From: Pacificimonas pallii
GTDB taxonomy: Bacteria > Pseudomonadota > Alphaproteobacteria > Sphingomonadales > Sphingomonadaceae
DNA length: 64,000 nt
Assembly (NCBI RefSeq): GCF_019204005.1
Contig: NZ_JAGSPA010000004.1
Location: forward strand, 62,001 to 126,000
Direction: 5' to 3'
How positions within the stretch are numbered: the first letter of the stretch is position 1; each line of letters begins with the position of its first letter. Under the pieces are notes generated by a model. The model did not search any database and was not told where the DNA came from. It worked only from the letters and a program-made list of their open reading frames with translations. The position numbers and the translations under genes were made by a program. This document shows positions 1 through 64,000 of the stretch, in pieces.

Positions 1-1657
1 CGCTGAGTCCCTTGTTCACACGGTCGACGGCGCCCATCACGGCGCGGTGGAATTCGGGCATGGATTTCAACTGGGCCATGTCGGCGGGCGCGCCGGCCTC
101 TTTTGCCCACGCCATCGCCCATTCGGGATCGGGCACGACAAGGCCGACGAGGTAGGGGCGTTTGTCGCCAGCGACCATTGCCTGCAGAATTTCGGGCTGA
201 AGCGTCAGCATGCCCTCCACGCGCTGCGGCGCGACATTGTCGCCCTTGTCGTTGACGATCAGGTCCTTCTTGCGGTCCGTGATGACGATGTGGCCATCCT
301 CGTCAATATGACCGATATCGCCGGTGTGCAGCCAGCCATCGACAAGCACGCGGTCGGTTTCGGTCTGATTATTCCAATAGCCATGCATGACAAGTTCGCC
401 CTGCACCAGGATTTCGCCGTCCTCCGCAATCCTGACGGTGGCGCCCTTTAGCGGCGGGCCGACCGTGTCCATCTTGATCGTGCGCGACGGGCGGTTGCAG
501 CTTACGATGGGCGCAGCCTCGGTCTGGCCATAGCCCTGCAGCAGCGTGACACCGAGCGCCTGGAAGAACAAGCCAACCTCTGGATTGAGCGGCGCGCCGC
601 CCGATACCATCGCCTTCAGCCGCCCGCCGAAACGGTCGCGGACCTTCCCCCGGATGGTTTTTTCCAGGATCATGTCGAGTGGTTTATCGACCAGCGATGT
701 CTTGCCCGCATGCACGCGGCGGCGGCCGAGATTGAGTGCGCGCTCGAGCATCCATTTCGCCGCACCGCCCTGCTTTTCGATGCCTTTTGAAATGCGGGTC
801 CGCAGCACCTCGAACAGGCGCGGGACGACGACCATGATGGTCGGTTTGGTCTCTTCGATATTGGCGGCCAGCTTATCGAGGCCCTGCGAATAATAAATCT
901 GCGCGCCGGCCATAATGGGCAGATACTGACCTGCCGAATGTTCATAGGCGTGGCTGAGCGGCAGGAACGACAGGAAAGTCTCGTTCTCCGTCAGCCCGAA
1001 ATCATTTGCGAGAATGTCGAACGCGCCCGCGACGCAGCACAGGATCGCGCCGTGATGCTGCCGGACACCGCGCGGCGCGCCGCCCGTGCCGCTGGTGTAG
1101 ATCAGACAGGCGAGATCTTCGCGCTCGACGCCTGACATACGCTGCCGGAGGGCGGCGAGGTCGCCGGGGCAGTCGCCAAACAACTCCCGCCATTCCCGGA
1201 CCCGCGCGCCGGATGACTGTCCGATCTTCAGCCTTTCCATGCCGATGACAAGATCGCAGGCGTCCGACTGGTAGGCAGCCGGCAGCAATATTCTTGCCAG
1301 CTTCTGATCCGAGACGATGGCCGCAGCCGCGTGCGAATCCTCCAATATATGAAGATGATCGCGTTCGGTATTGGTCGTGTAGGTCGGCACCGTCACCGCG
1401 CCCGCCGCCATGATGCCGAGGTCGGCGATACACCATTCCGGGCGGTTTTCGCTGACCAGGACGACGCGGTCGCCAGGCTTGATGCCCGCCGCGATCAGCC
1501 CCTCCGCCACCTGCGCGACCTGATAGGCGGCTTCGATCCAGCTGATCGACTGCCATTCATGATCCCACTTCGCCCACAGGAAAGGCCGTTCGCCATTCGC
1601 CTCCGCCTGGTCGAGAAACATGGTGACCAGATTTGGCCAGTCCTGAGGTTCGGTCAT
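1..1657 (-). CDS. Long-chain fatty-acid--CoA ligase (AMP-forming), C-terminus cut by window edge
   Basis: Activates fatty acids to acyl-CoA through an acyl-adenylate. The reverse strand reads openly from an ATG at 1657 (MTEPQDWPNLV) to base 1 without a stop, about 552 residues. Visible family motifs are the ATP-binding loop YTSGTGGAPRG near 1060-1115, GYGQTEAAP near 505-540, and an ending GAVDRVNKGLS that matches the region shortly before the end of FadD/LACS enzymes, so roughly 50 residues are missing. The start lies 28 bases downstream of the gamma-glutamyltransferase stop in the same direction, suggesting cotranscription. The family is certain; chain-length preference cannot be read from the sequence. 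Confidence 0.93.
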   Translation of the reverse strand, partial: MTEPQDWPNLVTMFLDQAEANGERPFLWAKWDHEWQSISWIEAAYQVAQVAEGLIAAGIKPGDRVVLVSENRPEWCIADLGIMAAGAVTVPTYTTNTERDHLHILEDSHAAAAIVSDQKLARILLPAAYQSDACDLVIGMERLKIGQSSGARVREWRELFGDCPGDLAALRQRMSGVEREDLACLIYTSGTGGAPRGVRQHHGAILCCVAGAFDILANDFGLTENETFLSFLPLSHAYEHSAGQYLPIMAGAQIYYSQGLDKLAANIEETKPTIMVVVPRLFEVLRTRISKGIEKQGGAAKWMLERALNLGRRRVHAGKTSLVDKPLDMILEKTIRGKVRDRFGGRLKAMVSGGAPLNPEVGLFFQALGVTLLQGYGQTEAAPIVSCNRPSRTIKMDTVGPPLKGATVRIAEDGEILVQGELVMHGYWNNQTETDRVLVDGWLHTGDIGHIDEDGHIVITDRKKDLIVNDKGDNVAPQRVEGMLTLQPEILQAMVAGDKRPYLVGLVVPDPEWAMAWAKEAGAPADMAQLKSMPEFHRAVMGAVDRVNKGLS

Positions 1658-1685
1658 GTCGTTCTGCGCTCCCCAGTCATTATGT

Positions 1686-3422
1686 TCACCTGATGCCCTC
1701 AACCGTGCCTTCGCTGCGCGGGTCGGCGGCGCCGATCCAGCCGCGTCCGGCACGGGCAAGTCCGTTTGCTTTCAGCGGCAGTTCGGACAGGCGCACCTTG
1801 TGGCCTTTCGCGGTCAGCGTGTCCTTGAATGCCGCGGCCACCGTATCGGATTCCAGTATCGTCGGACCGAGCGCGGCATAGACCTGCGGCATGCCGATGG
1901 CATCCTCCACAGACAGGCCGAAGTCGATGACCCCGATGATCGCCTTTGCGGTCTGCGCGATGATCGTCGGCCCGCCCGCCGCGCCGATGGCAAAGGCGAC
2001 TTCACCCGTGGGCGCATAGACGATGGTTGGCGACATGGAACTGCGCGGCCGTTTGCCGGGCGCAACGGCATTGGCAGCCGCGCGGCCTTCATATGCCGGC
2101 GAGAAGCTGAAATCGGTCAGCTCGTTGTTCAGGAAATAGCCGTTCACGGTGAGGCCAGAGCCGAACACGCTTTCGATGGTCGAGGTGAGCGAGGCGACGT
2201 CGCCCGATCTGTCCGCCGTGACGAAGTGCGACGTGCCGCCATCGTCCGGGCTTCGCACAGGCGCATGATCGGGTGCGCCCGCAGGGGTGCCATGCGTCAC
2301 CCTGGCGGCGGCGCGTGCGGGATCGATCAGTTTCGAACGCGCCGCCGTATAGGCAGGCGCGATCAGGCCCATGGTCGGCACGCTGACGAAATCGGGATCG
2401 CCAAGATATGCTTCCCGGTCGGCGAAGGCGAGGCGCATGGATTCCGCGATCAGATGATAGGCTTCGGGACTGTCCGCACCCAAAGAGGCCAGGTCGAACC
2501 GCTCAAGCTGTTTCAGCATGGCGATGACGGTGGTGCCGCCGGAAGACGGCGGCGGCATGCCGCATATCCGATAGCTGCGATAGGTGCCGCAGACGGGATC
2601 GCGCCATATCGCGGTATAATCGCCAAGATCGGCGGTGGTCATGACCTGCGGGTTGATCTGCGCGTTGGTGACGGCATCGACGATGCTGCGCGCGGAACGG
2701 CCGGAATAAAAAGCGCCGGGCCCTTCCCGCGAAATCCGTTCCAGGAAATTGGCGAGTGCCGGGTTTGTGACGCGTGTGCCCACCGCCCGGGGCGTATCGT
2801 CAGCATTATAGAAGGTGGCGCGCGCCCACTGGGTCATCCGCGCGCGCTGGCCGCTGCGCCCCAGCATCGCATGAAAACGGGGGGAGACCTCCCAGCCGCC
2901 GCGTGCAAGCCGGATGGAGGGCTGGAACAGGCGGCTCCACGGCAATTTGCCAAAGCGCTTATGCGCCTGTTCCATCAGGCGCAGATTGCCGGGTATGCCG
3001 ACGGACATGCCGCCGGCCTGACTGGCGCGGTACGGCTTCTTCTCGCCATTTTCGTCGAGCCACATGTCCGGTGTCGCGGCGCGCGGCGCGGTTTCGCGGC
3101 CGTCAAGTGCGTAGGTGCGGCCGGATTCCGCGTCGTGGTAGATCAGGAACCCGCCGCCGCCAATGCCGGAGGATTGCGGTTCCACGACAGTCAGGGCGAC
3201 GAGCGTCGCGATCGCCGCGTCCGCGGCACTGCCGCCCGCGGCAAGAATTTCAGCGCCCGCCGCCGATGCCTCCGGATGCGCGGCGCTGACCAGCGCGGTG
3301 TAGCTTTCCTCGCTGCGGGTTTCCGCCTGCGCAGGTTTTTCCGCCGCGAAGGGCGAGGAGCTTTGCGGCGGCGCGCACGCGGCGATTCCGGCGAGGAGCA
3401 AGAGCGATGCGAGTTTTTTCAT
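1686..3422 (-). CDS. ggt: Gamma-glutamyltransferase, lipoprotein-type
   Basis: Cleaves gamma-glutamyl bonds of glutathione and transfers the glutamyl group; acts in the periplasm and matures by self-cleavage. The 578-residue protein opens with a lipoprotein signal (LLLAGIAAC, Cys16), so it is probably membrane-anchored rather than freely soluble. The self-processing nucleophile is the Thr in DDGGTSHF (Thr397), followed by the substrate-site block NNELTDFSF. PSSGGTTVI and AAGGPTII are further family blocks. It lies between pyrD and the acyl-CoA ligase on the same strand with short gaps. Confidence 0.95.
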   Translation of the reverse strand: MKKLASLLLLAGIAACAPPQSSSPFAAEKPAQAETRSEESYTALVSAAHPEASAAGAEILAAGGSAADAAIATLVALTVVEPQSSGIGGGGFLIYHDAESGRTYALDGRETAPRAATPDMWLDENGEKKPYRASQAGGMSVGIPGNLRLMEQAHKRFGKLPWSRLFQPSIRLARGGWEVSPRFHAMLGRSGQRARMTQWARATFYNADDTPRAVGTRVTNPALANFLERISREGPGAFYSGRSARSIVDAVTNAQINPQVMTTADLGDYTAIWRDPVCGTYRSYRICGMPPPSSGGTTVIAMLKQLERFDLASLGADSPEAYHLIAESMRLAFADREAYLGDPDFVSVPTMGLIAPAYTAARSKLIDPARAAARVTHGTPAGAPDHAPVRSPDDGGTSHFVTADRSGDVASLTSTIESVFGSGLTVNGYFLNNELTDFSFSPAYEGRAAANAVAPGKRPRSSMSPTIVYAPTGEVAFAIGAAGGPTIIAQTAKAIIGVIDFGLSVEDAIGMPQVYAALGPTILESDTVAAAFKDTLTAKGHKVRLSELPLKANGLARAGRGWIGAADPRSEGTVEGIR

Positions 3423-3485
3423 GGCCCATGTTCTAGGCAGCTATGGGCGGCGGAGACAATGGTGAGAATTCACCGGCGATAGCGC

Positions 3486-4541
3486 TCAGCGCGGCGCGTC
3501 CGCGCCGACCGCATCGGAAATCCTGGCGATACCGTCCGCGTTCAGATGGCTGACCAGACCTTTCAGAATGCGGCGCGGCAGACCCGGCCCCTCATAAACC
3601 ATGGCGCTGTACAGCTGGATCAGCGACGCCCCGGCACGGATGCGGGCATAGGCGTCGTCGGCGTTCGAGATGCCGCCAACGCCGATCAGCGGCATATCCG
3701 GGCCAAGCGCCTGCCGGAAATCCTTCAGCCGTCGCAGGGCCAGCGCGATCAAGGGCTGGCCGCTAAGTCCGCCGATTTCATCGGCGCGGTCCGACCGCAG
3801 CGACGCCGGGCGGTCGATGGTCGTATTGGAAACGATGATGCCGTTGATACCGCTGGCTGCCGCGACCTCGGCGATATCGGCGACATCGGCGTCGGTGAGG
3901 TCAGGCGCGACCTTCACGAACATGGGAAGATCGCGGCCGCCGCGCGCGTCCAGAGTGCGCGACAACAACTCTGCGAGTGCGTCCTTCGACTGCAGCGCGC
4001 GCAGCCCCGGCGTATTGGGACTGGAGATGTTGACGGTCAGATAGTCCGCCACCGGCGCGGCTTTCGTGACGCCAGTGACATAGTCGCCAATACGGTCCTC
4101 GCTATCCTTATTGGCGCCGACATTGATACCGATGCGGCCGGTTCCATGTCTGAAGGCGCGCCTGCGCAGGCGTTTTATGGCCTGGTCGATGCCGCCATTG
4201 TTGAAGCCGAGACGGTTGATGACCCCCCGGTCCGCCTCCAGACGGAAGATACGCGGTTTCGGATTGCCGGACTGCGGCAGCGGCGTGAGCGTGCCGACCT
4301 CGACAAATCCGAAGCCGAGCTTCAGGAGCGGGCCCGGCACCTCGGCGTCCTTGTCAAAGCCGGCGGCCATGCCAAGCGGGTTGGGCACGCGCAGGCCCGC
4401 CACCGTCATTTCGAGGCGGGAATCGCGAACGTCGCGGCGCGGCAGCATGCCCGTCTTCAGCGCCGCGATCGTGGCGCGGTGCGCGCGCTCCGGGTCCATG
4501 GCAAAGATGAGCGGGCGGGCGAGGGTGAACAGGGATGACAT
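3486..4541 (-). CDS. pyrD: Dihydroorotate dehydrogenase (quinone), class 2
   Basis: Oxidises dihydroorotate to orotate with FMN and passes electrons to the quinone pool; fourth step of pyrimidine synthesis, on the inner membrane. The N-terminal helix (FTLARPLIFAMDPERAH) is the membrane and quinone contact typical of class 2. LTVNISSPNTPGL carries the catalytic Ser and substrate Asn, and IGVGGISNADDAY binds the FMN phosphate. I use the ATG at 4541 (MSSLFTLARP); the open frame extends seven codons further to a TTG at 4562 that has no family support. Divergent from the DUF885 gene. Confidence 0.96.
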   Translation of the reverse strand: MSSLFTLARPLIFAMDPERAHRATIAALKTGMLPRRDVRDSRLEMTVAGLRVPNPLGMAAGFDKDAEVPGPLLKLGFGFVEVGTLTPLPQSGNPKPRIFRLEADRGVINRLGFNNGGIDQAIKRLRRRAFRHGTGRIGINVGANKDSEDRIGDYVTGVTKAAPVADYLTVNISSPNTPGLRALQSKDALAELLSRTLDARGGRDLPMFVKVAPDLTDADVADIAEVAAASGINGIIVSNTTIDRPASLRSDRADEIGGLSGQPLIALALRRLKDFRQALGPDMPLIGVGGISNADDAYARIRAGASLIQLYSAMVYEGPGLPRRILKGLVSHLNADGIARISDAVGADAPR

Positions 4542-4615
4542 GATGAGCGCCCGCCTAGCCAAAAGCGGCTCGCACGCCTAGGGTCCCGCCATCATTTCAT
4601 CAGTTTCTCGGACAT

Positions 4616-6472
4616 ATGGATATGACACGCGCCCTGCTCCTGATCGGGACAATTTTTCTCACCGCGTGCGCCGCGCCCGACCGGGCCGCGCCCACGGCGT
4701 CCACGGCACCCGCCGATGCCGCGGTCGCTGCGACGGGCGCTGCGGAACATGTGCCGGCCGACGCCGCGCTGGCGACATTCTTTGAAAGTTACAATGCGGC
4801 CGTGCTTGCCCGTTCGCCCGAAACAAAGGCGCGGCGCGGGATCATCGACGCCGATTATGGCCGATGGAGCGATTATAGCGACGCCGGTGCGGTGGAACGG
4901 TTCGCGGAGGACCAGCGCTGGCTGGCGGACATGCGCGCGCGTTTTTCGGACGCGGCATTGTCCGAGGATTCGCGCATGTCCTACCGCCTGTTCGCGGCCA
5001 TGATGGAGCGCAGTGCCGCGGCATTTCCGTTTCGCGGCAATGAATATGTCTTCGACCAGATGAACGGCGCGCATTCCGACATGCCCGCCTTTCTGATCAA
5101 TATCCATGTCGTGCGCGACCGCGCGCAGGCGGACGCCTATGTCGAACGGTTGCGCGGGCTGGGGCCGGTGATCGATTCGCTGATCGCGAAGGCCGAGACC
5201 CGCGAGAGGAACGGCGTCATGCCGCCGGACTGGGTGTTTCCCTATGTGAAGAGCGACATCGCGAACCTGATGAACGGCGCGCCCTTTTCGCAAGGTGAGC
5301 CGACCGCGCTATATGCCGACCTGAAGAAGAAAGTCGCCGCACTCGGCATCCCGCAGGCGGAAAAGGATGCGCTGATCGCGGCGGGTGAGGCGGCGCTGAT
5401 CGAGTCCGTCGGTCCGGCCTATCGGCGGCTGGCGGCGATGGTGGAGCGGCAGGCCGCCACCGCGCCCGATGTTGACGGTGTACACCGCTTTGCGGATGGC
5501 GCCGCCTATTATCAGGAGCGGCTGCGCTTTTATACGACGACGGACATGACCGCCGACCAGGTGCATCAGCTGGGCCTGGAGCAGGTCGCGCGTATCCACG
5601 CCGAGATGGAGGCGATCATGACCCAGGTCGGGTTCACCGGCACGCGCGGGGAGTTTTTCGTCAAGCTGCGCAACGACCCCGCCATGTTCCATACCAGCCG
5701 TGCGGATTATCTGGCCGAGGCCAATGCGAAGCTGGCGGAGATGGATAAGCGCCTGCCCGATTATTTCGGGCGGCTGCCCAAGGCGGACTTCATTATCAAG
5801 CCGGTCGAGGCCTTCCGCGAAAAATCCGCTGGCAAGGCATTTTACAATGCGCCGACGCCGGACGGGTCACGCCCCGGCACCTATTACATCAACCTGTATA
5901 ATCTGCGCGACCAGTCGAAGACGGAACTGGAGGCGCTTGCCTATCATGAGGCGAAACCGGGGCACCATCTGCAGCGGGCGTTGCAGGTGGAGATGACGAC
6001 GCTGCCGTCCTTCCGCCGCTTTGGCGGGTTCACGGCCTATACCGAGGGCTGGGGCCTCTATTCCGAGGAACTGGGCAAGGATATGGGATTTTACACCGAC
6101 CCCTATTCCGATTTCGGGCGCCTGGGCATGGAATTGTGGCGCGCCTGCCGCCTGGTCGTCGATACCGGCATTCATCATAAGGGGTGGAGCCGGGAAGAAG
6201 CGATTGCCTATCTGACCGAAAACACGCCCAATCCGGACGGCGATATCAGGAAGGCCATTGAGCGCTACACCGTTTATCCGGGGCAGGCGACGGCCTATAT
6301 GATCGGCAAGCTTAAGATCATGGAACTGCGCCAGCGGGCGATGGACGCCGCCGCCGCCAGGGGCGCAGATTTCGACTGGCGCGGGTTCCACGATGCTGTG
6401 CTGGAGACCGGGCCGGTGCCGCTCGACGTGCTGGAAGAGAATATCGACGCCTGGATCGCGGAGGGCGCGTAG
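4616..6472 (+). CDS. DUF885 family lipoprotein, putative metallopeptidase
   Basis: A 618-residue exported protein. The N-terminus is a lipoprotein signal (LIGTIFLTACAAP). The DUF885 hallmark HEAKPGHH sits at residues 444-451, with further conserved acidic and aromatic blocks (YTEGWGLYSEELG, AYMIGKLKI). DUF885 belongs to a metallopeptidase-like superfamily and the His-Glu...His set is consistent with a zinc site; activity is inferred, not shown. Residues 20-45 are an Ala/Pro/Thr-rich linker between the lipid anchor and the domain. It is divergent from pyrD with about 74 bases between starts. Confidence 0.9.
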   Translation: MDMTRALLLIGTIFLTACAAPDRAAPTASTAPADAAVAATGAAEHVPADAALATFFESYNAAVLARSPETKARRGIIDADYGRWSDYSDAGAVERFAEDQRWLADMRARFSDAALSEDSRMSYRLFAAMMERSAAAFPFRGNEYVFDQMNGAHSDMPAFLINIHVVRDRAQADAYVERLRGLGPVIDSLIAKAETRERNGVMPPDWVFPYVKSDIANLMNGAPFSQGEPTALYADLKKKVAALGIPQAEKDALIAAGEAALIESVGPAYRRLAAMVERQAATAPDVDGVHRFADGAAYYQERLRFYTTTDMTADQVHQLGLEQVARIHAEMEAIMTQVGFTGTRGEFFVKLRNDPAMFHTSRADYLAEANAKLAEMDKRLPDYFGRLPKADFIIKPVEAFREKSAGKAFYNAPTPDGSRPGTYYINLYNLRDQSKTELEALAYHEAKPGHHLQRALQVEMTTLPSFRRFGGFTAYTEGWGLYSEELGKDMGFYTDPYSDFGRLGMELWRACRLVVDTGIHHKGWSREEAIAYLTENTPNPDGDIRKAIERYTVYPGQATAYMIGKLKIMELRQRAMDAAAARGADFDWRGFHDAVLETGPVPLDVLEENIDAWIAEGA

Positions 6473-6515
6473 GCGGGCTGGCTTCACCGCTGGCTGATGC
6501 CAAACACTTACTTTT

Positions 6516-6543
6516 ATCATCCTTCGACTGCGCTCAGGATGAT
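6516..6543. repeat. Palindromic intergenic repeat (ATCATCCT...AGGATGAT)
   Basis: Perfect 8-base arms ATCATCCT (6516-6523) and AGGATGAT (6536-6543) surround TCGACTGCGCTC. It sits between two convergent genes, so it could act as a two-way terminator. Its inner part, CCTTCGACTGC plus GCTCAGGA, recurs in inverted orientation inside the IS630 transposase at 58032-58070, which suggests a dispersed repeat family. Confidence 0.7.
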
Positions 6544-6596
6544 CGGATTTTAGGGTATTGCATTCGAATATGTGCGCCGGACCAGCGAAAGCCCCG

Positions 6597-8198
6597 CTAA
6601 CCGGGCGCCCGCGCTTCATACGCCTGCCGGATCGCATCGAGCGCGTCCGGCGTATCGCCGTCCATGAATATGGCATCCGAAGGCGCGTCCACCTCGATGA
6701 TGTGTTCCTGCCGCTCGGCCAGAACGGCCTTGCCGCCGACATCACCGGCCAGCCCGGCCAGCGCCGCGAAATGATCGCGGCCCCATAATAGGGGATTGCC
6801 GCGCTTGCCGCTATGAACGGGCAGGCAGATGCTGCCGCTGTCCCGCGCGGCCCCCGCCAGCGCGCGCAGCAGGCGGGCCTCCACCAGCGGCATGTCGCCC
6901 AGCATGACGATGGCGGCATCCCAGTCAGGCGGGACGGCGCGAATGCCCGCCGCGAGCGATGCGCCCATGCCGTCCGCATGATCCTGCGCGTGAACGGTCA
7001 GGACATTGGCGGGAAGCGCGGCGCGGGTGCGTCCGGCATCATGGCCGGTGACCACCAGTACCGGCAGGGCCGCGTCATGTGCGGCGGCGATCGTGGTGCC
7101 GATGACGGTATCCCTGCCCAGCGGTTCGACAAGTTTGTTGCGGCCCATGCGGCTGGAGGTACCGGCGGCGAGGATAAGGGCACCGACCGTCTCGACGCGC
7201 CTGCCGCCCTGCGCGCCGCGCGGATCGGGGCGATCGACCTCTGCCAGCAGGCCGCCCGCGCCCATGGCGGCGACATCCGCGCCGGTGACGCCGATACCGG
7301 CGAACACGCGCTCCAGCACCATGTCGAAGCCATTGCGTTTGGGGCTGCGCGCACAGCCCGGCAGGCCGATGATGGGCGTGCCGCCCGCTTCGGCCAGCAG
7401 CAGCAGATTGCCCGGGTCCACGGGCATGCCAAGCCGCTCGATATGCCCGCCAGCCGCCTCGATCGCGGCGGGAATCACGTCGCGCCGGTCGCTCGTTGCC
7501 GAGGCGCCCGCGATGAGTATGAGGTCGGTATCCGCGCCGGTGGCGGCGCCGATGGCCGCCGCCACCGACGCGCGCTGATGCGGGACCATGTCCGCGCGTG
7601 TCAGCAGACCACCCAGCGAATCGATGCGCGCACGAGTGACACGTTCGGTCTTCGCAAGCATCTTTTCCGACGTACCGGCAAGCTGCGTCTGCAAAAGCCT
7701 GACACGCATGGATCTGAACGGCGATAGGGCCAGCGGCGAGGCGAGATTGCTGGCACTGTCGACATTCGCCCCCTTCACGAAGAAGGGGATCATCTTCACC
7801 GTGGCGACGATATCGCCCGCGCGCACCCGTTCATGCGGCGTCAGCGTGCCAAGGGTCATGGCCTCGTCCACGGCGTTCACGGCGTCGATGGTGCCGTGAT
7901 CCGCCATGAACAGGCCGTCCGCCCGCGCCCTTAGATTGACGCGGCCATGCACGGCGGCGTCTGCGTCGAGACCGGCACCGCACAGCGCCGCGCCAAGCTG
8001 GGCGGCGGCCTCGTTTTCCGCAATGTCATCCTTATCCGGAATGGCGACCGGCAGCACATGGAGGCCCGCCGCGCGCGCGGCTGCCACATGCGCACGCGTC
8101 ACGATCAGGCCCTTTTCCAGCCTGACATCGCCGACATCGATCCTGTGCGCGAGCGCGGCGCCTACACATTCTCCGATAGGGAAATCACCAAATTTCAT
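6597..8198 (-). CDS. Molybdopterin-binding (MoeA-like) domain fused to a MobA/MocA-like nucleotidyltransferase
   Basis: A 533-residue two-domain protein. Residues 1 to about 330 resemble the molybdopterin-binding fold of MoeA/MogA/CinA (DLILIAGASATSDRRDVIP is the MPT-binding segment). From about residue 340 it is a MobA/MocA-type nucleotidyltransferase, opening ALILAAGTSSRMGRNKL and continuing with MLGDMPLV. The likely role is making molybdopterin cytosine dinucleotide for xanthine-dehydrogenase or CO-dehydrogenase type enzymes. The ATG follows directly on the xdhC stop (TGAATG), so translation is coupled. The substrate nucleotide (CTP or GTP) cannot be decided from sequence alone; CTP is inferred from the neighbours. 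Confidence 0.85.
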   Translation of the reverse strand: MKFGDFPIGECVGAALAHRIDVGDVRLEKGLIVTRAHVAAARAAGLHVLPVAIPDKDDIAENEAAAQLGAALCGAGLDADAAVHGRVNLRARADGLFMADHGTIDAVNAVDEAMTLGTLTPHERVRAGDIVATVKMIPFFVKGANVDSASNLASPLALSPFRSMRVRLLQTQLAGTSEKMLAKTERVTRARIDSLGGLLTRADMVPHQRASVAAAIGAATGADTDLILIAGASATSDRRDVIPAAIEAAGGHIERLGMPVDPGNLLLLAEAGGTPIIGLPGCARSPKRNGFDMVLERVFAGIGVTGADVAAMGAGGLLAEVDRPDPRGAQGGRRVETVGALILAAGTSSRMGRNKLVEPLGRDTVIGTTIAAAHDAALPVLVVTGHDAGRTRAALPANVLTVHAQDHADGMGASLAAGIRAVPPDWDAAIVMLGDMPLVEARLLRALAGAARDSGSICLPVHSGKRGNPLLWGRDHFAALAGLAGDVGGKAVLAERQEHIIEVDAPSDAIFMDGDTPDALDAIRQAYEARAPG

Positions 8199-9110
8199 TC
8201 AGCCCCGCGCCCGCCAGGCGGCCACCATCTGCGCGGCCACCGACAGTGCGATTTCCGCGGGTGTGGCCGCCCCGATGTCGAGACCGGCGGGCCCGTGGAT
8301 GCGCGCAATGTCGGCTTCGTCAAAGCCAGCCCCCGTCAGGCGTTCAACGCGCTGGGCGTGCGTACGCCGCGATCCGAGCGCGGCGATGTAAAACGCCTCG
8401 GACCGCAGCGCCGCGATCAATGCCGGGTCGTCAAGTTTCGGATCATGGGTCAGGGTGACCACCGCGCTGCCCGCACCGGGCTGCCAGTCCGCCAGTGCCT
8501 CGTCCGGCCAGCGCGCATCGACGTCGATTCCGGCAAAGCGCTCGCCTGCCGCAAAACCGCCGCGCGGATCGACGATGCGGACGCGGTAGTCGAGCGTGCG
8601 GGCGATCGGAACCAGCGCCTGGCTGATATGGACGGCCCCCACGAGCAGCAGTTCCAGCGGCGGCGTGTAAAGCCGGCGAAAGGCGCCGTCACCTTCATTG
8701 GCGGATGTTCGGCCGTCCTCGTCCGTATAGAGGGTCAGTGTCCGGCCATCGGCGCGTGCGGCAATGATCCTGTCAAGCAGGTCCGCCGAAAACGCCGCGC
8801 CGCCGACCGGCTGCACAAGAATGTCGATTTCACCGCCGCAGGCCAGCCCGGCCTCCCAGGCCTTTGCATCGGCAACGCCGTAGTGGAGGCGCCTTGTCAT
8901 GCCCGTCTCAAGCGCGGTCATCGCTTCGGTGACAACATCGCCCTCGACGCAGCCGCCGCTGACGGACCCCTCGAACAGGCCGTCGTCCCTGACGAACAAA
9001 TGCGCGCCATGCCCGCGCGGTGCGGAGCCCCACGTCCTGGTGACGGTCGCAGCGGCAACGCGGTGTCCGGCGCTGAGCCAGTCGCGGGCGGTGCGATAAA
9101 GGTCGGTCAC
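8199..9110 (-). CDS. XdhC/CoxF family molybdenum-hydroxylase maturation protein
   Basis: XdhC proteins hold the molybdenum cofactor and help insert the sulfurated form into xanthine dehydrogenase-type enzymes. The 303-residue protein has the N-terminal family block (GSAPRGHGAHLFV, GSVSGGCVEGDV) and a C-terminal Rossmann domain (LLLVGAVHISQALVPIA...VDPRGGF). The start is GTG at 9110. It is flanked by coxG upstream and the MoeA/MobA-like gene downstream, all on one strand, which fits CO-dehydrogenase-type maturation. No coxL, coxM, coxS or xdhAB genes occur in this window. Confidence 0.9.
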   Translation of the reverse strand: MTDLYRTARDWLSAGHRVAAATVTRTWGSAPRGHGAHLFVRDDGLFEGSVSGGCVEGDVVTEAMTALETGMTRRLHYGVADAKAWEAGLACGGEIDILVQPVGGAAFSADLLDRIIAARADGRTLTLYTDEDGRTSANEGDGAFRRLYTPPLELLLVGAVHISQALVPIARTLDYRVRIVDPRGGFAAGERFAGIDVDARWPDEALADWQPGAGSAVVTLTHDPKLDDPALIAALRSEAFYIAALGSRRTHAQRVERLTGAGFDEADIARIHGPAGLDIGAATPAEIALSVAAQMVAAWRARG

Positions 9111-9122
9111 TGCAAAGCCCGC

Positions 9123-9752
9123 TTAAAGGAACTGGGCTGCGACGATCCCGATGGCGATCACGACCACGACGCCAGCCCAGATGATCGGCCCCGCGCCGCG
9201 CGACTGCGAACGGAATGGCTCTGCCTCATCGACGGTACCAAGGGGTGCCGTCACCGGCGCGGCCCCGGCCGGTGCGGCCGCGTCCGCCGGGCCGGGTCCG
9301 GTCATGGCGGCCGGCTCTTCGACCTCCCTGCGGAAATTTTCGAAGAAGCGCTCGGCATATCCCTTCGCCGCCCCCTCGACCAGGCGCGCGCCGAGCTGGG
9401 CGAGCTTGCCGCCGACCTGCGAGTTCGCGGTGTAGGTGAGGAGCGTCCTGTCGGGCCCGGCCTCGGTCAGGTCGATCTCCGCGCTGCCCTTGGCGAAGCC
9501 CGCGACGCCGCCCTTGCCTTCGCCGACGAGGACATAGCGTGAGGGTTCCTGCGATTCGGTAATGGCCACGGCACCTTTGAATTTCGCCCGGACCGGGCCG
9601 ACCTTTGCGTTCATGACACCGGCAAAGCCATCATCGGTCCTGTCGAGCGCATCGACGCCGTCGATGCAGCGTGCCAGCACGTCAGGGTCCATCAGCGCGG
9701 CCCAAACCTTTTGGCGCGAAGCCGAAATTTCCTGCTCACCCGTGATCTGCAT
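9123..9752 (-). CDS. coxG: CoxG-like SRPBCC protein with C-terminal membrane anchor
   Basis: CoxG proteins tie aerobic CO dehydrogenase and relatives to the membrane. Residues 1 to about 145 form an SRPBCC ligand-binding domain (ITGEQEISASRQKVWAALMDPDVLARC); then comes an Ala/Pro-rich linker, then one membrane span near the end (IIWAGVVVVIAIGIVAAQFL). I choose the ATG at 9752 over a GTG at 9755 because a GGAG lies about seven bases before it. First gene of the coxG-xdhC-mocA-like set; its hydroxylase partner must be encoded elsewhere. Confidence 0.88.
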   Translation of the reverse strand: MQITGEQEISASRQKVWAALMDPDVLARCIDGVDALDRTDDGFAGVMNAKVGPVRAKFKGAVAITESQEPSRYVLVGEGKGGVAGFAKGSAEIDLTEAGPDRTLLTYTANSQVGGKLAQLGARLVEGAAKGYAERFFENFRREVEEPAAMTGPGPADAAAPAGAAPVTAPLGTVDEAEPFRSQSRGAGPIIWAGVVVVIAIGIVAAQFL

Positions 9753-9848
9753 CACACGTCTCCTTCGCTGCGGTGGCTAAAGACATCATAGTTCATGTTC
9801 AAGACGGCGCTTCGGCGTGCTATAACGGGACGGGAGCGTAATTATATT

Positions 9849-10520
9849 ATGTTGGAGGCAAATTCTGTGAGCGCGTCAGCCAATGAGGTGAATCATGCCC
9901 GCCAGAGCGGCGGCGATGTCCTCGCTGGCGGCGAGGACCGCCACGCCGCCGAAGGCAGTTTCGAGATTTCGGGCCGCGTGAAGTGGTTCGATCTTGTGCG
10001 TGGCTATGGCTTCATCGTCCCGGAAGATGATGATGGCGACATTCTTGTCCACTTCTCCTGTCTGGCCGATATTGGTCGCCGTGCGCTTCCCGAGGGGGCA
10101 GGTGTCCGCTGCATCGCGGTGGACCGCCCCCGAGGACGTCAGGCGCTTGCCGTCACGGAGGTCGATCTTTCCACCGCGATTGGCCCCGATCCTGAAGCCG
10201 AAGCGCAGCGGGCCAAGGAGAGGGATGACCCGCTTTCCCTCATAAAAAGTGCGGGGCCACCCGAATCCTGCTCGGTGAAATGGTTTAACAGACTGAAAGG
10301 TTATGGTTTCCTGGTCGCCGCGAATGACACCGATCGCGATATTTTCGTTCATATGGAGACCGTCCGCCGCGGCGGGTTGACGGACCTTGAGCCCGGCCAG
10401 ATGGTCGTGGCCAGGATCGTCCAGCGCAGCAAAGGCCCGCTTGCCGTGATCGTCGAACCGCCTGAAACCGCGACCGACATCGACATGCCGCGCACCGCGA
10501 GCGCCGGTTCGGCGGTATGA
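9849..10520 (+). CDS. Double cold-shock-domain protein
   Basis: Binds single-stranded RNA or DNA. Two cold-shock domains are visible, one with RVKWFDLVRGYGFIVPEDDDGDILVHFS and one with SVKWFNRLKGYGFLVAANDTDRDIFVH, separated by an acidic/Lys linker; each has the RNP1-like (GYGF) and RNP2-like (ILVHF/IFVH) strands. I use the ATG at 9849, 12 bases after GGGAG; an ATG at 9795 in the same frame adds 18 residues with no domain content. The stop overlaps the next gene's ATG (ATGA). Two-domain cold-shock proteins are common in Alphaproteobacteria. Confidence 0.92.
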   Translation: MLEANSVSASANEVNHARQSGGDVLAGGEDRHAAEGSFEISGRVKWFDLVRGYGFIVPEDDDGDILVHFSCLADIGRRALPEGAGVRCIAVDRPRGRQALAVTEVDLSTAIGPDPEAEAQRAKERDDPLSLIKSAGPPESCSVKWFNRLKGYGFLVAANDTDRDIFVHMETVRRGGLTDLEPGQMVVARIVQRSKGPLAVIVEPPETATDIDMPRTASAGSAV

Positions 10521-10993
10521 TCACAGCGATACGCGCAGCCGGTGCTGCCATGGTACTCGCTGTCATCGCGCCTGCCGCCTGCGCCCCGGCGGAGGACACA
10601 TCAGCCGCCACCACGGCTAAGGTGGTCGATGTGTCCATCGAAACGGCCAGTGGCCCGCAGGCGTATCGCGCGGAAGTCGCCAGAACGCCGGAGGAGCAGG
10701 CGCGCGGTTTGATGTTTCGGCAGGACATGGCGCAGAATGCGGGCATGCTGTTTCCCTATGATCCGCCGCGACCGGCGGCGTTCTGGATGAAAAACACCTA
10801 CATCCCGCTCGACATCATCTTTATCGCGCCCGACGGCACAATCGAAAGCATTCATGCGGATACACTGCCGTTGACGACCAGCAGCTATGCCTCTCGCGGC
10901 GCGGTGAAGGCGGTTCTGGAGCTGAATGGCGGTGAAGCCGCGCGAATTGGCGCGAAGCCCGGCGACAGGGTCGTCTACCAACCGGTCCTGTAG
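10517..10993 (+). CDS. DUF192 family exported protein
   Basis: A 158-residue protein with an N-terminal signal (VLAVIAPAACAPAE, possible lipoprotein Cys) and one DUF192 domain. Family blocks seen are RTPEEQARGLMFRQDM, FWMKNTYIPLDIIFI and an ending AKPGDRVVYQPV. The biochemical role of DUF192 is not established. Its ATG overlaps the cold-shock gene stop by four bases, so expression of the two is probably linked. Confidence 0.9.
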   Translation: MITAIRAAGAAMVLAVIAPAACAPAEDTSAATTAKVVDVSIETASGPQAYRAEVARTPEEQARGLMFRQDMAQNAGMLFPYDPPRPAAFWMKNTYIPLDIIFIAPDGTIESIHADTLPLTTSSYASRGAVKAVLELNGGEAARIGAKPGDRVVYQPVL

Positions 10994-11098
10994 CACCAGC
11001 CGTCCCGGCGGGTCCGAACGGGGAATCTCTTGCCAAATGACCGTGATGGCGGCTTAAGGGGCACTCCGCTTCCCCTTCGCTTTTTCGAGGTCCGCCCC

Positions 11099-11512
11099 AT
11101 GGGCATTTTCAAATCCATTTTCACCTGGTGGGACGGTCCGACGATCGGGACGCGCCTGTGGTCACGCGCCAATGGCGAGGAGGTGGGCCGCGATGACGCC
11201 GGCAACATCTATTACAGCAAGGCCGCCAAGAACGGGCAGCGCGAGCGCCGCTGGGTCATCTATTCCGGCGAGAACGAAGCCAGCCGCATACCGTCCGAAT
11301 GGCACGGATGGCTGCACCGCACCCATGACGCGCCGATTCCCGCCGAGGCACGGCGGGCGTGGGTGAAGCCCCATCAACCGAACCTGACCGGTTCCCCCCA
11401 GGCCTATATCCGCCCCGGCGGTATGCCGGGCAGCGGTCAGCGCCCCAGGACGACAGGTGATTATGAGGCCTGGTCGCCCGGTGACGATCCGGTGCGCGGC
11501 GACCCCGCGTGA
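11099..11512 (+). CDS. NADH:ubiquinone oxidoreductase NDUFA12-family subunit
   Basis: Accessory subunit of respiratory complex I, kept in Alphaproteobacteria and mitochondria (B17.2/NDUFA12). The start MGIFKSIFTWWDGPTIGT and the core WHGWLHRTHDAPIP are typical, and the length of 137 residues is normal. An upstream in-frame ATG at 11030 would add 23 residues absent from the family. The last codons overlap the mlaD start (GTGA). Confidence 0.93.
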   Translation: MGIFKSIFTWWDGPTIGTRLWSRANGEEVGRDDAGNIYYSKAAKNGQRERRWVIYSGENEASRIPSEWHGWLHRTHDAPIPAEARRAWVKPHQPNLTGSPQAYIRPGGMPGSGQRPRTTGDYEAWSPGDDPVRGDPA

Positions 11513-12060
11513 ACCAGCTGTTCCGTCAAAATCTGGTCGAAGCCATTGTCGGTGCGGCGGTCCTGCTGATCGCCGTTCTTGCCGGGCTTTTCTTTTATCA
11601 GAAAACCACCGCCGAAATTGGTGATGATTCCTATTCCGTCGGCGCGCTGTTCGAAAATGCCGCGGGCGTTGCCGTGGGCACGGATGTACGCGTGTCCGGA
11701 ATTACCGTGGGCCGCGTGACCGGTCAGACCCTGGAAGAAGATTTTCCGTTCCGCGCAAAGCTCGACCTGTCCATTGACGGGCGCTATCGCCTGCCCACCG
11801 ATTCCAGCGCGTCGATCACGTCGGAAGGCCTTCTGGGCGGCACCTATATCGCGCTGACGCCGGGCGGTGCGCCGGAAACATTGATGAGCGGCGACGAGAT
11901 CCTCGATACGCAGGGGTCGGTCGACATGCTCGGCCTGATCGGCAGCTATATCAACCAGACCGGTGCGGATGACGCGCCCGCCGGGCCCGGCATGCAGGAA
12001 GGCGGTTTTGGCAATCTTGAAGACCCTGCCGCCGATATGGCCGAAGACGGGAGCCTGTAG
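11509..12060 (+). CDS. mlaD: MlaD-family phospholipid transport protein
   Basis: MlaD is the periplasmic lipid-binding ring subunit of the Mla ABC transporter that maintains outer-membrane lipid asymmetry. One N-terminal span (AIVGAAVLLIAVLAGLFFYQ) is followed by a single MCE domain (YSVGALFENAAGVAVGTDVRVSGITVGRV). The start is GTG at 11509 overlapping the NDUFA12 stop. The mlaE/mlaF permease and ATPase are not next to it. Confidence 0.93.
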   Translation: MNQLFRQNLVEAIVGAAVLLIAVLAGLFFYQKTTAEIGDDSYSVGALFENAAGVAVGTDVRVSGITVGRVTGQTLEEDFPFRAKLDLSIDGRYRLPTDSSASITSEGLLGGTYIALTPGGAPETLMSGDEILDTQGSVDMLGLIGSYINQTGADDAPAGPGMQEGGFGNLEDPAADMAEDGSL

Positions 12061-12065
12061 CGCCG

Positions 12066-12539
12066 ATGGCGGTACGACCTATGTCCGGGATAATGGCCGG
12101 TATATGCGGGGCCTGGCTGCTTGCCGGCGCCGCCGCGGCCCAGTCGAATGATGAATCCGGTGGCGGGCCGGATGCCCGGTCCGGCACGACGCCCATGGCG
12201 GAGCGCACCGTCATTATCGGCGTGCTCGACAAAGCGAGCCAGGCAACCGAGACCATCGAAACCAATCCAGGCAAGACCGTGAGCTATCGGGGCCTGACCA
12301 TTGCCGTCCGGGCCTGCGAAGCGACTCCGCCCTGGGCAGCGCAAAAGTTTGTCGGCGGCTTTCTGCAGGTCGATTACACGCCGCGCAGAGGCGCGGACCC
12401 GGCGCGCGTGTTTTCCGGCTGGCTATATGCGAATACGCCATCGCTAAACAGCTTCGACCATCCAAATTACGATGTCTGGGTCAGCGCCTGTAAGATGGAC
12501 TGGCCGGAAACCGGCCCGGACACCATCCTGGTGAAATAG
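12066..12539 (+). CDS. DUF2155 family exported protein
   Basis: A 157-residue secreted protein with a clear signal peptide (GICGAWLLAGAAAAQ). The DUF2155 core is visible as VIIGVLDKASQATETIE...GLTIAVRACEATPPW...VFSGWLYANTPSLNSFDHPNYDVWV, including two conserved Cys. Function unknown. It starts six bases after mlaD. Its last 73 bases overlap the end of aat on the other strand. Confidence 0.9.
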   Translation: MAVRPMSGIMAGICGAWLLAGAAAAQSNDESGGGPDARSGTTPMAERTVIIGVLDKASQATETIETNPGKTVSYRGLTIAVRACEATPPWAAQKFVGGFLQVDYTPRRGADPARVFSGWLYANTPSLNSFDHPNYDVWVSACKMDWPETGPDTILVK

Positions 12540-13123
12540 CCGAAATCAGCTGGCGCGCCGAGCGCGAGCCGCAGGCGCTGGCGGTAAAGGGCGCGCGGGA
12601 TTTCGATGGCACCAAATTGTGCCAGATGATCCGTCAGGAACTGCGTGTCCAGAAGCTGGAATCCGCCCATGCGCATGCGGGCGACCAGATGGGCGAGTGC
12701 GACTTTCGACGCGCCGGTGACGCGGGTGAACATGCTTTCCCCGAAAAACGCGCCTTGAAGCCGGACGCCGTAGAGGCCGCCGACCAGCTTTCCCTGCTGC
12801 CAGCATTCGATGGAATGCGCATGGCCGCCGTCATGAAGAGCGCTGTAGGCGTCGCGGATTTCGTCGTTGATCCACGTGCCGCCCCTTCGGTCGGCGCAGG
12901 CGGCGACCACATCGTGAAAGGCGCTATCGACGCGGTGTTCGAAGCGTTCCTGCCTCAGCAGTTTCACGGCGCTGCGCGGAAAATGGAACTGGTCGAGCGG
13001 AAGAATGCCGCGTTCCTTTGGGTCGACCCAGAAGATATCCCTGTCCCGTTCGCTTTCCGCCATCGGGAACACGCCGGACGCGTAAGCACTGAGCAGCACA
13101 TTGGGCGTCAGGCGGCCGGTCAT
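12467..13123 (-). CDS. aat: Leucyl/phenylalanyl-tRNA--protein transferase
   Basis: Adds Leu or Phe to proteins with N-terminal Arg or Lys, marking them for ClpAP in the N-degron pathway. The 218-residue protein carries the family blocks FPMAESERDRDIFWVDP, TWINDEIRDAYSALHDGGHAHSIE and LQGAFFGESMFTRVTGASKVAL. It starts seven bases after the dprA stop. The terminal ILQALTQTS looks like genuine family sequence, so the 73-base convergent overlap with the DUF2155 gene is probably real. Confidence 0.95.
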   Translation of the reverse strand: MTGRLTPNVLLSAYASGVFPMAESERDRDIFWVDPKERGILPLDQFHFPRSAVKLLRQERFEHRVDSAFHDVVAACADRRGGTWINDEIRDAYSALHDGGHAHSIECWQQGKLVGGLYGVRLQGAFFGESMFTRVTGASKVALAHLVARMRMGGFQLLDTQFLTDHLAQFGAIEIPRALYRQRLRLALGAPADFGYFTRMVSGPVSGQSILQALTQTS

Positions 13124-13130
13124 ATGCTGG

Positions 13131-14246
13131 TCATGCGCCGTTCAAAGAGACCTTCGCCCCGGCATGGCGTTCCAGTCTTCCTGCCAGTTCAAGTTCAAGC
13201 AGCACGGTCGCGATGACCGCCGGTGGCAGCGCTGTCATGCGCACCAGTTCGTCGACCGGCACCGGCGTCAGGGACAACAGCCCCTCCACGCTGTGACGGG
13301 CCTCGTCATCCGGATCCTCAATCGCTGCGGCGCGGTAATCGAACAGGTCCGCCGCCATACGCGGCACGTCTGCGATCGGCGACAGCGATTCGATGATATC
13401 CGCCGCCGATTGCACCAATGTCGCGCCGTCGCGGATCAGCCCGTTGCAGCCCTGCGCGCGCGGGTCGAGCGGGAAGCCCGGCACCGCCATGACTTCGCGC
13501 CCCTGCTCGTTGGCCATGCGTGCCGTGATGAGCGAGCCGGAACGCGGGGCCGCCTCCATGACGACCGTGCCCAGACTCAGCCCGCTGATGATACGGTTGC
13601 GGCGCGGGAAATGTGCCGCGCGGGGTTCCATGCCATAGGGCTGTTCCGCCACAACAAGCGCGCGCCGGTACAGCGTTTCGTGGAGGGCATCGTTTTCACG
13701 CGGCCATTTGACGTCGATGCCGCCTGCGATCACGCCAATCGTACCGCCCGCGCCGCTCTGGTCGGCAAGCGCGCCCTGATGCGCCTCCGCATCGACGCCG
13801 CGCGCGATGCCGGACACCACGATCAGGCCCGATCTGGCGAGGTCATGCGCCAGTTCCCGCGTGAAGCGGCGGGCGGCCGCGGAGGAATTGCGCGCGCCGA
13901 CGATGGCGACAGCCCGGCGTTGCAGCAAAGCGGGGTCGCCGCGTACGGTAATGACCGGCGGCGCGCTTTCGACCTCGGCGAGAATGGCCGAATATTCGGC
14001 CTCGCCCAGAAAGATCATCTCGGCGCCAAGAGCGGCGGCCTGTGCCATTTCGCGTTCGGCATCGGCGGCGCTTGCCGGGATCAGCTTTTTCCCGCGCCCC
14101 CGCCTTGCCAGTTCCGGTATCGCATCCAGCGCGGCCGACGCACTGCCAAAGCGCGACATCAGCGCGCGGTATGTGACCGGGCCGACATTGGCCGTCCGCG
14201 CCAGTCTCAGCTTCGCGAGCCGTTCCCCCTCTAGCCCGCCCGCCAC
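13131..14246 (-). CDS. dprA: DNA-processing protein DprA
   Basis: Loads RecA on incoming single-stranded DNA during transformation. The 371-residue protein has an N-terminal helical domain (VGPVTYRALMSRFGSASAALD), the Rossmann core (RAVAIVGARNSSAAARRFTRELAHDLARSG with SGIARGVDAEAHQGAL) and a C-terminal winged helix (VDELVRMTALPPAVIATVLLELELAGR). The start is GTG. It lies between plsY and aat on the same strand. Confidence 0.95.
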   Translation of the reverse strand: MAGGLEGERLAKLRLARTANVGPVTYRALMSRFGSASAALDAIPELARRGRGKKLIPASAADAEREMAQAAALGAEMIFLGEAEYSAILAEVESAPPVITVRGDPALLQRRAVAIVGARNSSAAARRFTRELAHDLARSGLIVVSGIARGVDAEAHQGALADQSGAGGTIGVIAGGIDVKWPRENDALHETLYRRALVVAEQPYGMEPRAAHFPRRNRIISGLSLGTVVMEAAPRSGSLITARMANEQGREVMAVPGFPLDPRAQGCNGLIRDGATLVQSAADIIESLSPIADVPRMAADLFDYRAAAIEDPDDEARHSVEGLLSLTPVPVDELVRMTALPPAVIATVLLELELAGRLERHAGAKVSLNGA

Positions 14247-14249
14247 AGC

Positions 14250-14849
14250 CTAGCTTTTCGCGCCGATTTTCGATTCCGTGCCCGCGCGCAGTCGTCCGAT
14301 ATTCGCCTCATGCTTGGCGATGACCAGCATCGCCATCCCGCCGAGCAGCAGCGCCGCGTCCCAACGTCCCTGCAACAGCGGCACAAGGGGCGCGGCGAGG
14401 CCGGCAAGAATACCCGCCAGCGAGGAATAGCGCGTCAACGCCGCCGTCCCCAGCCAGACCAGCGCGAAAACGAGCCCGATCTGCCACGCCAGCGCGAAGC
14501 AGATGCCGAGCATCGTCGCCACGCCCTTGCCGCCCTTGAACAGCAGCCAGACCGGGAACAGATGCCCCAGAAACGCGCCCATGCCGCCCATGATGTCGCC
14601 GCCGAGCGCATGCTGGCTGCCCAGCCAGACGGCGAGCGCGCCCTTGCCGACGTCCAGGAGCAGCGTGGCGGCGGCAAGACCCTTGCCGCCCGCGCGCAGG
14701 ACATTCGTGGTGCCGATATTTCCGGAACCGACAGACCGTATGTCGCCCTTGCCCGCAATTCTGGTGAGCACCAGCCCGAACGGGACCGAGCCCAGCAGAT
14801 AGCCGATAAAGAGCCAGGACCAGGGTGCGGAGAGGATGTCCATAGGCAT
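14250..14849 (-). CDS. plsY: Acyl-phosphate glycerol-3-phosphate acyltransferase PlsY
   Basis: Inner-membrane enzyme making lysophosphatidate from acyl-phosphate and glycerol-3-phosphate. The 199-residue protein has several membrane segments and the conserved cytoplasmic motifs GSVPFGLVLTRIAGKGDIRSVGSGNIGTTNVLR, HLFPVWLLFKGGKGVATMLG and AKHEANIGRLRAGTE. Its stop is three bases before the dprA start. Divergent from topA. Confidence 0.95.
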   Translation of the reverse strand: MPMDILSAPWSWLFIGYLLGSVPFGLVLTRIAGKGDIRSVGSGNIGTTNVLRAGGKGLAAATLLLDVGKGALAVWLGSQHALGGDIMGGMGAFLGHLFPVWLLFKGGKGVATMLGICFALAWQIGLVFALVWLGTAALTRYSSLAGILAGLAAPLVPLLQGRWDAALLLGGMAMLVIAKHEANIGRLRAGTESKIGAKS

Positions 14850-14915
14850 GGTGTAGGACTTAGGAAATCACATGCCAATTGGAAAGCAGCCAATATGTTT
14901 TGTATGGCGGTGCCC

Positions 14916-14943
14916 TTGCCGGGACCCGCATCCTGTCTATATG
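14916..14943 (+). promoter_or_regulatory. Predicted topA promoter
   Basis: TTGCCG (14916-14921) and TATATG (14938-14943) are separated by 16 bases, a reasonable -35/-10 pair. Transcription would begin near 14950, which would leave the upstream in-frame TTG codons of topA untranscribed and supports a start at 14975 or later. No experiment backs this. Confidence 0.45.
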
Positions 14944-14974
14944 CCCCGCCCGACAACCGAGAGGGAGCACGGTC

Positions 14975-17554
14975 ATCGCAAAGAGTCTCGTGATCGTCGA
15001 ATCGCCCGCCAAGGCGAAGACGATCAACAAATATCTTGGATCGAATTACGACGTCATCGCCAGCTATGGCCATGTTCGCGACCTGCCGCCGAAAGACGGC
15101 TCGGTCGATCCGGAGAATGATTTTGCGATGAAATGGCAGGTCCAGACGGACCGGTCCAAACAATTGCGCGAAATCGCATCGAAGGCGAAGGCCGCCGATC
15201 GCCTGATCCTGGCGACCGACCCCGACCGCGAGGGGGAAGCGATTTCGTGGCATCTATATGAGCATCTGAAAGCAAAGAAGGCGCTGCCGGACACGGTGGA
15301 ACGCGTCACGTTCAACCAGATCACCAAGGCCGCCGTGACCGCCGCCATGGGGGCCCCGCGTCAGCTCGATACGCCGCTGGTCGATGCCTATCTGGCGCGC
15401 CGCGCGCTCGATTATCTGGTGGGCTTCACGCTGTCGCCGGTATTGTGGCGCAAGCTGCCCGGGGCAAAATCGGCGGGCCGCGTGCAGTCCGTCGCCCTGC
15501 GCCTGATCACGGAGCGGGAGCGCGATATCGAAGCGTTCGATCCGCAGGAATACTGGACCGTGCTCGGTACGTTCAAACTGCCCGGCGGCCAGACCTTCCC
15601 GGCGCGGCTGGTGAAATGGCAGGGCAATCCGCTCGACAAATTCTCGCTTGGCAACGCCGCCGTCGCCAATGAAGCCAAGGCCGATGTCGAGGCGGGCCGC
15701 TATTCGGTAAGCGCCGTCGAGACCAAGCCCGTCACGCGCAACCCCTATCCGCCGTTCACCACCTCCACGCTGCAGCAGGAGGCGTCGCGCAAGCTTGGCA
15801 TGTCCGCGTCCGACACGATGCGCACCGCGCAGGCGCTCTACGAGGCCGGGCACATCACCTATATGCGTACCGACGGTGTCGAAATGGCGGGCGAGGCGAT
15901 TGCGCAGGCGCGCGATGTCATCGCGGACCGCTACACCACGGCGCATCTGCCAAAGAGCCCGCGTGTCTATAAATCAAAGGCGAAAAACGCGCAGGAAGCG
16001 CATGAGGCGGTCCGCCCGACCGACCTGTCGAAGGGACCGGAACGGCTGTCCCGCCTGCCAGAGGCGCAACGGCGTCTTTATGACCTGATATGGAAGCGCA
16101 CGCTCGCCAGCCAGATGGCGTCCGCCAAGTTCGACCGCACAACCGTGACGCTGCATGACGCGCATGGCCGCGTGGAGCTGCGCGCCAGCGGCCAGGTGCT
16201 GGTGTTTCCCGGATATCTCGCGCTTTACCGCGAGGATGTGGACGATGCACCCGAAGACGACGCGGGCGATGATGACCGCCGCCTGCCGAAGATCGACAAG
16301 GGCGCGGCGCCCGAATGTAGCGAGGCGAGCGCGGAACAGCATTTCACGCAGCCGCCGCCGCGCTTTTCCGAGGCGAGTCTGGTCAAGCGGCTGGAAGAAC
16401 TCGGCATTGGCCGCCCGTCCACCTATGCCAGCATCCTGCAGGTCCTGAAGGACCGCGAATATGTGCGCATGGAACAGAAGCGCTTCTATCCCGAGGAAAA
16501 AGGCCGCCTGCTGACGGCGTTCCTGGAGCGCTATTTCGAACGCTATGTGCAATATGATTTCACCGCCGGGCTGGAAGAGCAGCTGGATGAAATCTCTGCC
16601 GGCGACGAAAATTACAAGGACGTCCTACGCGCCTTCTGGAAGGATTTCTTTCCCAAGACCGAGGAGATCATGGAGCGCCAGCCGTCTGAGGTGATGGCAT
16701 CGATCGATGAATTCCTGGAACCGATGCTGTTCCCGGACAAGGGGGACGGCACCGATCCGCGCGCCTGCCCCAGCTGCGGCGACGGACGCCTGGCGCTGCG
16801 CGGCGGCAAGTTTGGCGCATTCATCGCCTGTTCGAACTATCCCGAATGCAAGTTCACTCGCGAATTCGGCAATCGCAGCGGCGACGATGCCGGAGCGGCG
16901 GGTGAATATCCGAAGGAACTGGGCGGACATCCGGTCAGCGGCGAACTCGTCACCCTTCGCTCGGGCCGTTTCGGTCTGTTCGTGCAGGAGGGCGAGGAAA
17001 AGAAACCGCCGCGCGCGTCCATTCCCAAGGACGTGGACCCGGACGGCGTCGATCTCGACATGGCGGTCAAGCTGCTCGGCCTGCCGCGGGTCATCGGCCA
17101 GCATCCCGAAACCGGCAAGGACATCGAATCCGCGATTGGCCGCTATGGCCCCTATCTGCGTCACGACGGCAAATATGCGAAGCTGTCCAGCACCGAGGAG
17201 GTCTTTGAAACCGGCATGAACGCCGCCGTCGTAAAGCTGGCCGAGGCGGCGAAATCGGGTGGCCGCAAGACGGCTGAACCGCTGAAAATCATGGGCGCGC
17301 ATCCGATATCAGGCGATGAAATCCGCCTGATGGAGGGGCGCTATGGCCCCTATGTTACGGACGGCACAACCAATGCCAGCCTGAAACGCGGCGCCGACCC
17401 GATGACCCTGACGCTGGAAGAGGCCGCGACCCTGATCGACGAACGCGCCGCCAAGGGTCCGGCGAAAAAGCGCAGGAAGGCGCCCGTGAAGAAGAAACCT
17501 GCCGCCAAGAAGAAACCCGCCGCGAAACGGAAGGCACCGGCGAAAAAGGGATAA
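14975..17554 (+). CDS. topA: DNA topoisomerase I, apparent ATC start codon
   Basis: Relaxes negative supercoils through a covalent 5'-phosphotyrosine link. Toprim domain (SLVIVESPAKAKTINKYLG, then DPDREGEAI), catalytic Tyr in HITYMRTDG (Tyr296 from ATC), one clear four-Cys zinc-ribbon repeat (CPSCGDGR...CSNYPEC), further topoisomerase C-terminal repeats, and a Lys/Ala tail. E. coli TopA begins MGKALVIVES; the matching bases here are ATC GCA AAG AGT CTC, with GAGGGAG seven bases upstream (14961-14967). No ATG lies nearby in frame. The alternatives are GTG at 14990, which removes part of the first strand, or upstream TTG codons that give sequence unlike the family. Confidence 0.93.
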   Translation: MAKSLVIVESPAKAKTINKYLGSNYDVIASYGHVRDLPPKDGSVDPENDFAMKWQVQTDRSKQLREIASKAKAADRLILATDPDREGEAISWHLYEHLKAKKALPDTVERVTFNQITKAAVTAAMGAPRQLDTPLVDAYLARRALDYLVGFTLSPVLWRKLPGAKSAGRVQSVALRLITERERDIEAFDPQEYWTVLGTFKLPGGQTFPARLVKWQGNPLDKFSLGNAAVANEAKADVEAGRYSVSAVETKPVTRNPYPPFTTSTLQQEASRKLGMSASDTMRTAQALYEAGHITYMRTDGVEMAGEAIAQARDVIADRYTTAHLPKSPRVYKSKAKNAQEAHEAVRPTDLSKGPERLSRLPEAQRRLYDLIWKRTLASQMASAKFDRTTVTLHDAHGRVELRASGQVLVFPGYLALYREDVDDAPEDDAGDDDRRLPKIDKGAAPECSEASAEQHFTQPPPRFSEASLVKRLEELGIGRPSTYASILQVLKDREYVRMEQKRFYPEEKGRLLTAFLERYFERYVQYDFTAGLEEQLDEISAGDENYKDVLRAFWKDFFPKTEEIMERQPSEVMASIDEFLEPMLFPDKGDGTDPRACPSCGDGRLALRGGKFGAFIACSNYPECKFTREFGNRSGDDAGAAGEYPKELGGHPVSGELVTLRSGRFGLFVQEGEEKKPPRASIPKDVDPDGVDLDMAVKLLGLPRVIGQHPETGKDIESAIGRYGPYLRHDGKYAKLSSTEEVFETGMNAAVVKLAEAAKSGGRKTAEPLKIMGAHPISGDEIRLMEGRYGPYVTDGTTNASLKRGADPMTLTLEEAATLIDERAAKGPAKKRRKAPVKKKPAAKKKPAAKRKAPAKKG

Positions 17555-17567
17555 ATCCCTTTTCGCC
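17539..17567. terminator. Hairpin over the topA stop codon
   Basis: GGCGAAAAAGGGAT (17539-17552) pairs with ATCCCTTTTCGCC (17555-17567), with one bulged A. The TAA stop of topA overlaps the stem and loop. Runs of A and T within the arms allow termination in both directions between topA and the convergent serine hydrolase gene. Confidence 0.65.
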
Positions 17568-17578
17568 TGCCGCCCACT

Positions 17579-18892
17579 CTATCGGGGCGCGATGCGCAGC
17601 GTTCCCTTTTCATCCCGTGAGACAAGCTGGTCGAAAGAACGCCAGTGAAAGACGCCGCCTTCGATGGGCGTCAGATGAAAGCGCCAGTGCGCCGCCTTGT
17701 CCGGCATGGAAAGGAAGATGTTTCCATCCTCGGCCGCGGAAATGCGCAGACGGCCGAACGAGGCGGTATCATGGATACCGATGAGCGCCCGATGATCCGT
17801 TGAGATGGCAACCGGGCCGGGACGTTTCGCGGGCGGCGTCATCGCCTCGTCCGAGAGGAGGGCGATGAGCGTGTTGTTAAGGTCGAGCGCCGGATAGCTG
17901 AACAGGTTTCCCGCAAAGGCGATCGTAACATCGCGGTCCATCCAGGACACCGCATTGGCCGTGTAACCCGGCAGGCTCCCCTGTACTGACACATAGCGCC
18001 CGCCGTCGCCTGATCCGACATGGACCGGCCCAAGCGCGCCGTCATTTTCGGTAAGCTCGGGATAGGCATTGCCTGCGAGCGTCTCAGCCCAGCGCGCAAG
18101 ATCGTCCGCCGTCATGATGAGGCCGGTGGCCCCCGCTTCGGGCGGCGCGGTGATCGAGGGCATGACGCCGAGGGGCTCTGGTCCAGCGGAATATCCGATC
18201 GCGCCGTCCGCCAGCGATCCCGCCGTCTCCTGCTGGATGACGGCGCTGCCGAGCCCGGCACGGGACAGTATTTGTGCCTGCGCCAGCTTTTCGAAGGATT
18301 GCCCGCCGACAGCTTCGGCAAGCTCGGCGAGAAGGGCGTAGCCGACATTGGAATAGGCCTCCTCCCCGCCAGGACCGACGCGGGCGGAATCCGCCGCCAG
18401 CCACGCTGCGGTGGTCTGGCTGCGGGGATCGTAATCATCGGGAAACTCTCTGGGAAGGCCCGCGCGATGTTGCAGGACCGTCCGTGCCGTCAGCGCGGGA
18501 TAGACCGACATTGCGGGCATATAGGTGCCGAGGCTTTCGTCCATGTCCAGACGGCCGTCCCGCATGAGCGAGATGATGACGGCCGCCGTCACGCCCTTGG
18601 TGACGGACGCTGTGCTGTAGAGTGTGGCGGGGGTGTGGGGACGCTGTTTCGCCCAATCGGCATAACCCAGATGCCGCGTGAGGACGGTAACGCCGCCGCG
18701 TCTGACGATCAGTGTTCCCGAAATGTCGCGCGTTTCGACAAGCGGCGCGAAATAGGTATCGACGCGTGCTGCCAGTGCCGCGTCCTGTGCCGACAGGTTT
18801 TGCGCGCCGCTTGCCATGGCGCGTGTCGGCTCATTCGCACATCCGCTGCCGATCAGGGCGAGCATGGTCGCCCCCAGAAATACAAATCGCAT
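17579..18892 (-). CDS. Serine hydrolase, class C beta-lactamase-like, lipoprotein
   Basis: Penicillin-binding-protein/esterase-type serine hydrolase, exported. I start at the ATG at 18892 (MRFVFLGATMLALIGSGC), which has AAAGGA upstream and yields a lipoprotein signal; an open frame further upstream lacks any family content. Catalytic motifs are SVTK (Ser-x-x-Lys) in STASVTKGV and YSN in EEAYSNVGYALL; the third, KTG/HxG-type motif is not obvious. The C-terminal third is a separate beta-rich region. The substrate (peptide, ester or beta-lactam) cannot be told. Confidence 0.85.
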   Translation of the reverse strand: MRFVFLGATMLALIGSGCANEPTRAMASGAQNLSAQDAALAARVDTYFAPLVETRDISGTLIVRRGGVTVLTRHLGYADWAKQRPHTPATLYSTASVTKGVTAAVIISLMRDGRLDMDESLGTYMPAMSVYPALTARTVLQHRAGLPREFPDDYDPRSQTTAAWLAADSARVGPGGEEAYSNVGYALLAELAEAVGGQSFEKLAQAQILSRAGLGSAVIQQETAGSLADGAIGYSAGPEPLGVMPSITAPPEAGATGLIMTADDLARWAETLAGNAYPELTENDGALGPVHVGSGDGGRYVSVQGSLPGYTANAVSWMDRDVTIAFAGNLFSYPALDLNNTLIALLSDEAMTPPAKRPGPVAISTDHRALIGIHDTASFGRLRISAAEDGNIFLSMPDKAAHWRFHLTPIEGGVFHWRSFDQLVSRDEKGTLRIAPR

Positions 18893-18932
18893 CTTGATGA
18901 TATCCTTTTTCAACTTTTCATTTTTCCGGCGC

Positions 18933-19562
18933 CTAGCTGACAGGCTGGCGGTAGCGCGGGAAGGGCAGGGTCCATGCGAAATGCATGGCGAGGATGCGCA
19001 GCGCAAGACCCGACAGCACGCCCGCGACCACGCGGATTTCAAATCCCATGCTTTCCGGGATCAACAGGTAGACCGCCGCGCTGAGGAGGGCGGCGCTGAC
19101 GTAGATTTCCTTGGCGAACAGGATCGGGCGTTCGCCGCAGATGATGTCGCGGATGATGCCGCCGAAACACGCGCTCATCGCACCGAACAGGATGGCCACA
19201 AGGACATGCGCACCAGCGGCGTCGGCCTTGGCCGCGCCGAGGACGGCAAACAGGGCGAGGCCCGCGGCGTCGGCATAGAGCAGCCATGTCATGCGCTGAC
19301 CCAGCAGCGCAGCGTTGAGGGCGCTGACCAGGAACGCGCAGACGATGCAGATGGCGATATCCGTCGGCTGCTGCACCCATGCGACCGGCAGCGCGCCAAG
19401 GAGCACATCGCGTACCGTGCCGCCGCCAACGCCGGTGACGGTGGCGACGAACGACACGCCAACAATGTCCATACCCTTCCGCAGGCCAAGGAGCGCGCCG
19501 GAGATGGCGAACACGGCGGTGCCGATGGCGCTGAGAATCAGGAGGGCGGTTTCGACAAGCAT
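18933..19562 (-). CDS. TRIC/UPF0126 family membrane channel
   Basis: A 209-residue protein with about seven membrane segments built from two repeated halves, each with a Gly-rich signature: GVGGGTVRDVLLGALP in the first and FGGIIRDIICGERPILF in the second. This is the UPF0126 (YicG) family, related to trimeric intracellular cation channels. The transported ion here is not known. It sits between the Rieske oxygenase and serine hydrolase genes on the same strand. Confidence 0.9.
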   Translation of the reverse strand: MLVETALLILSAIGTAVFAISGALLGLRKGMDIVGVSFVATVTGVGGGTVRDVLLGALPVAWVQQPTDIAICIVCAFLVSALNAALLGQRMTWLLYADAAGLALFAVLGAAKADAAGAHVLVAILFGAMSACFGGIIRDIICGERPILFAKEIYVSAALLSAAVYLLIPESMGFEIRVVAGVLSGLALRILAMHFAWTLPFPRYRQPVS

Positions 19563-19574
19563 GTCGCGCCGCCC

Positions 19575-20726
19575 TTATCCGACTATGCGGTCAACTTCTT
19601 CATGAAAACGCTTCACGCCCTGTTCCAGGGTACCAAGCAGGATTTCGCCGACCGCGCCCGAGGCGAGCCCGCGCTGTCCGAGCGCGACCGCACCGAAATC
19701 CTCTTTGCCGAATACCTGCCCGTCCAGCAGCGCCCAGCTTTTCGCCCAATGGGTCTCGGTTTCGGCGTCCTTCGGCGGTTCGGGGATCAGCATGAAATCC
19801 TCAACCAGCGTTTCCGATGGCGATTGCGGCATCAGGGTCATGACGTTGACATAATCCGGCGAGCAGATGACGACGGTGCCGGGCAGCATCTGATAGGTGA
19901 ACGTCCCGGCCTGGCGGATGGCGGGCCAGTCCTCGATATCAAGGTTGCCGGCGTCCTTCATGCGGGTCACGAGCGACCGCTGATGCGGGCCGATCATGTC
20001 ACCAGCGCCCTCGCCATCCGCAAAAAATCGTGCCAGCGTGTCCTTGTGCAGGCGCTGGACATGGTAGCTTTCCAGAAACGCGTCCATGATGAGTTTCCAG
20101 TTTCCCGCCACCTGATGCGTGCGGCGCGCATATAGTGTCATGCCGGACAGGCCGAGCGCGTCGAAATCCGCCGCGAGCGGCCCCTCGGCATAGCTGAAAT
20201 CATAGTCGCGTTCGCCGTCCAGCCCGGCCCAGACGATCCCGCCGGCTTCGCGGCAGGGCAGCGGCATCAGGCCGTGGCTCTGTCTCTCCAGCCCGGGAAA
20301 ACTCTCCGGCCGGGGCAGTCCGGTGAGGCGTCCGTCCGTCCCATAGGCCCAGGCGTGATAGGGGCAGACAATGCGCGGCCCTGTCACAATCTGGTCGGTA
20401 TCCAGCAGGCGCGTGCCGCGGTGGCGGCACACATTCAGATGGGCCCCGATGCGGCCGTCCTTGTCGCGCATCAGGATGATCGGCACGCCAAAGCCGTCAT
20501 GGGTAACGGCACTATTGGGGTGAGGCAGCAATGCGGACGGGGCGAGGGCGACGGGCATCGCGCGGAACAGCCTGTCCCGCTCGGCGGCATGGCGCGCCTC
20601 GTCCAGATAGACGGACGGATCGATCGTGGAGGTCGCATCGCTGCGCATGTCGCTGCCCGCGATCACGCGGCGGACGAGGTCCTTCTGGCCTTCGGTCGGC
20701 CGCAAATGGGGCGCGGGCATGTCCAT
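19575..20726 (-). CDS. Rieske [2Fe-2S] ring-hydroxylating oxygenase, alpha subunit type
   Basis: Oxygenase component with an N-terminal Rieske cluster (CRHRGTRLL...CPYHAWAYG, the Cys-x-His and Cys-x2-His ligands) and a C-terminal mononuclear iron domain (NWKLIMDAFLESYHVQRLH, giving the two His ligands). I use the ATG at 20726 (MDMPAPHLRP); the open frame extends upstream to 20792 without family sequence. No reductase, ferredoxin or beta-subunit gene is adjacent, so the substrate cannot be inferred. Divergent from the AmpG-like gene. Confidence 0.88.
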   Translation of the reverse strand: MDMPAPHLRPTEGQKDLVRRVIAGSDMRSDATSTIDPSVYLDEARHAAERDRLFRAMPVALAPSALLPHPNSAVTHDGFGVPIILMRDKDGRIGAHLNVCRHRGTRLLDTDQIVTGPRIVCPYHAWAYGTDGRLTGLPRPESFPGLERQSHGLMPLPCREAGGIVWAGLDGERDYDFSYAEGPLAADFDALGLSGMTLYARRTHQVAGNWKLIMDAFLESYHVQRLHKDTLARFFADGEGAGDMIGPHQRSLVTRMKDAGNLDIEDWPAIRQAGTFTYQMLPGTVVICSPDYVNVMTLMPQSPSETLVEDFMLIPEPPKDAETETHWAKSWALLDGQVFGKEDFGAVALGQRGLASGAVGEILLGTLEQGVKRFHEEVDRIVG

Positions 20727-20833
20727 GGCGCCGATGTCTATACCTTCGCGCGGCGCGGCGCAGCTATCGGCTTTTGCGGGTGATCGCCGCACAATCGCTT
20801 ACGTGGCGATCTTTTTGCTGCTAGTCGGGACCG

Positions 20834-22486
20834 ATGAGTAATGAACGCCCTCGCGGCTTAAAGCTTCTTGCTGCCGCTGTTCGGAATCGAAAATTGGGCA
20901 TTATGCTCGCATTCGGATTTGCAGCGGGGCTGCCCTACGCCTTGTTGCTAGGCACACTTTACGCGTGGCTATCAGAAGCAAAGGTCGATTTGGAGACGAT
21001 GGGCGTTTTCTCGCTTATCGGACTGGCTTATGCTTTTAAATTTCTCTGGTCGCCCGTTATTGATCGCGTGAGATTGCCCGGTCTTGAAAGACTTGGCCGG
21101 AGACGCGGTTGGCTAGTTCTTGCTCAAGCTTTGATCGGCGCAATTCTGATCATATTATCGCAGCTCGACCCGAAGAGTGCTTTAGGCTGGTTCAGCCTTC
21201 TGGCAGGAATCGGGGCTTTCGCGTCGGCGACACAGGACATCGTGATTGACGCTTGGCGTGTAGACGTGGCCGATGACATCGCCACGCTCGATCTTTTATC
21301 GACGGTTTACCAGCTCGGTTACCGTGTCGCGTCGCTTGCTGGCGGCGCTCTTGCGCTGGTGCTCGCTGCGCGAATTGGATGGCCTAACGTTTACTTTCTT
21401 TTCGGTGTTGCAATGTTGCTCGTACTCGTCGCGACATTCCTTGCTCCTGATACACCGCGGCCCTTGGATTCCGAGGGACCGAGCGAGTTGCGGCAAGCTG
21501 GTGCAATTGTTCCCAGACTTCGCGCATGGGCATTGGCGATCGTTTCCGCTCTTTGGTGTTGGGCGCTGACGACGGTGCTTGTATTCATGGTGAGATCACT
21601 CGGCGCTGAATCTGAGGCCCGTCCGGACCCAACCATCTTTATTCGGACATATGGGCCGCTGATTGTTGTCGCAACGGTGATCGTTCCTGCGATCATCGCT
21701 GCGGTTCTTGAAAAATTCCGGCATTCGGGGCGGCATATTCTTACGGAGACGGTCAGCGACGGTGGCGGCATAGGAAGAGTGCTAGATCACGGATATAGCG
21801 CGCTGATTCTGCCGCTTGGCGAGCTCGTCGGCCGCCTGCGCTGGGCAACCATCCTCGTCCTTGCTCTCATCCTCAGTTATCGCATCACCGATTCAATATG
21901 GGGCCCTTTCGCATACCCATTCTATCTTGGTGAGCTTGGCTATACGAATGATGAGGTGGCGGTCGCTTCCAAATTCTTTGGAGTTGGAATGACAATGTTG
22001 GGAATCACGCTCAGCGCCGTCCTGTTCGCGTGGATTGGACGAATGGCCACGGTTGTTTTTGGTGCCGTGATTGCTGCAGCAAGTAATTTGCTTTATGCCG
22101 ACCTTGCCAGCGGCGGCGCAGGTCTTGATGTTTTCGGTCAATATAGCGGGTTCTACTCGCTATGCAGTTTATTTGGTGCTGACGATAGATTGGCGCGCCT
22201 GATGCTTGCGATATCGGGTGAGAATATCGCGGGTGGTATCGCTGGAGCAGCGTTCGTAGCGTATCTCTCTGCGATGACCTCCAGACAGTATAGTGCGGTG
22301 CAATATGCGTTGCTCTCGTCGCTTACATTTCTGGTAGGCTCACTTGGTCGGGCAGCTCTTGGTGAGGGGATAGAACGTGTCGGTTACGCGCAGATTTTTT
22401 ACATCACAGCCGCCATTGGCGGTGTTGCGGTTTTCTTATCGATTCTTGAGTGGGCTCGTGAGCGCCGCGTGACGCAGGCGAGCTGA
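20834..22486 (+). CDS. AmpG-like muropeptide MFS transporter (probably acquired)
   Basis: A 550-residue MFS permease of the AmpG type, importing anhydro-muropeptides for cell-wall recycling. Family blocks include FGFAAGLPYALLLGTLYAWLSE, FLWSPVIDRV, RRRGWLVLAQ and FASATQDIVIDAWRVDVA. Sampled lines are about 48-57% GC against roughly 65% for neighbours, and codon use is AT-richer. Directly after its stop, in another frame, lies the high-GC tail of a second AmpG (22480-22656). The pattern suggests that a foreign ampG replaced the resident copy. Confidence 0.88.
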   Translation: MSNERPRGLKLLAAAVRNRKLGIMLAFGFAAGLPYALLLGTLYAWLSEAKVDLETMGVFSLIGLAYAFKFLWSPVIDRVRLPGLERLGRRRGWLVLAQALIGAILIILSQLDPKSALGWFSLLAGIGAFASATQDIVIDAWRVDVADDIATLDLLSTVYQLGYRVASLAGGALALVLAARIGWPNVYFLFGVAMLLVLVATFLAPDTPRPLDSEGPSELRQAGAIVPRLRAWALAIVSALWCWALTTVLVFMVRSLGAESEARPDPTIFIRTYGPLIVVATVIVPAIIAAVLEKFRHSGRHILTETVSDGGGIGRVLDHGYSALILPLGELVGRLRWATILVLALILSYRITDSIWGPFAYPFYLGELGYTNDEVAVASKFFGVGMTMLGITLSAVLFAWIGRMATVVFGAVIAAASNLLYADLASGGAGLDVFGQYSGFYSLCSLFGADDRLARLMLAISGENIAGGIAGAAFVAYLSAMTSRQYSAVQYALLSSLTFLVGSLGRAALGEGIERVGYAQIFYITAAIGGVAVFLSILEWARERRVTQAS

Positions 22487-22656
22487 TCGAGCGGATCGGT
22501 TATGTGGATTTCTACCTGCTTACGACCGTCGCCGCCGTGCCGGGCATCCTGCTATACTGGTGGATGATGCGAACGGGTCTGGTGGATGAAGCGATCGGGA
22601 CGGCCGGGACCGAGAACGCGCCGGATGATGTCCCGGCGCAGCGCACGGTCACCTGA
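22480..22656 (+). pseudogene. 3' remnant of a displaced resident ampG
   Basis: Reading in the frame of 22480 gives ELIERIGYVDFYLLTTV...PGILLYWWMM and stops at 22654-22656 (58 codons). It is high-GC and matches the C-terminal end of AmpG transporters; the intact gene ends in the homologous EGIERVGYAQIFYITAAI. No start codon or ribosome site suggests separate expression. Its last bases overlap the end of the DNA glycosylase gene on the other strand. Confidence 0.8.
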
Positions 22657-23146
22657 CGAGCGCGTCGCGGATGGGGAGCCAGCTGTCGATCTTCGCAGCC
22701 AGTGGCAGCGTATAGGCAGGGCTTGACGACGGCAGGTCAATGATCCTGGCGGTCGTTTCCGGCAGCACCGCGCGGCCGGATTTCGCCGCCTTACCGCCAT
22801 TGAAGCCGATGATTCGCAGATGCTGATGCGCGCTCACAAATGCCATCAGATCATTCGGCCGGGCGTTGCGAATGGCCGTGTCGAGGCTGCCATTTCGGGT
22901 GCAGGACTGAAAAACATCCCAGAGGCCGATGCCGTGATCGAGAAGCGCCGCGCATCTTTCATCATAGGATAATGTCACCATGTCCCTTCCGGTGATCGCC
23001 GCCATGATCCGCCAGAGCTGGTTGCGCGGATGGGCGTAATACTGCCCCAGCTCCAGCGAACGCGCGCCCGGCATGCTGCCCAGGATCAGGACGCGGATAT
23101 CGGCATTGGCAATGGGCGGAAAGGACCGGTGAACGACGTCCATCAC
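22649..23146 (-). CDS. DNA-deoxyinosine glycosylase (UDG superfamily)
   Basis: Removes hypoxanthine or related deaminated bases from DNA. The 165-residue protein has the superfamily's first motif (LILGSMPGARSLELGQYYAHPRNQLW) and the later SSSPAY loop. Length and pattern fit the hypoxanthine-DNA glycosylase family rather than classical Ung. The start (ATG at 23146 or 23143) overlaps the folC stop, so the two are coupled. Confidence 0.85.
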   Translation of the reverse strand: MMDVVHRSFPPIANADIRVLILGSMPGARSLELGQYYAHPRNQLWRIMAAITGRDMVTLSYDERCAALLDHGIGLWDVFQSCTRNGSLDTAIRNARPNDLMAFVSAHQHLRIIGFNGGKAAKSGRAVLPETTARIIDLPSSSPAYTLPLAAKIDSWLPIRDALVR

Positions 23147-24483
23147 GTCGGCAGGGGACCATTTTCCGCAAGCACTTCGCCCGCAAGATAGAGCGATCCG
23201 CAGATAAGGACGATCCCATTGGGCACGGCGTCAGCGGCGCTGGGGATTGTACGCAGAGCCTCCGCCACGCCCGCGGCCCTGCGTGCTGTCAGGCCAAGGT
23301 TACCGGCGATTTCCGCCAGGACGCCGGGCTGCTGGGTCAGGTGACCCGATACCGGCACGGCGCACAGCGTCTCCGCGCGGGCGGCGAGCGGTTTCAAATA
23401 GGCGCGCGCGTCCTTGCCGTCGATCATGCCGGTGATGAGGTGCACGGGGCGATCGGTCCTGTTGATGCGGCGCAGGAAGTCGGCGATGGCGCGGCCCGCG
23501 GCTGGATTGTGCCCGCCGTCGAGCCAGAGATCGGTGCCTGCGGGCAACAGGTCAACAAGGGGCCCTGATTCCAGCCTTTGCAACCGACCGGGCCAGCTTG
23601 CCCAGCCGGGGCCTGCGCGCAGGGCTGATTCGGGGATGGCGAGCGCGCTTTGATGGCGCAGCATGGCGGTCGCCAGCGCGGCATTGTCATGCTGGTGCGC
23701 GCCGGGCAGGCGCGGCGGCGTCAGCGTAACCTTGCCGGCCCTGTCGCGGTAATGCAGCTCGCCCTGGTAGAAGGTCGCGTCCCAGTCGAGGCCGCGCGGG
23801 ATCAGCTTTCCGCCCGCCAGCGCTGCGGTTTCGCCCACCTTTGCGGCGATGGCAGCGGGGTAGCGCGCGGTGACGATGGGCACGCCTGGCTTGGCGATGC
23901 TGGCCTTTTCAAAGGCGATGCCGAGGATGTCGGTGCCGAGAAACTTCTCATGATCGCGGGCGATCTGCACGACGCCGCAGACCGCGGGGTTTCTGATGAC
24001 ATTCGTCGCGTCGAAACGGCCGCCAAGCCCGACCTCCAGCACAAGTGCGTCGGCGGGTGTGCGGTGGAACGCGGTGAAGGCGGCGGCGGTGGTCAGCTCG
24101 AAAAAGGTGATCGGCGCGCCGTCATTCGCCTGCATCACTTCACGCATCAATGCGGTGAGCGGGCCATCTTCGATCAATTGTCCGGCAAGGCGAAACCGCT
24201 CGTTGAAGCGGACGAGGTGCGGGCTGGAATAAACGTGGACCTTATATCCCGCCGCCTCAAGCGCGGAGCGCAGGAACGCACACACGCTGCCTTTGCCATT
24301 GGTGCCCGCGACGTGGAATGTCGGCGGCAGGTGCAGATGCGGATTGCCGAGCTTCTCAAGCAGCGCCTCCAGCCGCCCAAGCGACAGGTCGATGCTTTGC
24401 GGATGCAGGCGGCGCGCCTCCTCCAGAAGCGCGTTCAGGGCATCGTCGTCGGAGCGTGCGCCATCGCCGATGATGGGGGGCAT
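23143..24483 (-). CDS. folC: Bifunctional folylpolyglutamate/dihydrofolate synthase
   Basis: Makes dihydrofolate and adds glutamates to folates. The 446-residue Mur-ligase-type enzyme shows the P-loop FHVAGTNGKGSVCAFL, the SSPHLVRFNERFRLAG block, FFELTTAAAF and EVGLGGRFDATNV, and the second-domain LDGGHNPAA. It follows accD by 39 bases in the conserved trp-accD-folC order. Confidence 0.95.
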   Translation of the reverse strand: MPPIIGDGARSDDDALNALLEEARRLHPQSIDLSLGRLEALLEKLGNPHLHLPPTFHVAGTNGKGSVCAFLRSALEAAGYKVHVYSSPHLVRFNERFRLAGQLIEDGPLTALMREVMQANDGAPITFFELTTAAAFTAFHRTPADALVLEVGLGGRFDATNVIRNPAVCGVVQIARDHEKFLGTDILGIAFEKASIAKPGVPIVTARYPAAIAAKVGETAALAGGKLIPRGLDWDATFYQGELHYRDRAGKVTLTPPRLPGAHQHDNAALATAMLRHQSALAIPESALRAGPGWASWPGRLQRLESGPLVDLLPAGTDLWLDGGHNPAAGRAIADFLRRINRTDRPVHLITGMIDGKDARAYLKPLAARAETLCAVPVSGHLTQQPGVLAEIAGNLGLTARRAAGVAEALRTIPSAADAVPNGIVLICGSLYLAGEVLAENGPLPT

Positions 24484-24522
24484 ATTACCCTCCCCCGCAC
24501 GCGGTGGAGGGAAGCGCGCCCA

Positions 24523-25380
24523 TCACGCCGCGTCCTTCACCTGACCCGTCATCATGCCGAGCAGGCGGCCGAGGACGGCAGCGAGGTCTTTTCTGTGCAC
24601 GACCTTGTCGATCATGCCGTGTTCCAAGAGGAATTCCGCGCGCTGAAAGCCCTCTGGCAGTTTCTCGCGGATGGTCTGTTCGATCACGCGCTGTCCGGCG
24701 AGGCCGATGAGCGCGCGCGGTTCGGAAATCTGTATGTCGCCGAGCATGGCGTAGCTGGCGGTGACGCCGCCCGTCGTCGGGTCGGTGAGGACGACGACAT
24801 AGGGCAGGCCCGCCTCGTTCAGTTCCTCGATGGCGACCGTGGCGCGCGGCATCTGCATCAGGCTGAACAGCCCCTCCTGCATGCGCGCGCCGCCGGACGC
24901 CGTGCAGACGACATAGGGCAGGCCATGCTTCAGCGCTTCGCGTGCGCCCGCGACAAAGGCCGAGCCGACACCCATGCCCATGGAGCCGCCCATATAGGCG
25001 AAATTCTGGACGCCCATGACGGTATCGACGCCGCCGATCGCGCCGCGCGCGACCAGGAACGCCTCATTGTCGCCCGTTGCCGCACGGGCGGCCTTCAGCC
25101 GGGCGGGATAGGGCTTCTGATCGCGGAATTTCAGCGGGTCGTCCGCGACCTTTGGCGTGGCGATGGTCCGGTAGGTGCCGCCGTCGAACAGCTGTGTGAA
25201 GCGATCGACCGGGCCGATACGCTCATGATGATCGCATTGCGGGCAGACGTGCAGGTTCTGCGCCAGATCACGCTGGAAAATCATCTGCCCGCAGCCGCGG
25301 CATTTCATCCACAGATTATCGGGAGAATCCTTCTTCTGAAGGAATTTCAGGCGGGGGCGAAGATTGTTGAGCCAGCTCAT
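24523..25380 (-). CDS. accD: Acetyl-CoA carboxylase carboxyltransferase subunit beta
   Basis: Transfers carboxyl from biotin to acetyl-CoA, the first step of fatty-acid synthesis. The N-terminal zinc ribbon has Cys27, Cys30, Cys46 and Cys49 (CRGCG...CPQCD). The crotonase-like core is complete, with QNFAYMGGSMGMGVG and SGGARMQEG forming the oxyanion region. Its ATG overlaps the trpA stop by four bases. Usual length (285 residues). Confidence 0.97.
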   Translation of the reverse strand: MSWLNNLRPRLKFLQKKDSPDNLWMKCRGCGQMIFQRDLAQNLHVCPQCDHHERIGPVDRFTQLFDGGTYRTIATPKVADDPLKFRDQKPYPARLKAARAATGDNEAFLVARGAIGGVDTVMGVQNFAYMGGSMGMGVGSAFVAGAREALKHGLPYVVCTASGGARMQEGLFSLMQMPRATVAIEELNEAGLPYVVVLTDPTTGGVTASYAMLGDIQISEPRALIGLAGQRVIEQTIREKLPEGFQRAEFLLEHGMIDKVVHRKDLAAVLGRLLGMMTGQVKDAA

Positions 25381-26165
25381 GTGGCGTCTCTTATCGCCTC
25401 TGACAGGCTCTGCACATAGGCGTGTACGGCGGGTGCGGGGTCATCCGGATTTTCGCCGATCAGGTCGACAATCGCGCTGCCGACGACGACGCCGTCGGCG
25501 ACCCGCGCGATGGCCGCGGCCTGCCGGGGCGTGCGGATGCCGAAGCCGACGGCGACGGGCAGGTCGCTATGCGCCTTGATGCGCGCCACAGCGTCGCCGA
25601 CATCGGTCGTCGCGGCGGAGGCGGTTCCCGTGACGCCCGCGACGGAGACATAATAGAGGAACCCCGACGCGCCGTTCAGGACGGTGGGCAGGCGTGCCTC
25701 ATTTGTCGTTGGTGTCGCAAGCCGGATGAAATGCAGCCCGGCATCGCGAAACGCAGGGCCAACCTCCTCATGCTCTTCGGGTGGCAGGTCGACGAGGATA
25801 CAGCCGTCGACGCCTGCCTTTGCCGCATCCGCCGCAAAGGCGCTGCCATAGGCCAGGACCGGGTTGAGATAGCCCATCAGGATCAGCGGCGTTTTCGGGT
25901 GCCGCGCGCGAAAATCGCCCGCAATCCGCAGCGTCCTTTTCAGCGTGGTGCCCGCGTTCAGCGCGCGGATGCTGCCCGCCTGGATCGCCGGACCATCGGC
26001 CATTGGATCGGTGAACGGCATGCCGAGCTCGATGACATCCGCGCCCGCATCGACAAGAGCGTCGAGGATGGCGGGGGTGTGCGCAGGGCTTGGATCGCCT
26101 GCCGTCACAAAGGCGACAAGCGCGGCGCGGTTCCTTGCAAAGGCGGCGGAGAGGCGGTCAGTCAT
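25377..26165 (-). CDS. trpA: Tryptophan synthase alpha subunit
   Basis: Cleaves indole-3-glycerol phosphate to indole, which is channelled to TrpB. The TIM barrel carries the catalytic Glu and Asp in ELGMPFTDPMADGP, and the phosphate site is in VGFGIRTPRQA. 262 residues, normal length. It is separated from trpB by about 105 bases that contain a strong hairpin, and overlaps accD downstream. Confidence 0.97.
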   Translation of the reverse strand: MTDRLSAAFARNRAALVAFVTAGDPSPAHTPAILDALVDAGADVIELGMPFTDPMADGPAIQAGSIRALNAGTTLKRTLRIAGDFRARHPKTPLILMGYLNPVLAYGSAFAADAAKAGVDGCILVDLPPEEHEEVGPAFRDAGLHFIRLATPTTNEARLPTVLNGASGFLYYVSVAGVTGTASAATTDVGDAVARIKAHSDLPVAVGFGIRTPRQAAAIARVADGVVVGSAIVDLIGENPDDPAPAVHAYVQSLSEAIRDAT

Positions 26166-26270
26166 GTCCTTCTCCTCCCCGACGGGCAGGGATTAGGGGA
26201 GGGCGCGGCCGCGCCGAGCGCGCCCTCTCGGTCTTTCCCCAAGGGGGAGAGGCGGCGTTTTCAGTGTTTC
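26166..26270. repeat. Hairpin-rich trpB-trpA spacer
   Basis: Perfect arms GAGGGCGCG (26199-26207) and CGCGCCCTC (26219-26227) form one hairpin, and CCCC AA GGGGG near 26237-26247 forms another. Such GC-rich palindromic spacers often mark dispersed intergenic repeats or RNA processing sites. No T-run follows, so a simple terminator is unlikely. Confidence 0.5.
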
Positions 26271-27497
26271 TCATATCTCCACCCCCAGCGCATCCGCCAC
26301 CGTAAAGATGTCCTTGTCGCCGCGGCCGCAGAGGTTCGCGATGATGATCTGGTCGCGGGACATTTCCGCTGCGACTTCGCGCACGACGTGGATGGCGTGG
26401 GCGGGTTCCAGGGCGGGGATGATGCCCTCGGTCCGGCACAGGAGCTGGAAGGCGTCCAACGCCTGTTCGTCGGTCGCGCTCATATAGTCGACGCGGCCGA
26501 TGTCGTGCAGCCAGCTATGTTCCGGGCCAATGCCGGGATAGTCGAGACCGGCGGAAATGCTGTGCCCCTCCGTGATCTGGCCGTCCCCGTCCTGCAGCAG
26601 AAAGGTCTTGTTGCCGTGCAGGACGCCGGGTTTGCCGCCTGCCAGGCTGGCGGCGTGCTCGTCGCCATCCAGGCCGCGGCCCGCCGCCTCGACGCCGATG
26701 ATGCGCACGTCCCTGTCATCCAGAAAGGGGTGGAACAGGCCGATGGCGTTGCTGCCGCCGCCGATACAGGCGATCAGCGCGTCGGGCAGGCGGCCTTCGC
26801 GTTCCAGAATCTGTGCGCGGGCCTCGGTGCCGATGACACTTTGAAAATCGCGGACCAGCTCTGGATAGGGATGCGGGCCAGCGGCCGTGCCGATGATGTA
26901 GAATGTATCCTCGACGCGGGCGACCCAGTGGCGCAGCGCCTCGTTCATGGCGTCCTTCAGCGTGCCGCGTCCGGCGGTGACGCTGACGATCTCCGCGCCC
27001 AGCAGTTTCATGCGGAAGACATTGGGCTGCTGGCGGCGGATGTCCTCGGCGCCCATGAAGATGGTGCATGGGAGGCCGAAGCGCGCGCAGACCGTGGCGG
27101 TGGCGACACCGTGCTGACCCGCGCCGGTTTCGGCGATGATGCGCGTCTTGCCCATGCGGCGGGCGAGCAGGATCTGGCCGATGCAATTGTTGACCTTGTG
27201 CGCGCCGGTGTGGTTCAGCTCGTCGCGCTTCAGATAGATCCTGGCCCCGCCGATTTCGTCCGTCAGCCGCTCTGCGAAATAGAGCGGCGAGGGGCGCCCG
27301 ACATAATGCTTCATCAAATCGTCGAATTCGGCCTGGAAGGCGGGATCGGCCTGCGCGCGGCGATATTCCCGTTCCAGCTCCAGGATCAGCGGCATCAGGG
27401 TTTCGGCGACGTAGCGCCCGCCAAACTGGCCGAAATGACCGCGTTCGTCGGGGCCGGCGCGCAATGAGCCTGAGGGACGTGAATTCGGATTGGTCAT
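26271..27497 (-). CDS. trpB: Tryptophan synthase beta subunit
   Basis: PLP enzyme joining indole and serine to tryptophan. The PLP-binding Lys101 lies in [10 protein letters not shown], and the phosphate loop is [10 protein letters not shown]. 408 residues, normal. Its ATG overlaps the trpF stop by four bases, within the run trpF-trpB-trpA-accD-folC. Confidence 0.97.
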
Positions 27498-28126
27498 ACG
27501 CTGTGCACGGCTTCCATGAAGGCGGCGATTTTGGCCGCGGATTTCTGTCCCGGTGCGTCTTCCACACCAGAGGAGGTGTCGACAAGGGGTGCGCCGGTCG
27601 CAGTGATCGCTTCGGCAACATTTTCAGGGGTGAGGCCGCCGGCGAGACCCCAGGGCATGTCCGGCCTGGCGTCCTTTAGCAGCTGCCAGTCGAATCGTAC
27701 GCCGCACCCGCCGGGCCGGTCGCTGTCCTCTGGCGGCCTGGCGTCGAGCAGCAGCATGTCGGCGGCTCCGCGATATGCCTCTGCCGCGCGCAGATCGGCG
27801 CGCGTGGAAATGCCGAGCGCCTTCCATATGGGACGATCATGACGGGATTTCACCGCCTGCACGTGGGCGGGGCTTTCGCCTCCATGCAGCTGCAGAATGT
27901 CGAGCATGGGCGCGGCGGCGGCAAGCAGGTCGTCATCGGCGTCGACGAACAGGCCGACGCGCATCATACCGTCGGCGGCGGCGGACAGGCCGCGGGCTTC
28001 GCCAAGCGTAATGTTACGCGGACTTTTGGGGAAGAACACGAATCCGACATGGCTGGCGCCCGCCATGCGGGCCGCGTGCAGCGCGCCGGGCGTGCGAATG
28101 CCGCAGATTTTTGCGTCGACAGGCAT
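27494..28126 (-). CDS. trpF: Phosphoribosylanthranilate isomerase
   Basis: Third step of tryptophan synthesis (Amadori rearrangement of phosphoribosylanthranilate). The TIM barrel starts [16 protein letters not shown] with the catalytic Cys, and the Asp and phosphate sites are in [14 protein letters not shown] and [14 protein letters not shown]. 210 residues. It starts two bases after the pyrF stop. Confidence 0.96.
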
Positions 28127-28128
28127 GA

Positions 28129-28827
28129 TTAGCGCGCGCGGGCGGACAGGACGGCGGCGATGGCCTGTGCCGCCGCGGCGGGATCGGGGGCTGCGGTGAT
28201 CGGCCTGCCGATGACAAGAATGCCCGCCCCGGCGTCGCGTGCCTCGACGGGCGTCATGACGCGTTTCTGGTCGCCGATGTCGCTCCCCGCCGGGCGGATG
28301 CCGGGAACGACGAACAGCCCTGCCGCCCAGTCGGCGCGCCGGTCGGCCACTTCCCTTGGGGAGCAGACAATGCCGTCAAGACCGCTGTCCCGCGCCAGGG
28401 CGGCGAGCCGCGCGACCTGTGCGCCGCTGCCGCCTGGCACGCCCATGGCCGAAAGATCATCGTCATCCAGACTGGTCAGCACGGTGACGCCGACGACCGC
28501 GGCGTGGCCGGGCGCGGCGGCCTTTGCCGCGCGCATCATGGCGCTGCCGCCGCCGGCGTGCACCGTCAGAATATCGAAATCGACATTGCCAAGCGCGCGA
28601 ATGGCACCCGCGACGGTGTTCGGGATGTCGTGCAGTTTCAGGTCGAGGAACAGCCGCGCCTTCGGCGCGCGCGCCATCACCTCCGCGACGCCCGGCGCGC
28701 CGTGACTGTTCCAGAATTCAAGGCCAAGCTTCAATCCGCCGACATGCGGCGCCAGCGCTCTGGCGAGGTGGCAGGCATCAGAAAGGTCGGTCGTGTCGAC
28801 CGCGCAAAAGACCGGGTTTCCCGTCAT
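28129..28827 (-). CDS. pyrF: Orotidine 5'-phosphate decarboxylase
   Basis: Final step of UMP synthesis. Catalytic Lys and Asp are in LDLKLHDIPNTV; the phosphate site is in VPGIRPAGSDIGDQ and VIGRPI. I begin at the ATG at 28827 (MTGNPVFCAVDTTD), preceded by AGGAAA; the open frame runs 30 codons further into lapA without family sequence. Part of the conserved lapA-pyrF-trpF block. Confidence 0.95.
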   Translation of the reverse strand: MTGNPVFCAVDTTDLSDACHLARALAPHVGGLKLGLEFWNSHGAPGVAEVMARAPKARLFLDLKLHDIPNTVAGAIRALGNVDFDILTVHAGGGSAMMRAAKAAAPGHAAVVGVTVLTSLDDDDLSAMGVPGGSGAQVARLAALARDSGLDGIVCSPREVADRRADWAAGLFVVPGIRPAGSDIGDQKRVMTPVEARDAGAGILVIGRPITAAPDPAAAAQAIAAVLSARAR

Positions 28828-28837
28828 GGGTTTCCTG

Positions 28838-29176
28838 TCACGAAGAGGTGAATGCGGACCGCGGCTCTGTGACGGGCGGCGGGTCGAGGCGCCCGGAATC
28901 ATGGGGCCCTGAACCATATGAAGGCGAAGTGCCGTGGTCCGTCAGCTGCGCTTCGAGTTTCTTCACACGCCGTTTCCAGCGCCAGCGGCTGATCGAGTGC
29001 ATCAGCGATAGCGGCAGTGCCCCAAGGAGCATCGCCGCGATCAGATATACGGCGAGCGGCCAGTTCGCCTCGTAGCCGCCGGGCAGCCACATCGGCACCC
29101 GGCCGAAATTATTGGAGGCAAACCAGGCCACAAAGAGCCCGATAACGATGTAAACGACGAGAGTGATGATCCGCAT
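28838..29176 (-). CDS. LapA-domain membrane protein
   Basis: A 112-residue protein with two N-terminal membrane segments (ITLVVYIVIGLFVAWFASNN and PLAVYLIAAMLLGALPLSLM), then a basic cytosolic tail (RWRWKRRVKKLEAQL). This is the lipopolysaccharide-assembly-protein-A (DUF1049) pattern. In E. coli, LapA acts with LapB in controlling LpxC and LPS; the role in this lineage is inferred. Confidence 0.88.
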   Translation of the reverse strand: MRIITLVVYIVIGLFVAWFASNNFGRVPMWLPGGYEANWPLAVYLIAAMLLGALPLSLMHSISRWRWKRRVKKLEAQLTDHGTSPSYGSGPHDSGRLDPPPVTEPRSAFTSS

Positions 29177-29328
29177 CGATACAGCCTAGCATCCGCAAAG
29201 GCGCCGCGCCAGATAGCGCGGCCGTTCTGTTCGGCGCGCTTCTGTTCGCCGTGCTGGTCGGCACCGGGACGTGACCCCGGCCGGAATCGCTCCGGGCGGG
29301 GCGGGCGCGCATCCGTTCCGGTAGCTGC

Positions 29329-29607
29329 CTAGCGGTTCAGGCGCTCGCGCAGATCCTTGCCGGCCTTGAAGTGCGGAACGCGCTTCGCATCGACGTGCAC
29401 CGCTTCGCCCGTGCGCGGATTGCGACCCGTGCGCGAATCGCGTGCGCGTGTCGAAAACGCGCCGAAACCGCGCAGTTCCACACGGCGGCCATCCGCCAGT
29501 GCGTCGATAATCGATTCGAAGATCGTACCGACCACACGTTCCGCTTCGCGCGCGGACAGATGAGGGTGAGTTTCCGCGACCGCAGCCACGAGTTCGGATC
29601 TGATCAT
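29329..29607 (-). CDS. ihfB: Integration host factor beta subunit
   Basis: DNA-bending nucleoid protein that pairs with IhfA. The 92-residue chain from the ATG at 29607 ([12 protein letters not shown]) has the HU/IHF fold and the arm [10 protein letters not shown] with the intercalating Pro. AGGGG lies before this start, whereas the eight extra upstream codons lack family match. It follows rpsA, as in many proteobacteria. Confidence 0.95.
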
Positions 29608-29688
29608 GTAAGTCCCCTTTTTTGACCCCACGCTATCAGCAAGCCATCAGACAAAAGTCCATACTAACCTAAATCAAACTTATCAATG

Positions 29689-29726
29689 AAAAGCGCGCCC
29701 CGACGAAATTCACCGGGACGCGCTTT
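29689..29726 (-). terminator. Rho-independent terminator after rpsA
   Basis: On the minus strand a GC-rich stem (plus-strand arms GCGCGCCCCG at 29693-29702 and CGGGACGCGC at 29714-29723, with one G-U pair in RNA) is flanked by AAA/TTT and followed by TTTTCATT. It lies 25 bases after the rpsA stop and before ihfB, so ihfB probably has its own promoter or receives read-through. Confidence 0.75.
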
Positions 29727-29750
29727 CAAAGGCTAACTGTTCCTAAGGCG

Positions 29751-31466
29751 TTATGACTTGTCGTCGTCCTTGGATTTGCCAAGTGCCTCGCCAAGAATAT
29801 CGCCGAGCGATGCACCGCTGTCGGAAGACCCGTATTGTTTGACGGCCTCCTTCTCTTCGGTGATCTGCAGCGCCTTGATCGAGAGATTCGGCTTTTTCGA
29901 GCGATCAAAGCCGGTGACCAGCGCGTCAACCTTCTGACCGACCTGGTAACGCTCCGGGCGCTGCTCGTCGCGGTCGCGGCTGAGGTCGCTGCGGCGGATG
30001 AAGCCGGTCGTCGCGCCGCCGTCGATGGAGACTTCGACACCGCCGTCGCGGACATCGACGACTTCGCCGGTAACGGTGTCGCCCTTCTTGACGCTGGAGG
30101 CCACGGCGACGCTCGACGCGCCTTCCTCGGCCTGGTCCATTTGCTTGATGCCAAGCGAAATGCGCTCCTTGTCGGCGTCGACGTCAAGGACGACAGCCTT
30201 CACCGTCTCGCCCTTATGATGCAGGTCGAGCGCTTCCTCGCCGGAGACGCCCCATGCGATGTCGGACATGTGCACCATGCCATCGACGTCGCCGTCGAGA
30301 CCGACGAACAGGCCGAATTCGGTGGTGTTCTTGACTTCGCCCTCGACGATCGAACCGACCGGATGCGCGGCGGCGAAATCTTCCCAGGGGTTCGAAATCG
30401 CCTGCTTCAGGCCCAGCGAGATGCGGCGCTTCTCTTCGTCGACCTCGATAACGATGACATCGACTTCCTGGCTTGTGGAGACGATCTTGCCCGGGTGGAC
30501 GTTCTTCTTCGTCCAGGACATTTCGGAAACGTGGACCAGACCCTCGATGCCCGGCTCCAGTTCGACGAACGCACCATAGTCGGTGATGTTCGTGACGCGG
30601 CCCGTTGCCTTCTGGTCGATCTGGTATTTGGCGGCGACGCCGTCCCAGGGGTCCGATTCCAGCTGCTTCATGCCGAGCGAGATGCGCTGCGTCTCGCGGT
30701 TGATGCGAACGATCTGCACCTTCACCTTGTCGCCAATATTGACGATTTCGGAGGGGTGGCCAACGCGCTTGTAGCTCATGTCGGTGACATGCAGCAGGCC
30801 GTCAATGCCGCCGAGATCCACGAACGCGCCGTAATCGGTGATGTTCTTCACATCGCCCTCGACCACCTGGCCCTCTGTGAGGGACTGGATGAGGTCGGAA
30901 CGCTGCTCCATGCGCGTTTCCTCGAGGATGGCGCGGCGCGAAACGACGATATTGCCGCGCTTGCGGTCCATCTTCAGGATCTGGAACGGCTGCGGCATGC
31001 CCATCAGCGGGCCGACGTCGCGCACGGGGCGAACATCGACCTGGCTGCCGGGCAGGAAGGCCACGGCGCCGCCAAGATCGACGGTGAAGCCGCCCTTCAC
31101 GCGGCCAAAGATCGTGCCCTCGACGCGGGCGGTTTCGTCAAACTCGGATTCGAGACGGTCCCAGGCGGCTTCGCGGCGGGCGCGGTCGCGGGACAGCATG
31201 GCCTCGCCATGGGCATTCTCGACGCGGTCGACATAGACCTCGACCTCGTCGCCGATGCTGAGGTCGGCCTTCTGACCGGGGGCGGCAAATTCGCGGAGCG
31301 CGATACGGCCCTCCGATTTCAAACCAACGTCGATGATCGCCATGTCATTTTCGATGTTGGTGACGGTGCCGGTGACGACGCGACCCTCGAAGGTCTCGCT
31401 GCCGCCCAGGCTCTCTTCGAGCATGGAGGCGAAATCGTCACGGGTGGGCTGTGCTGCTGTAGCCAT
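29751..31466 (-). CDS. rpsA: 30S ribosomal protein S1
   Basis: Binds mRNA during initiation. The 571-residue protein has six S1 (OB-fold) repeats; repeats 3 to 6 each show the GAFVDLGG or GLFVGLDG type signature (for example YGAFVDLGGIDGLLHVTDMS and YGAFVELEPGIEGLVHVSEMSW). Length is usual for proteobacteria. Upstream is cmk, 254 bases away. Confidence 0.97.
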   Translation of the reverse strand: MATAAQPTRDDFASMLEESLGGSETFEGRVVTGTVTNIENDMAIIDVGLKSEGRIALREFAAPGQKADLSIGDEVEVYVDRVENAHGEAMLSRDRARREAAWDRLESEFDETARVEGTIFGRVKGGFTVDLGGAVAFLPGSQVDVRPVRDVGPLMGMPQPFQILKMDRKRGNIVVSRRAILEETRMEQRSDLIQSLTEGQVVEGDVKNITDYGAFVDLGGIDGLLHVTDMSYKRVGHPSEIVNIGDKVKVQIVRINRETQRISLGMKQLESDPWDGVAAKYQIDQKATGRVTNITDYGAFVELEPGIEGLVHVSEMSWTKKNVHPGKIVSTSQEVDVIVIEVDEEKRRISLGLKQAISNPWEDFAAAHPVGSIVEGEVKNTTEFGLFVGLDGDVDGMVHMSDIAWGVSGEEALDLHHKGETVKAVVLDVDADKERISLGIKQMDQAEEGASSVAVASSVKKGDTVTGEVVDVRDGGVEVSIDGGATTGFIRRSDLSRDRDEQRPERYQVGQKVDALVTGFDRSKKPNLSIKALQITEEKEAVKQYGSSDSGASLGDILGEALGKSKDDDKS

Positions 31467-31720
31467 AAAGTTCTGTAATTCCTTAAATATGTATATTCAT
31501 GCCGACCGGTTGGTTCCGGTGGTCTGGAGCGGGATTGCCCCTATTTTTGATGTTACCAGAACAGACAAAGCGGACGGTCTCGGGGTCATCCCCGCCGCCC
31601 ACTATTCCTGACGCTGGTGCCCAATGGCGATGTTTTCACCGCTCTCAGGACCAGCGTGCGCATAGGCGACGCGGGCGCGATAAGCAAGGAAAAGCGGCAC
31701 GGCGGCCAGCTTTTTGCGGT
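31467..31720. other. cmk-rpsA intergenic region, likely rpsA leader
   Basis: 254 bases with no convincing gene. The 40 bases nearest rpsA are AT-rich (TTCTGTAATTCCTTAAATATG on the plus strand), typical of an S1 translation-initiation region. A short ACCGG/CCGGT inverted repeat lies near 31502-31522. S1 is autoregulated through its leader in other proteobacteria; I cannot show that here. Confidence 0.4.
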
Positions 31721-32392
31721 TCAGGTGCCCGGGCGGACGGCTTCACCGCGCGCCGCCTCGACGGCTTCGATCGCCGCCGCAACCGCGTCCTCAATACCAA
31801 GTGCGGTGGTGTCGAGGATCGTGGCGCCGGGTGCCGGCCGGAGCGGGGCCACATCGCGGTCGCGGTCGCGCTCGTCGCGAGCGATCAGGTCGGTCTTTAC
31901 CGCCTCAAGCTCCGCATCATGGCCGCGTGCGGCCAGCTCCGCCGTGCGGCGACGCGCGCGTTCGTCAATGCCTGCGGTAACGAACAGCTTGGCGGCGGCA
32001 TCGGGCGCGATGACGGTTCCGATATCCCGGCCATCGAGGACCGCACCGCCCGGCTGCGCGGCGAAAGCGCGCTGCCGCGCCAGCAACGTGTCGCGGACGC
32101 GGCCATGTGCGGAGACCACAGAAGCGACGGCGCCCGTCCGCCGCGACCGGATGTCAGGGTCGTGAAGCAGATCATCGCCGAACATGCGCGCATGCCGCGC
32201 CGCGCCCTCGGCGTCCGCAGGATCATCGCCCGCGCGGATTATCGACAGCGCAACGGCGCGGTAGAGTGCGCCGGTATCCAGATGCGGCAGACCATAATGA
32301 CTGGCGAGCGCCTTTGCGATGGTGCCCTTGCCGGATGCGGCGGGGCCATCGACGGCGATAACCAGCGACGTGTGAAGACTTGTGAGAACCAT
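31721..32392 (-). CDS. cmk: Cytidylate kinase
   Basis: Phosphorylates CMP and dCMP. The P-loop is DGPAASGKGT, and the NMP-binding region has LDTGALYRAVAL and LDGRDIGTVI. I use the ATG at 32392 (MVLTSLHTSLVIAVDG); the frame is open for 12 more codons without family support. In related genomes aroA usually precedes cmk directly; here an epimerase-like gene on the other strand lies between them. Confidence 0.95.
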   Translation of the reverse strand: MVLTSLHTSLVIAVDGPAASGKGTIAKALASHYGLPHLDTGALYRAVALSIIRAGDDPADAEGAARHARMFGDDLLHDPDIRSRRTGAVASVVSAHGRVRDTLLARQRAFAAQPGGAVLDGRDIGTVIAPDAAAKLFVTAGIDERARRRTAELAARGHDAELEAVKTDLIARDERDRDRDVAPLRPAPGATILDTTALGIEDAVAAAIEAVEAARGEAVRPGT

Positions 32393-32448
32393 AATGTTTC
32401 GCCTAGGCGGCGGACCCGGAGCGTGCAAGTCAACGAAAGGGTAGCCAT

Positions 32449-33513
32449 CTGGCCGATTTCTGCATCGTCATGGGAACGCGGCCCGAAGCCATCAAACTCG
32501 CCCCCGTCTATCTCGCTTTGCGCGCCCGCGGCGCCGGCGCCCGTATTTACGATACCGGGCAGCATCCCGATCTGTTGCCATCGGCGCTGGCGGCATTCGC
32601 CATTCCTGACACTGCCGTCCAGCGCAGTCCGCAGCGCGGCGTGTCGGCACCCCTGAAAATGCTGCCCGACATGCAGCGCATGCTGCGTGCGCATGCACCT
32701 GGTGGTGTGATCGTCCAGGGCGATACGGCCAGCGCCTTTGCCGGGGCGCTGGCGGGTGTCCTGTCAGGGCTTCCGGTCCATCACGTCGAGGCGGGCCTGA
32801 GAAGCGGCGACTGGCTGTCGCCATTTCCGGAAGAGTTCATAAGGGCAGGCATTGGCCGACTGTCGGCGCAGCATTTCGCGCCGACGCCGCTTGCGGGCCG
32901 CAATCTGGCCGCGGAGGGGATTGCCGCCGATCGCATTCACATTGCCGGAAATACCATTGTCGATGCCCTTCGCCTGATCCTGCCGGGCCGTAACCAGCGT
33001 AAGCGCACGCGGCCGTCGCAAAGCGCCGGCGGCAAACTGGTCGTGCTGACCGTGCATCGGCGGGAGAGCGAGGGCGCTGGAACACGGGCAATCCTGGGCG
33101 CCGCCGCCGAGCTGGCACGTCGCCGCGATGTTCATGTGATCTATCCCGCGCATCCGCGGACCACGACCGATGAACTGGCAGCGCTCGGTTCCGGGCATGG
33201 AATCGAGGTCGTGCCGCCAATCCCTTATGCCGATTTTGTGCAATTGCTGGCCCGGGCCGATCTGGCCATCACCGATTCAGGAGGTGTGCAGGAAGAAGCG
33301 GCCATCCTTGGCACACCGCTGATCTGCTGCAGGAACGTCACCGAACGCCCCGAGGCGCTCGCAGGAACCCATGCGCGGCTGGTGGGCACCGATCCGGAGG
33401 CGATCCTGGCCGCCGCCGAACAATTCCTCGACGACGGGCAAAGACCCGCATTCTCAGCGGCGTTTGGCGACGGACATGCGGCGGATCGCATCGCCGCCAT
33501 TCTGACGGCCTAG
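32449..33513 (+). CDS. UDP-N-acetylglucosamine 2-epimerase (WecB-like), probable CTG start
   Basis: Converts UDP-GlcNAc to UDP-ManNAc for polysaccharides. Family blocks: MGTRPEAIKLAPVYLAL, the central GDTASAFAGALAG and HVEAGLRSGD, ITDSGGVQEEA and the terminal nucleotide site. The first internal ATG (32470) would begin at the MGTRPEA motif and delete the first strand; there is no ribosome site near it. A CTG at 32449 gives MADFCIVMGTRPEA, which matches the family, and has GAAAGGG seven bases upstream. It may feed the nearby polysaccharide genes. At 354 residues it is near the usual length. Confidence 0.88.
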   Translation: MADFCIVMGTRPEAIKLAPVYLALRARGAGARIYDTGQHPDLLPSALAAFAIPDTAVQRSPQRGVSAPLKMLPDMQRMLRAHAPGGVIVQGDTASAFAGALAGVLSGLPVHHVEAGLRSGDWLSPFPEEFIRAGIGRLSAQHFAPTPLAGRNLAAEGIAADRIHIAGNTIVDALRLILPGRNQRKRTRPSQSAGGKLVVLTVHRRESEGAGTRAILGAAAELARRRDVHVIYPAHPRTTTDELAALGSGHGIEVVPPIPYADFVQLLARADLAITDSGGVQEEAAILGTPLICCRNVTERPEALAGTHARLVGTDPEAILAAAEQFLDDGQRPAFSAAFGDGHAADRIAAILTA

Positions 33514-33648
33514 CGGCGGGCGTTTTCGCGCTCGGTGCCGCCGCCCGAAAAAGTTTCTCAGTCGTTAACCATCTTTTTTGGTTTCGCGGCGTTTACGGTT
33601 TGTTAAGACATTCAAATCGGACCAGGAAAAGGAAGGCGCCCGCAGATC

Positions 33649-33789
33649 ATGTTCAGCTATGCCCGCAAGTCCATTTCCTTTGGCATGCGCCAGGTTCAGA
33701 CGGACAGGGAGGCGTGGGCCGATGCCCTGCGCACCGCCGGGCTGGTCTATCTGGGCGCGCTAACGTTCCTGATCGTCTACATGGGCTGA
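33649..33789 (+). CDS. Small single-span membrane protein (46 residues)
   Basis: ATG at 33649 to TGA at 33787. The sequence starts MFSYARKSISFGMRQVQTD, then REAWADALRTAG, then a hydrophobic span LVYLGALTFLIVYMG at the C-terminus: a basic N-terminus and a tail anchor. AGGAAAAGGAAGG lies 10-20 bases before the ATG, and an AT-rich stretch (33555-33620) could hold a promoter. It overlaps the end of aroA on the other strand by 30 bases. I recognise no family. Confidence 0.5.
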   Translation: MFSYARKSISFGMRQVQTDREAWADALRTAGLVYLGALTFLIVYMG

Positions 33790-35112
33790 TACGCCAAGCG
33801 ACTGCATCAGCGCTGCAAAGCCGGGAAAGCTCGTCTCGATCGGCCGGGCATCGTCGACCAGGACGGGCGCCGCCGCATTGAGACCAAGAACGGCGAAGCT
33901 CATGGCGATACGGTGATCGAGGTGGCTGTCGATTCGGGCGCCGCCCGGGATGGCCCGCCCGCCCGAGCCCGTTATGACGATGCCATCGTCCAGCAGGCGC
34001 AGCGGCACACCGCAGGCCGCGAGGCCCTCCGCCATCACGGCCAGACGGTCGGATTCCTTCACGCGCAATTCCGCCAGCCCGCGCATCTCGGTATCGCCAT
34101 CGGCAAAGGCAGCGGCGACCATCAGAATCGGATATTCATCGATCATCAGCGGTGCCAGGCGAGCGGGAATGTCCGCCGCGGTCAGCGGACCCGCCTCGAC
34201 CGTGATGTCGCCGACAGGTTCTGCTCCGGCGGCGCCATCCTTTGATACCCCGACGTTCGCGCCGAGCAGCCCGAGCGCCTCCAAAATGCCCGTGCGGGTG
34301 GGGTTGAGGCCGACGCCCGTCACCGTCACACGGCTTCCCGCAACGATCAGGCCGGCAACGATAGGGAACGCCGCCGAGGAGATGTCGCCCGGCACCCGAA
34401 TCGCCTGCCCGGACAAATGCGGCTGGCCCCGCAGGCGGATCGTGCGGCCGCGATCCGTTTCGGTGACCTCGACCTCGGCGCCAAAGCCGCGCAGCATGCG
34501 TTCGGAATGATCGCGCGTGACTTCGCCCTCATGTACGATGGTGTCGCCCGGTGTGTTCAGACCGGCGAGCAAAACGGCGGACTTCACCTGCGCCGAGGCG
34601 ACGGGGAGGGTATATTCGATGGGCATGGGCTGCGCCGCGCCGGTGATGGTCAGCGGCAGCCGGCCGCCGCGCGACGCGAACGTCGCGCCCATATCGCCAA
34701 GCGGCGCGGTGACCCGGCCCATGGGGCGCGCCTGCAGGCTGTCGTCGCCGATCAGCGTGGCGGTGATCGGGTGCGCCGCGATCAGACCCATCAGAAGCCG
34801 CGCCGACGTGCCGCTATTGCCAAGGTCGAGGGCGCTTTCGGGTTCCAGCAGAGCGCCGCCGACGCCGTCCACCGTCCACGCGGTGTCGCCGCGCGCGATC
34901 ACCGCGCCCATCTTCGTCATCGCCGCGGCGGTGGCAAGAACGTCCTCCCCCTCCAGCAGGCCCGTGATCGTCGTTCGGCCGCTGGCCACCGCGCCGAGCA
35001 TGAGCGAACGGTGCGAAATCGACTTGTCACCCGGCACCGATACCGTGCCCGAAAGCGCCCTTTCGGCAGACAGGGAAAGTGGTTTCGGGGGCGCGGTCAT
35101 TGCGGCAGTCAT
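33760..35112 (-). CDS. aroA: 3-phosphoshikimate 1-carboxyvinyltransferase, CP4-like class II
   Basis: EPSP synthase of the shikimate pathway. I start at the ATG at 35112 (MTAAMTAPPKPLSLSAER), giving 450 residues; an upstream extension lacks homology. The chain closely parallels the Agrobacterium CP4 enzyme as I recall it: RPMGRVTAPL, SAQVKSAVLLAGLNTPG, LNPTRTGILEALG, MIDEYPILMVAAAFADG, ELRVKESDRL, LDHRIAMSF. At the glyphosate-contact site it has GNSGTSARL: the Ala of CP4 is Gly here, while the following Leu agrees with CP4. Convergent with the small membrane-protein gene. Confidence 0.94.
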   Translation of the reverse strand: MTAAMTAPPKPLSLSAERALSGTVSVPGDKSISHRSLMLGAVASGRTTITGLLEGEDVLATAAAMTKMGAVIARGDTAWTVDGVGGALLEPESALDLGNSGTSARLLMGLIAAHPITATLIGDDSLQARPMGRVTAPLGDMGATFASRGGRLPLTITGAAQPMPIEYTLPVASAQVKSAVLLAGLNTPGDTIVHEGEVTRDHSERMLRGFGAEVEVTETDRGRTIRLRGQPHLSGQAIRVPGDISSAAFPIVAGLIVAGSRVTVTGVGLNPTRTGILEALGLLGANVGVSKDGAAGAEPVGDITVEAGPLTAADIPARLAPLMIDEYPILMVAAAFADGDTEMRGLAELRVKESDRLAVMAEGLAACGVPLRLLDDGIVITGSGGRAIPGGARIDSHLDHRIAMSFAVLGLNAAAPVLVDDARPIETSFPGFAALMQSLGVSAHVDDQER

Positions 35113-35255
35113 CGGGGTCCCTTGAAACCTGCGCCGTGCAGGCCCATTCTTGCGGGGCTTTGACAGTGCGTACCGGGCGTGGCAAGCGCGCCCGTCAACT
35201 TGGACAGGCCGCGAATCACACCGCTTGGCCCGCCACCACATAATGGAGACGAATT

Positions 35256-35594
35256 TTGGCAGCCGCAGCTAAGGTGGACCTGGGTACCAAACGTACCTGT
35301 CCGGAATGCAATACCCGCTTTTACGATCTGGGCGAGGATTCGCCCGTGACGTGCATCGAATGCGCGCATGTCTGGACTCCCGAGCCGGTTCTGAAATCGA
35401 AGCAGCCCCTGCCGTTCGATTCGGCGAAAACCTCCAAGGAAAAAGCCGCGGAGACGGAAAGCCTGGAAGAGGACGATCTCGACATTGACGAGGACGATGA
35501 GGGCAGCCCCGATGACGAGAACGATCTGGGCGGCGACGAAGACCTGTCCGAGGTGGCGAAGTCGAAGGGCGACGACGAACAGCCGGAGACGTAA
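35256..35594 (+). CDS. TIGR02300 family (FYDLN acid domain) protein
   Basis: A 112-residue protein with TTG start at 35256 and GGAGA about nine bases upstream. The N-terminal zinc ribbon (CPECNTRFYDLGEDSPVTCIEC, four Cys) carries the FYDL signature. The second half is strongly acidic (about residues 70-100 rich in Asp/Glu). The family is restricted to Alphaproteobacteria and has no known function. Confidence 0.9.
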   Translation: MAAAAKVDLGTKRTCPECNTRFYDLGEDSPVTCIECAHVWTPEPVLKSKQPLPFDSAKTSKEKAAETESLEEDDLDIDEDDEGSPDDENDLGGDEDLSEVAKSKGDDEQPET

Positions 35595-35736
35595 GTCTGT
35601 CACCGCCGCGGGTGCCGCCCCGGCGGTGCCCGCCGCTGTCATGGGCGGATGAATGCGCTGACAGGCTTGTCAGCATGCGCGGGCAGCGATATGTGCCCGC
35701 GTTCCAGCCGGATGCACCTGTGTCCGGTACTATGAT

Positions 35737-35812
35737 GGGGCCGTAGCTCAGCTGGGAGAGCGCTACACTGGCAGTGTAGAGGTCAGGGGTTCGAGCCCCC
35801 TCGGCTCCACCA
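35737..35812 (+). tRNA. tRNA-Ala (anticodon GGC)
   Basis: 76 bases. Acceptor GGGGCCG pairs with CGGCTCC and contains the G3-U70 pair that defines alanine tRNAs. The anticodon arm is CTACA-CTGGCAG-TGTAG with anticodon GGC. The T arm is GGGG-TTCGAGC-CCCC, and CCA is encoded. A low-GC polysaccharide island begins directly after it. Confidence 0.97.
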
Positions 35813-35868
35813 AACCATGAGAATCTTTTATACCCGCCGTGTCCGGGTTAGACGCGTTTTGCGTAGTC

Positions 35869-37218
35869 ATGGATATGGCCACACTAGCCAAGGACAGGAT
35901 TGAGCGGGTGAAATTTTCGTCATTTTCACCTCTGGCTCAAGCATTGATCCGGAATGCGGCAGCTGTCTTCTCCGGAAACATGATCGCGGGTGTTTTGGGA
36001 TTGTTGTCCGTCGTGGCGGCGGCTCGAACGCTGGAACCCGATTTATTTGGTGTTTTGATCTTGATCGTCACCTACGTCACTGTCGTCGATCGCCTTCTGA
36101 ACTTCCAATCCTGGACGGCCTTGGTACGGTTCGGCACAGCGGCGCGCGAGCGAAACGATGTCGAGGAACTGCGGACGGTCGTAAAACTATGTTTCTTCGC
36201 GGATGTTTCAACGGCAGCCGCAGGCGCACTTGTCGCAGTTGGTCTTGCGCCGCTAGTCGCCGGTCAATTCGGATGGTCGGATAGTGATATTGTGCTGGTG
36301 CAGATATACGCGCTGGTTATCGTTACCAACATTGTCGGCGTAACCACGGGTTTACTCCAGCTGGAACGAAATTTCGGTCTGCTGGCGAAATTGAATGTCC
36401 TGGCTGCAGCCTTGAAGGCCATCGCGAGCATCATAGGTTTCGCGGCCGATTTTGGGTTCTCGTACTTCGTTCTGTCGTGGTTGGTTGCGGATCTGATAAA
36501 GAACGGAACGCTCATTTGGGTTGGCATTCGGTTGATACGCCGTCTGAATTTGGCGCAATTTTTACGTTCTTCATCGCGCGACGTGGACGGCGGCCGATGG
36601 CGCATGCTTAAATTTTTGTTTGTAACCAATCTGGTGACCAGTCTGAAAATGGCTATTCGCGAATTGGACGTTCTTGTTGTTGGCGCAATCCTGGACCCTC
36701 GCGGTGCTGGCATCTACAAAGTCGCTAAGCAGTTTGGGTCGACCCTCAGCCGCCCTATCGATCCAGTAAACGTCGTCATTTATCCTGAATTCGCATCTCT
36801 TTCCGCCGCTGGCGCAGACACGCGTTTCTGGCGCCTGTTTTTAAAGATCACCTTAATGACATTCTTGGCTGCAACGTTGATGCTGATCGTTCTCTACGCT
36901 GCTGCTGTGCCATTGATTACGTACACGGTTGGGGCAGATTATCTGAGCGCAGTTCCGGTTTTTATCCTGTATGCCGTTGGCGTCCACATCGCGATTTCAA
37001 CGATTGCTTTTTATCCCGCTCTGACAGCCATGGGATATGAGGAACGCTCACTCGCGGCGATCGCGATAGCCGCCGCCATTTACTTTGCGGCGCTCTATCT
37101 GCTAACCGTTCAGTATGGCTTGGTCGGTGCTGGCGCTGCCCACATCGTTTTCTATTTAGTTTGGGGTTTTATGATGTCTCTCTCTCTACGCGCCGCGAAG
37201 GTGCGCGGACGTCGATGA
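35869..37218 (+). CDS. Polysaccharide flippase (Wzx-like, MATE/MOP superfamily)
   Basis: Moves lipid-linked repeat units across the inner membrane. About 449 residues with 12 or so membrane segments; opens with RNAAAVFSGNMIAGVLGLLSVVAAARTLEPDLFGVL, the typical flippase start. I choose the ATG at 35869 over a GTG at 35839. First gene after the tRNA-Ala, and the first of six co-directional genes. Its stop overlaps the next start (ATGA). GC is clearly lower than in housekeeping genes. Confidence 0.85.
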   Translation: MDMATLAKDRIERVKFSSFSPLAQALIRNAAAVFSGNMIAGVLGLLSVVAAARTLEPDLFGVLILIVTYVTVVDRLLNFQSWTALVRFGTAARERNDVEELRTVVKLCFFADVSTAAAGALVAVGLAPLVAGQFGWSDSDIVLVQIYALVIVTNIVGVTTGLLQLERNFGLLAKLNVLAAALKAIASIIGFAADFGFSYFVLSWLVADLIKNGTLIWVGIRLIRRLNLAQFLRSSSRDVDGGRWRMLKFLFVTNLVTSLKMAIRELDVLVVGAILDPRGAGIYKVAKQFGSTLSRPIDPVNVVIYPEFASLSAAGADTRFWRLFLKITLMTFLAATLMLIVLYAAAVPLITYTVGADYLSAVPVFILYAVGVHIAISTIAFYPALTAMGYEERSLAAIAIAAAIYFAALYLLTVQYGLVGAGAAHIVFYLVWGFMMSLSLRAAKVRGRR

Positions 37219-37940
37219 GTAATCGTTATTTTTTGCCTAGCGATTACCAAGGCAACGAAGCGAGGCTGACATTCGATACTCAGGAAGCAACATACTGGGA
37301 TGAGAAGCGCCTCGGAATTTCGCTCCGATATCAGCACCAAGTATATGCGCTGGCATCGAAGCTGATCTTCGAGAACGGGTTTCAAACGGTCTTCGATGTT
37401 GGCTGCGGCCCCGCAAGTAAGCTGGCCTGGCTGCATGACAGGCATCCGGAAGTCGAGTTTACCGGCTTCGATCAGCCCAATGCTATCGCTTTTTGCAAGG
37501 ACCGATACGCTTGGGGAAATTGGGTTGGCGATGATTTTGACTCTCCTGCCGAGGCACACCCGGAGCAAAAAGCCGATCTGGTTATCAGCTCCGACGTCAT
37601 CGAACATTTGACGGACCCCGACCGTCTTCTGGACTATGTCAAACGACGTCTCAAACCGAATGGCGTGGCACTATTTTCAACTCCCGATCGTGCGCGCCTC
37701 TACAATGAAGATTCCAAAAGACCTCGAAACCCATACCACATTCGCGAATGGACAGCGGAAGAATTCAAGTCATATCTTTCAGATTCAGGTTTTAAAATCG
37801 TTCGATCTGAGCATCAACTTCCGGTCAGAGTTGCTTGGACGAGAACTTTCCGTGATCAAGTCCTGAGAAGGGCTCTGAAAGGACAATCATTGTTTTATAA
37901 TTTCGCCTGCGTGACTCAACTCGCTGACGAAGAGAAGTAA
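37215..37940 (+). CDS. Class I SAM-dependent methyltransferase
   Basis: A 241-residue enzyme with the SAM-binding motif VFDVGCGPASKLAWL, a following acidic residue in FTGFDQ, and the post-motif block DLVISSDVIEHLTDPDRLLDYV. Start ATG at 37215 overlaps the flippase stop. Within a polysaccharide cluster it probably methylates a sugar or a lipid-linked intermediate; the acceptor is unknown. Confidence 0.82.
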   Translation: MSNRYFLPSDYQGNEARLTFDTQEATYWDEKRLGISLRYQHQVYALASKLIFENGFQTVFDVGCGPASKLAWLHDRHPEVEFTGFDQPNAIAFCKDRYAWGNWVGDDFDSPAEAHPEQKADLVISSDVIEHLTDPDRLLDYVKRRLKPNGVALFSTPDRARLYNEDSKRPRNPYHIREWTAEEFKSYLSDSGFKIVRSEHQLPVRVAWTRTFRDQVLRRALKGQSLFYNFACVTQLADEEK

Positions 37941-37946
37941 AAGCAC

Positions 37947-38906
37947 GTGATTGATCAGTTCTTAAATTTTTTCTCAGTCGATGGACATGACGGGGTATTG
38001 GAGCCGGGGCGGCTGCGCTTCGGCGAGCATTCGGTGTCCCTGGAGGCTGGAATCCCTAGATTTACGCCTGGCAGTTCGTATTCCCATGGCAATTTTGAAA
38101 GGCTTCGGACGGAACACGCTACGCTCCAGCTAGATTCCAAAAACGGAACCTCCGACAGGCGGAATACCATACTCAAACGCACCGGTTGGCCTGTTGAGTA
38201 TTTTCGAGGAAAGACCGTTCTTGAATGCGGCTGCGGCGCCGGGCCTGACACGGAAATTCTTCTTTCAATGGGCGCCAAAGTGGTCGCCGTTGACCTTGCA
38301 GGAGTGGATGTCGCAGCTGCCAATCTCGGCCAGCGGCCTGAATTATGCCTTGTTCAGGCCAGCATTGCCGACCTTCCTTTTAAAGCGCAGAGCTTCGATA
38401 TTGTCTTCTGTCATCGTGTGATCATGCACACGCCGGATCCAAAGGGCATTCTCGATCACATTCTGCGGTTTGTGAAACCGGAAGGCGCTGTTTTCGTGCA
38501 TTCCTACTCTCGCGATCTCTTTCAGATGGCAAGATGGAAGTATGCGATGAGGCCGCTGACCAAACGAATAGACCCCGAACGTTTGTATCGGTTCATCGAG
38601 TCTGCCGCCCCTACTATGTTCCGGATTACAGAGGCTCTAAACAAATCCAAAGTTGGCAAGCGGATCTCGTGGCATTTTGTGCCTTTCATGAACTACTCTC
38701 AAAAGCCGGAACTTATGCAAATGACTGATGAGACGCTTTTAGAGTATGCGATACACGACACATTTGACGCGCTGAGCCCGCCTTATGATAACCCTCTGTC
38801 TGTAGCAGACTTTGAAACTGCAGCGCGCAAACACCTGAAAGCCCCGTGGGAGATCGTAAGGGGGTCAGCGATTACGTACTTACGCAGTCGGTTGGCCCGT
38901 TCCTGA
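37947..38906 (+). CDS. SAM-dependent methyltransferase with N-terminal Trm112-like segment
   Basis: A 319-residue protein. Residues 1-45 (VDGHDGVLEPGRLRF...GIPRFTPG) resemble the Trm112-like module often preceding methyltransferases, though lacking its Cys pairs. The SAM site is VLECGCGAGPDTEILLSMGAKVVAVDL, followed by FDIVFCHRVIMHTPDPKGIL. GTG start at 37947. Acceptor unknown; context suggests glycan modification. Confidence 0.8.
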   Translation: MIDQFLNFFSVDGHDGVLEPGRLRFGEHSVSLEAGIPRFTPGSSYSHGNFERLRTEHATLQLDSKNGTSDRRNTILKRTGWPVEYFRGKTVLECGCGAGPDTEILLSMGAKVVAVDLAGVDVAAANLGQRPELCLVQASIADLPFKAQSFDIVFCHRVIMHTPDPKGILDHILRFVKPEGAVFVHSYSRDLFQMARWKYAMRPLTKRIDPERLYRFIESAAPTMFRITEALNKSKVGKRISWHFVPFMNYSQKPELMQMTDETLLEYAIHDTFDALSPPYDNPLSVADFETAARKHLKAPWEIVRGSAITYLRSRLARS

Positions 38907-38918
38907 AGGAAGAGCGCA

Positions 38919-40718
38919 ATGTGTGGACTGTTTGGTGTGGCGCGGCTGGGCTTAGAACCGCAGCCGATTGGCACTTCAACGGCCGACCGTTGCCGTAACG
39001 CGTTGCATACGCTTACTCATCGCGGGCCAGATGCGTGGGGCGAATGGCAGGACAAGCGTGCGTACGTCGGACATCGCCGGTTGAGCATCATCGATACATC
39101 CTCTCACGGCGTACAGCCCATGGTACATAAGCGCTCGGGACACGTGCTCGCGTATAATGGCGAAATCTACAATTTTCGCGAATTGCGCGCGCAGCTCGCT
39201 TTCGACTATGACTTTGAAAGTACAACGGATTCCGAAGTTTTGTTGCACGGGTTTGATAAGTGGGGGATCCGGGGTTTGCTTGGCCGCATAGAGGGCATGT
39301 TCGCCTTCGCGATTTACGACCCTGTTCGCGGAAAGCTGTACTTGGCGCGCGACCGGGTTGGTATCAAACCACTTTATGTGGGCTTCGGCAACTCGGAGAT
39401 TACCTTTGCGTCGGAGCTAAAGGCGATCGTTGAATATAGCGAGCCTGGTTCTCTGACACATGACCCGAGCGCTCTTTATGACTTTCTTACCTATGGATAT
39501 GTGCCCACACCTAAGTCCTTGTATAAAAATGTAGAAAAGCTGTCTCCGGCGCACTACCTGGAAATCGACCTCGAAGGCAGCTGCCGACAAGATATTTCCT
39601 ACTGGTCCCTCGATGATAGTATAGGCAGCCGGAGCACTGGCTCGCTTGCGACTGAGTTGCGTGGCCAGCTTAGAGACTCAGTACGAGAACAGATGATTGC
39701 CGACGTACCAATCGGCTTTTTCCTAAGTGGCGGCATCGATTCTAGTGCGGTGACAGCTGCCGCCGCACATCACGGCGCTCGTCAGCAGACGTTTAGCATA
39801 GGCTTTGATAGCGTTTCGCATGATGAAACTGCTTTTGCGGAAATGGTCGCCGACCGCTATCAGACCTGCCACCACAGGTATGTTCTCTCTGAAGAGGAGG
39901 CGGGCAATATTGTTGAGGATGTCATTCGTAATTACGACGAACCTTTCGCCGATAGTTCGGCCGTACCAACATATTGTGTTTCTAAATTGGCTGCAGAGAA
40001 CGTTAAAGTTGCTTTAACAGGCGATGGTGGCGACGAAGTATTTGGCGGATATAACTGGTACCGTCGATTTTCTCGAGCTGAATCACGAAAAATGCGGTTC
40101 CCTTCATTTTTTCAACCTTTAACCAGAAAGTTGCGCATACGTGCTAGCCATACGCCGGCACCACTATCGGCTCGTATAGCAGAGCGATTAGAGTACGATC
40201 ACCTCCTTAAAGGCTTTGATCTTTATGCACGCTTGATGGGGGGGCTGATCGCACGGGAGAAAATGGATTATCGTAACTATTGGGAAATTCCGGAAGATTA
40301 TGACGACTATTGGCAATATCGCGCCTTTTATCGCCAAGACTTACCAGTTCTAACTCGTCTCCAGTATCTCGATTTTCACACTTACTTGCCGGATGATATT
40401 TTGACCAAAGTTGACCGGGCTGCGATGATGGTTTCCTTGGAAACCCGCGTTCCGTTACTTTCTACTAATTTGATCGAATTTGGCTTCGGTGTCTCTGAAG
40501 CAGACCGCTATCGGGATGGAAGATTAAAGGGCCTCCTTATGGCCTCGCAACGCGATGAGTTGCCTGCCGCCATTTTGAATCGGCGAAAAAAGGGCTTTAG
40601 CATCCCCCAGAAAGATTGGGGTGCGAGCCTGTTTTCCTCGGGTAGGACATTTGGCGAAAATACCTTGCATCAGATATATGGACAATTCGTTCCGCCAAAG
40701 ATGCGTCTTCCATCATGA
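38919..40718 (+). CDS. Asparagine synthase-like glutamine amidotransferase
   Basis: A 599-residue AsnB-type protein. Cys2 (MCGLFGV) is the glutaminase nucleophile, with RGPDAWG and YNGEIYNF in the same domain. The ATP-pyrophosphatase loop SGGIDSS is at residues 270-276. In polysaccharide clusters such enzymes often amidate uronic acids rather than make free asparagine; that is an inference from context. It ends with a four-base overlap into the next glycosyltransferase. Confidence 0.9.
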   Translation: MCGLFGVARLGLEPQPIGTSTADRCRNALHTLTHRGPDAWGEWQDKRAYVGHRRLSIIDTSSHGVQPMVHKRSGHVLAYNGEIYNFRELRAQLAFDYDFESTTDSEVLLHGFDKWGIRGLLGRIEGMFAFAIYDPVRGKLYLARDRVGIKPLYVGFGNSEITFASELKAIVEYSEPGSLTHDPSALYDFLTYGYVPTPKSLYKNVEKLSPAHYLEIDLEGSCRQDISYWSLDDSIGSRSTGSLATELRGQLRDSVREQMIADVPIGFFLSGGIDSSAVTAAAAHHGARQQTFSIGFDSVSHDETAFAEMVADRYQTCHHRYVLSEEEAGNIVEDVIRNYDEPFADSSAVPTYCVSKLAAENVKVALTGDGGDEVFGGYNWYRRFSRAESRKMRFPSFFQPLTRKLRIRASHTPAPLSARIAERLEYDHLLKGFDLYARLMGGLIAREKMDYRNYWEIPEDYDDYWQYRAFYRQDLPVLTRLQYLDFHTYLPDDILTKVDRAAMMVSLETRVPLLSTNLIEFGFGVSEADRYRDGRLKGLLMASQRDELPAAILNRRKKGFSIPQKDWGASLFSSGRTFGENTLHQIYGQFVPPKMRLPS

Positions 40719-41803
40719 AGATTGCCTATGCCGCTGTGTCACAAGTGCCATCGCGGGCTGCAAATAGTGTACATGTCATGCGAATGTCCGCCGCTTTTGC
40801 ACGTGCTGGCCACGACGTAACGCTTTTTTTGCCGTCCGACACAGAGGAAAGTTTGACGGACGTATTTGAATATTATGGAGCAGAGAACATTTTTGGAATA
40901 CAGCGTGCCGCCTGGCCACCGATCCGTGGGAAGGCATTCTTTTTCGCTTTGGATGTAGCGAGAAAGGCCAAGGCGGCGAGTGTAGACCTACTTTACTCCC
41001 GATCAATCGCCGTAAGTGCCTTCGCTATCACTAATGGGATCCCAACGGTATTAGAGATGCACGGACCGATTACAGATAAATCTGTAATAGAACGAATAAT
41101 GTTTCGTTGGCTGGTGCGTCAGCGAGCGTTCCGGAAGATGGTAGTCATCAGCGGTCCGCTAAAGCGCTGGTTCGAGACTGAGGGCTCATTTCCGAGTGAC
41201 CGCGTTATCGTGGCCCATGACGGCGCTGATGTCAGTATGGCACCTAAAGCCGCGCGCGGTCCAGTACGAACTGCGGGATATTTTGGTGGTCTCTACGAGG
41301 GGCGCGGCATCGACATCATTTTCGAAATGGCCAAAAGAACACCGTCAATTGACTATGTCATTTACGGAGGAACTCCTCAGGATGTCGAGAAGTGGCAGGC
41401 GAGAGTCGGCGGCAGAGAGAATTTTCATCTATTAGGGCATGCCGCCCCACGAGACGTGGGCAAGCTGATGCAAAAGTGCGACGTCCTACTCGCGCCCTAT
41501 CAGGCTCGAGTTGCTGTCCATGGCGGTAGTGGCGATACCGCCAAGTGGATGTCACCATTGAAGCTTTTCGAATACATGTCAGCAGGCAGAGCCATTATCT
41601 GTTCCGACTCACCTGTGCTTCACGAAATACTCACACCTGGCGAGACGGCACTGATGCCTGTCGCTGATGACATCAACCAATGGGTCCAGGCGATCTCTGA
41701 CTTGGACAGACCTGAACTGAGGACAAGACTGCAGGAACAAGCTTATCGCCGCCTTGTTGAGGACTTTAGCTGGGACAAGCGGGCGTTAGCGGTCCTTTCG
41801 TGA
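40715..41803 (+). CDS. Glycosyltransferase, GT4-like
   Basis: A 362-residue GT-B enzyme. The N-terminal half has VPSRAANSVHVMRMSAAFARAGHDVTLFLP; the C-terminal half has GGLYEGRGIDIIFEMAK and the donor-site stretch SPLKLFEYMSAGRAIICSD. Start overlaps asnB (ATGA) and its end overlaps the next gene (GTGA). Sugar donor and acceptor are unknown. Confidence 0.85.
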   Translation: MKIAYAAVSQVPSRAANSVHVMRMSAAFARAGHDVTLFLPSDTEESLTDVFEYYGAENIFGIQRAAWPPIRGKAFFFALDVARKAKAASVDLLYSRSIAVSAFAITNGIPTVLEMHGPITDKSVIERIMFRWLVRQRAFRKMVVISGPLKRWFETEGSFPSDRVIVAHDGADVSMAPKAARGPVRTAGYFGGLYEGRGIDIIFEMAKRTPSIDYVIYGGTPQDVEKWQARVGGRENFHLLGHAAPRDVGKLMQKCDVLLAPYQARVAVHGGSGDTAKWMSPLKLFEYMSAGRAIICSDSPVLHEILTPGETALMPVADDINQWVQAISDLDRPELRTRLQEQAYRRLVEDFSWDKRALAVLS

Positions 41804-42888
41804 ACCAATCCTTGGACCTTCTGATTAGCAGTCTGCGCCGGGGTGGAGCCGAGCGTATGTGCACCGTATTGGCCAATCAGTTTGCTGACATGGGCTATGC
41901 CGTGCGCGTTATTGTAATGGATTCCGAAATCGGACCTATGAGAACGGACCTGTCGTCCAAAGTCACAGTCATGTCTCTCGGCGTTAAGCGAGCGCGATAC
42001 GCAATTCCCTCGCTATATCGATTTTTATGCCGTGATGCTGCCGACCAGATACTGGTGTTCAATCATCAGATACTCGCGATCCTTATCCCTCTCAGACGAC
42101 TTTTGCGCAGGAAGCCGAGATTTATATTACGGAATATCAGCACGCTTTCCCAGCAGTTTTCTGCTGAAAAATCGGTCTGGCATGGCGCTGTTGTGCATGC
42201 CTTCGCGCGGGGGGCGATTCCAAAGGCCGATCACGTCATTGCGCAGTCGCATGGTATGGCAAGCGATCTGATCAAAAATTACGCTGTAGATCCTGAAAAA
42301 ATTTCGATAATTCATAATGCCGTCGCGCCGCAAATTTGGCAGCGGCGCGAAGAGTTTCAAGAAAAAGAAGAAGGCTTTCGAATTTCTTTTGTAGGTCGGC
42401 TTGAGCCGGTTAAAGATGTATCTTTGCTGCTTGACGCATTTGCAGACGTTAAAGCTAAACTACCAACAGCCTCGCTTTCAATTTACGGGGACGGTTCCGA
42501 GCGGTCAGCTTTAGCTAAAAAGGCAAAGGCGCTAGATTTGGAAGATGCAGTGAAATTTTTCGGACAGGTTACAGATGTTGTTGGTTGTTACATCGCTGCA
42601 GATGTGACTGCGCTTACATCGATCTATGAAGGCTTTCCGAATTGCCTGATTGAGTCGATTGCGTTCGGGACGCCAATCGTGTCGGTCGATTGTAAATCTG
42701 GGCCCGAAGAAATCATAGAAAATGGCCAAAATGGTTATCTAGTGAGATCACGAAGGCCGCGAGACATAGCGGAAGCTCTGCTTAAGGCCGCAGAAAGCGA
42801 CTGGGATCGAAAATCAATTCGCGTGTCTGCATCTAGGTTTTCGCCAGAACAAGTTGCGAAAGCATATGAAGCTGCAATTTTTTCGTAA
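41800..42888 (+). CDS. Glycosyltransferase, GT4 family
   Basis: A 362-residue GT-B enzyme with GTG start. N-terminal RRGGAERMCTVLANQFADMGY, C-terminal FVGRLEPVKDVSLLLDAFADVKAKLP and TSIYEGFPNCLIESIAFGTPIVSVDCKSGPEEII, which contains the E-x7-E donor site. Last gene of the forward block; it meets the reverse block across a 65-base convergent gap with no obvious terminator. Confidence 0.88.
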   Translation: MNQSLDLLISSLRRGGAERMCTVLANQFADMGYAVRVIVMDSEIGPMRTDLSSKVTVMSLGVKRARYAIPSLYRFLCRDAADQILVFNHQILAILIPLRRLLRRKPRFILRNISTLSQQFSAEKSVWHGAVVHAFARGAIPKADHVIAQSHGMASDLIKNYAVDPEKISIIHNAVAPQIWQRREEFQEKEEGFRISFVGRLEPVKDVSLLLDAFADVKAKLPTASLSIYGDGSERSALAKKAKALDLEDAVKFFGQVTDVVGCYIAADVTALTSIYEGFPNCLIESIAFGTPIVSVDCKSGPEEIIENGQNGYLVRSRRPRDIAEALLKAAESDWDRKSIRVSASRFSPEQVAKAYEAAIFS

Positions 42889-42953
42889 TCACAAGTTCAA
42901 GGACAACGCTGTTATCAGACCTTCCGATCGTCTCTTAAACGGGTCATCGGATT

Positions 42954-44051
42954 TTATAAAGGAAGTATCTTCTCATAATGGGCTAGATAATTTTTCGCGC
43001 AGTCTTTTGCAGAGAAGTGAGTAGCAATTTCTCGTGCTGCCTTTCGTCTCAGGGATGAGACTGGTAGCAATCGCCGAAGTGCAAGAACTGCGTCGTCTAC
43101 TTCTCCTACCCTGAAAACCTCTCCTGCATCGGTGCGCACCGAGAGTACCTCTAAATGAGCTGCAATATCTGAGATACAGGCTGGTATCCCGATCGAGAGG
43201 GCCTCTAGCAGCGCGGTCGGCATCCCTTCTGTAGTGGATGCCGACATGAACACATCGGCCGCAGCTAGATAGGGTCTGATATTCTGTTGTCTACCGCAGA
43301 AGACTACCTGATCGCTCGCATGTGCCTCGCATTGACCGCGCTCTTCGCCATCGCCGACCATCAATAGACAAGCATCAGGGCCTAAGCGCGCCGATTGAAA
43401 CGCCATAATGACTGTTCGTGGATCTTTCAGTTTGGATAGATGACCGGTGGAGACGGCGACGAAGGCATTCTGGCTAAGCCCGAGTGAAGACCTTGCTGCA
43501 GCCCGTTCTTCAGGAGAGGCGTGAAAAAAAACATCCATATCCACGCCGTTAGCGACAACCGTCGTATCCGCTAAATGTGAACGCAGCCTCTTTTTCGCAG
43601 CGGCCGACACGAGCACCACGGACTTTAGCCGACGTAGGGCGAATAAATGAATGTAACCCAGAAAACGGCCGCGGATTGGTCCGTAGCGGGGTACATAATC
43701 CTCAAATAGATTATTATGTAATGTGGCAACTGTTCTCCGGCGATATTTTGTCATGGACATTAAAAAATCTGCGCGAACGCCATGTGTGTGTATCACTTTG
43801 GGCTGAAAGAGCCTCACCTGCTCCGCTATGGCAGCATGACCTTCAAATAAAAATGATGACCTAGATAGATCTAAATTCTGGACGTCGACACCGACATCCT
43901 TGAAATCCTGCTCTCTCGATTCGCATTTCGAACGCGAAAGCGCGGCTACACGTACATCAGCTCCAATTGAATGCAGGTTTTTAGCGATGTTAAATACCTG
44001 ATTTACAGGGCCACTTCTTTTGAGTCGTGAAATAATAAATAGGATTTTCAC
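42954..44051 (-). CDS. Glycosyltransferase, GT4 family
   Basis: A 365-residue GT-B enzyme: KRSGPVNQVFNIAKNLHSIGADVRVAAL at the N-terminus, VSTGHLSKLKDPRTVIMAFQ and MSASTTEGMPTALLEALSIGIPACISD at the donor site. Last gene of the reverse operon; start overlaps the Wzy-like stop by four bases. Confidence 0.87.
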   Translation of the reverse strand: MKILFIISRLKRSGPVNQVFNIAKNLHSIGADVRVAALSRSKCESREQDFKDVGVDVQNLDLSRSSFLFEGHAAIAEQVRLFQPKVIHTHGVRADFLMSMTKYRRRTVATLHNNLFEDYVPRYGPIRGRFLGYIHLFALRRLKSVVLVSAAAKKRLRSHLADTTVVANGVDMDVFFHASPEERAAARSSLGLSQNAFVAVSTGHLSKLKDPRTVIMAFQSARLGPDACLLMVGDGEERGQCEAHASDQVVFCGRQQNIRPYLAAADVFMSASTTEGMPTALLEALSIGIPACISDIAAHLEVLSVRTDAGEVFRVGEVDDAVLALRRLLPVSSLRRKAAREIATHFSAKDCAKNYLAHYEKILPL

Positions 44052-45340
44052 TTTGAAACAATCTTTTTTGCTGTGCTAGAATATAAATTAATTTTGCTAT
44101 GATTCCAGCATGCATAGACGATAAAGAAAACGATAAAAGGGTAGCGGAGTGGTATAGAGACCACCATTGCTCCTAAAATGTAAAGTGATATAAAACCCAA
44201 TTGAATAGATCCTTCATTCCGTTTTTTAAGGAACGATGATGTACCGATCATTATAAGGCCTAGCGGCAGTATTATCGATGCTAGTAAAAATGGCATTCTA
44301 CCTTGTGCGTAATATGTCAGGTATCCAGAATCTATAAGGCCAATTTTCTCACCTGGAGAAGACAGTGTACCCAACGGATAGGCATCTAATTTCTCGATAA
44401 CCCTAGGCCAGAATTCGTAAAACCGTAGAGAGAACGAGCTATCGCTCAAAACTCCACTGGCGCCCAACTCGAAAAAGACCTCATAACGATGAAATAGTAG
44501 GTCGATGCCTACATACTCGTCGATGAGAAAAAGAAACGGAATCATAAAAACCAGAAAAGCTACAACTGAAATAAATTTCTTTCGCAGATCCAATCGAAGC
44601 CAAAGAAAGGTCAATATCAGCAACGTCCCAACCATTGATGCTCGAGATAATGTCATCACAGAAAGTATAGCAGAAATGAGTCCTAAATATAAGTCAGTTG
44701 TTGTGTTCCTAGAAATGAATCTCGCAAAGAAGTAACTTTGACATATCATAGCAAATGCTGCAAGGCCACTTGTGTTCCCGAAGAAGCCAGCAGCACGGAT
44801 ATAGTCGATAATTCGAAAATGGCTGTCTACAGCGAAGCGCTCTAGGTGAGATGTAAAAATGAGCGTGGCCGGAGCAATGCCAATAGCATACAGCATCTGC
44901 ACAAACCCGTAGAATAAATTGGCTAGCAATGCGAAAGTAAATAATTTCCAAACACTGCTGTCATATAGTGAAAAATCCCTGTTGGACGTGCTCCATATAA
45001 GCACAAGGGCAGGGCCCCAAAGCAAGATCATTCGCAGACTGTTCCCGAGGCCTGACAAACCGGCACCTAATCCGGGTATCGATAGCATGGGATAAATTAT
45101 TTCGCAAACAGCGAGAGGAAGAACCAACAACTCAAATACTGGATAACGATAAATTGATCCCCGTTTCATTATAATTACAATGCCAACAAAAAACGACAGA
45201 ACAGCAAAAAAATCTGAAATCCGCAAATAGTTATCACCAGATACAGCAAACCCATAAGGGTAGAAGAATAAAATAGAAAATAGATAAGCAATTAGAATGT
45301 GTCTTAGGCTACTTCTAAGTTTGTAATTTGTTAACATCAA
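44048..45340 (-). CDS. O-antigen polymerase/ligase-like membrane protein (Wzy-like)
   Basis: A 430-residue protein with about ten or more membrane segments and a large periplasmic loop in the second half (VGIDLLFHRYEVFFELGASGV...), the layout of Wzy polymerases and WaaL ligases. Sequence motifs are weak, as usual in this group, so polymerase is preferred from the Wzx/Wzz context. GC is the lowest of the island, near 40% in sampled lines. Confidence 0.7.
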   Translation of the reverse strand: MMLTNYKLRSSLRHILIAYLFSILFFYPYGFAVSGDNYLRISDFFAVLSFFVGIVIIMKRGSIYRYPVFELLVLPLAVCEIIYPMLSIPGLGAGLSGLGNSLRMILLWGPALVLIWSTSNRDFSLYDSSVWKLFTFALLANLFYGFVQMLYAIGIAPATLIFTSHLERFAVDSHFRIIDYIRAAGFFGNTSGLAAFAMICQSYFFARFISRNTTTDLYLGLISAILSVMTLSRASMVGTLLILTFLWLRLDLRKKFISVVAFLVFMIPFLFLIDEYVGIDLLFHRYEVFFELGASGVLSDSSFSLRFYEFWPRVIEKLDAYPLGTLSSPGEKIGLIDSGYLTYYAQGRMPFLLASIILPLGLIMIGTSSFLKKRNEGSIQLGFISLYILGAMVVSIPLRYPFIVFFIVYACWNHSKINLYSSTAKKIVSK

Positions 45341-45353
45341 GCGAGCAGTCAGC

Positions 45354-46289
45354 CTATGAAGGCTGTTCGTTAGACCGCTTCGATGATAAGGCGATCACTA
45401 TAAAAAAGCCCAGCACAATGGAGAAGAATATGCTCATTACAATCAGCAGCAAAGGTCTCGGGCTTGCCGGGTCGTTCGCAGTCACCGGTGGCTGTTGAAG
45501 CTGAGCCGAGAAGGGTAAATCAATGCTGCTCATCATGATAAGCCTCTGTTTTTGAGCAAGCAGATCTGACAATGCCAGCCGGTGTTCTGATACAGAACTT
45601 CCCGCTAACAGGCCTTCAATAAACCTGGCTTCCTGCGTAGCGCGTTGGCGCACATTTTCACGCACGGCGCTGTCTGCATTTTCATATACTGACTGCAAAA
45701 ACGCGGCAGCAAATTCAGGGTCCGAGTTGCTATATGAGATTGTCTTGAAAGGGGTTGGCGGATCATCAACGGTCAGATCGGTTTTGAGATACTTCTGGAG
45801 ATCGACGAGATTTGGCGATGAAGTTGGCGGGCGGTTCAGCAACGCCCGAATCCAGCGGACAGGCGCGGAGCGAACGGAATCTGGGTCGCGCCAGCGTTGC
45901 GCGTCGGCGTCCCAGAGAGCCGGATAGAGTTCGGGCAGAAGTTGTTGGTCGCGTCCCAGTCGTTCGGCAAGCTCATAGGATTGCAGCGTTTCCATAAACA
46001 ACGAAAAGTGCGTTAGGTTGTTCTGCCCACCAATGTCCAAACCAATTGAAGAAGCGAGATCGGTGTAGCGTGCCAAGCCACCGCCAGCACCATTATCATC
46101 GCTGAAAATTGGACTTACGACCATCGAAGCGCGATAAGTGGGGGTGGCGGAATGTAAGTAAATGATCGTTGCAACAAGCGAGACTGTCATGATTGACAAG
46201 GGTATGTACCACCACCTTCTAAGGGCAGCGATCACGGTATCCCAGGTAAGTACCTCAGGCTCTGCCGCGGTAACCGATGTTTCAAACAT
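45354..46289 (-). CDS. Wzz/chain-length determinant-like protein
   Basis: A 311-residue protein with an N-terminal span (WYIPLSIMTVSLVATIIYLHS), a periplasmic domain, and a C-terminal span (LLLIVMSIFFSIVLGFFIVIAL) preceded by a Pro-containing stretch (NDPASPRP). This is the Wzz/PCP topology without an attached kinase domain. It would set polymer length together with Wzy. Start overlaps the GT2 stop by eight bases. Confidence 0.82.
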   Translation of the reverse strand: MFETSVTAAEPEVLTWDTVIAALRRWWYIPLSIMTVSLVATIIYLHSATPTYRASMVVSPIFSDDNGAGGGLARYTDLASSIGLDIGGQNNLTHFSLFMETLQSYELAERLGRDQQLLPELYPALWDADAQRWRDPDSVRSAPVRWIRALLNRPPTSSPNLVDLQKYLKTDLTVDDPPTPFKTISYSNSDPEFAAAFLQSVYENADSAVRENVRQRATQEARFIEGLLAGSSVSEHRLALSDLLAQKQRLIMMSSIDLPFSAQLQQPPVTANDPASPRPLLLIVMSIFFSIVLGFFIVIALSSKRSNEQPS

Positions 46290-47178
46290 TCTGCTGTCTT
46301 TTTCCTAGGATGTCTCTGGCTTCTAAAGCAAGCTGTGTCTTGTCACCAAGAGTCGTTTGTGGACGCCGAAAAGATGATCTGTAGACCAGCCTGCGAACCC
46401 AAACAGGGGCAGAACGAACTACCAGGCGGACCAGAGGATAAATGATGGTCCAGCTATACCCTCGTGTGTCTAGAATTCCATTTAGATATATCCCGAATTC
46501 ATGCCACCCCTTTTTCAGACTGCGTCTACCGAGGAATGCACGGCTCACATCCATTATCACGAGAGGGGCCGGCAGGTTTGCAAAGCGGGCCCCATTTTGG
46601 AGGCAGGCAAACCACATAGCCAGATCTTGGGTCGCCATCATTTCAGGATAGCCGCCACCAGAGGTTAGCACCTTTCTGCGAAACACTACCGTAGGATGCG
46701 CGAACGGACAGAGGCGCACCATTTTTTTCACAATATCTGAATGTGTAAGTGGATAGTGGCAAAGCCGTAATGCTCCGCTATCGACATCGTGTTCAATGAT
46801 CGCACCTCCCAGAATGTCGACATCAGGGCGACCGTCAAGGAAATCAATCTGCAATGAAAAGCGATTTGCTAGGCATAAGTCGTCGCTGTCCATTCGAAAA
46901 ACGTAATTCTCGTTTCCAAGCATACCAATTAGCCGGTTTAACGACTTCGCAAGTCCAATGTTTCGAGCACTGCGGGAGACCACATAAAAATGATCTTCAT
47001 TTTCAAAAATCCACTGAGATACTGCCTCATTCAATGGCCCGTCTATCGCCAAATATATGCGGATATCGCGTTCGACTCCTTCTTGCTCGACAACGGACCG
47101 TACGGCGGCAGCAAAAGCGTTTTTGGTATCGTTTCGATAAACGGACATAAGGACCGCTACTGCGGTGGAAGCGTGCAT
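46282..47178 (-). CDS. Glycosyltransferase, GT2 family
   Basis: GT-A enzyme beginning TAVAVLMSVYRNDTKNAFAAAVRSVVEQ, with the metal/nucleotide motif RMDSDDLC and LGGAIIEHD. The frame extends upstream to 47247, but the ATG at 47178 lies closest to the family start. First gene of the four-gene reverse operon (GT2, Wzz, Wzy, GT4). Confidence 0.86.
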   Translation of the reverse strand: MHASTAVAVLMSVYRNDTKNAFAAAVRSVVEQEGVERDIRIYLAIDGPLNEAVSQWIFENEDHFYVVSRSARNIGLAKSLNRLIGMLGNENYVFRMDSDDLCLANRFSLQIDFLDGRPDVDILGGAIIEHDVDSGALRLCHYPLTHSDIVKKMVRLCPFAHPTVVFRRKVLTSGGGYPEMMATQDLAMWFACLQNGARFANLPAPLVIMDVSRAFLGRRSLKKGWHEFGIYLNGILDTRGYSWTIIYPLVRLVVRSAPVWVRRLVYRSSFRRPQTTLGDKTQLALEARDILGKRQQNV

Positions 47179-47349
47179 AACCAGCCTGTGTACGTGGATT
47201 GTGTCGGGTGTCTCTAAGGCAGACGGCGCGTGATTGCGAGTGATCAACTTCTCTTGACCGGTTCGGAAAGGCTATCGGACGGTAAGCCTCGAGCTACCCC
47301 TTATCCGCTTCTGCAGAGGGTATGCTACCCTGTATGGATGGATTTTGGG

Positions 47350-48849
47350 CTAAAACCGGCTACGCCAACTTAGCTCTGCATTAATGGCCGACGGGGCACT
47401 TCCGGGTGTATCCGGCTGGTCATCTCGCCAACGCAGTTCCCCGGAGATATCGCCGAAATATGTCGGGATAAGAGCTCCCACGGTGAGAAATGTAATCTTC
47501 TCACGAAATCGTGTGCGATAACTGGGCTCATTCACAGAGGTTTTGTTAAGATCAAGCATTCGGAAAGCTGCATAATATCGATGATTGGTACTATCGGTGT
47601 AGGAACCGCCCACTGTCAGTAGATCGCTATCGCCGCCAATGCTGGCGCCGATTGTGTGGCCACGGTATGTGTACCCGTCCGTAAATATAATGTTGGTATA
47701 AGCACGGCCCCGAAGTGGCCGCCCGCTGAGAAAATCGTTGGCGTCGAAATAAGCGCGTAACAGCGTATCCGTATATTCGACATTCACCTGCCAATTGGCT
47801 CCGGCATCGCCAATTGCTCCACTCGCAGTTGCACCGAAAAGGCGGACGAAGCGATCCAGCAGGAATATTCCAGCTTCGTCTTCCGCTTCCCACTCGGTGT
47901 AAACTTTTATACCGGTGCCGCCCGCAAGGAAAGTGTAGCTGGCGTCGAAGCCGCCAAGCTGGTTGCCAGGCTCGTCATCGCTTATTCCGGCCGTGTTCTC
48001 TGCGCCGCCGAATGGAAAGAGCGCGCGGCCGATGATTTTGGCGTCGCACCGCCGTCCCTCACCGCAAAGCTGGAGCCCGCGATTTACGCCGATTTCGAGG
48101 CCGCGGACGGGTTCGAAGGCGGCGCGAAAACCCATCACGACCGGATTGTCGAAGTCCTGGCGTTCTTCCGCCAGCACCCCCACGAATGCGTCAAATTTAA
48201 AGGGTCCGAGGAGGCGCAGGACGGGGAAATCAATCGGGTCTGCCGACAATTTGGTAATCCCAATCTGCGGGATCGGACGGGCATTGTTTGAAAAAAGCAG
48301 CGCGCTGTCCTGGCCTGGGCCCCACCAGCGTTCGACATAGCCGCCGTAGAGCGCCCATTCGCCGAGCGCGAGGGCGGCGTAGCTTTCCTCGGCGTGAAAA
48401 TCGCTGCCGTCCTGGCCTTCGCGGTAGCCGCCGCCGACGGCGACGGTAAGGCGGCCCATGTCAAATTCGACTTTGCCCGAGACGTCGACATTCTCCCGCG
48501 CGCTGTCTTCGAAATCACGGGTGAGCGAGGGGTCGGTCGTCAGGCGCACCTCTGCTTCCACCCGGCGCGATTGCAGGGCGCGTTCGCTCAGCGCCTCAAG
48601 GCGGGCAATCGCGGCTTCGATGTGCGGCGGGCGGGTATCCTGCCGCGCGATGCGGAGGCCGACGTCCACCTGCCGCCAGGACAGCGGCCAGGCGTTGACC
48701 GGCCCGGGCATCAGGCCGGCGCTTTTCAGAAGCTCAACATCATTGCGCGCCTGGCGGTCGCCGGCATCAAGCCATGGTCCGGCCGTCGCGGGCGCGGCCA
48801 GCGACAGGCAAAGCAGTGCGCAAAAAGCGGCGATCAGACGATTCGTCAT
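47350..48849 (-). CDS. Wzi-family capsule assembly outer-membrane protein (mosaic composition)
   Basis: A 499-residue protein with a signal peptide (FCALLCLSLAAPATAG). The pattern of alternating strands and the segment GGYVERWWGPGQDSALLFSNNARPIPQIGI mark the Wzi/capsule-assembly beta-barrel family, which holds surface polysaccharide at the cell. The N-terminal half is high-GC (67% in a sampled line, 48421-48480), the C-terminal half much lower (42% at 47521-47580), suggesting recombination inside the gene. Confidence 0.87.
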   Translation of the reverse strand: MTNRLIAAFCALLCLSLAAPATAGPWLDAGDRQARNDVELLKSAGLMPGPVNAWPLSWRQVDVGLRIARQDTRPPHIEAAIARLEALSERALQSRRVEAEVRLTTDPSLTRDFEDSARENVDVSGKVEFDMGRLTVAVGGGYREGQDGSDFHAEESYAALALGEWALYGGYVERWWGPGQDSALLFSNNARPIPQIGITKLSADPIDFPVLRLLGPFKFDAFVGVLAEERQDFDNPVVMGFRAAFEPVRGLEIGVNRGLQLCGEGRRCDAKIIGRALFPFGGAENTAGISDDEPGNQLGGFDASYTFLAGGTGIKVYTEWEAEDEAGIFLLDRFVRLFGATASGAIGDAGANWQVNVEYTDTLLRAYFDANDFLSGRPLRGRAYTNIIFTDGYTYRGHTIGASIGGDSDLLTVGGSYTDSTNHRYYAAFRMLDLNKTSVNEPSYRTRFREKITFLTVGALIPTYFGDISGELRWRDDQPDTPGSAPSAINAELSWRSRF

Positions 48850-48918
48850 GTTATTCCGGCCCTGTAGGAAAGCGGCGATACCTAAATGTATCAGGCCGGA
48901 TTGGCCAGAAGGATGTGC

Positions 48919-50175
48919 CTATCCGCGCGTCTGCCCGGTACCGCATATCGTGGTTTTGTAGGTCGTCAGCCCTTCCAGCGCGACGGGGCCCCGGGCGTGC
49001 AGGCGGCCGGTGGCGATGCCGATCTCTGCGCCGAAGCCGAACTCACCGCCATCGGCGAATTGGGTGGAGGCGTTGTGCATGACGATGGCGCTGTCGACTT
49101 CCGCCAGGAAACGCTGTGCCGCCGCCCCGTCCTCGGTGATGATGGCATCGGTGTGATGGCTGCCGTGCCGGGCGATGTGCGCAATGGCATCGTCAAGGCC
49201 ATCGACGAGTCTGGCCGAAACGATGGGCTCCAGATATTCGGTATCCCAATCCTCTGGCCGGGCGGGCTTCACACGCCGGTCCATGCCGTTGATGGCGACA
49301 TCGCCGCGAACTTCGCAGCCCTCTTCGAGAAGCGCCAGAATGATGGCGGGCGCGATATCAACGGCGGCGCGGTCAATCAGCAGGGTCTCCGTCGCGCCGC
49401 AAATGCCCGTGCGGCGCATCTTGGCATCGAGGACGATGCGCTTTGCCATGTCGAGGTCCGCGGCCCTGTGGACATAGGTGTGACAAATGCCGTCGAGATG
49501 CGCCAGGACGGGCACGCGGGCCTCCTCCTGCACGCGCGCGACCAGCGTCTTGCCGCCGCGCGGGATGATGATGTCGATAAGGCCGACGGCACGCAGCATG
49601 GCGCCGACGGCGGCGCGGTCCTGTGTGGGGACCAGCTGCATCGCGTCGGCAGGCAGGCCGGCGTCGTCGAGGCCGCGCAGGATCGCGGCGTGGATCGCCC
49701 TGTTGGAATTCACCGCTTCGCTGCCACCGCGCAGGATGGCCGCATTGCCGGCCATCAGACACAGCAGCGCCGCGTCCGCGGTGACATTGGGGCGACTTTC
49801 ATAGATGATGCCAACCACGCCCAGGGGCACGCGCACGCGTTCGAAGGAGAGACCGTTTGGCTGGTTCCAGCTTTTGATGATTTCGCCCACAGGGTCGTCC
49901 AGATCGGCAATGGCATCGGCGGCATCGGCGATGGCCATGATGCGTGCGGGGTCGAGGCGCAGGCGGTCGATCATGGCATCGGAGAGCGCGCTGGCATCCG
50001 CAATGTCCTGCTTGTTGGCGGCATAGATCGCGTCCACCTCGTCGCGGATGGCGGCAGCGGCGGCACGGACGGCACCCGCTTTCCCAGCGCTATCTGCAAG
50101 GGCAAGGGATTTGGCGGCGCGGCGGGCCTTCATGCCCAGGTCGGCAATCAACGCCGCGCATGTTTCGTCTTTCAT
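48919..50175 (-). CDS. proA: Glutamate-5-semialdehyde dehydrogenase
   Basis: Second step of proline synthesis: NADPH-dependent reduction of glutamyl phosphate. 418 residues with [23 protein letters not shown], the region before the catalytic Cys, and the catalytic Cys itself in [14 protein letters not shown]. Overlaps proB by four bases, so translation is coupled. Confidence 0.96.
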
Positions 50176-51269
50176 AACAGGACCATATCGTTTCGGTGCA
50201 CCACGGCGGCGCGGGGGGTGTAGCCGAGCAGGACGGCCTGCTCGTTCGTTCTGCGTCCGGCGATCCTGCGCATATCATCCGCGTCATAGCTGGCAAGGCC
50301 GCGCGCGACTTTCGCGCCATTCTCGCCCACCACCTCAATGGCATCGCCGCGGACAAAATCGCCCTCAATGCGTGTGATACCGGCGGCGAGCAGGCTGCGG
50401 CCCGATGACAGCGCGTCGCGCGCACCGGCGTCGATGGTGACACTGCCGCGCATGTCGAGATGACCAAGCAGCCACGCCTTGCGGGCGGCGGGCGCATCGG
50501 CTGGCGCGAACAGTGTACCGGTGCCGCTATCCAGATATTGTTTCAGCGGGTTCGGGCCGCGCCCATCGGCGATGGCGAGCGCGATGCCGCTCGCCGCGGC
50601 GATCCGCCCGGCCTCGACCTTCGCGGCCATGCCGCCAGAGCCCGGGCCGGTCGAAGGACCGAGGACGGCGGTGATGTCTGCGCCCTGCTCGACACTGCCA
50701 ATGCGGCGTGCGCCCGCCTGCGCCGGATCCCCGTCATACAGCCCGGCGACATTGGAAAGGAGGACGACAAGTTCCGCCCCCGCCGCCTGCGCGATACGGG
50801 CCGCCAGACGGTCATTGTCGCCAAAGCGGATTTCTTCCGTGGCGACGGAATCATTCTCGTTGATGATCGGCACCGCGCCCAGCGCCAGCAGGCGCGACAG
50901 GGTGGCGCTGGCGTTCAGATAACGCCGCCTGTCGGCCAGGTCGCCGAGCGTGACGAGCATCTGCGCCGCCGCGAGGCCCTTGGCGGACAGCAGATCCGCG
51001 TAGAGACCGGACAGCACGATCTGGCCTGCCGCCGCGGCGGCCTGCGCGTCGTCAAGGCTCGCGCGGCCGCCATCGGCGAGGCCAAGACGCCGCGCGCCAA
51101 GGGCAATGGCGCCCGAGGAGACGATAATGATATGCGTGCCGCCAGCGCGAAGTGCGGCGACGTCGTCGATCAGGGACGCCAGCCAGGTGCTGCGGACGTC
51201 GCCGCGATCATCAATAAGCAATGCCGACCCGAGTTTGACCACCAGGGAATCGGGAATGTTATCCGGCAT
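50172..51269 (-). CDS. proB: Glutamate 5-kinase with PUA domain
   Basis: First step of proline synthesis, feedback-controlled by proline in known homologues. The kinase domain opens [14 protein letters not shown], with [38 protein letters not shown] and [14 protein letters not shown]. The PUA domain is at residues 275-358 ([31 protein letters not shown]). 365 residues, normal. Confidence 0.96.
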
Positions 51270-51320
51270 GCGCTTTTCGCCTCCCTGAAGGAAGAGAGAA
51301 AAACCGCGCCTGCGCGCGCT

Positions 51321-52379
<1,059 letters not shown>

Positions 52380-52895
52380 TCAGGGACGCTGGCTATCGAT
52401 AGGAGGCCGCTCCAGGCGTTTTGCCAATCTGATGCTCTCTTCTGCGAAACCGATTCGGTCGTAGAACCTGCGTGCGCGGTCGTTGCTTGCGAAGACGTCG
52501 AGCGCGATCCGTCGATATCCCTGATCCACCGCCCAGGCCTCCGCGCTCTCCATGAGGGTGCGGGCAATATCTCGGCCTTCCGCCGCTGGCGTGATGGCGA
52601 GCAGCGCGACATAGGCACAGGGGTCTCCGGTCACATCGTCGGACCCTTGCCCGACATGGACATAGCCGAGGCGGTGCCCCTTGCTTGAGATGGCGATGAG
52701 CGTTGCGCCGGGAGTCCGCGTATCGTCCAGAACACCCTTCGTGAACCGTTCCTGAAATGCGATAACGTCCGCCTGCGAATGTGCAGGCGCGCGTATGACC
52801 GAATGCAATCGCGGGTTGAGTATTTCGATAAAATCACGGTCTTCCGCGCCTTGTGCGGGGCGGATGTGCATGAGATCCTCATCTGCTGACGGCAT
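52380..52895 (-). CDS. GNAT-family N-acetyltransferase
   Basis: A 171-residue GNAT protein. The acetyl-CoA loop is the region AEGRDIARTLMESAEAWAVDQGYRRIALDVFASNDRARRFYDRIGF, typical of motif A and B. Substrate unknown. It lies between obgE and another GNAT gene on the same strand. Confidence 0.85.
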   Translation of the reverse strand: MPSADEDLMHIRPAQGAEDRDFIEILNPRLHSVIRAPAHSQADVIAFQERFTKGVLDDTRTPGATLIAISSKGHRLGYVHVGQGSDDVTGDPCAYVALLAITPAAEGRDIARTLMESAEAWAVDQGYRRIALDVFASNDRARRFYDRIGFAEESIRLAKRLERPPIDSQRP

Positions 52896-52945
52896 GGTAG
52901 ATGTCCTCTGTCAGACATGATTTAAAGACGCGCGCCGCCACCCGT

Positions 52946-53506
52946 TCAGGCAGCGGCGCGCAGATAATCGCCGGACCAGTCGGTGCGGCTGAGTTCATAT
53001 TCGATGCACTCGACATCGCAGCCGCGGCCGACACTGGCGTACATGGTCATCTCGCCGGTAGGGCGGAAGCCGAGCTTTCGCAGCACCTTCCCGCTGTTGG
53101 GATTGTCGACATAATGTCCGGCGCACATCCGTTCGTGGCCCCGGGCCATGAAGGCATGTTCAAGGACTGCCCGGCCTGCCTCGGCGGCGATGCCCTGACC
53201 CCAATAATCGGGCGCGATCCAGTAGCCGAGTTCGGTTTCCCGGGCCCGGACCGGGCTCTTGCCGAAGCCGATCCCGCCGACATGTTCGGGGCCGGTTTCG
53301 GTGCGCAGGAATATGCCGAGGCTGACCTTTGCGGGCCAGCCGCTCCCATCCTCCGCGATCTTCTGTTCCGCATCGGCGCGGGTATAGGGCCAGGGTGCCG
53401 TGCCCAGGTTCCGGACGACGGCCTTCACCCCCATCCGCGCGGTCAGGCTATCGGCATCTTCCGGCCATAACGGCCGCAGGAACAGTCTGTCAGTGACCAT
53501 GAACAT
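52946..53506 (-). CDS. GNAT-family N-acetyltransferase, RimJ/RimL-like
   Basis: Starts TDRLFLRPLWPEDADSLTARM, the common start of the RimJ/RimL-like branch; acetyl-CoA loop in YWIAPDYWGQGIAAEAGRAVLEHAF and NPNSGKVLRKLGFRPTGE. ATG at 53506 or 53500; upstream codons run through a terminator hairpin and are not coding. Substrate unknown. Confidence 0.86.
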   Translation of the reverse strand: MFMVTDRLFLRPLWPEDADSLTARMGVKAVVRNLGTAPWPYTRADAEQKIAEDGSGWPAKVSLGIFLRTETGPEHVGGIGFGKSPVRARETELGYWIAPDYWGQGIAAEAGRAVLEHAFMARGHERMCAGHYVDNPNSGKVLRKLGFRPTGEMTMYASVGRGCDVECIEYELSRTDWSGDYLRAAA

Positions 53507-53536
53507 GTCCGGGGTTCCAATCCCGGGAGAAACGAA

Positions 53537-53564
53537 AAAGGGAGGCGGTGACCCGTCTCCCTTT
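53537..53564 (-). terminator. Terminator of the rplU-rpmA operon
   Basis: AAAGGGAGGCGG (53537-53548) and CCGTCTCCCTTT (53553-53564) form a 12-pair stem with a TGAC loop. On the minus strand it is followed by a T-run (five A at 53535-53539 on the plus strand). It lies 59 bases after the rpmA stop, so the acetyltransferase and obgE genes are likely transcribed separately. Confidence 0.85.
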
Positions 53565-53622
53565 TCACGGGTCTCTCGACCCTGGGTCACCTCTCCGGCG
53601 ACCTATTTGCGGATCACCACGC

Positions 53623-53892
53623 TTATTCGGCTGCCTCTGCCATTGGCAGGACCGAAATATATTTTCGGGCTCGGGCGCCGTCGTGGAATTTCACTTCGCC
53701 CTCGACAAGCGCGAACAGCGTGTGGTCCTTGCCCATGCCGACATTCTGGCCCGGGTAGAACTTCGTCCCGCGCTGACGCACAAGGATATTGCCGCCCAGC
53801 ACATGCTGACCGCCAAAACGCTTCACACCAAGGCGCTGACCCGGACTGTCGCGTCCATTACGGGAGGAGCCGCCTGCTTTTTTATGTGCCAT
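53623..53892 (-). CDS. rpmA: 50S ribosomal protein L27
   Basis: 89 residues. [22 protein letters not shown] and [15 protein letters not shown] are the family core; the N-terminal tail reaches the peptidyl-transferase centre in known ribosomes. No N-terminal propeptide as in Firmicutes. It follows rplU by 15 bases. Confidence 0.97.
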
Positions 53893-53907
53893 CGTTCAGG
53901 TCCTCTC

Positions 53908-54462
53908 TTACTTCTTATCGCTCTTGGGAGCGGCTTTTTTCGGGGCGGCCTTCTTGGCCGGCGCTTTTTTCGCAGCGGGCTTGGCGTCGTCGGCCGTCTT
54001 TGTCGGCGCCGCCTTCTTTGCCGCGGGCTTCTTGTCAGCGGCGGCGGCCTTCGGGGTCGCCTTCTTGGCGGGTGCAGCCTTCTTGGGAGCGGCCTTGGCC
54101 TCTTCCTTCGCAGGCGCTTCCTCGGCCGTCTTCGCGGAAGCCGCAGCCTTCTTGGCCGGTGCCTTGCCGCCCAGCGCGGTAATCTGCAGCACCGTCAGAC
54201 GCTGGCGATGGCCCTGCGTGCGGCGATAGCCCTGGCGGCGCTTCTTTTTGAAGACCTTGATCTTCTTCGCCTTGGCCTGCTCGATGATTTCGGCATGCAC
54301 GACTTCCTTTGAGGCGTCCTTCACCTTGTCGCCATCGGCCATCATCAGGACGTCGTCGAGTGCGACCTTGTCGCCCACTTCGCCGTCAATCTTGTCGACG
54401 GTGATTTTCTGGTCGGCGGCAACGCGGTACTGCTTGCCGCCCGTGCGAACGATCGCGAACAT
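53908..54462 (-). CDS. rplU: 50S ribosomal protein L21 with long Lys/Ala C-terminal tail
   Basis: The first 100 residues or so ([15 protein letters not shown]...[22 protein letters not shown]) are the normal L21. The rest, about 80 residues, is a repetitive tail of Lys, Ala, Pro and Glu ([22 protein letters not shown] and similar). I start at the ATG at 54462, the L21 family start; an upstream open stretch adds 19 unrelated residues. The tail resembles those on topA and histone-like proteins. Confidence 0.95.
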
Positions 54463-54623
54463 CGGGTCTTCCAAACGAATATATATCAAACGCAAAAGTG
54501 CAGCGCCTAGGCGAATCAACGATCCACCGCGCCGCTGAGCGAGAGGGCCACCTAGGATAGCGCGATGTCGGCGTCAAGATGGATTGCCGCCTTCAGCCAG
54601 GCTTTTAACGGGTGGCCCGCCGC

Positions 54624-55022
54624 CTAATTGGCGTGCCCCGGCTTCAACCGGAAGCGGCCGCCATCGTCCCGCTCGAACAGGTCGCTGACCGCGGGGTGAA
54701 GCAGTTCCGCCCCGTCATCGTCGAACAGCAGGTTCTGCTGGCTGACATAGGCGACATAGGCATCCTGGCCATTGTCGGCGAGCAGGTGGTAATAGGGCTG
54801 TTCCTTTTTCGGACGCACATCTTCGGGAATGGCCTGCCACCATTCTTCGGTATTGGCGAATTCCGGATCGACATCGAAGATCACGCCGCGGAACGGAAAG
54901 TGCCGGTGGCGCACAATATCGCCAAGACCGAAGGCAGCCTGACGCACGATCGCGCTTTCGCCGTGCTTCCTGTTCCGGGATTCCTCGTTCGACCGGGGGT
55001 TCCGGTCTGGAGTGTCCGCCAT
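54624..55022 (-). CDS. hspQ: Heat shock protein HspQ
   Basis: Hemimethylated-DNA-binding/YccV fold protein; in enterobacteria it acts with Lon. 132 residues from the ATG at 55022 (MADTPDRNPRSNEES), with GGAGCG upstream. Core FGLGDIVRHRHFPFRGVIFDVDPEFANTEEWW and YYHLLADNGQDAYVAYVSQQNLLFDDDG. The frame stays open upstream through the antisense of the tRNA-Ser gene; that part is not protein. Confidence 0.9.
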   Translation of the reverse strand: MADTPDRNPRSNEESRNRKHGESAIVRQAAFGLGDIVRHRHFPFRGVIFDVDPEFANTEEWWQAIPEDVRPKKEQPYYHLLADNGQDAYVAYVSQQNLLFDDDGAELLHPAVSDLFERDDGGRFRLKPGHAN

Positions 55023-55200
55023 GTTACACGCTCCTTTCTTCGGTCCCGCTGCGCTCAATGGCAGATATAGGGAGCCATCCCGCGCGCTGCAAAGTGCATA
55101 ACATAGCGGCGCTGTCTTTATGCTTTGCAAAGGTGCGCCCCCGCGCCTATATCGCCGCCCTTCGATCCGCACGGGCGTTGACGCCCTGGCGACCGAGCGC

Positions 55201-55289
<89 letters not shown>

Positions 55290-55332
55290 ATTTTTCATTG
55301 AAGTCAGTGACTTAACCGCTTCGGCGGCAAAG

Positions 55333-55354
55333 CTACCACATGAACTACCACATG
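55333..55354. repeat. Tandem CTACCACATG repeats beside tRNA-Ser
   Basis: CTACCACATG occurs at 55333-55342 and 55345-55354, 12 bases apart and about 45 bases after the tRNA-Ser 3' end. Short direct repeats at this distance resemble integrase arm-binding sites of elements inserted at tRNA ends. No integrase gene remains, so this is only suggestive. Confidence 0.4.
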
Positions 55355-55378
55355 CGGCTGGCGGTAGGATTGGCGTAA

Positions 55379-55729
55379 TTACGACGTTACGCCCAAATCA
55401 GCGCGCATAGCTTCTTTCATGTCGTGGTCGGCTTTTTGACGCCCGGCGCGGTCATCGTTCGTTTCAACGATACGGCGAATGGCGTCCCGCACGTCTGCCG
55501 ACCCGACCAACTCGCACCGCATTTGCCAATAGGCGAACAGCTTCGATGTTTCGTCAGTGCCTTCGACAGCGGCGCGGTGATATGCTTCTAGCAGTCCGAC
55601 ATAGGCGGCTTGCTTTTCCTTGAAGCTACGTTCGTCCTTAATCGTGCGTCGTGAAAGCCACGACTGGATAAGCGCCGTGACGATGGAACCAAGGCCGAAG
55701 GCCGTTATCAATTGTATGACTTCAACCAT
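55379..55729 (-). CDS. Hypothetical membrane-anchored helical protein
   Basis: 116 residues. One N-terminal span (VIQLITAFGLGSIVTALIQSWL) followed by basic residues (SRRTIKDER) and a helical cytosolic domain rich in Glu, Ala and Arg (KEKQAAYVGLLEAYHRAAVEGTDETSKLFAYWQM). I recognise no family. Its start overlaps the ACP-like gene by 22 bases, so the two probably form an operon. Confidence 0.6.
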   Translation of the reverse strand: MVEVIQLITAFGLGSIVTALIQSWLSRRTIKDERSFKEKQAAYVGLLEAYHRAAVEGTDETSKLFAYWQMRCELVGSADVRDAIRRIVETNDDRAGRQKADHDMKEAMRADLGVTS

Positions 55730-56151
55730 GCCCCCGCCTTCACAGCTTCAACCAGTTCATCAACCGTAATCGGAATATGCGGGTTCTTCGACGGAATTTT
55801 GTTCAACGCCCAAACTCCGGCGACAATCGCGATAAGCGCGGCGATGAACGTCGCCCAATTGGGCAAACCGAAGTGCGCCGAAATCATTCCTGTGAGGAAT
55901 GCGACAGGGACCACTATGACCCCCAACCAACATGACAATCCTTCCGGCCCAAAATGCCGGTTCCAGTTCTCTTCTAGCAACGAAATATCGGTGCCGAATG
56001 TTTCCTTCACGTCTATGAAGAACTCTACGGCGTCGTCACCATCCATGCCAAGGTCGTCCAATAGGCGCGACGAAGGCTTTATGCGGTCGGCTGGCAGTCC
56101 CCGTTCTTTCGAAAGCATGGTGATTAGTTGCTGTTCAACGTCGGTCGGCAT
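55708..56151 (-). CDS. DUF1493/ACP-like domain fused to a two-span membrane segment
   Basis: 147 residues. Residues 1-60 resemble an acyl-carrier-protein fold (EQQLITMLSKERGLPADRIKPSSRLLDDLGMDGDDAVEFFIDVKETF), as in DUF1493 proteins. The usual Asp-Ser-Leu phosphopantetheine site reads Asp-Gly-Asp, so no carrier function is expected. Two spans follow (LGVIVVPVAFLTGMI and WATFIAALIAIVAGVWAL). Function unknown; upstream of a small helical membrane protein. Confidence 0.6.
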   Translation of the reverse strand: MPTDVEQQLITMLSKERGLPADRIKPSSRLLDDLGMDGDDAVEFFIDVKETFGTDISLLEENWNRHFGPEGLSCWLGVIVVPVAFLTGMISAHFGLPNWATFIAALIAIVAGVWALNKIPSKNPHIPITVDELVEAVKAGAWLKSYN

Positions 56152-56207
56152 TCATTACGCCTAGCATCCAAACGAGGCGTTCGCGATATACGTCAAAACA
56201 TTCAACG

Positions 56208-56253
56208 AAAAAAAAGCCCCGACCCTACGGCACTTCATTGCAGGGTCGGGGCT
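56208..56253 (-). terminator. Strong Rho-independent terminator
   Basis: Perfect 12-base arms AGCCCCGACCCT (56215-56226) and AGGGTCGGGGCT (56242-56253) with a 15-base loop. On the minus strand it is followed by eight T (A-run 56208-56215). It lies just after the 56283-56720 gene and separates it from the ACP-like gene downstream. Confidence 0.9.
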
Positions 56254-56282
56254 AGACGGGGAGCGGAAGGAAACGCCCCGTC

Positions 56283-56720
56283 TTAGCTGTTCGGCAGAAA
56301 TGGAAGCTTGGTCAAAATTTCGGCGATTTCCTTATCGCTCATTTCCCACAGAGGGGCAGCGATGACCGGAACCGCGCCTAGGTCCAGCGCGTCGCCCCCG
56401 GCGGCGCTGACTGCCGCTGAAATCGGCTGTAGCGGGTCGGTGAGGCCGATTAGGGCCATGACCGGCATTCCGCTGCCGTCCTTGCCATGCCACGGCGTCT
56501 TGTGGGCAATGGCGGCGTCTTCGACCCGGCCCGCGATAGTCCCTAGCCGGAACGCCGGGCGAAGCTGGCCAAACGGAAAGCCAACGTCGGCAACGTCGGG
56601 CAGCGTAAGTTCCGCCGCCTGTTCGACCGAAACGAATAGCGGCAATGCCATCGGGTCGAAGTCGGTCGGCGGCGGGTCATCGAACGATACCGGGATGATT
56701 TCAGCGTAGCGCCCGACCAA
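56283..56720 (-). pseudogene. Unidentified protein, probably 5'-truncated
   Basis: Up to 145 residues (VGRYAEIIPVSFDDPPP...LPFLPNS) with no family I recognise. No ATG is available before MALPLF (residue 24); a TTG at 56720 is the only near-end start, and an in-frame stop at 56736-56738 lies inside a dispersed repeat (56727-56749). This suggests the N-terminus was lost at the repeat. Intact expression from TTG remains possible. Ends before a strong terminator. Confidence 0.45.
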
Positions 56721-56726
56721 TAAGGG

Positions 56727-56749
56727 GCAGGGACACTATACTTAATTCA
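56727..56749. repeat. Dispersed repeat GCAGGGACACTATACTTAATTC
   Basis: The core GCAGGGACACTATACT-AATTCA recurs at 57576-57597, with one difference (T to C). Similar GGGACACTATACT strings are found by REP-associated tyrosine transposases in many bacteria, as I recall; no such transposase gene is visible here. It marks the break of the flanking gene. Confidence 0.6.
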
Positions 56750-56860
56750 TGCTGCCATTGATGCGGGGCCGCGGCGATGTCGGGGGCGGTGCGGCGATTG
56801 TCTGCGTGCGGATTGCTCCATGTCATATGATAGTTATGTGGATGATGCTAAGCATGTTTC

Positions 56861-57073
56861 ATGTTGGATTCGCGGGGGCAATCGATGAGCTTGGAAACTG
56901 GGGCATGTCCGTCGTCCCCTGATAGGCTGACCCCCAAGACCGCCGCCCTATGCCGCGCGATGTCAGCCAGCACGACGGCGACGGCAGAGATCAAAACAGA
57001 CCAGCGCCGGATCATCGACTATTTCTTGTCGCCAATGTCGATGGCGACAAGTGAAGCGGGGAGGGGGCGGTGA
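56861..57073 (+). pseudogene. C-terminal remnant of a HlyD-family secretion adaptor
   Basis: From about 56975 the reading TATAEIKTDQRRIIDYFLSPM...EAGRGR matches the end of type I secretion membrane-fusion proteins (AEIKTGxRRxIxYLLSP...EAxRER). Only about 30 residues of family sequence remain; the preceding 40 codons are unlike HlyD. Its TGA overlaps the GTG of the lipoprotein gene, as in an old operon. The ABC and outer-membrane partners are absent. Confidence 0.55.
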
Positions 57074-57540
57074 ATAGCGAAAAATTTCTCGCATCTCTTC
57101 TGCTTATTCTGGTTATCAGCTGTGCTCCGCCAGTTGATTTCGAAACCACAGAAAGAAAAGAATTCAGAAAAAAAATTTGTAATAATGAAAATTTATTTCA
57201 AATATTAAATATTGATGCGTGGGAACGCTACGTCCAAATTGTAGACGATATCCAATCAGACAAAAGCACGCTGAGTTATGACAGTCAGAAAAAGATATCA
57301 GATTTAGGTTATTTCTTAAAACAGGCCGATATTCCAGATTATCATAAGCCTACTGGTATAGAAGTGACATATACGTACCTATTTTTTGAAAATCGGAAAA
57401 TCGCCGTACTGAAGAATGTTTTTTTCTATCCAGAAAACGAAGAAAAAAGAAATCAAATTGGGCCAACGCCAGCAATCACGAACTGTCTCGAAATCACTCA
57501 TTTCGACGAACACATTAGATTTCGCTACTTGGGGTACTAA
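57070..57540 (+). CDS. Hypothetical AT-rich lipoprotein
   Basis: 156 residues. Lipoprotein signal FLASLLLILVISCAPP with Cys18. The mature part is rich in Lys, Asn, Ile and Glu (KEFRKKICNNENLF...), and the DNA is far more AT-rich than its surroundings, pointing to recent transfer. GTG start at 57070 with GAGGGGGCGG upstream, overlapping the HlyD remnant stop. No family recognised. Confidence 0.65.
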   Translation: MNSEKFLASLLLILVISCAPPVDFETTERKEFRKKICNNENLFQILNIDAWERYVQIVDDIQSDKSTLSYDSQKKISDLGYFLKQADIPDYHKPTGIEVTYTYLFFENRKIAVLKNVFFYPENEEKRNQIGPTPAITNCLEITHFDEHIRFRYLGY

Positions 57541-57553
57541 GAAATGCCAAATG

Positions 57554-57597
57554 GGATTGCAGGGACACTAGGATTGCAGGGACACTATACTCAATTC
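57554..57597. repeat. Tandem GGATTGCAGGGACACTA with partial repeat tail
   Basis: GGATTGCAGGGACACTA appears at 57554-57570 and again at 57571-57587, followed by TACTCAATTCA. The second copy and tail match the repeat at 56727-56749. The pair lies between the lipoprotein gene and the IS630 left end and looks like a slipped duplication of a repeat end. Confidence 0.65.
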
Positions 57598-57773
57598 AGA
57601 GTCGGAAATGCTGACTGCGCATGATATGCACGATCCCAGGACGGACGAACCACTTGTCTGGTACGGGGGTTCTGGCACCTAAAGCGGGATGATTTTGTTT
57701 TGAATCGATTGGGGATTCCCAAAGCTGCATTTTGCTGATTCATTTTGTGCAGGCACAGGATGGAGGGTGAGCA

Positions 57774-58400
57774 GTGGGCAAGGCCCTTTCGATGGACCTT
57801 CGGGAGCGGGCGATGGCGCGGCTTGCGGCGGGGGAGAGCGTAGGTCGGGTGGCGTCGGCACTGGATGTGGCACCGTCCAGCGTAGTGAAGTGGTCTCAGC
57901 GGTTACGTACGACCGGGAGCTGCGCGCCGGCTGGCACGGGCGGGCATCCACCGCGCAAGATCGTCGGCGCGCACGAGGCGTGGCTGCGGGACCGGATCGA
58001 CGCGCCCTTCGTTCTCGACGGCCCGGTCAATCCTGTCCTGAGCGACTGCCGCAGGCAGGCAGTCGAAGGGGGCGAGGCTTTCCGGGCCTATGTCGAGCAG
58101 GTGCTCGTCCCGGCCTTGCGGCCAGACGACGTGGTGGTGATGGACAAGCTCGGCAGTCATAAAGGCCATGCCGTCCGGGCCGCGATCCGAAAGGCCGGAG
58201 CGAACCTCCTGTTCCTCCCGCCCTACAGCCCGGACCTGAACCCCATCGAACAGGTCTTCGCCAAACTCAAGCATATGCTCCGCGACGCCTCCGAACGGAC
58301 GATGGAGGCAAGTTGGCGCAGAATCGGAACCCTGCTGGACCGCTTAACTGAACAGGAATGCGCCAACTACCTCGTCAACGCCGGATACGCTTCAAGCTAA
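57774..58400 (+). pseudogene. IS630 transposase, deleted and interrupted in frame
   Basis: 208 codons stay open, yet the protein is defective. Residues 1-75 are the helix-turn-helix region ([24 protein letters not shown]). The sequence then jumps at DRI to [11 protein letters not shown], missing roughly 130 residues including the first catalytic Asp. Residues 87-99 ([13 protein letters not shown]) are a 39-base palindromic insertion. The second Asp (Asp124, in [10 protein letters not shown], where the usual Asn is Lys) and Glu159 ([12 protein letters not shown]) remain. Inactive on its own. Confidence 0.85.
58032..58070. repeat. 39-base palindromic element inserted in frame in the transposase
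   Basis: Arms CGACTGCC (58043-58050) and GGCAGTCG (58058-58065) with a 7-base loop, flanked by TCCTGAG and AAGG. The outer strings TCCTGAGCG and AGTCGAAGG match the intergenic palindrome at 6516-6543 read on the other strand. Removing these 39 bases restores the expected transposase sequence GPVN-GEAF. Confidence 0.65.
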
Positions 58401-58412
58401 GGTCATCACGCG

Positions 58413-58616
58413 CTAGCACTTCGTTTCGAACTCTCCCGCCATGTTGAGTTCCGCGAAGTCGGCGAGACTGGGTGCGCCCTCGCGTTCTTGCCGGTTTTCT
58501 TTGTGCGCTGTCAGCGCTGATTTTTCACGCAGGCGCTCCCACCGGATTTTCGGAGGTGTAAACGCCTGACCGTGATGATTGGCGTAACCCCAATCATGCG
58601 CAGGCCAGTGCGGACA
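58413..58616 (-). pseudogene. Unidentified reading frame ending at the IS630 boundary
   Basis: An open stretch of 67 codons (HDWGYANHHGQAFTPPK...LADFAELNMAGEFETKC) with no start codon near its 5' stop. It ends with a TAG whose TA is the IS630 target duplication. The charged, helix-like composition looks protein-coding, but no family is recognised; possibly the tail of a lost mobile-element gene. Confidence 0.3.
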
Positions 58617-58646
58617 TCACCCCAGCGCGTCCGCCGGCGAGCGATG

Positions 58647-60737
58647 TTAAAACTGGCCCGTCAACGTCAATGTCGTGAAGAAGCCGCGATCATGATCGAT
58701 GATTTCGGAACCCGTGAACGCGCCCGCACGGCTGGGGCTGAAAAACCGGCGTTCACGCAGGAAATTGCGCGCGCCGATGTTGCGGATCGCCAAAGTCGCG
58801 CGGACGCCCTCGATGCGGGTGGTTTCGATAAAGGCGCTCCACTGTTCGCCGTCGCGCTTGAAGCTCTCCTCATCGCCGAAAAAGAACCGGCTCTTCTCCG
58901 CCGCGCGCCAGGAGACGCCCCAGGCGAATTTGAGCTTTGTCAGGTCCTGACGGAATTCGATGAGAATATCTGGCGAGGAAACGTTGGAAATAGCGCGTTT
59001 TTCTGACGTAATGGGATCAAGAAACGTCGAATCCCGGAACTCCGCTTCAATTTCGACGAGGCCGCCGGGAATGAGAGGCGCGAGGGGTAGGCTGCCGTTC
59101 GCGGTCACGCCCCAGACGCGTCCGTCCCCCGCATTTGCCGAACCGAACGCGCCGGACGGCAGAAGTACCTGTTCGATCACGTCGTCCCGCCATTCGTGAA
59201 AGACTTCCACATTCAGCGCGCCGCGCGTGTCGGACCTCAGGTCCAGCGTGGCAGAAAGGCGCGTCGTCCGATCCGGGCCGAGTTCGGGATTGCCGCCCAG
59301 AAAGCGATCGTCGGCCGCTTCGGCGGACGCGGCGAACTGGCTGAAGTCCAACTGCCCGACGGTGCGCCGCACGCCAAGCCTGAGCTGCAAACCGTCCGCG
59401 GCGTCGTAGATGAACGTGGCGGAGGGCTTCAGGAAGAAAAACGTCTGCGTATTCGACGCATCTCCGGACACCGAGATGCGCGAAGCCTCGACGGCGAGAC
59501 CGCTTTCCAGCGTCGCTTTCGGTGATACGCGCCAGATCAGGTTCGCGAACGCTTCACCGCGCAGTTCCTCGACCAGGACATTCGCAGCAGGCAAATCGAT
59601 GACGATAACATCGTCCCCGTCGCGGGTTTCCAGCGCAAGCGCACTGTCTAGCCGGTTATAGGCAATCTCGCTGCCGATTTCCGGACGAAGGCGACCGTTG
59701 CCGCCCTTGGTCGCCGTGGCCCGGAAGACCGTCTCGAAGCTGTTCTCCTCCAGAAGAAAGGTCGAGCCAGACACTTCGGTGCCGACCGGACGTTCGACAG
59801 TCACGATCTGCTCATCGTCGAGAACATCGAAAGATGAGAGGGACAGAAGCTTCACGGTCCAGTCGTCGCCAACCGGACGCGCCCAGTCGATACCGAACTC
59901 GCCCGTCCAAAGCTTGCTATCGAAGTCGATCGCGAACCGCTCGTCGGGACTGGCGTCCGGAAAACGGCCGTCGAAACCGAGCCGTTCGGTATCCGGAAGG
60001 AACTCGCTGCGCCCGAAGCGGCCGTTCAGCGTCAGCGTACCGCCCCATGCCGGGCGTTTCGCCTCGCTGGAGATGAAGGCCTGCCACAAGGTGCTCGGTC
60101 GGTCCTCCAGCTGCGACGAGACGAGAGCGCCGTTCGCGTCAAACCGCATGCGCGGCCCTGACAGTGGGAAACGTTCCCAGAAGGCATTGATCTTGGTCGA
60201 GGTCTCCCAAGCGCCGAGGCTGCGCGCGTCGGTCAGTTCAGCACTCGGGTAAACGATACCGTCGGCCGCGCGTTCGATTTCGACTTCCCAGCTTCCAGAT
60301 GCGCCGCCGCGCACGCGCACGACGTTGGCGACGACGGCCTGCCCCGCCGCCTCGCTGAGACCGGCCGATCCGCGGATGAGTTCGATGCGCTGCACCTGCG
60401 TGGCAGGTATGCGATCCAGCGCGTCTTCGATGCCCCCGGATTTGGAGGACGGTCGCTGGCCGTCGACGAGGACATTGCCCGCGCCGCCGCCGAAGCCGCG
60501 CAGATTTTCGTCACCAAGATCGAGGGAAAAGCCCGGCAGGAGATCAATCATGTCGCGCGCGCTCTGCGGGCTGAAACGGGCGAAGAAATCATGCTCGTAA
60601 ATCTGCGTATCGACTGGCGGCGCGGCAGCTGCGGTGACCTGTGCCCCTGCAGTGTCTGTGTGAAGCAGAGCCATCGCGAATAGCACAGCCGCAGCTGCAC
60701 GCGGCGCGGCCGGGCTTGGCCGCGTCTTCGCGCTCAT
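58647..60737 (-). CDS. TonB-dependent receptor, likely zinc-responsive
   Basis: A 696-residue outer-membrane receptor. Signal peptide (AAAVLFAMALLHTDTAGAQ), plug domain (ARDMIDLLPGFSLD, RGFGGGAGNVLVDGQRPSSKSGG, IELIRGSAGLSE) and a long beta-barrel ending in aromatic Phe (TLTLTGQF). A perfect Zur-like palindrome lies 86 bases upstream of its start, shared with the divergent ABC genes, so Zn(II) uptake is the leading inference. The metal ligand sites cannot be identified by eye. Confidence 0.85.
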   Translation of the reverse strand: MSAKTRPSPAAPRAAAAVLFAMALLHTDTAGAQVTAAAAPPVDTQIYEHDFFARFSPQSARDMIDLLPGFSLDLGDENLRGFGGGAGNVLVDGQRPSSKSGGIEDALDRIPATQVQRIELIRGSAGLSEAAGQAVVANVVRVRGGASGSWEVEIERAADGIVYPSAELTDARSLGAWETSTKINAFWERFPLSGPRMRFDANGALVSSQLEDRPSTLWQAFISSEAKRPAWGGTLTLNGRFGRSEFLPDTERLGFDGRFPDASPDERFAIDFDSKLWTGEFGIDWARPVGDDWTVKLLSLSSFDVLDDEQIVTVERPVGTEVSGSTFLLEENSFETVFRATATKGGNGRLRPEIGSEIAYNRLDSALALETRDGDDVIVIDLPAANVLVEELRGEAFANLIWRVSPKATLESGLAVEASRISVSGDASNTQTFFFLKPSATFIYDAADGLQLRLGVRRTVGQLDFSQFAASAEAADDRFLGGNPELGPDRTTRLSATLDLRSDTRGALNVEVFHEWRDDVIEQVLLPSGAFGSANAGDGRVWGVTANGSLPLAPLIPGGLVEIEAEFRDSTFLDPITSEKRAISNVSSPDILIEFRQDLTKLKFAWGVSWRAAEKSRFFFGDEESFKRDGEQWSAFIETTRIEGVRATLAIRNIGARNFLRERRFFSPSRAGAFTGSEIIDHDRGFFTTLTLTGQF

Positions 60738-60822
60738 GCCGTGTCTCCAAGCGCGAAGCGCACATATTCGATCATCGTGATTCCCCCCTCTGTCGATCTG
60801 AATTTTTGACGCTTATGCGATA

Positions 60823-60837
60823 TGTTATACTATAACA
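60823..60837. promoter_or_regulatory. Zur-like operator palindrome TGTTATACTATAACA
   Basis: A perfect 15-base palindrome around a central C, matching the known proteobacterial Zur-box pattern TGTTATAnTATAACA. It lies between the divergent TonB receptor and the exported protein-ABC operon, so it could repress both when zinc is plentiful. A weaker half-like site, GATATGTTGTAAC, lies at 60953-60965. Confidence 0.8.
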
Positions 60838-60973
60838 AAACAGTCAATATGGGTACGATGTGCCGGCCGGCCATCTTTGCAGCGGGCTCGCAAGGCGCAT
60901 ACCCTGTCATCGCCGCAGCCAGTCATCGGGGAAACATAGTGACTCCAGCGCCGATATGTTGTAACCTCTCGCA

Positions 60974-61312
60974 ATGAAATTTACGATTTATGCGCTTCTG
61001 TCCGTATCGACCATGATCCCGGTCGCCTCCGTTGCCGCGTGCGAATTCCACGGTGCGGGTGGTTTCCGGTTCAGCCCGTTCGCCCAGATGGACATGATGG
61101 CGCAGCGGGCAGAGCCCGCCGGGCCGATGAGCACTCCAGTCGACGCCGCCGCAGCCGCGGCCGTCGATGAGGCACCCGTTCGCCGTGCGCCCGTCTGGTC
61201 GCGGGACGTGACGACCGAAAGCGCGCCAGTTCGCGGCGCGCTTTTTCAGGATGAAGGCGTCCGGGGGCAGGGATCGCGTTATGACGCAGGCGACGGTTCC
61301 GACGATTATTGA
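60974..61312 (+). CDS. Small exported protein of the zinc locus
   Basis: 112 residues. Signal peptide MKFTIYALLSVSTMIPVASVAA; the mature protein begins CEFHGAGGFRFSPFAQM, with adjacent Cys and His that could bind metal or form the site of a lipid anchor. The rest is Ala/Pro/Arg-rich and probably disordered. No family recognised. Its TGA lies two bases before the ABC ATPase start, so it is the first gene of that operon. Confidence 0.65.
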   Translation: MKFTIYALLSVSTMIPVASVAACEFHGAGGFRFSPFAQMDMMAQRAEPAGPMSTPVDAAAAAAVDEAPVRRAPVWSRDVTTESAPVRGALFQDEGVRGQGSRYDAGDGSDDY

Positions 61313-61314
61313 AC

Positions 61315-61974
61315 ATGGTTCTGGAGATTCGAGGGCTCGCCCATGACTATTTCAGCGGGACGGCGCTCAGCCAAATCGACCTGTCACTTGGCAAGGGGCA
61401 GCACAGCCTGCTGCTCGGCCCGTCAGGATCGGGCAAGACGACGCTTATCAACCTCATCTGTGGCCTGCTGACACCGCAGTGCGGGACGATCCGCATCTGC
61501 GGTGAGGATATGGGCGCGGCGCGGGGCAGCGAAGCCGACGATATTCGCCGCCGTCATGTCGGCATCGTGTTCCAGACGCTAAGGCTGGTGTCGGCGCTGT
61601 CGCTGTTCGACAACCTGTTACTGGCGCAGCGTCTTCAGCGCGGGGGGAAGGACCCGGCGACCGCGCGCGCGCTGGTGGCAGCGCTCGGCATAGAACATCG
61701 CATAAAGGCGCGCCCGGCCGAGCTTAGCCAGGGCGAGGCGCAACGCGCAGCGATTGCGCGGGCGCTGGTCGGGGAGCCCGCCCTTCTGGTTGCGGACGAG
61801 CCGACCTCGGCGCTTGACGGGGAGAATATGCGGCGGGTGGCGGATCTGCTGCTTGAAAATGCTGAAAGGACCGGCACAACGCTCCTTATCGCCACGCATG
61901 ACGAGCGGCTGAAGGACGTCATGCCGAACGTCGTCGAACTGACACCGCCCGGCGCGCAGCGGCGCGTGGCATGA
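61315..61974 (+). CDS. ABC transporter ATPase, LolD/MacB-like
   Basis: 219 residues. Walker A GPSGSGKTT, Q-loop FQTLRLVSALS, signature LSQGEAQRAAIARAL, Walker B LLVADEPTSALD and switch THDERL. Energises the adjoining FtsX-type permease. ATG at 61315 (an in-frame TTG at 61309 is less likely). Overlaps the permease start by four bases. Confidence 0.93.
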   Translation: MVLEIRGLAHDYFSGTALSQIDLSLGKGQHSLLLGPSGSGKTTLINLICGLLTPQCGTIRICGEDMGAARGSEADDIRRRHVGIVFQTLRLVSALSLFDNLLLAQRLQRGGKDPATARALVAALGIEHRIKARPAELSQGEAQRAAIARALVGEPALLVADEPTSALDGENMRRVADLLLENAERTGTTLLIATHDERLKDVMPNVVELTPPGAQRRVA

Positions 61975-63323
61975 TCGGTCTCGCTTTCGCCTATCTGCGC
62001 GCGCACCCGCTGACGACGGCGCTCAACATCCTGCTGCTGGGCATCGCGGTCACGATGCTGGTCCTGCTGTTGCAGTTCGGACGGCAGGTGGGCGACCGGC
62101 TGGAGCAGGATGCGGCGGGCATCGACCTGGTCGTCGGCGCGAAGGGGTCGCCGCTGCAACTGATCCTGTCGAGTGTCTTTCACGTCGACCAGCCGACAGG
62201 CAATATTCCGCTGTCCAGCCAGCAGCTTTTGAAGCGAGACCCGGCGGTGGAAAGGGTGATCCCACTCGCATTGGGCGACAATTTTCGCGGTTATCGCATC
62301 GTGGGCACAGACGAGGGTCTGCTCGGCCTTTACGGTGGTAGCATTGAAATGGGCAGCCTCTTCGATGCGCCGCTGGAGGCCGTCCTGGGCGCATCGGTCG
62401 CGGCAGAGATGAAAGCGACCCTGGGACAGAAATTCCTTGGCAGCCATGGCCTGTCCGGCGATGCGGAGAATGGCGGCTCCGACCATGATCATGCCGCCTT
62501 TGAGACGGTCGGCATCCTCGCGCCGACGGGAACCGTGCTGGACCGTCTGATCCTCACCTCCGTCGAAAGTGTCTGGGACGTCCACGGTATCGCGCACGAT
62601 CATGGCAGCCAAGAGCATGCTGACGATGACGGGCACGCGCATGAGGGCGATGCTCATGACAGTGCTGATGGCCATGCACATGATGACGAACATGCCGATG
62701 ATCATGGTGAGGAAGAGATCGCTGCCGTCGGCTTGCCCGGTACAAACCCGCTACAGGCGCGCAGCGCGGGGCCGCAGCGGGAGCTGACCGCGCTGCTCGT
62801 TCAGTACCGCAATGCCTCGGCGGCGATCCGCGTGCCTGCGATGATCAATCGGCAGACGGAGATGCAGGCCGCTGTTCCCGCCATCGAAACGGCGCGGCTG
62901 CTGAGCCTGTTCGGGGCCAGCCTGGATGGTGCGCGCCTGTTTGCCTGGCTGCTCGCCGCGACGGGAGGGCTCGCAATTTTTGTCGCGCTGCTGAATGTGG
63001 CCCGCGCGCGGGAGGGCGATTTGGCTCTCCTGCGTGTCATGGGTGCGGGAAAAATGCGCATTTTCGGGACGATATTGCTGGAGGGCGTGCTGACCGCTGC
63101 CGCCGGGGCGCTGCTGGGGATTGCGGCCGCCCATCTGCTGATCGGGCTGGCAGCGAACGCGTTTGCGACCATCGGGGATCTTGGTATCGAACCGTTCGCC
63201 TTCGATCCGCTTGAGGGCGTGATTTTCTTCGCCGTCCTCGGCATCGGAGCGGTCGCTGCGGTCATTCCGGCGGCGAGGATTTTCTCAATAGACCTTGCGC
63301 GCACGCTCGCGCGCGCCACCTGA
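61971..63323 (+). CDS. FtsX-type ABC permease with histidine-rich periplasmic loop
   Basis: 450 residues with four membrane spans: one N-terminal (TALNILLLGIAVTMLVLLLQF), a large periplasmic domain, then three near the C-terminus. Inside the periplasmic domain, residues 205-248 hold 11 His and many Asp/Glu (DHGSQEHADDDGHAHEGD...), a metal-binding-type loop. In the setting of a Zur-like box this resembles the Zur-regulated PA4063-PA4066 genes of Pseudomonas (from memory). Substrate transport is unproven. Confidence 0.88.
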   Translation: MIGLAFAYLRAHPLTTALNILLLGIAVTMLVLLLQFGRQVGDRLEQDAAGIDLVVGAKGSPLQLILSSVFHVDQPTGNIPLSSQQLLKRDPAVERVIPLALGDNFRGYRIVGTDEGLLGLYGGSIEMGSLFDAPLEAVLGASVAAEMKATLGQKFLGSHGLSGDAENGGSDHDHAAFETVGILAPTGTVLDRLILTSVESVWDVHGIAHDHGSQEHADDDGHAHEGDAHDSADGHAHDDEHADDHGEEEIAAVGLPGTNPLQARSAGPQRELTALLVQYRNASAAIRVPAMINRQTEMQAAVPAIETARLLSLFGASLDGARLFAWLLAATGGLAIFVALLNVARAREGDLALLRVMGAGKMRIFGTILLEGVLTAAAGALLGIAAAHLLIGLAANAFATIGDLGIEPFAFDPLEGVIFFAVLGIGAVAAVIPAARIFSIDLARTLARAT

Positions 63324-63344
63324 AAAAGCGGAGATAGCCTCGCC

Positions 63345-63854
63345 ATGTCCATCGCAAAACCCCTGCTGACAGCCGTCCTTCTGTTTGCCGCGCCACTGGG
63401 GGCGAGCAGCGCCGGTGCCATTCAGGAGCGGGCCGCGCCTGCCGAGGTCGAGGATGTGTGGAAACCGGCGGCGACACCGCGCGGCGGTGTGTCATGGGCG
63501 ACGCTGGAAGCCACGCAGGAAACCCAGCGGCTCGAAGACGGCATTATTTATGCCAAGCCGGTCTTCACGAAGAAGGTGAAGGCGCTCGAAGGCAAGCGGA
63601 TTAAGATTGCGGGCTGGATGATGCCGCTGGAGGCGACCAGCGAGCAGTCCTACTTTGTGCTGCTCGGCTATCCACCCGGGTGCCCGTTCCACTTCCACGC
63701 CGCGCCGACGCAGTTTATCGAAGTCTATGCGAACACGCCTTTTCCCACTGACGAGCAAAAGATTTTCATAGTGTCCGGCGTTCTGGAACTAACCGGGCAG
63801 GACGAAAGCGGGATATTTTACCGCCTGCGCGACGCGCGCCCGGAACGCAGCTAG
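63345..63854 (+). CDS. DUF3299 family exported protein
   Basis: 169 residues with a signal peptide (LLTAVLLFAAPLGASSAGA). DUF3299 core: KRIKIAGWMMPLEATSEQSYFVLLGYPPGCPFHFHAAPTQFIEVYA, including a Cys-Pro-Phe-His-Phe-His group that could bind metal. Similar proteins are found beside MacB-like transporters in Zur-controlled sets. Twenty-one bases after the permease, so probably the last gene of the operon. Its stop overlaps that of the convergent next gene (CTAG). Confidence 0.85.
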   Translation: MSIAKPLLTAVLLFAAPLGASSAGAIQERAAPAEVEDVWKPAATPRGGVSWATLEATQETQRLEDGIIYAKPVFTKKVKALEGKRIKIAGWMMPLEATSEQSYFVLLGYPPGCPFHFHAAPTQFIEVYANTPFPTDEQKIFIVSGVLELTGQDESGIFYRLRDARPERS

Positions 63855-64000
63855 GCCGCGCGCTTCGCCGCTGTGGCCTCAGGGTCGGGATAGGCGGGAT
63901 CGATGAGCTGCGTTCCGAATTCGGGCGTATCGATGACGAGAAGCAGGCGGCGCTCGCCGGTATGCTCGACCGGCGGCGAACGGTGCAGGCACGCACCGTG
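63851..64000 (-). CDS. Unidentified protein, C-terminal 49 residues only
   Basis: Reading from the window edge: HGACLHRSPPVEHTGERRLLL...DPAYPDPEATAAKRAA, then a TAG that overlaps the DUF3299 stop. Codon use is normal for the host. Too short to name; conserved-looking His and Arg residues suggest an enzyme C-terminus. Confidence 0.5.
   Translation of the reverse strand, partial: HGACLHRSPPVEHTGERRLLLVIDTPEFGTQLIDPAYPDPEATAAKRAA

Follow-up and report, generated by a model that had tools for sequence, protein, structure and literature searches.

The window analysed here is a 64,000-nucleotide stretch of the Pacificimonas pallii genome, and it contains a 39-bp palindromic element lying within what is left of an IS630 transposase gene, as well as a shorter intergenic palindrome that matches the ends of this element. 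The features are as follows:

6516-6543, + strand: short intergenic palindrome with core TCCTTCGACTGCGCTCAGGA at 6520-6539 (14 exact core copies in the genome)
57679-58427, + strand: IS630 remnant, bounded approximately by where its DNA resembles the IS630 of locus L051
57774-58400, + strand: 208-aa ORF in which a deletion of ~353 bp has joined the two IS630 transposase parts, HTH (orfA) and DDE (orfB)
58029-58031, + strand: AAT, the Asn codon directly 5' of the insertion, compared with the codon in relatives
58032-58070, + strand: 39-bp palindromic element, CCTGTCCTGAGC...GTCGAAGGG, coding for 13 residues
58043-58065, + strand: hairpin of an 8-bp stem and a 7-nt loop, folded from the element strand

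The 208-aa ORF matched the Pfam families DDE_3 and HTH_38. The IS630 copies in L051 and L058 encode their transposase in two frames (the HTH part, then the DDE part in another frame). In the window ORF a deletion has joined these two frames, running from one to the other of two similar stretches (CGGATCAAGACGCC and CGGATCGACGCGCC in L051), which are spaced 353 bases apart in L051 and L053 and 389 in L052. The segment deleted from the window IS630 includes the FIDETW stretch, which we take to hold the first catalytic Asp of the transposase, and the ORF had a single match in its own genome, namely itself. Judged by its sequence, the host ORF is a dead IS630 deletion remnant. An initial sequence-only reading had described the recipient as a transposase gene, which is correct as to IS630 sequence, but the gene is not intact: part of its interior is missing, and what is left joins two frames. 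With a dead IS remnant as recipient, no demonstrated meaning attaches to the kept frame of the window copy. Translational bypassing over the 39 bases was considered and dropped, as the take-off and landing codons do not match and the recipient is dead. Other repeats occur nearby: GCAGGGACACTATACTTAATTCA is present at window position 56730, with shorter and near copies at 57562 and 57579 adjoining the IS630 remnant, and CAGGGACACTATA adjoins the single Y1_Tnp match of the genome (L063:1170). These repeats may be the signature of another small mobile unit.

The element comprises 13 whole codons with both ends at codon boundaries, and it splits GPVN^GEAF of IS630 orfB (GPVN^GxxF) after the Asn codon and before the Gly codon. 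Its hairpin, at -9.3 kcal/mol (z -2.0), has the stem CGACTGCC/GGCAGTCG and a loop of 7 nt; since 5 of 200 shuffles folded as well, the fold taken alone is only modestly unusual. Among 42 aligned IS630 relative loci, 35 span the insertion site, and in 33 of these exactly 13 residues are absent from the protein alignment (L085 and L093 are ambiguous alignments), while the same 39 bases were seen in none of the 35. The in-frame interruption and the hairpin, both described from the sequence alone, are confirmed, and empty-site transposase copies, which that reading had proposed to look for, exist. Asn precedes the site in 31 of 37 counted alignments, and where the codon was readable it is AAC in 26 of 34 relatives and AAT in 5 of 34. 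As the conserved Asn of relatives is mostly encoded by AAC, the T of the AAT before the window element may derive from the target or may have arrived with the element.

We searched the genome (3.02 Mb in 11 contigs) for related sequences. The ends of the element, CTTCGACTG...CGCTCAGGA, match the other strand of the intergenic palindrome at 6516-6543, in agreement with the sequence-only reading. This palindrome has the stem ATCATCCT/AGGATGAT (z -2.3, with 7 of 200 shuffles as good), and its core 20-mer is present in 14 exact copies genome-wide, compared with none for the reversed control. Within the window, allowing up to 3 mismatches, the core matched only its own place (0.01 matches expected). 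A looser short-palindrome pattern returned 43 sites in the genome versus 1 for the reversed control, an inverted GTCGA(A/G)GG partner lies within 80 bases upstream at 9 of the 21 distinct short sites read, and L011 and L022 carry whole inverted pairs. It is thus the shorter form that is repeated in this genome, the 39-bp form being single-copy: the expectation of further copies holds for the short kin (the 14 exact 20-mers) but not for a second 39-mer.

Beyond this genome, the pattern CCTGTCCTGAGC-N5-30-GTCGAAGGG was found in 39 of 298 genomes of the family (presumably Sphingomonadaceae), with no reversed-control hit among the matches listed. The identical 39-mer was found once in each of 5 genomes, which belong to 3 genera; its flanks are unrelated in three of them, and in the other two (G171 and G286) it lies beside related repeats. 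The suggestion of a mobile small repeat in this lineage is partly supported, by dispersal across the 39 genomes with the wider pattern and by clean empty sites (below), although in this genome only the short form is repeated. Genome G286 holds 25 copies, the most of any genome searched, and would be a good place to seek a mobiliser; the copies read there are mostly in one common composite arrangement with a second repeat. In G209, two 36-bp copies lie 189 bases apart in near-identical flanks (L126, C1:1509626 and 1509815), as if a larger unit had been duplicated. The exact 39-mer had no match in IMG/VR, where the wider pattern found 17 stretches, and three plasmid records matched a 50-base query. 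Rfam searches of six loci gave three matches, which all scored below the gathering cutoff and lay outside the element coordinates. A literature search by titles and abstract openings, with supplements and most subscription papers outside its scope, found no account of the repeat family, which is no proof that the family is undescribed.

For comparison of junctions we assembled 94 sites with distinct flanks from family genomes and IMG/VR contigs (33 to 48 bp, with element ends fixed by the search pattern). The set includes part of the G286 copies, and copies with identical flanks were merged; 8 pairs with near-identical flanks remain, and the 94 sites are not all independent. The base directly before the element (-1) is G at 86 of the 94 sites (T at 3, A at 3, C at 2) and the preceding triplet is AAG at 56, whereas the right flank shows much lower bias. 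A related repeat beside the element was flagged at 41 sites; at the remaining 53, AAG precedes the element 23 times and G occupies -1 at 47, so that the left-flank bias arises partly from nesting beside related repeats. At 4 of these 53 sites, perfect 7-bp arms were found within 6 bases on both sides (about 0.2 expected by chance, from a hand estimate), and because such arms flank both sides, these 4 elements sit inside the loop of another palindrome. The arrangement at L184 is CGTCATCCCGGCGAAG-element-GCCGGGATGACG.

Empty sites could be read as DNA at two loci and as protein for IS630. In G293, a tetrapyrrole methylase gene carries a 36-bp copy after GTGCAAG, with PF00590 spanning the site, whereas GCAAGGG is uninterrupted in each of its 9 congeners. 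In G296, an M28 peptidase gene carries a 36-bp copy on the other strand, with PF04389 spanning the site; the congener locus L246 has GAGGAGGGCGAGGACC uninterrupted where G296 has 36 bp more, and the insert is absent from all 15 relatives that could be parsed (10 of 25 relatives were unparsed and left out). None of the three loci (methylase, M28 and IS630) shows target duplication beyond one possible base. The methylase and M28 junctions are ambiguous by one base because the preceding base and the last base of the element are both G, making a one-base target duplication possible at these sites; the window junction has no such ambiguity. The G at -1 may itself belong to the element rather than to the target.

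Copies within genes, which the sequence-only reading had proposed to list, were found in relatives, in frame and also in apparently intact genes. A trigger factor gene carries an in-frame copy in its tail past the domains, and a radical-SAM/UPF0004 gene (L141) carries one as part of a composite insert lying between its two domains. In that insert the palindrome lies inside an apparent CGTC-type repeat, which encodes ...EIPAFAGMTE. An IS481-like gene (rve_3, rve_2) has an in-frame copy and looks shortened, since plasmid relatives are longer over the same span despite the 39 extra bases of the copy. A transposase gene of pSWIT02 from Rhizorhabdus wittichii RW1 has an in-frame copy of the palindrome near its end, and two copies of the gene are identical over 974 bases. 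This gene (L127 and L148 in G219, L273 in pSWIT02) is annotated as a Tn3-family transposase and is followed by an IstB gene. The exact 39-mer lies in an IS30-like gene of G253 that is broken elsewhere (a label from one annotated plasmid match, H35, and our reading), and 46-47 bp forms lie at three uvrA-like 3' ends (L114, L121 and L134, labelled from translations), where a stop codon falls within the element. After the element, each of these three loci has another C-terminal coding segment, similar to the first but read in a different frame; L130 looks related to them. All 10 sense-strand genic copies recognised are in the phase that encodes PVLS, a count that leaves out L115, L158 and L192. 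Our coding test was crude: it flagged 9 of the sites supplied and missed the window, IS30-like and uvrA-like copies, so that genic counts are lower bounds. The flagged sites include L115, read in a different phase after a shift, and two copies in the opposite orientation, L158 and L192. In the methylase, the twelve extra residues within the domain would represent a natural case of a protein tolerating a mobile insert, and the twelve residues in the M28 domain, placed between two conserved motifs whose roles we presume from M28 peptidases, may be a second such case.

Three of the 94 sites are of the AAT type: the window (IS630), G253 (IS30-like) and G296 (IS481-like). All three have the identical 39-mer in the same phase, preceded by AAT and followed by GG at an Asn-Gly codon pair, and all three recipients are decayed transposase genes, from three IS families. 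Of the remaining exact 39-mers, one follows AAG (G171) and one GGG (G286). Conceivably, a sub-lineage defined by the exact 39-mer aims at AAT^GG of DDE transposase genes and thereby parasitises or silences insertion sequences on a tiny scale; drawn from three cases, this appears very unlikely. Asn-Gly is common in such transposase genes (TDNG, FDNG), so that a plain preference for AAT^GG could explain the three cases. Among 396 genomes of the order, a sample that leaves out G253 and G296, the only AAT-type copy was that of the window's own genome. No new AAT copy was found in the genera around G253 (7 genomes) or G296 (26 genomes), where a 39-bp pattern with free inner bases gave 5 sites and 1 site, respectively; being fixed at 39 bp, this pattern misses AAT copies of other lengths.

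The 39 bases are probably a non-autonomous, REP-like palindrome of Sphingomonadaceae that inserts as a unit 3' of a short target through a trans-acting single-strand recombinase, an account we favour while holding it with some reserve. The element is dispersed, its junctions are exact at three loci, its left flank is biased, and in-frame copies occur in apparently intact genes. On this account, the element would enter whole, duplicating at most one base of a short target (mostly AA then G, but AAT in the window), and would frequently settle next to other palindromes or inside their loops. The window copy would have gone in after the Asn codon and before the Gly codon of an IS630 orfB of which a deletion remnant is left today, and the hairpin of the element would be acted on by an enzyme of the HUH/Y1 class, IS200/IS605 or RAYT-like.

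A rather less probable, though credible, account is that such palindromes spread without any transposase, by strand switching or hairpin templating during replication and by recombination between genomes. The many sites beside related palindromes (41 of 94), the 4 of the other 53 in palindrome loops, the variable total length (33 to 48 bp, with ends set by the search pattern) and the lack of linkage to a mobiliser (one Y1_Tnp locus, in this genome) are all in keeping with it; however, isolated, exact insertions of 36-39 bp with clean empty sites would require a distant template each time. That selection keeps the element as a protein module, for a useful peptide (PVLS...VEG) that it encodes, is very unlikely. 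The uniform phase of the ten recognised copies, maintained though another phase is open, is what this would predict, but the phase may simply follow from a target located at codon ends, three copies lie outside that count, two of the recipients (IS630 and IS30-like) are broken and a third (IS481-like) is shortened, and the three uvrA-like copies have a stop inside the element. The z of only -2.0 for the fold, and the fact that a 39-bp length keeps the frame one time in three, would also suit a chance in-frame quasi-palindrome with no mobile history, yet the identical 39-mer recurs in other genera with unrelated flanks and the reversed control had no match, leaving chance scarcely credible.

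To our knowledge, the mobility of very short palindromes, the enzyme involved and the frequency with which working proteins gain peptides from them are still open questions outside Rickettsia and RAYT-linked REPs. With exact junctions, congener empty sites and a readable left-flank bias, the question of the mobiliser becomes testable in free-living relatives.

The proposed insertion mode would correspond to that of a passive element of the IS200/IS605 type, which inserts 3' of a short target with no larger duplication; here, there is at most one possible duplicated base at three loci, and the G at -1 is possibly the element's own. In the accessible parts of the sources, Rickettsia palindromic elements (RPEs) are described as small palindromes found inserted in frame within unrelated ORFs, which stay readable (PMC10969869, PMC3733652), with a length of ~150 bp (PMC10969869), and RPE-4 and RPE-6 are equated with CGTC repeat families (PMC3733652). 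In-frame entry into unrelated, readable ORFs is the likeness to the present element, a comparison of behaviour and not of sequence, whereas the 39-mer is far shorter and breaks the stem, loop and tail rules of the CGTC families to which RPE-4 and RPE-6 belong. The resemblance to RPEs noted by the sequence-only reading thus stands for dispersal, precise in-frame entry and copies in genes of relatives, but it is a likeness at the level of behaviour, for a single-copy 39-mer in a dead recipient.

CGTC-tagged REPs are the subject of a 2013 paper by Di Nocera, De Gregorio and Rocco (PMC3733652). As far as the accessible text describes them, they have an 8-9 bp stem almost invariably starting with complementary AT, a loop of 4 or 5 bases (others in three named species), a tail that is mostly CCA and a terminal motif of CGTC, or TGTC or CCTC, and they occur mainly in Alphaproteobacteria, often as inverted pairs, with intragenic copies in species including E. 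litoralis and S. alaskensis (PMC3733652). The present element is likewise a short palindrome of Alphaproteobacteria with inverted pairs and intragenic copies. TGTC is present at 58034-58037, though two bases inside the element end rather than at its terminus. The 39-mer stem CGACTGCC/GGCAGTCG has no AT start, its loop is 7 nt, and it ends in GAAGGG rather than CCA. At L184, the element lies in the loop (GAAG) of another palindrome, one that conforms to the CGTC-1 rules. GTAG REPs, in the parts of the source available, have a GTAG or GTGG head, RAYT genes are flanked by REPs as a rule, and the RAYT enzymes, related to IS200/IS605, make no larger target duplications (PMC2817692). Dispersed short palindromes and the lack of a larger target duplication are common to both, and no GTAG or GTGG head is present in 58032-58070. 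A RAYT link was rejected, because the element does not flank the single Y1_Tnp match of this genome, whose 3.3-kb locus contains no CTCAGG, CCTGAG or TCGAAG. We therefore file the element as a member of neither the CGTC nor the GTAG REPs; by analogy, it would work in the manner of REPs and RPEs.
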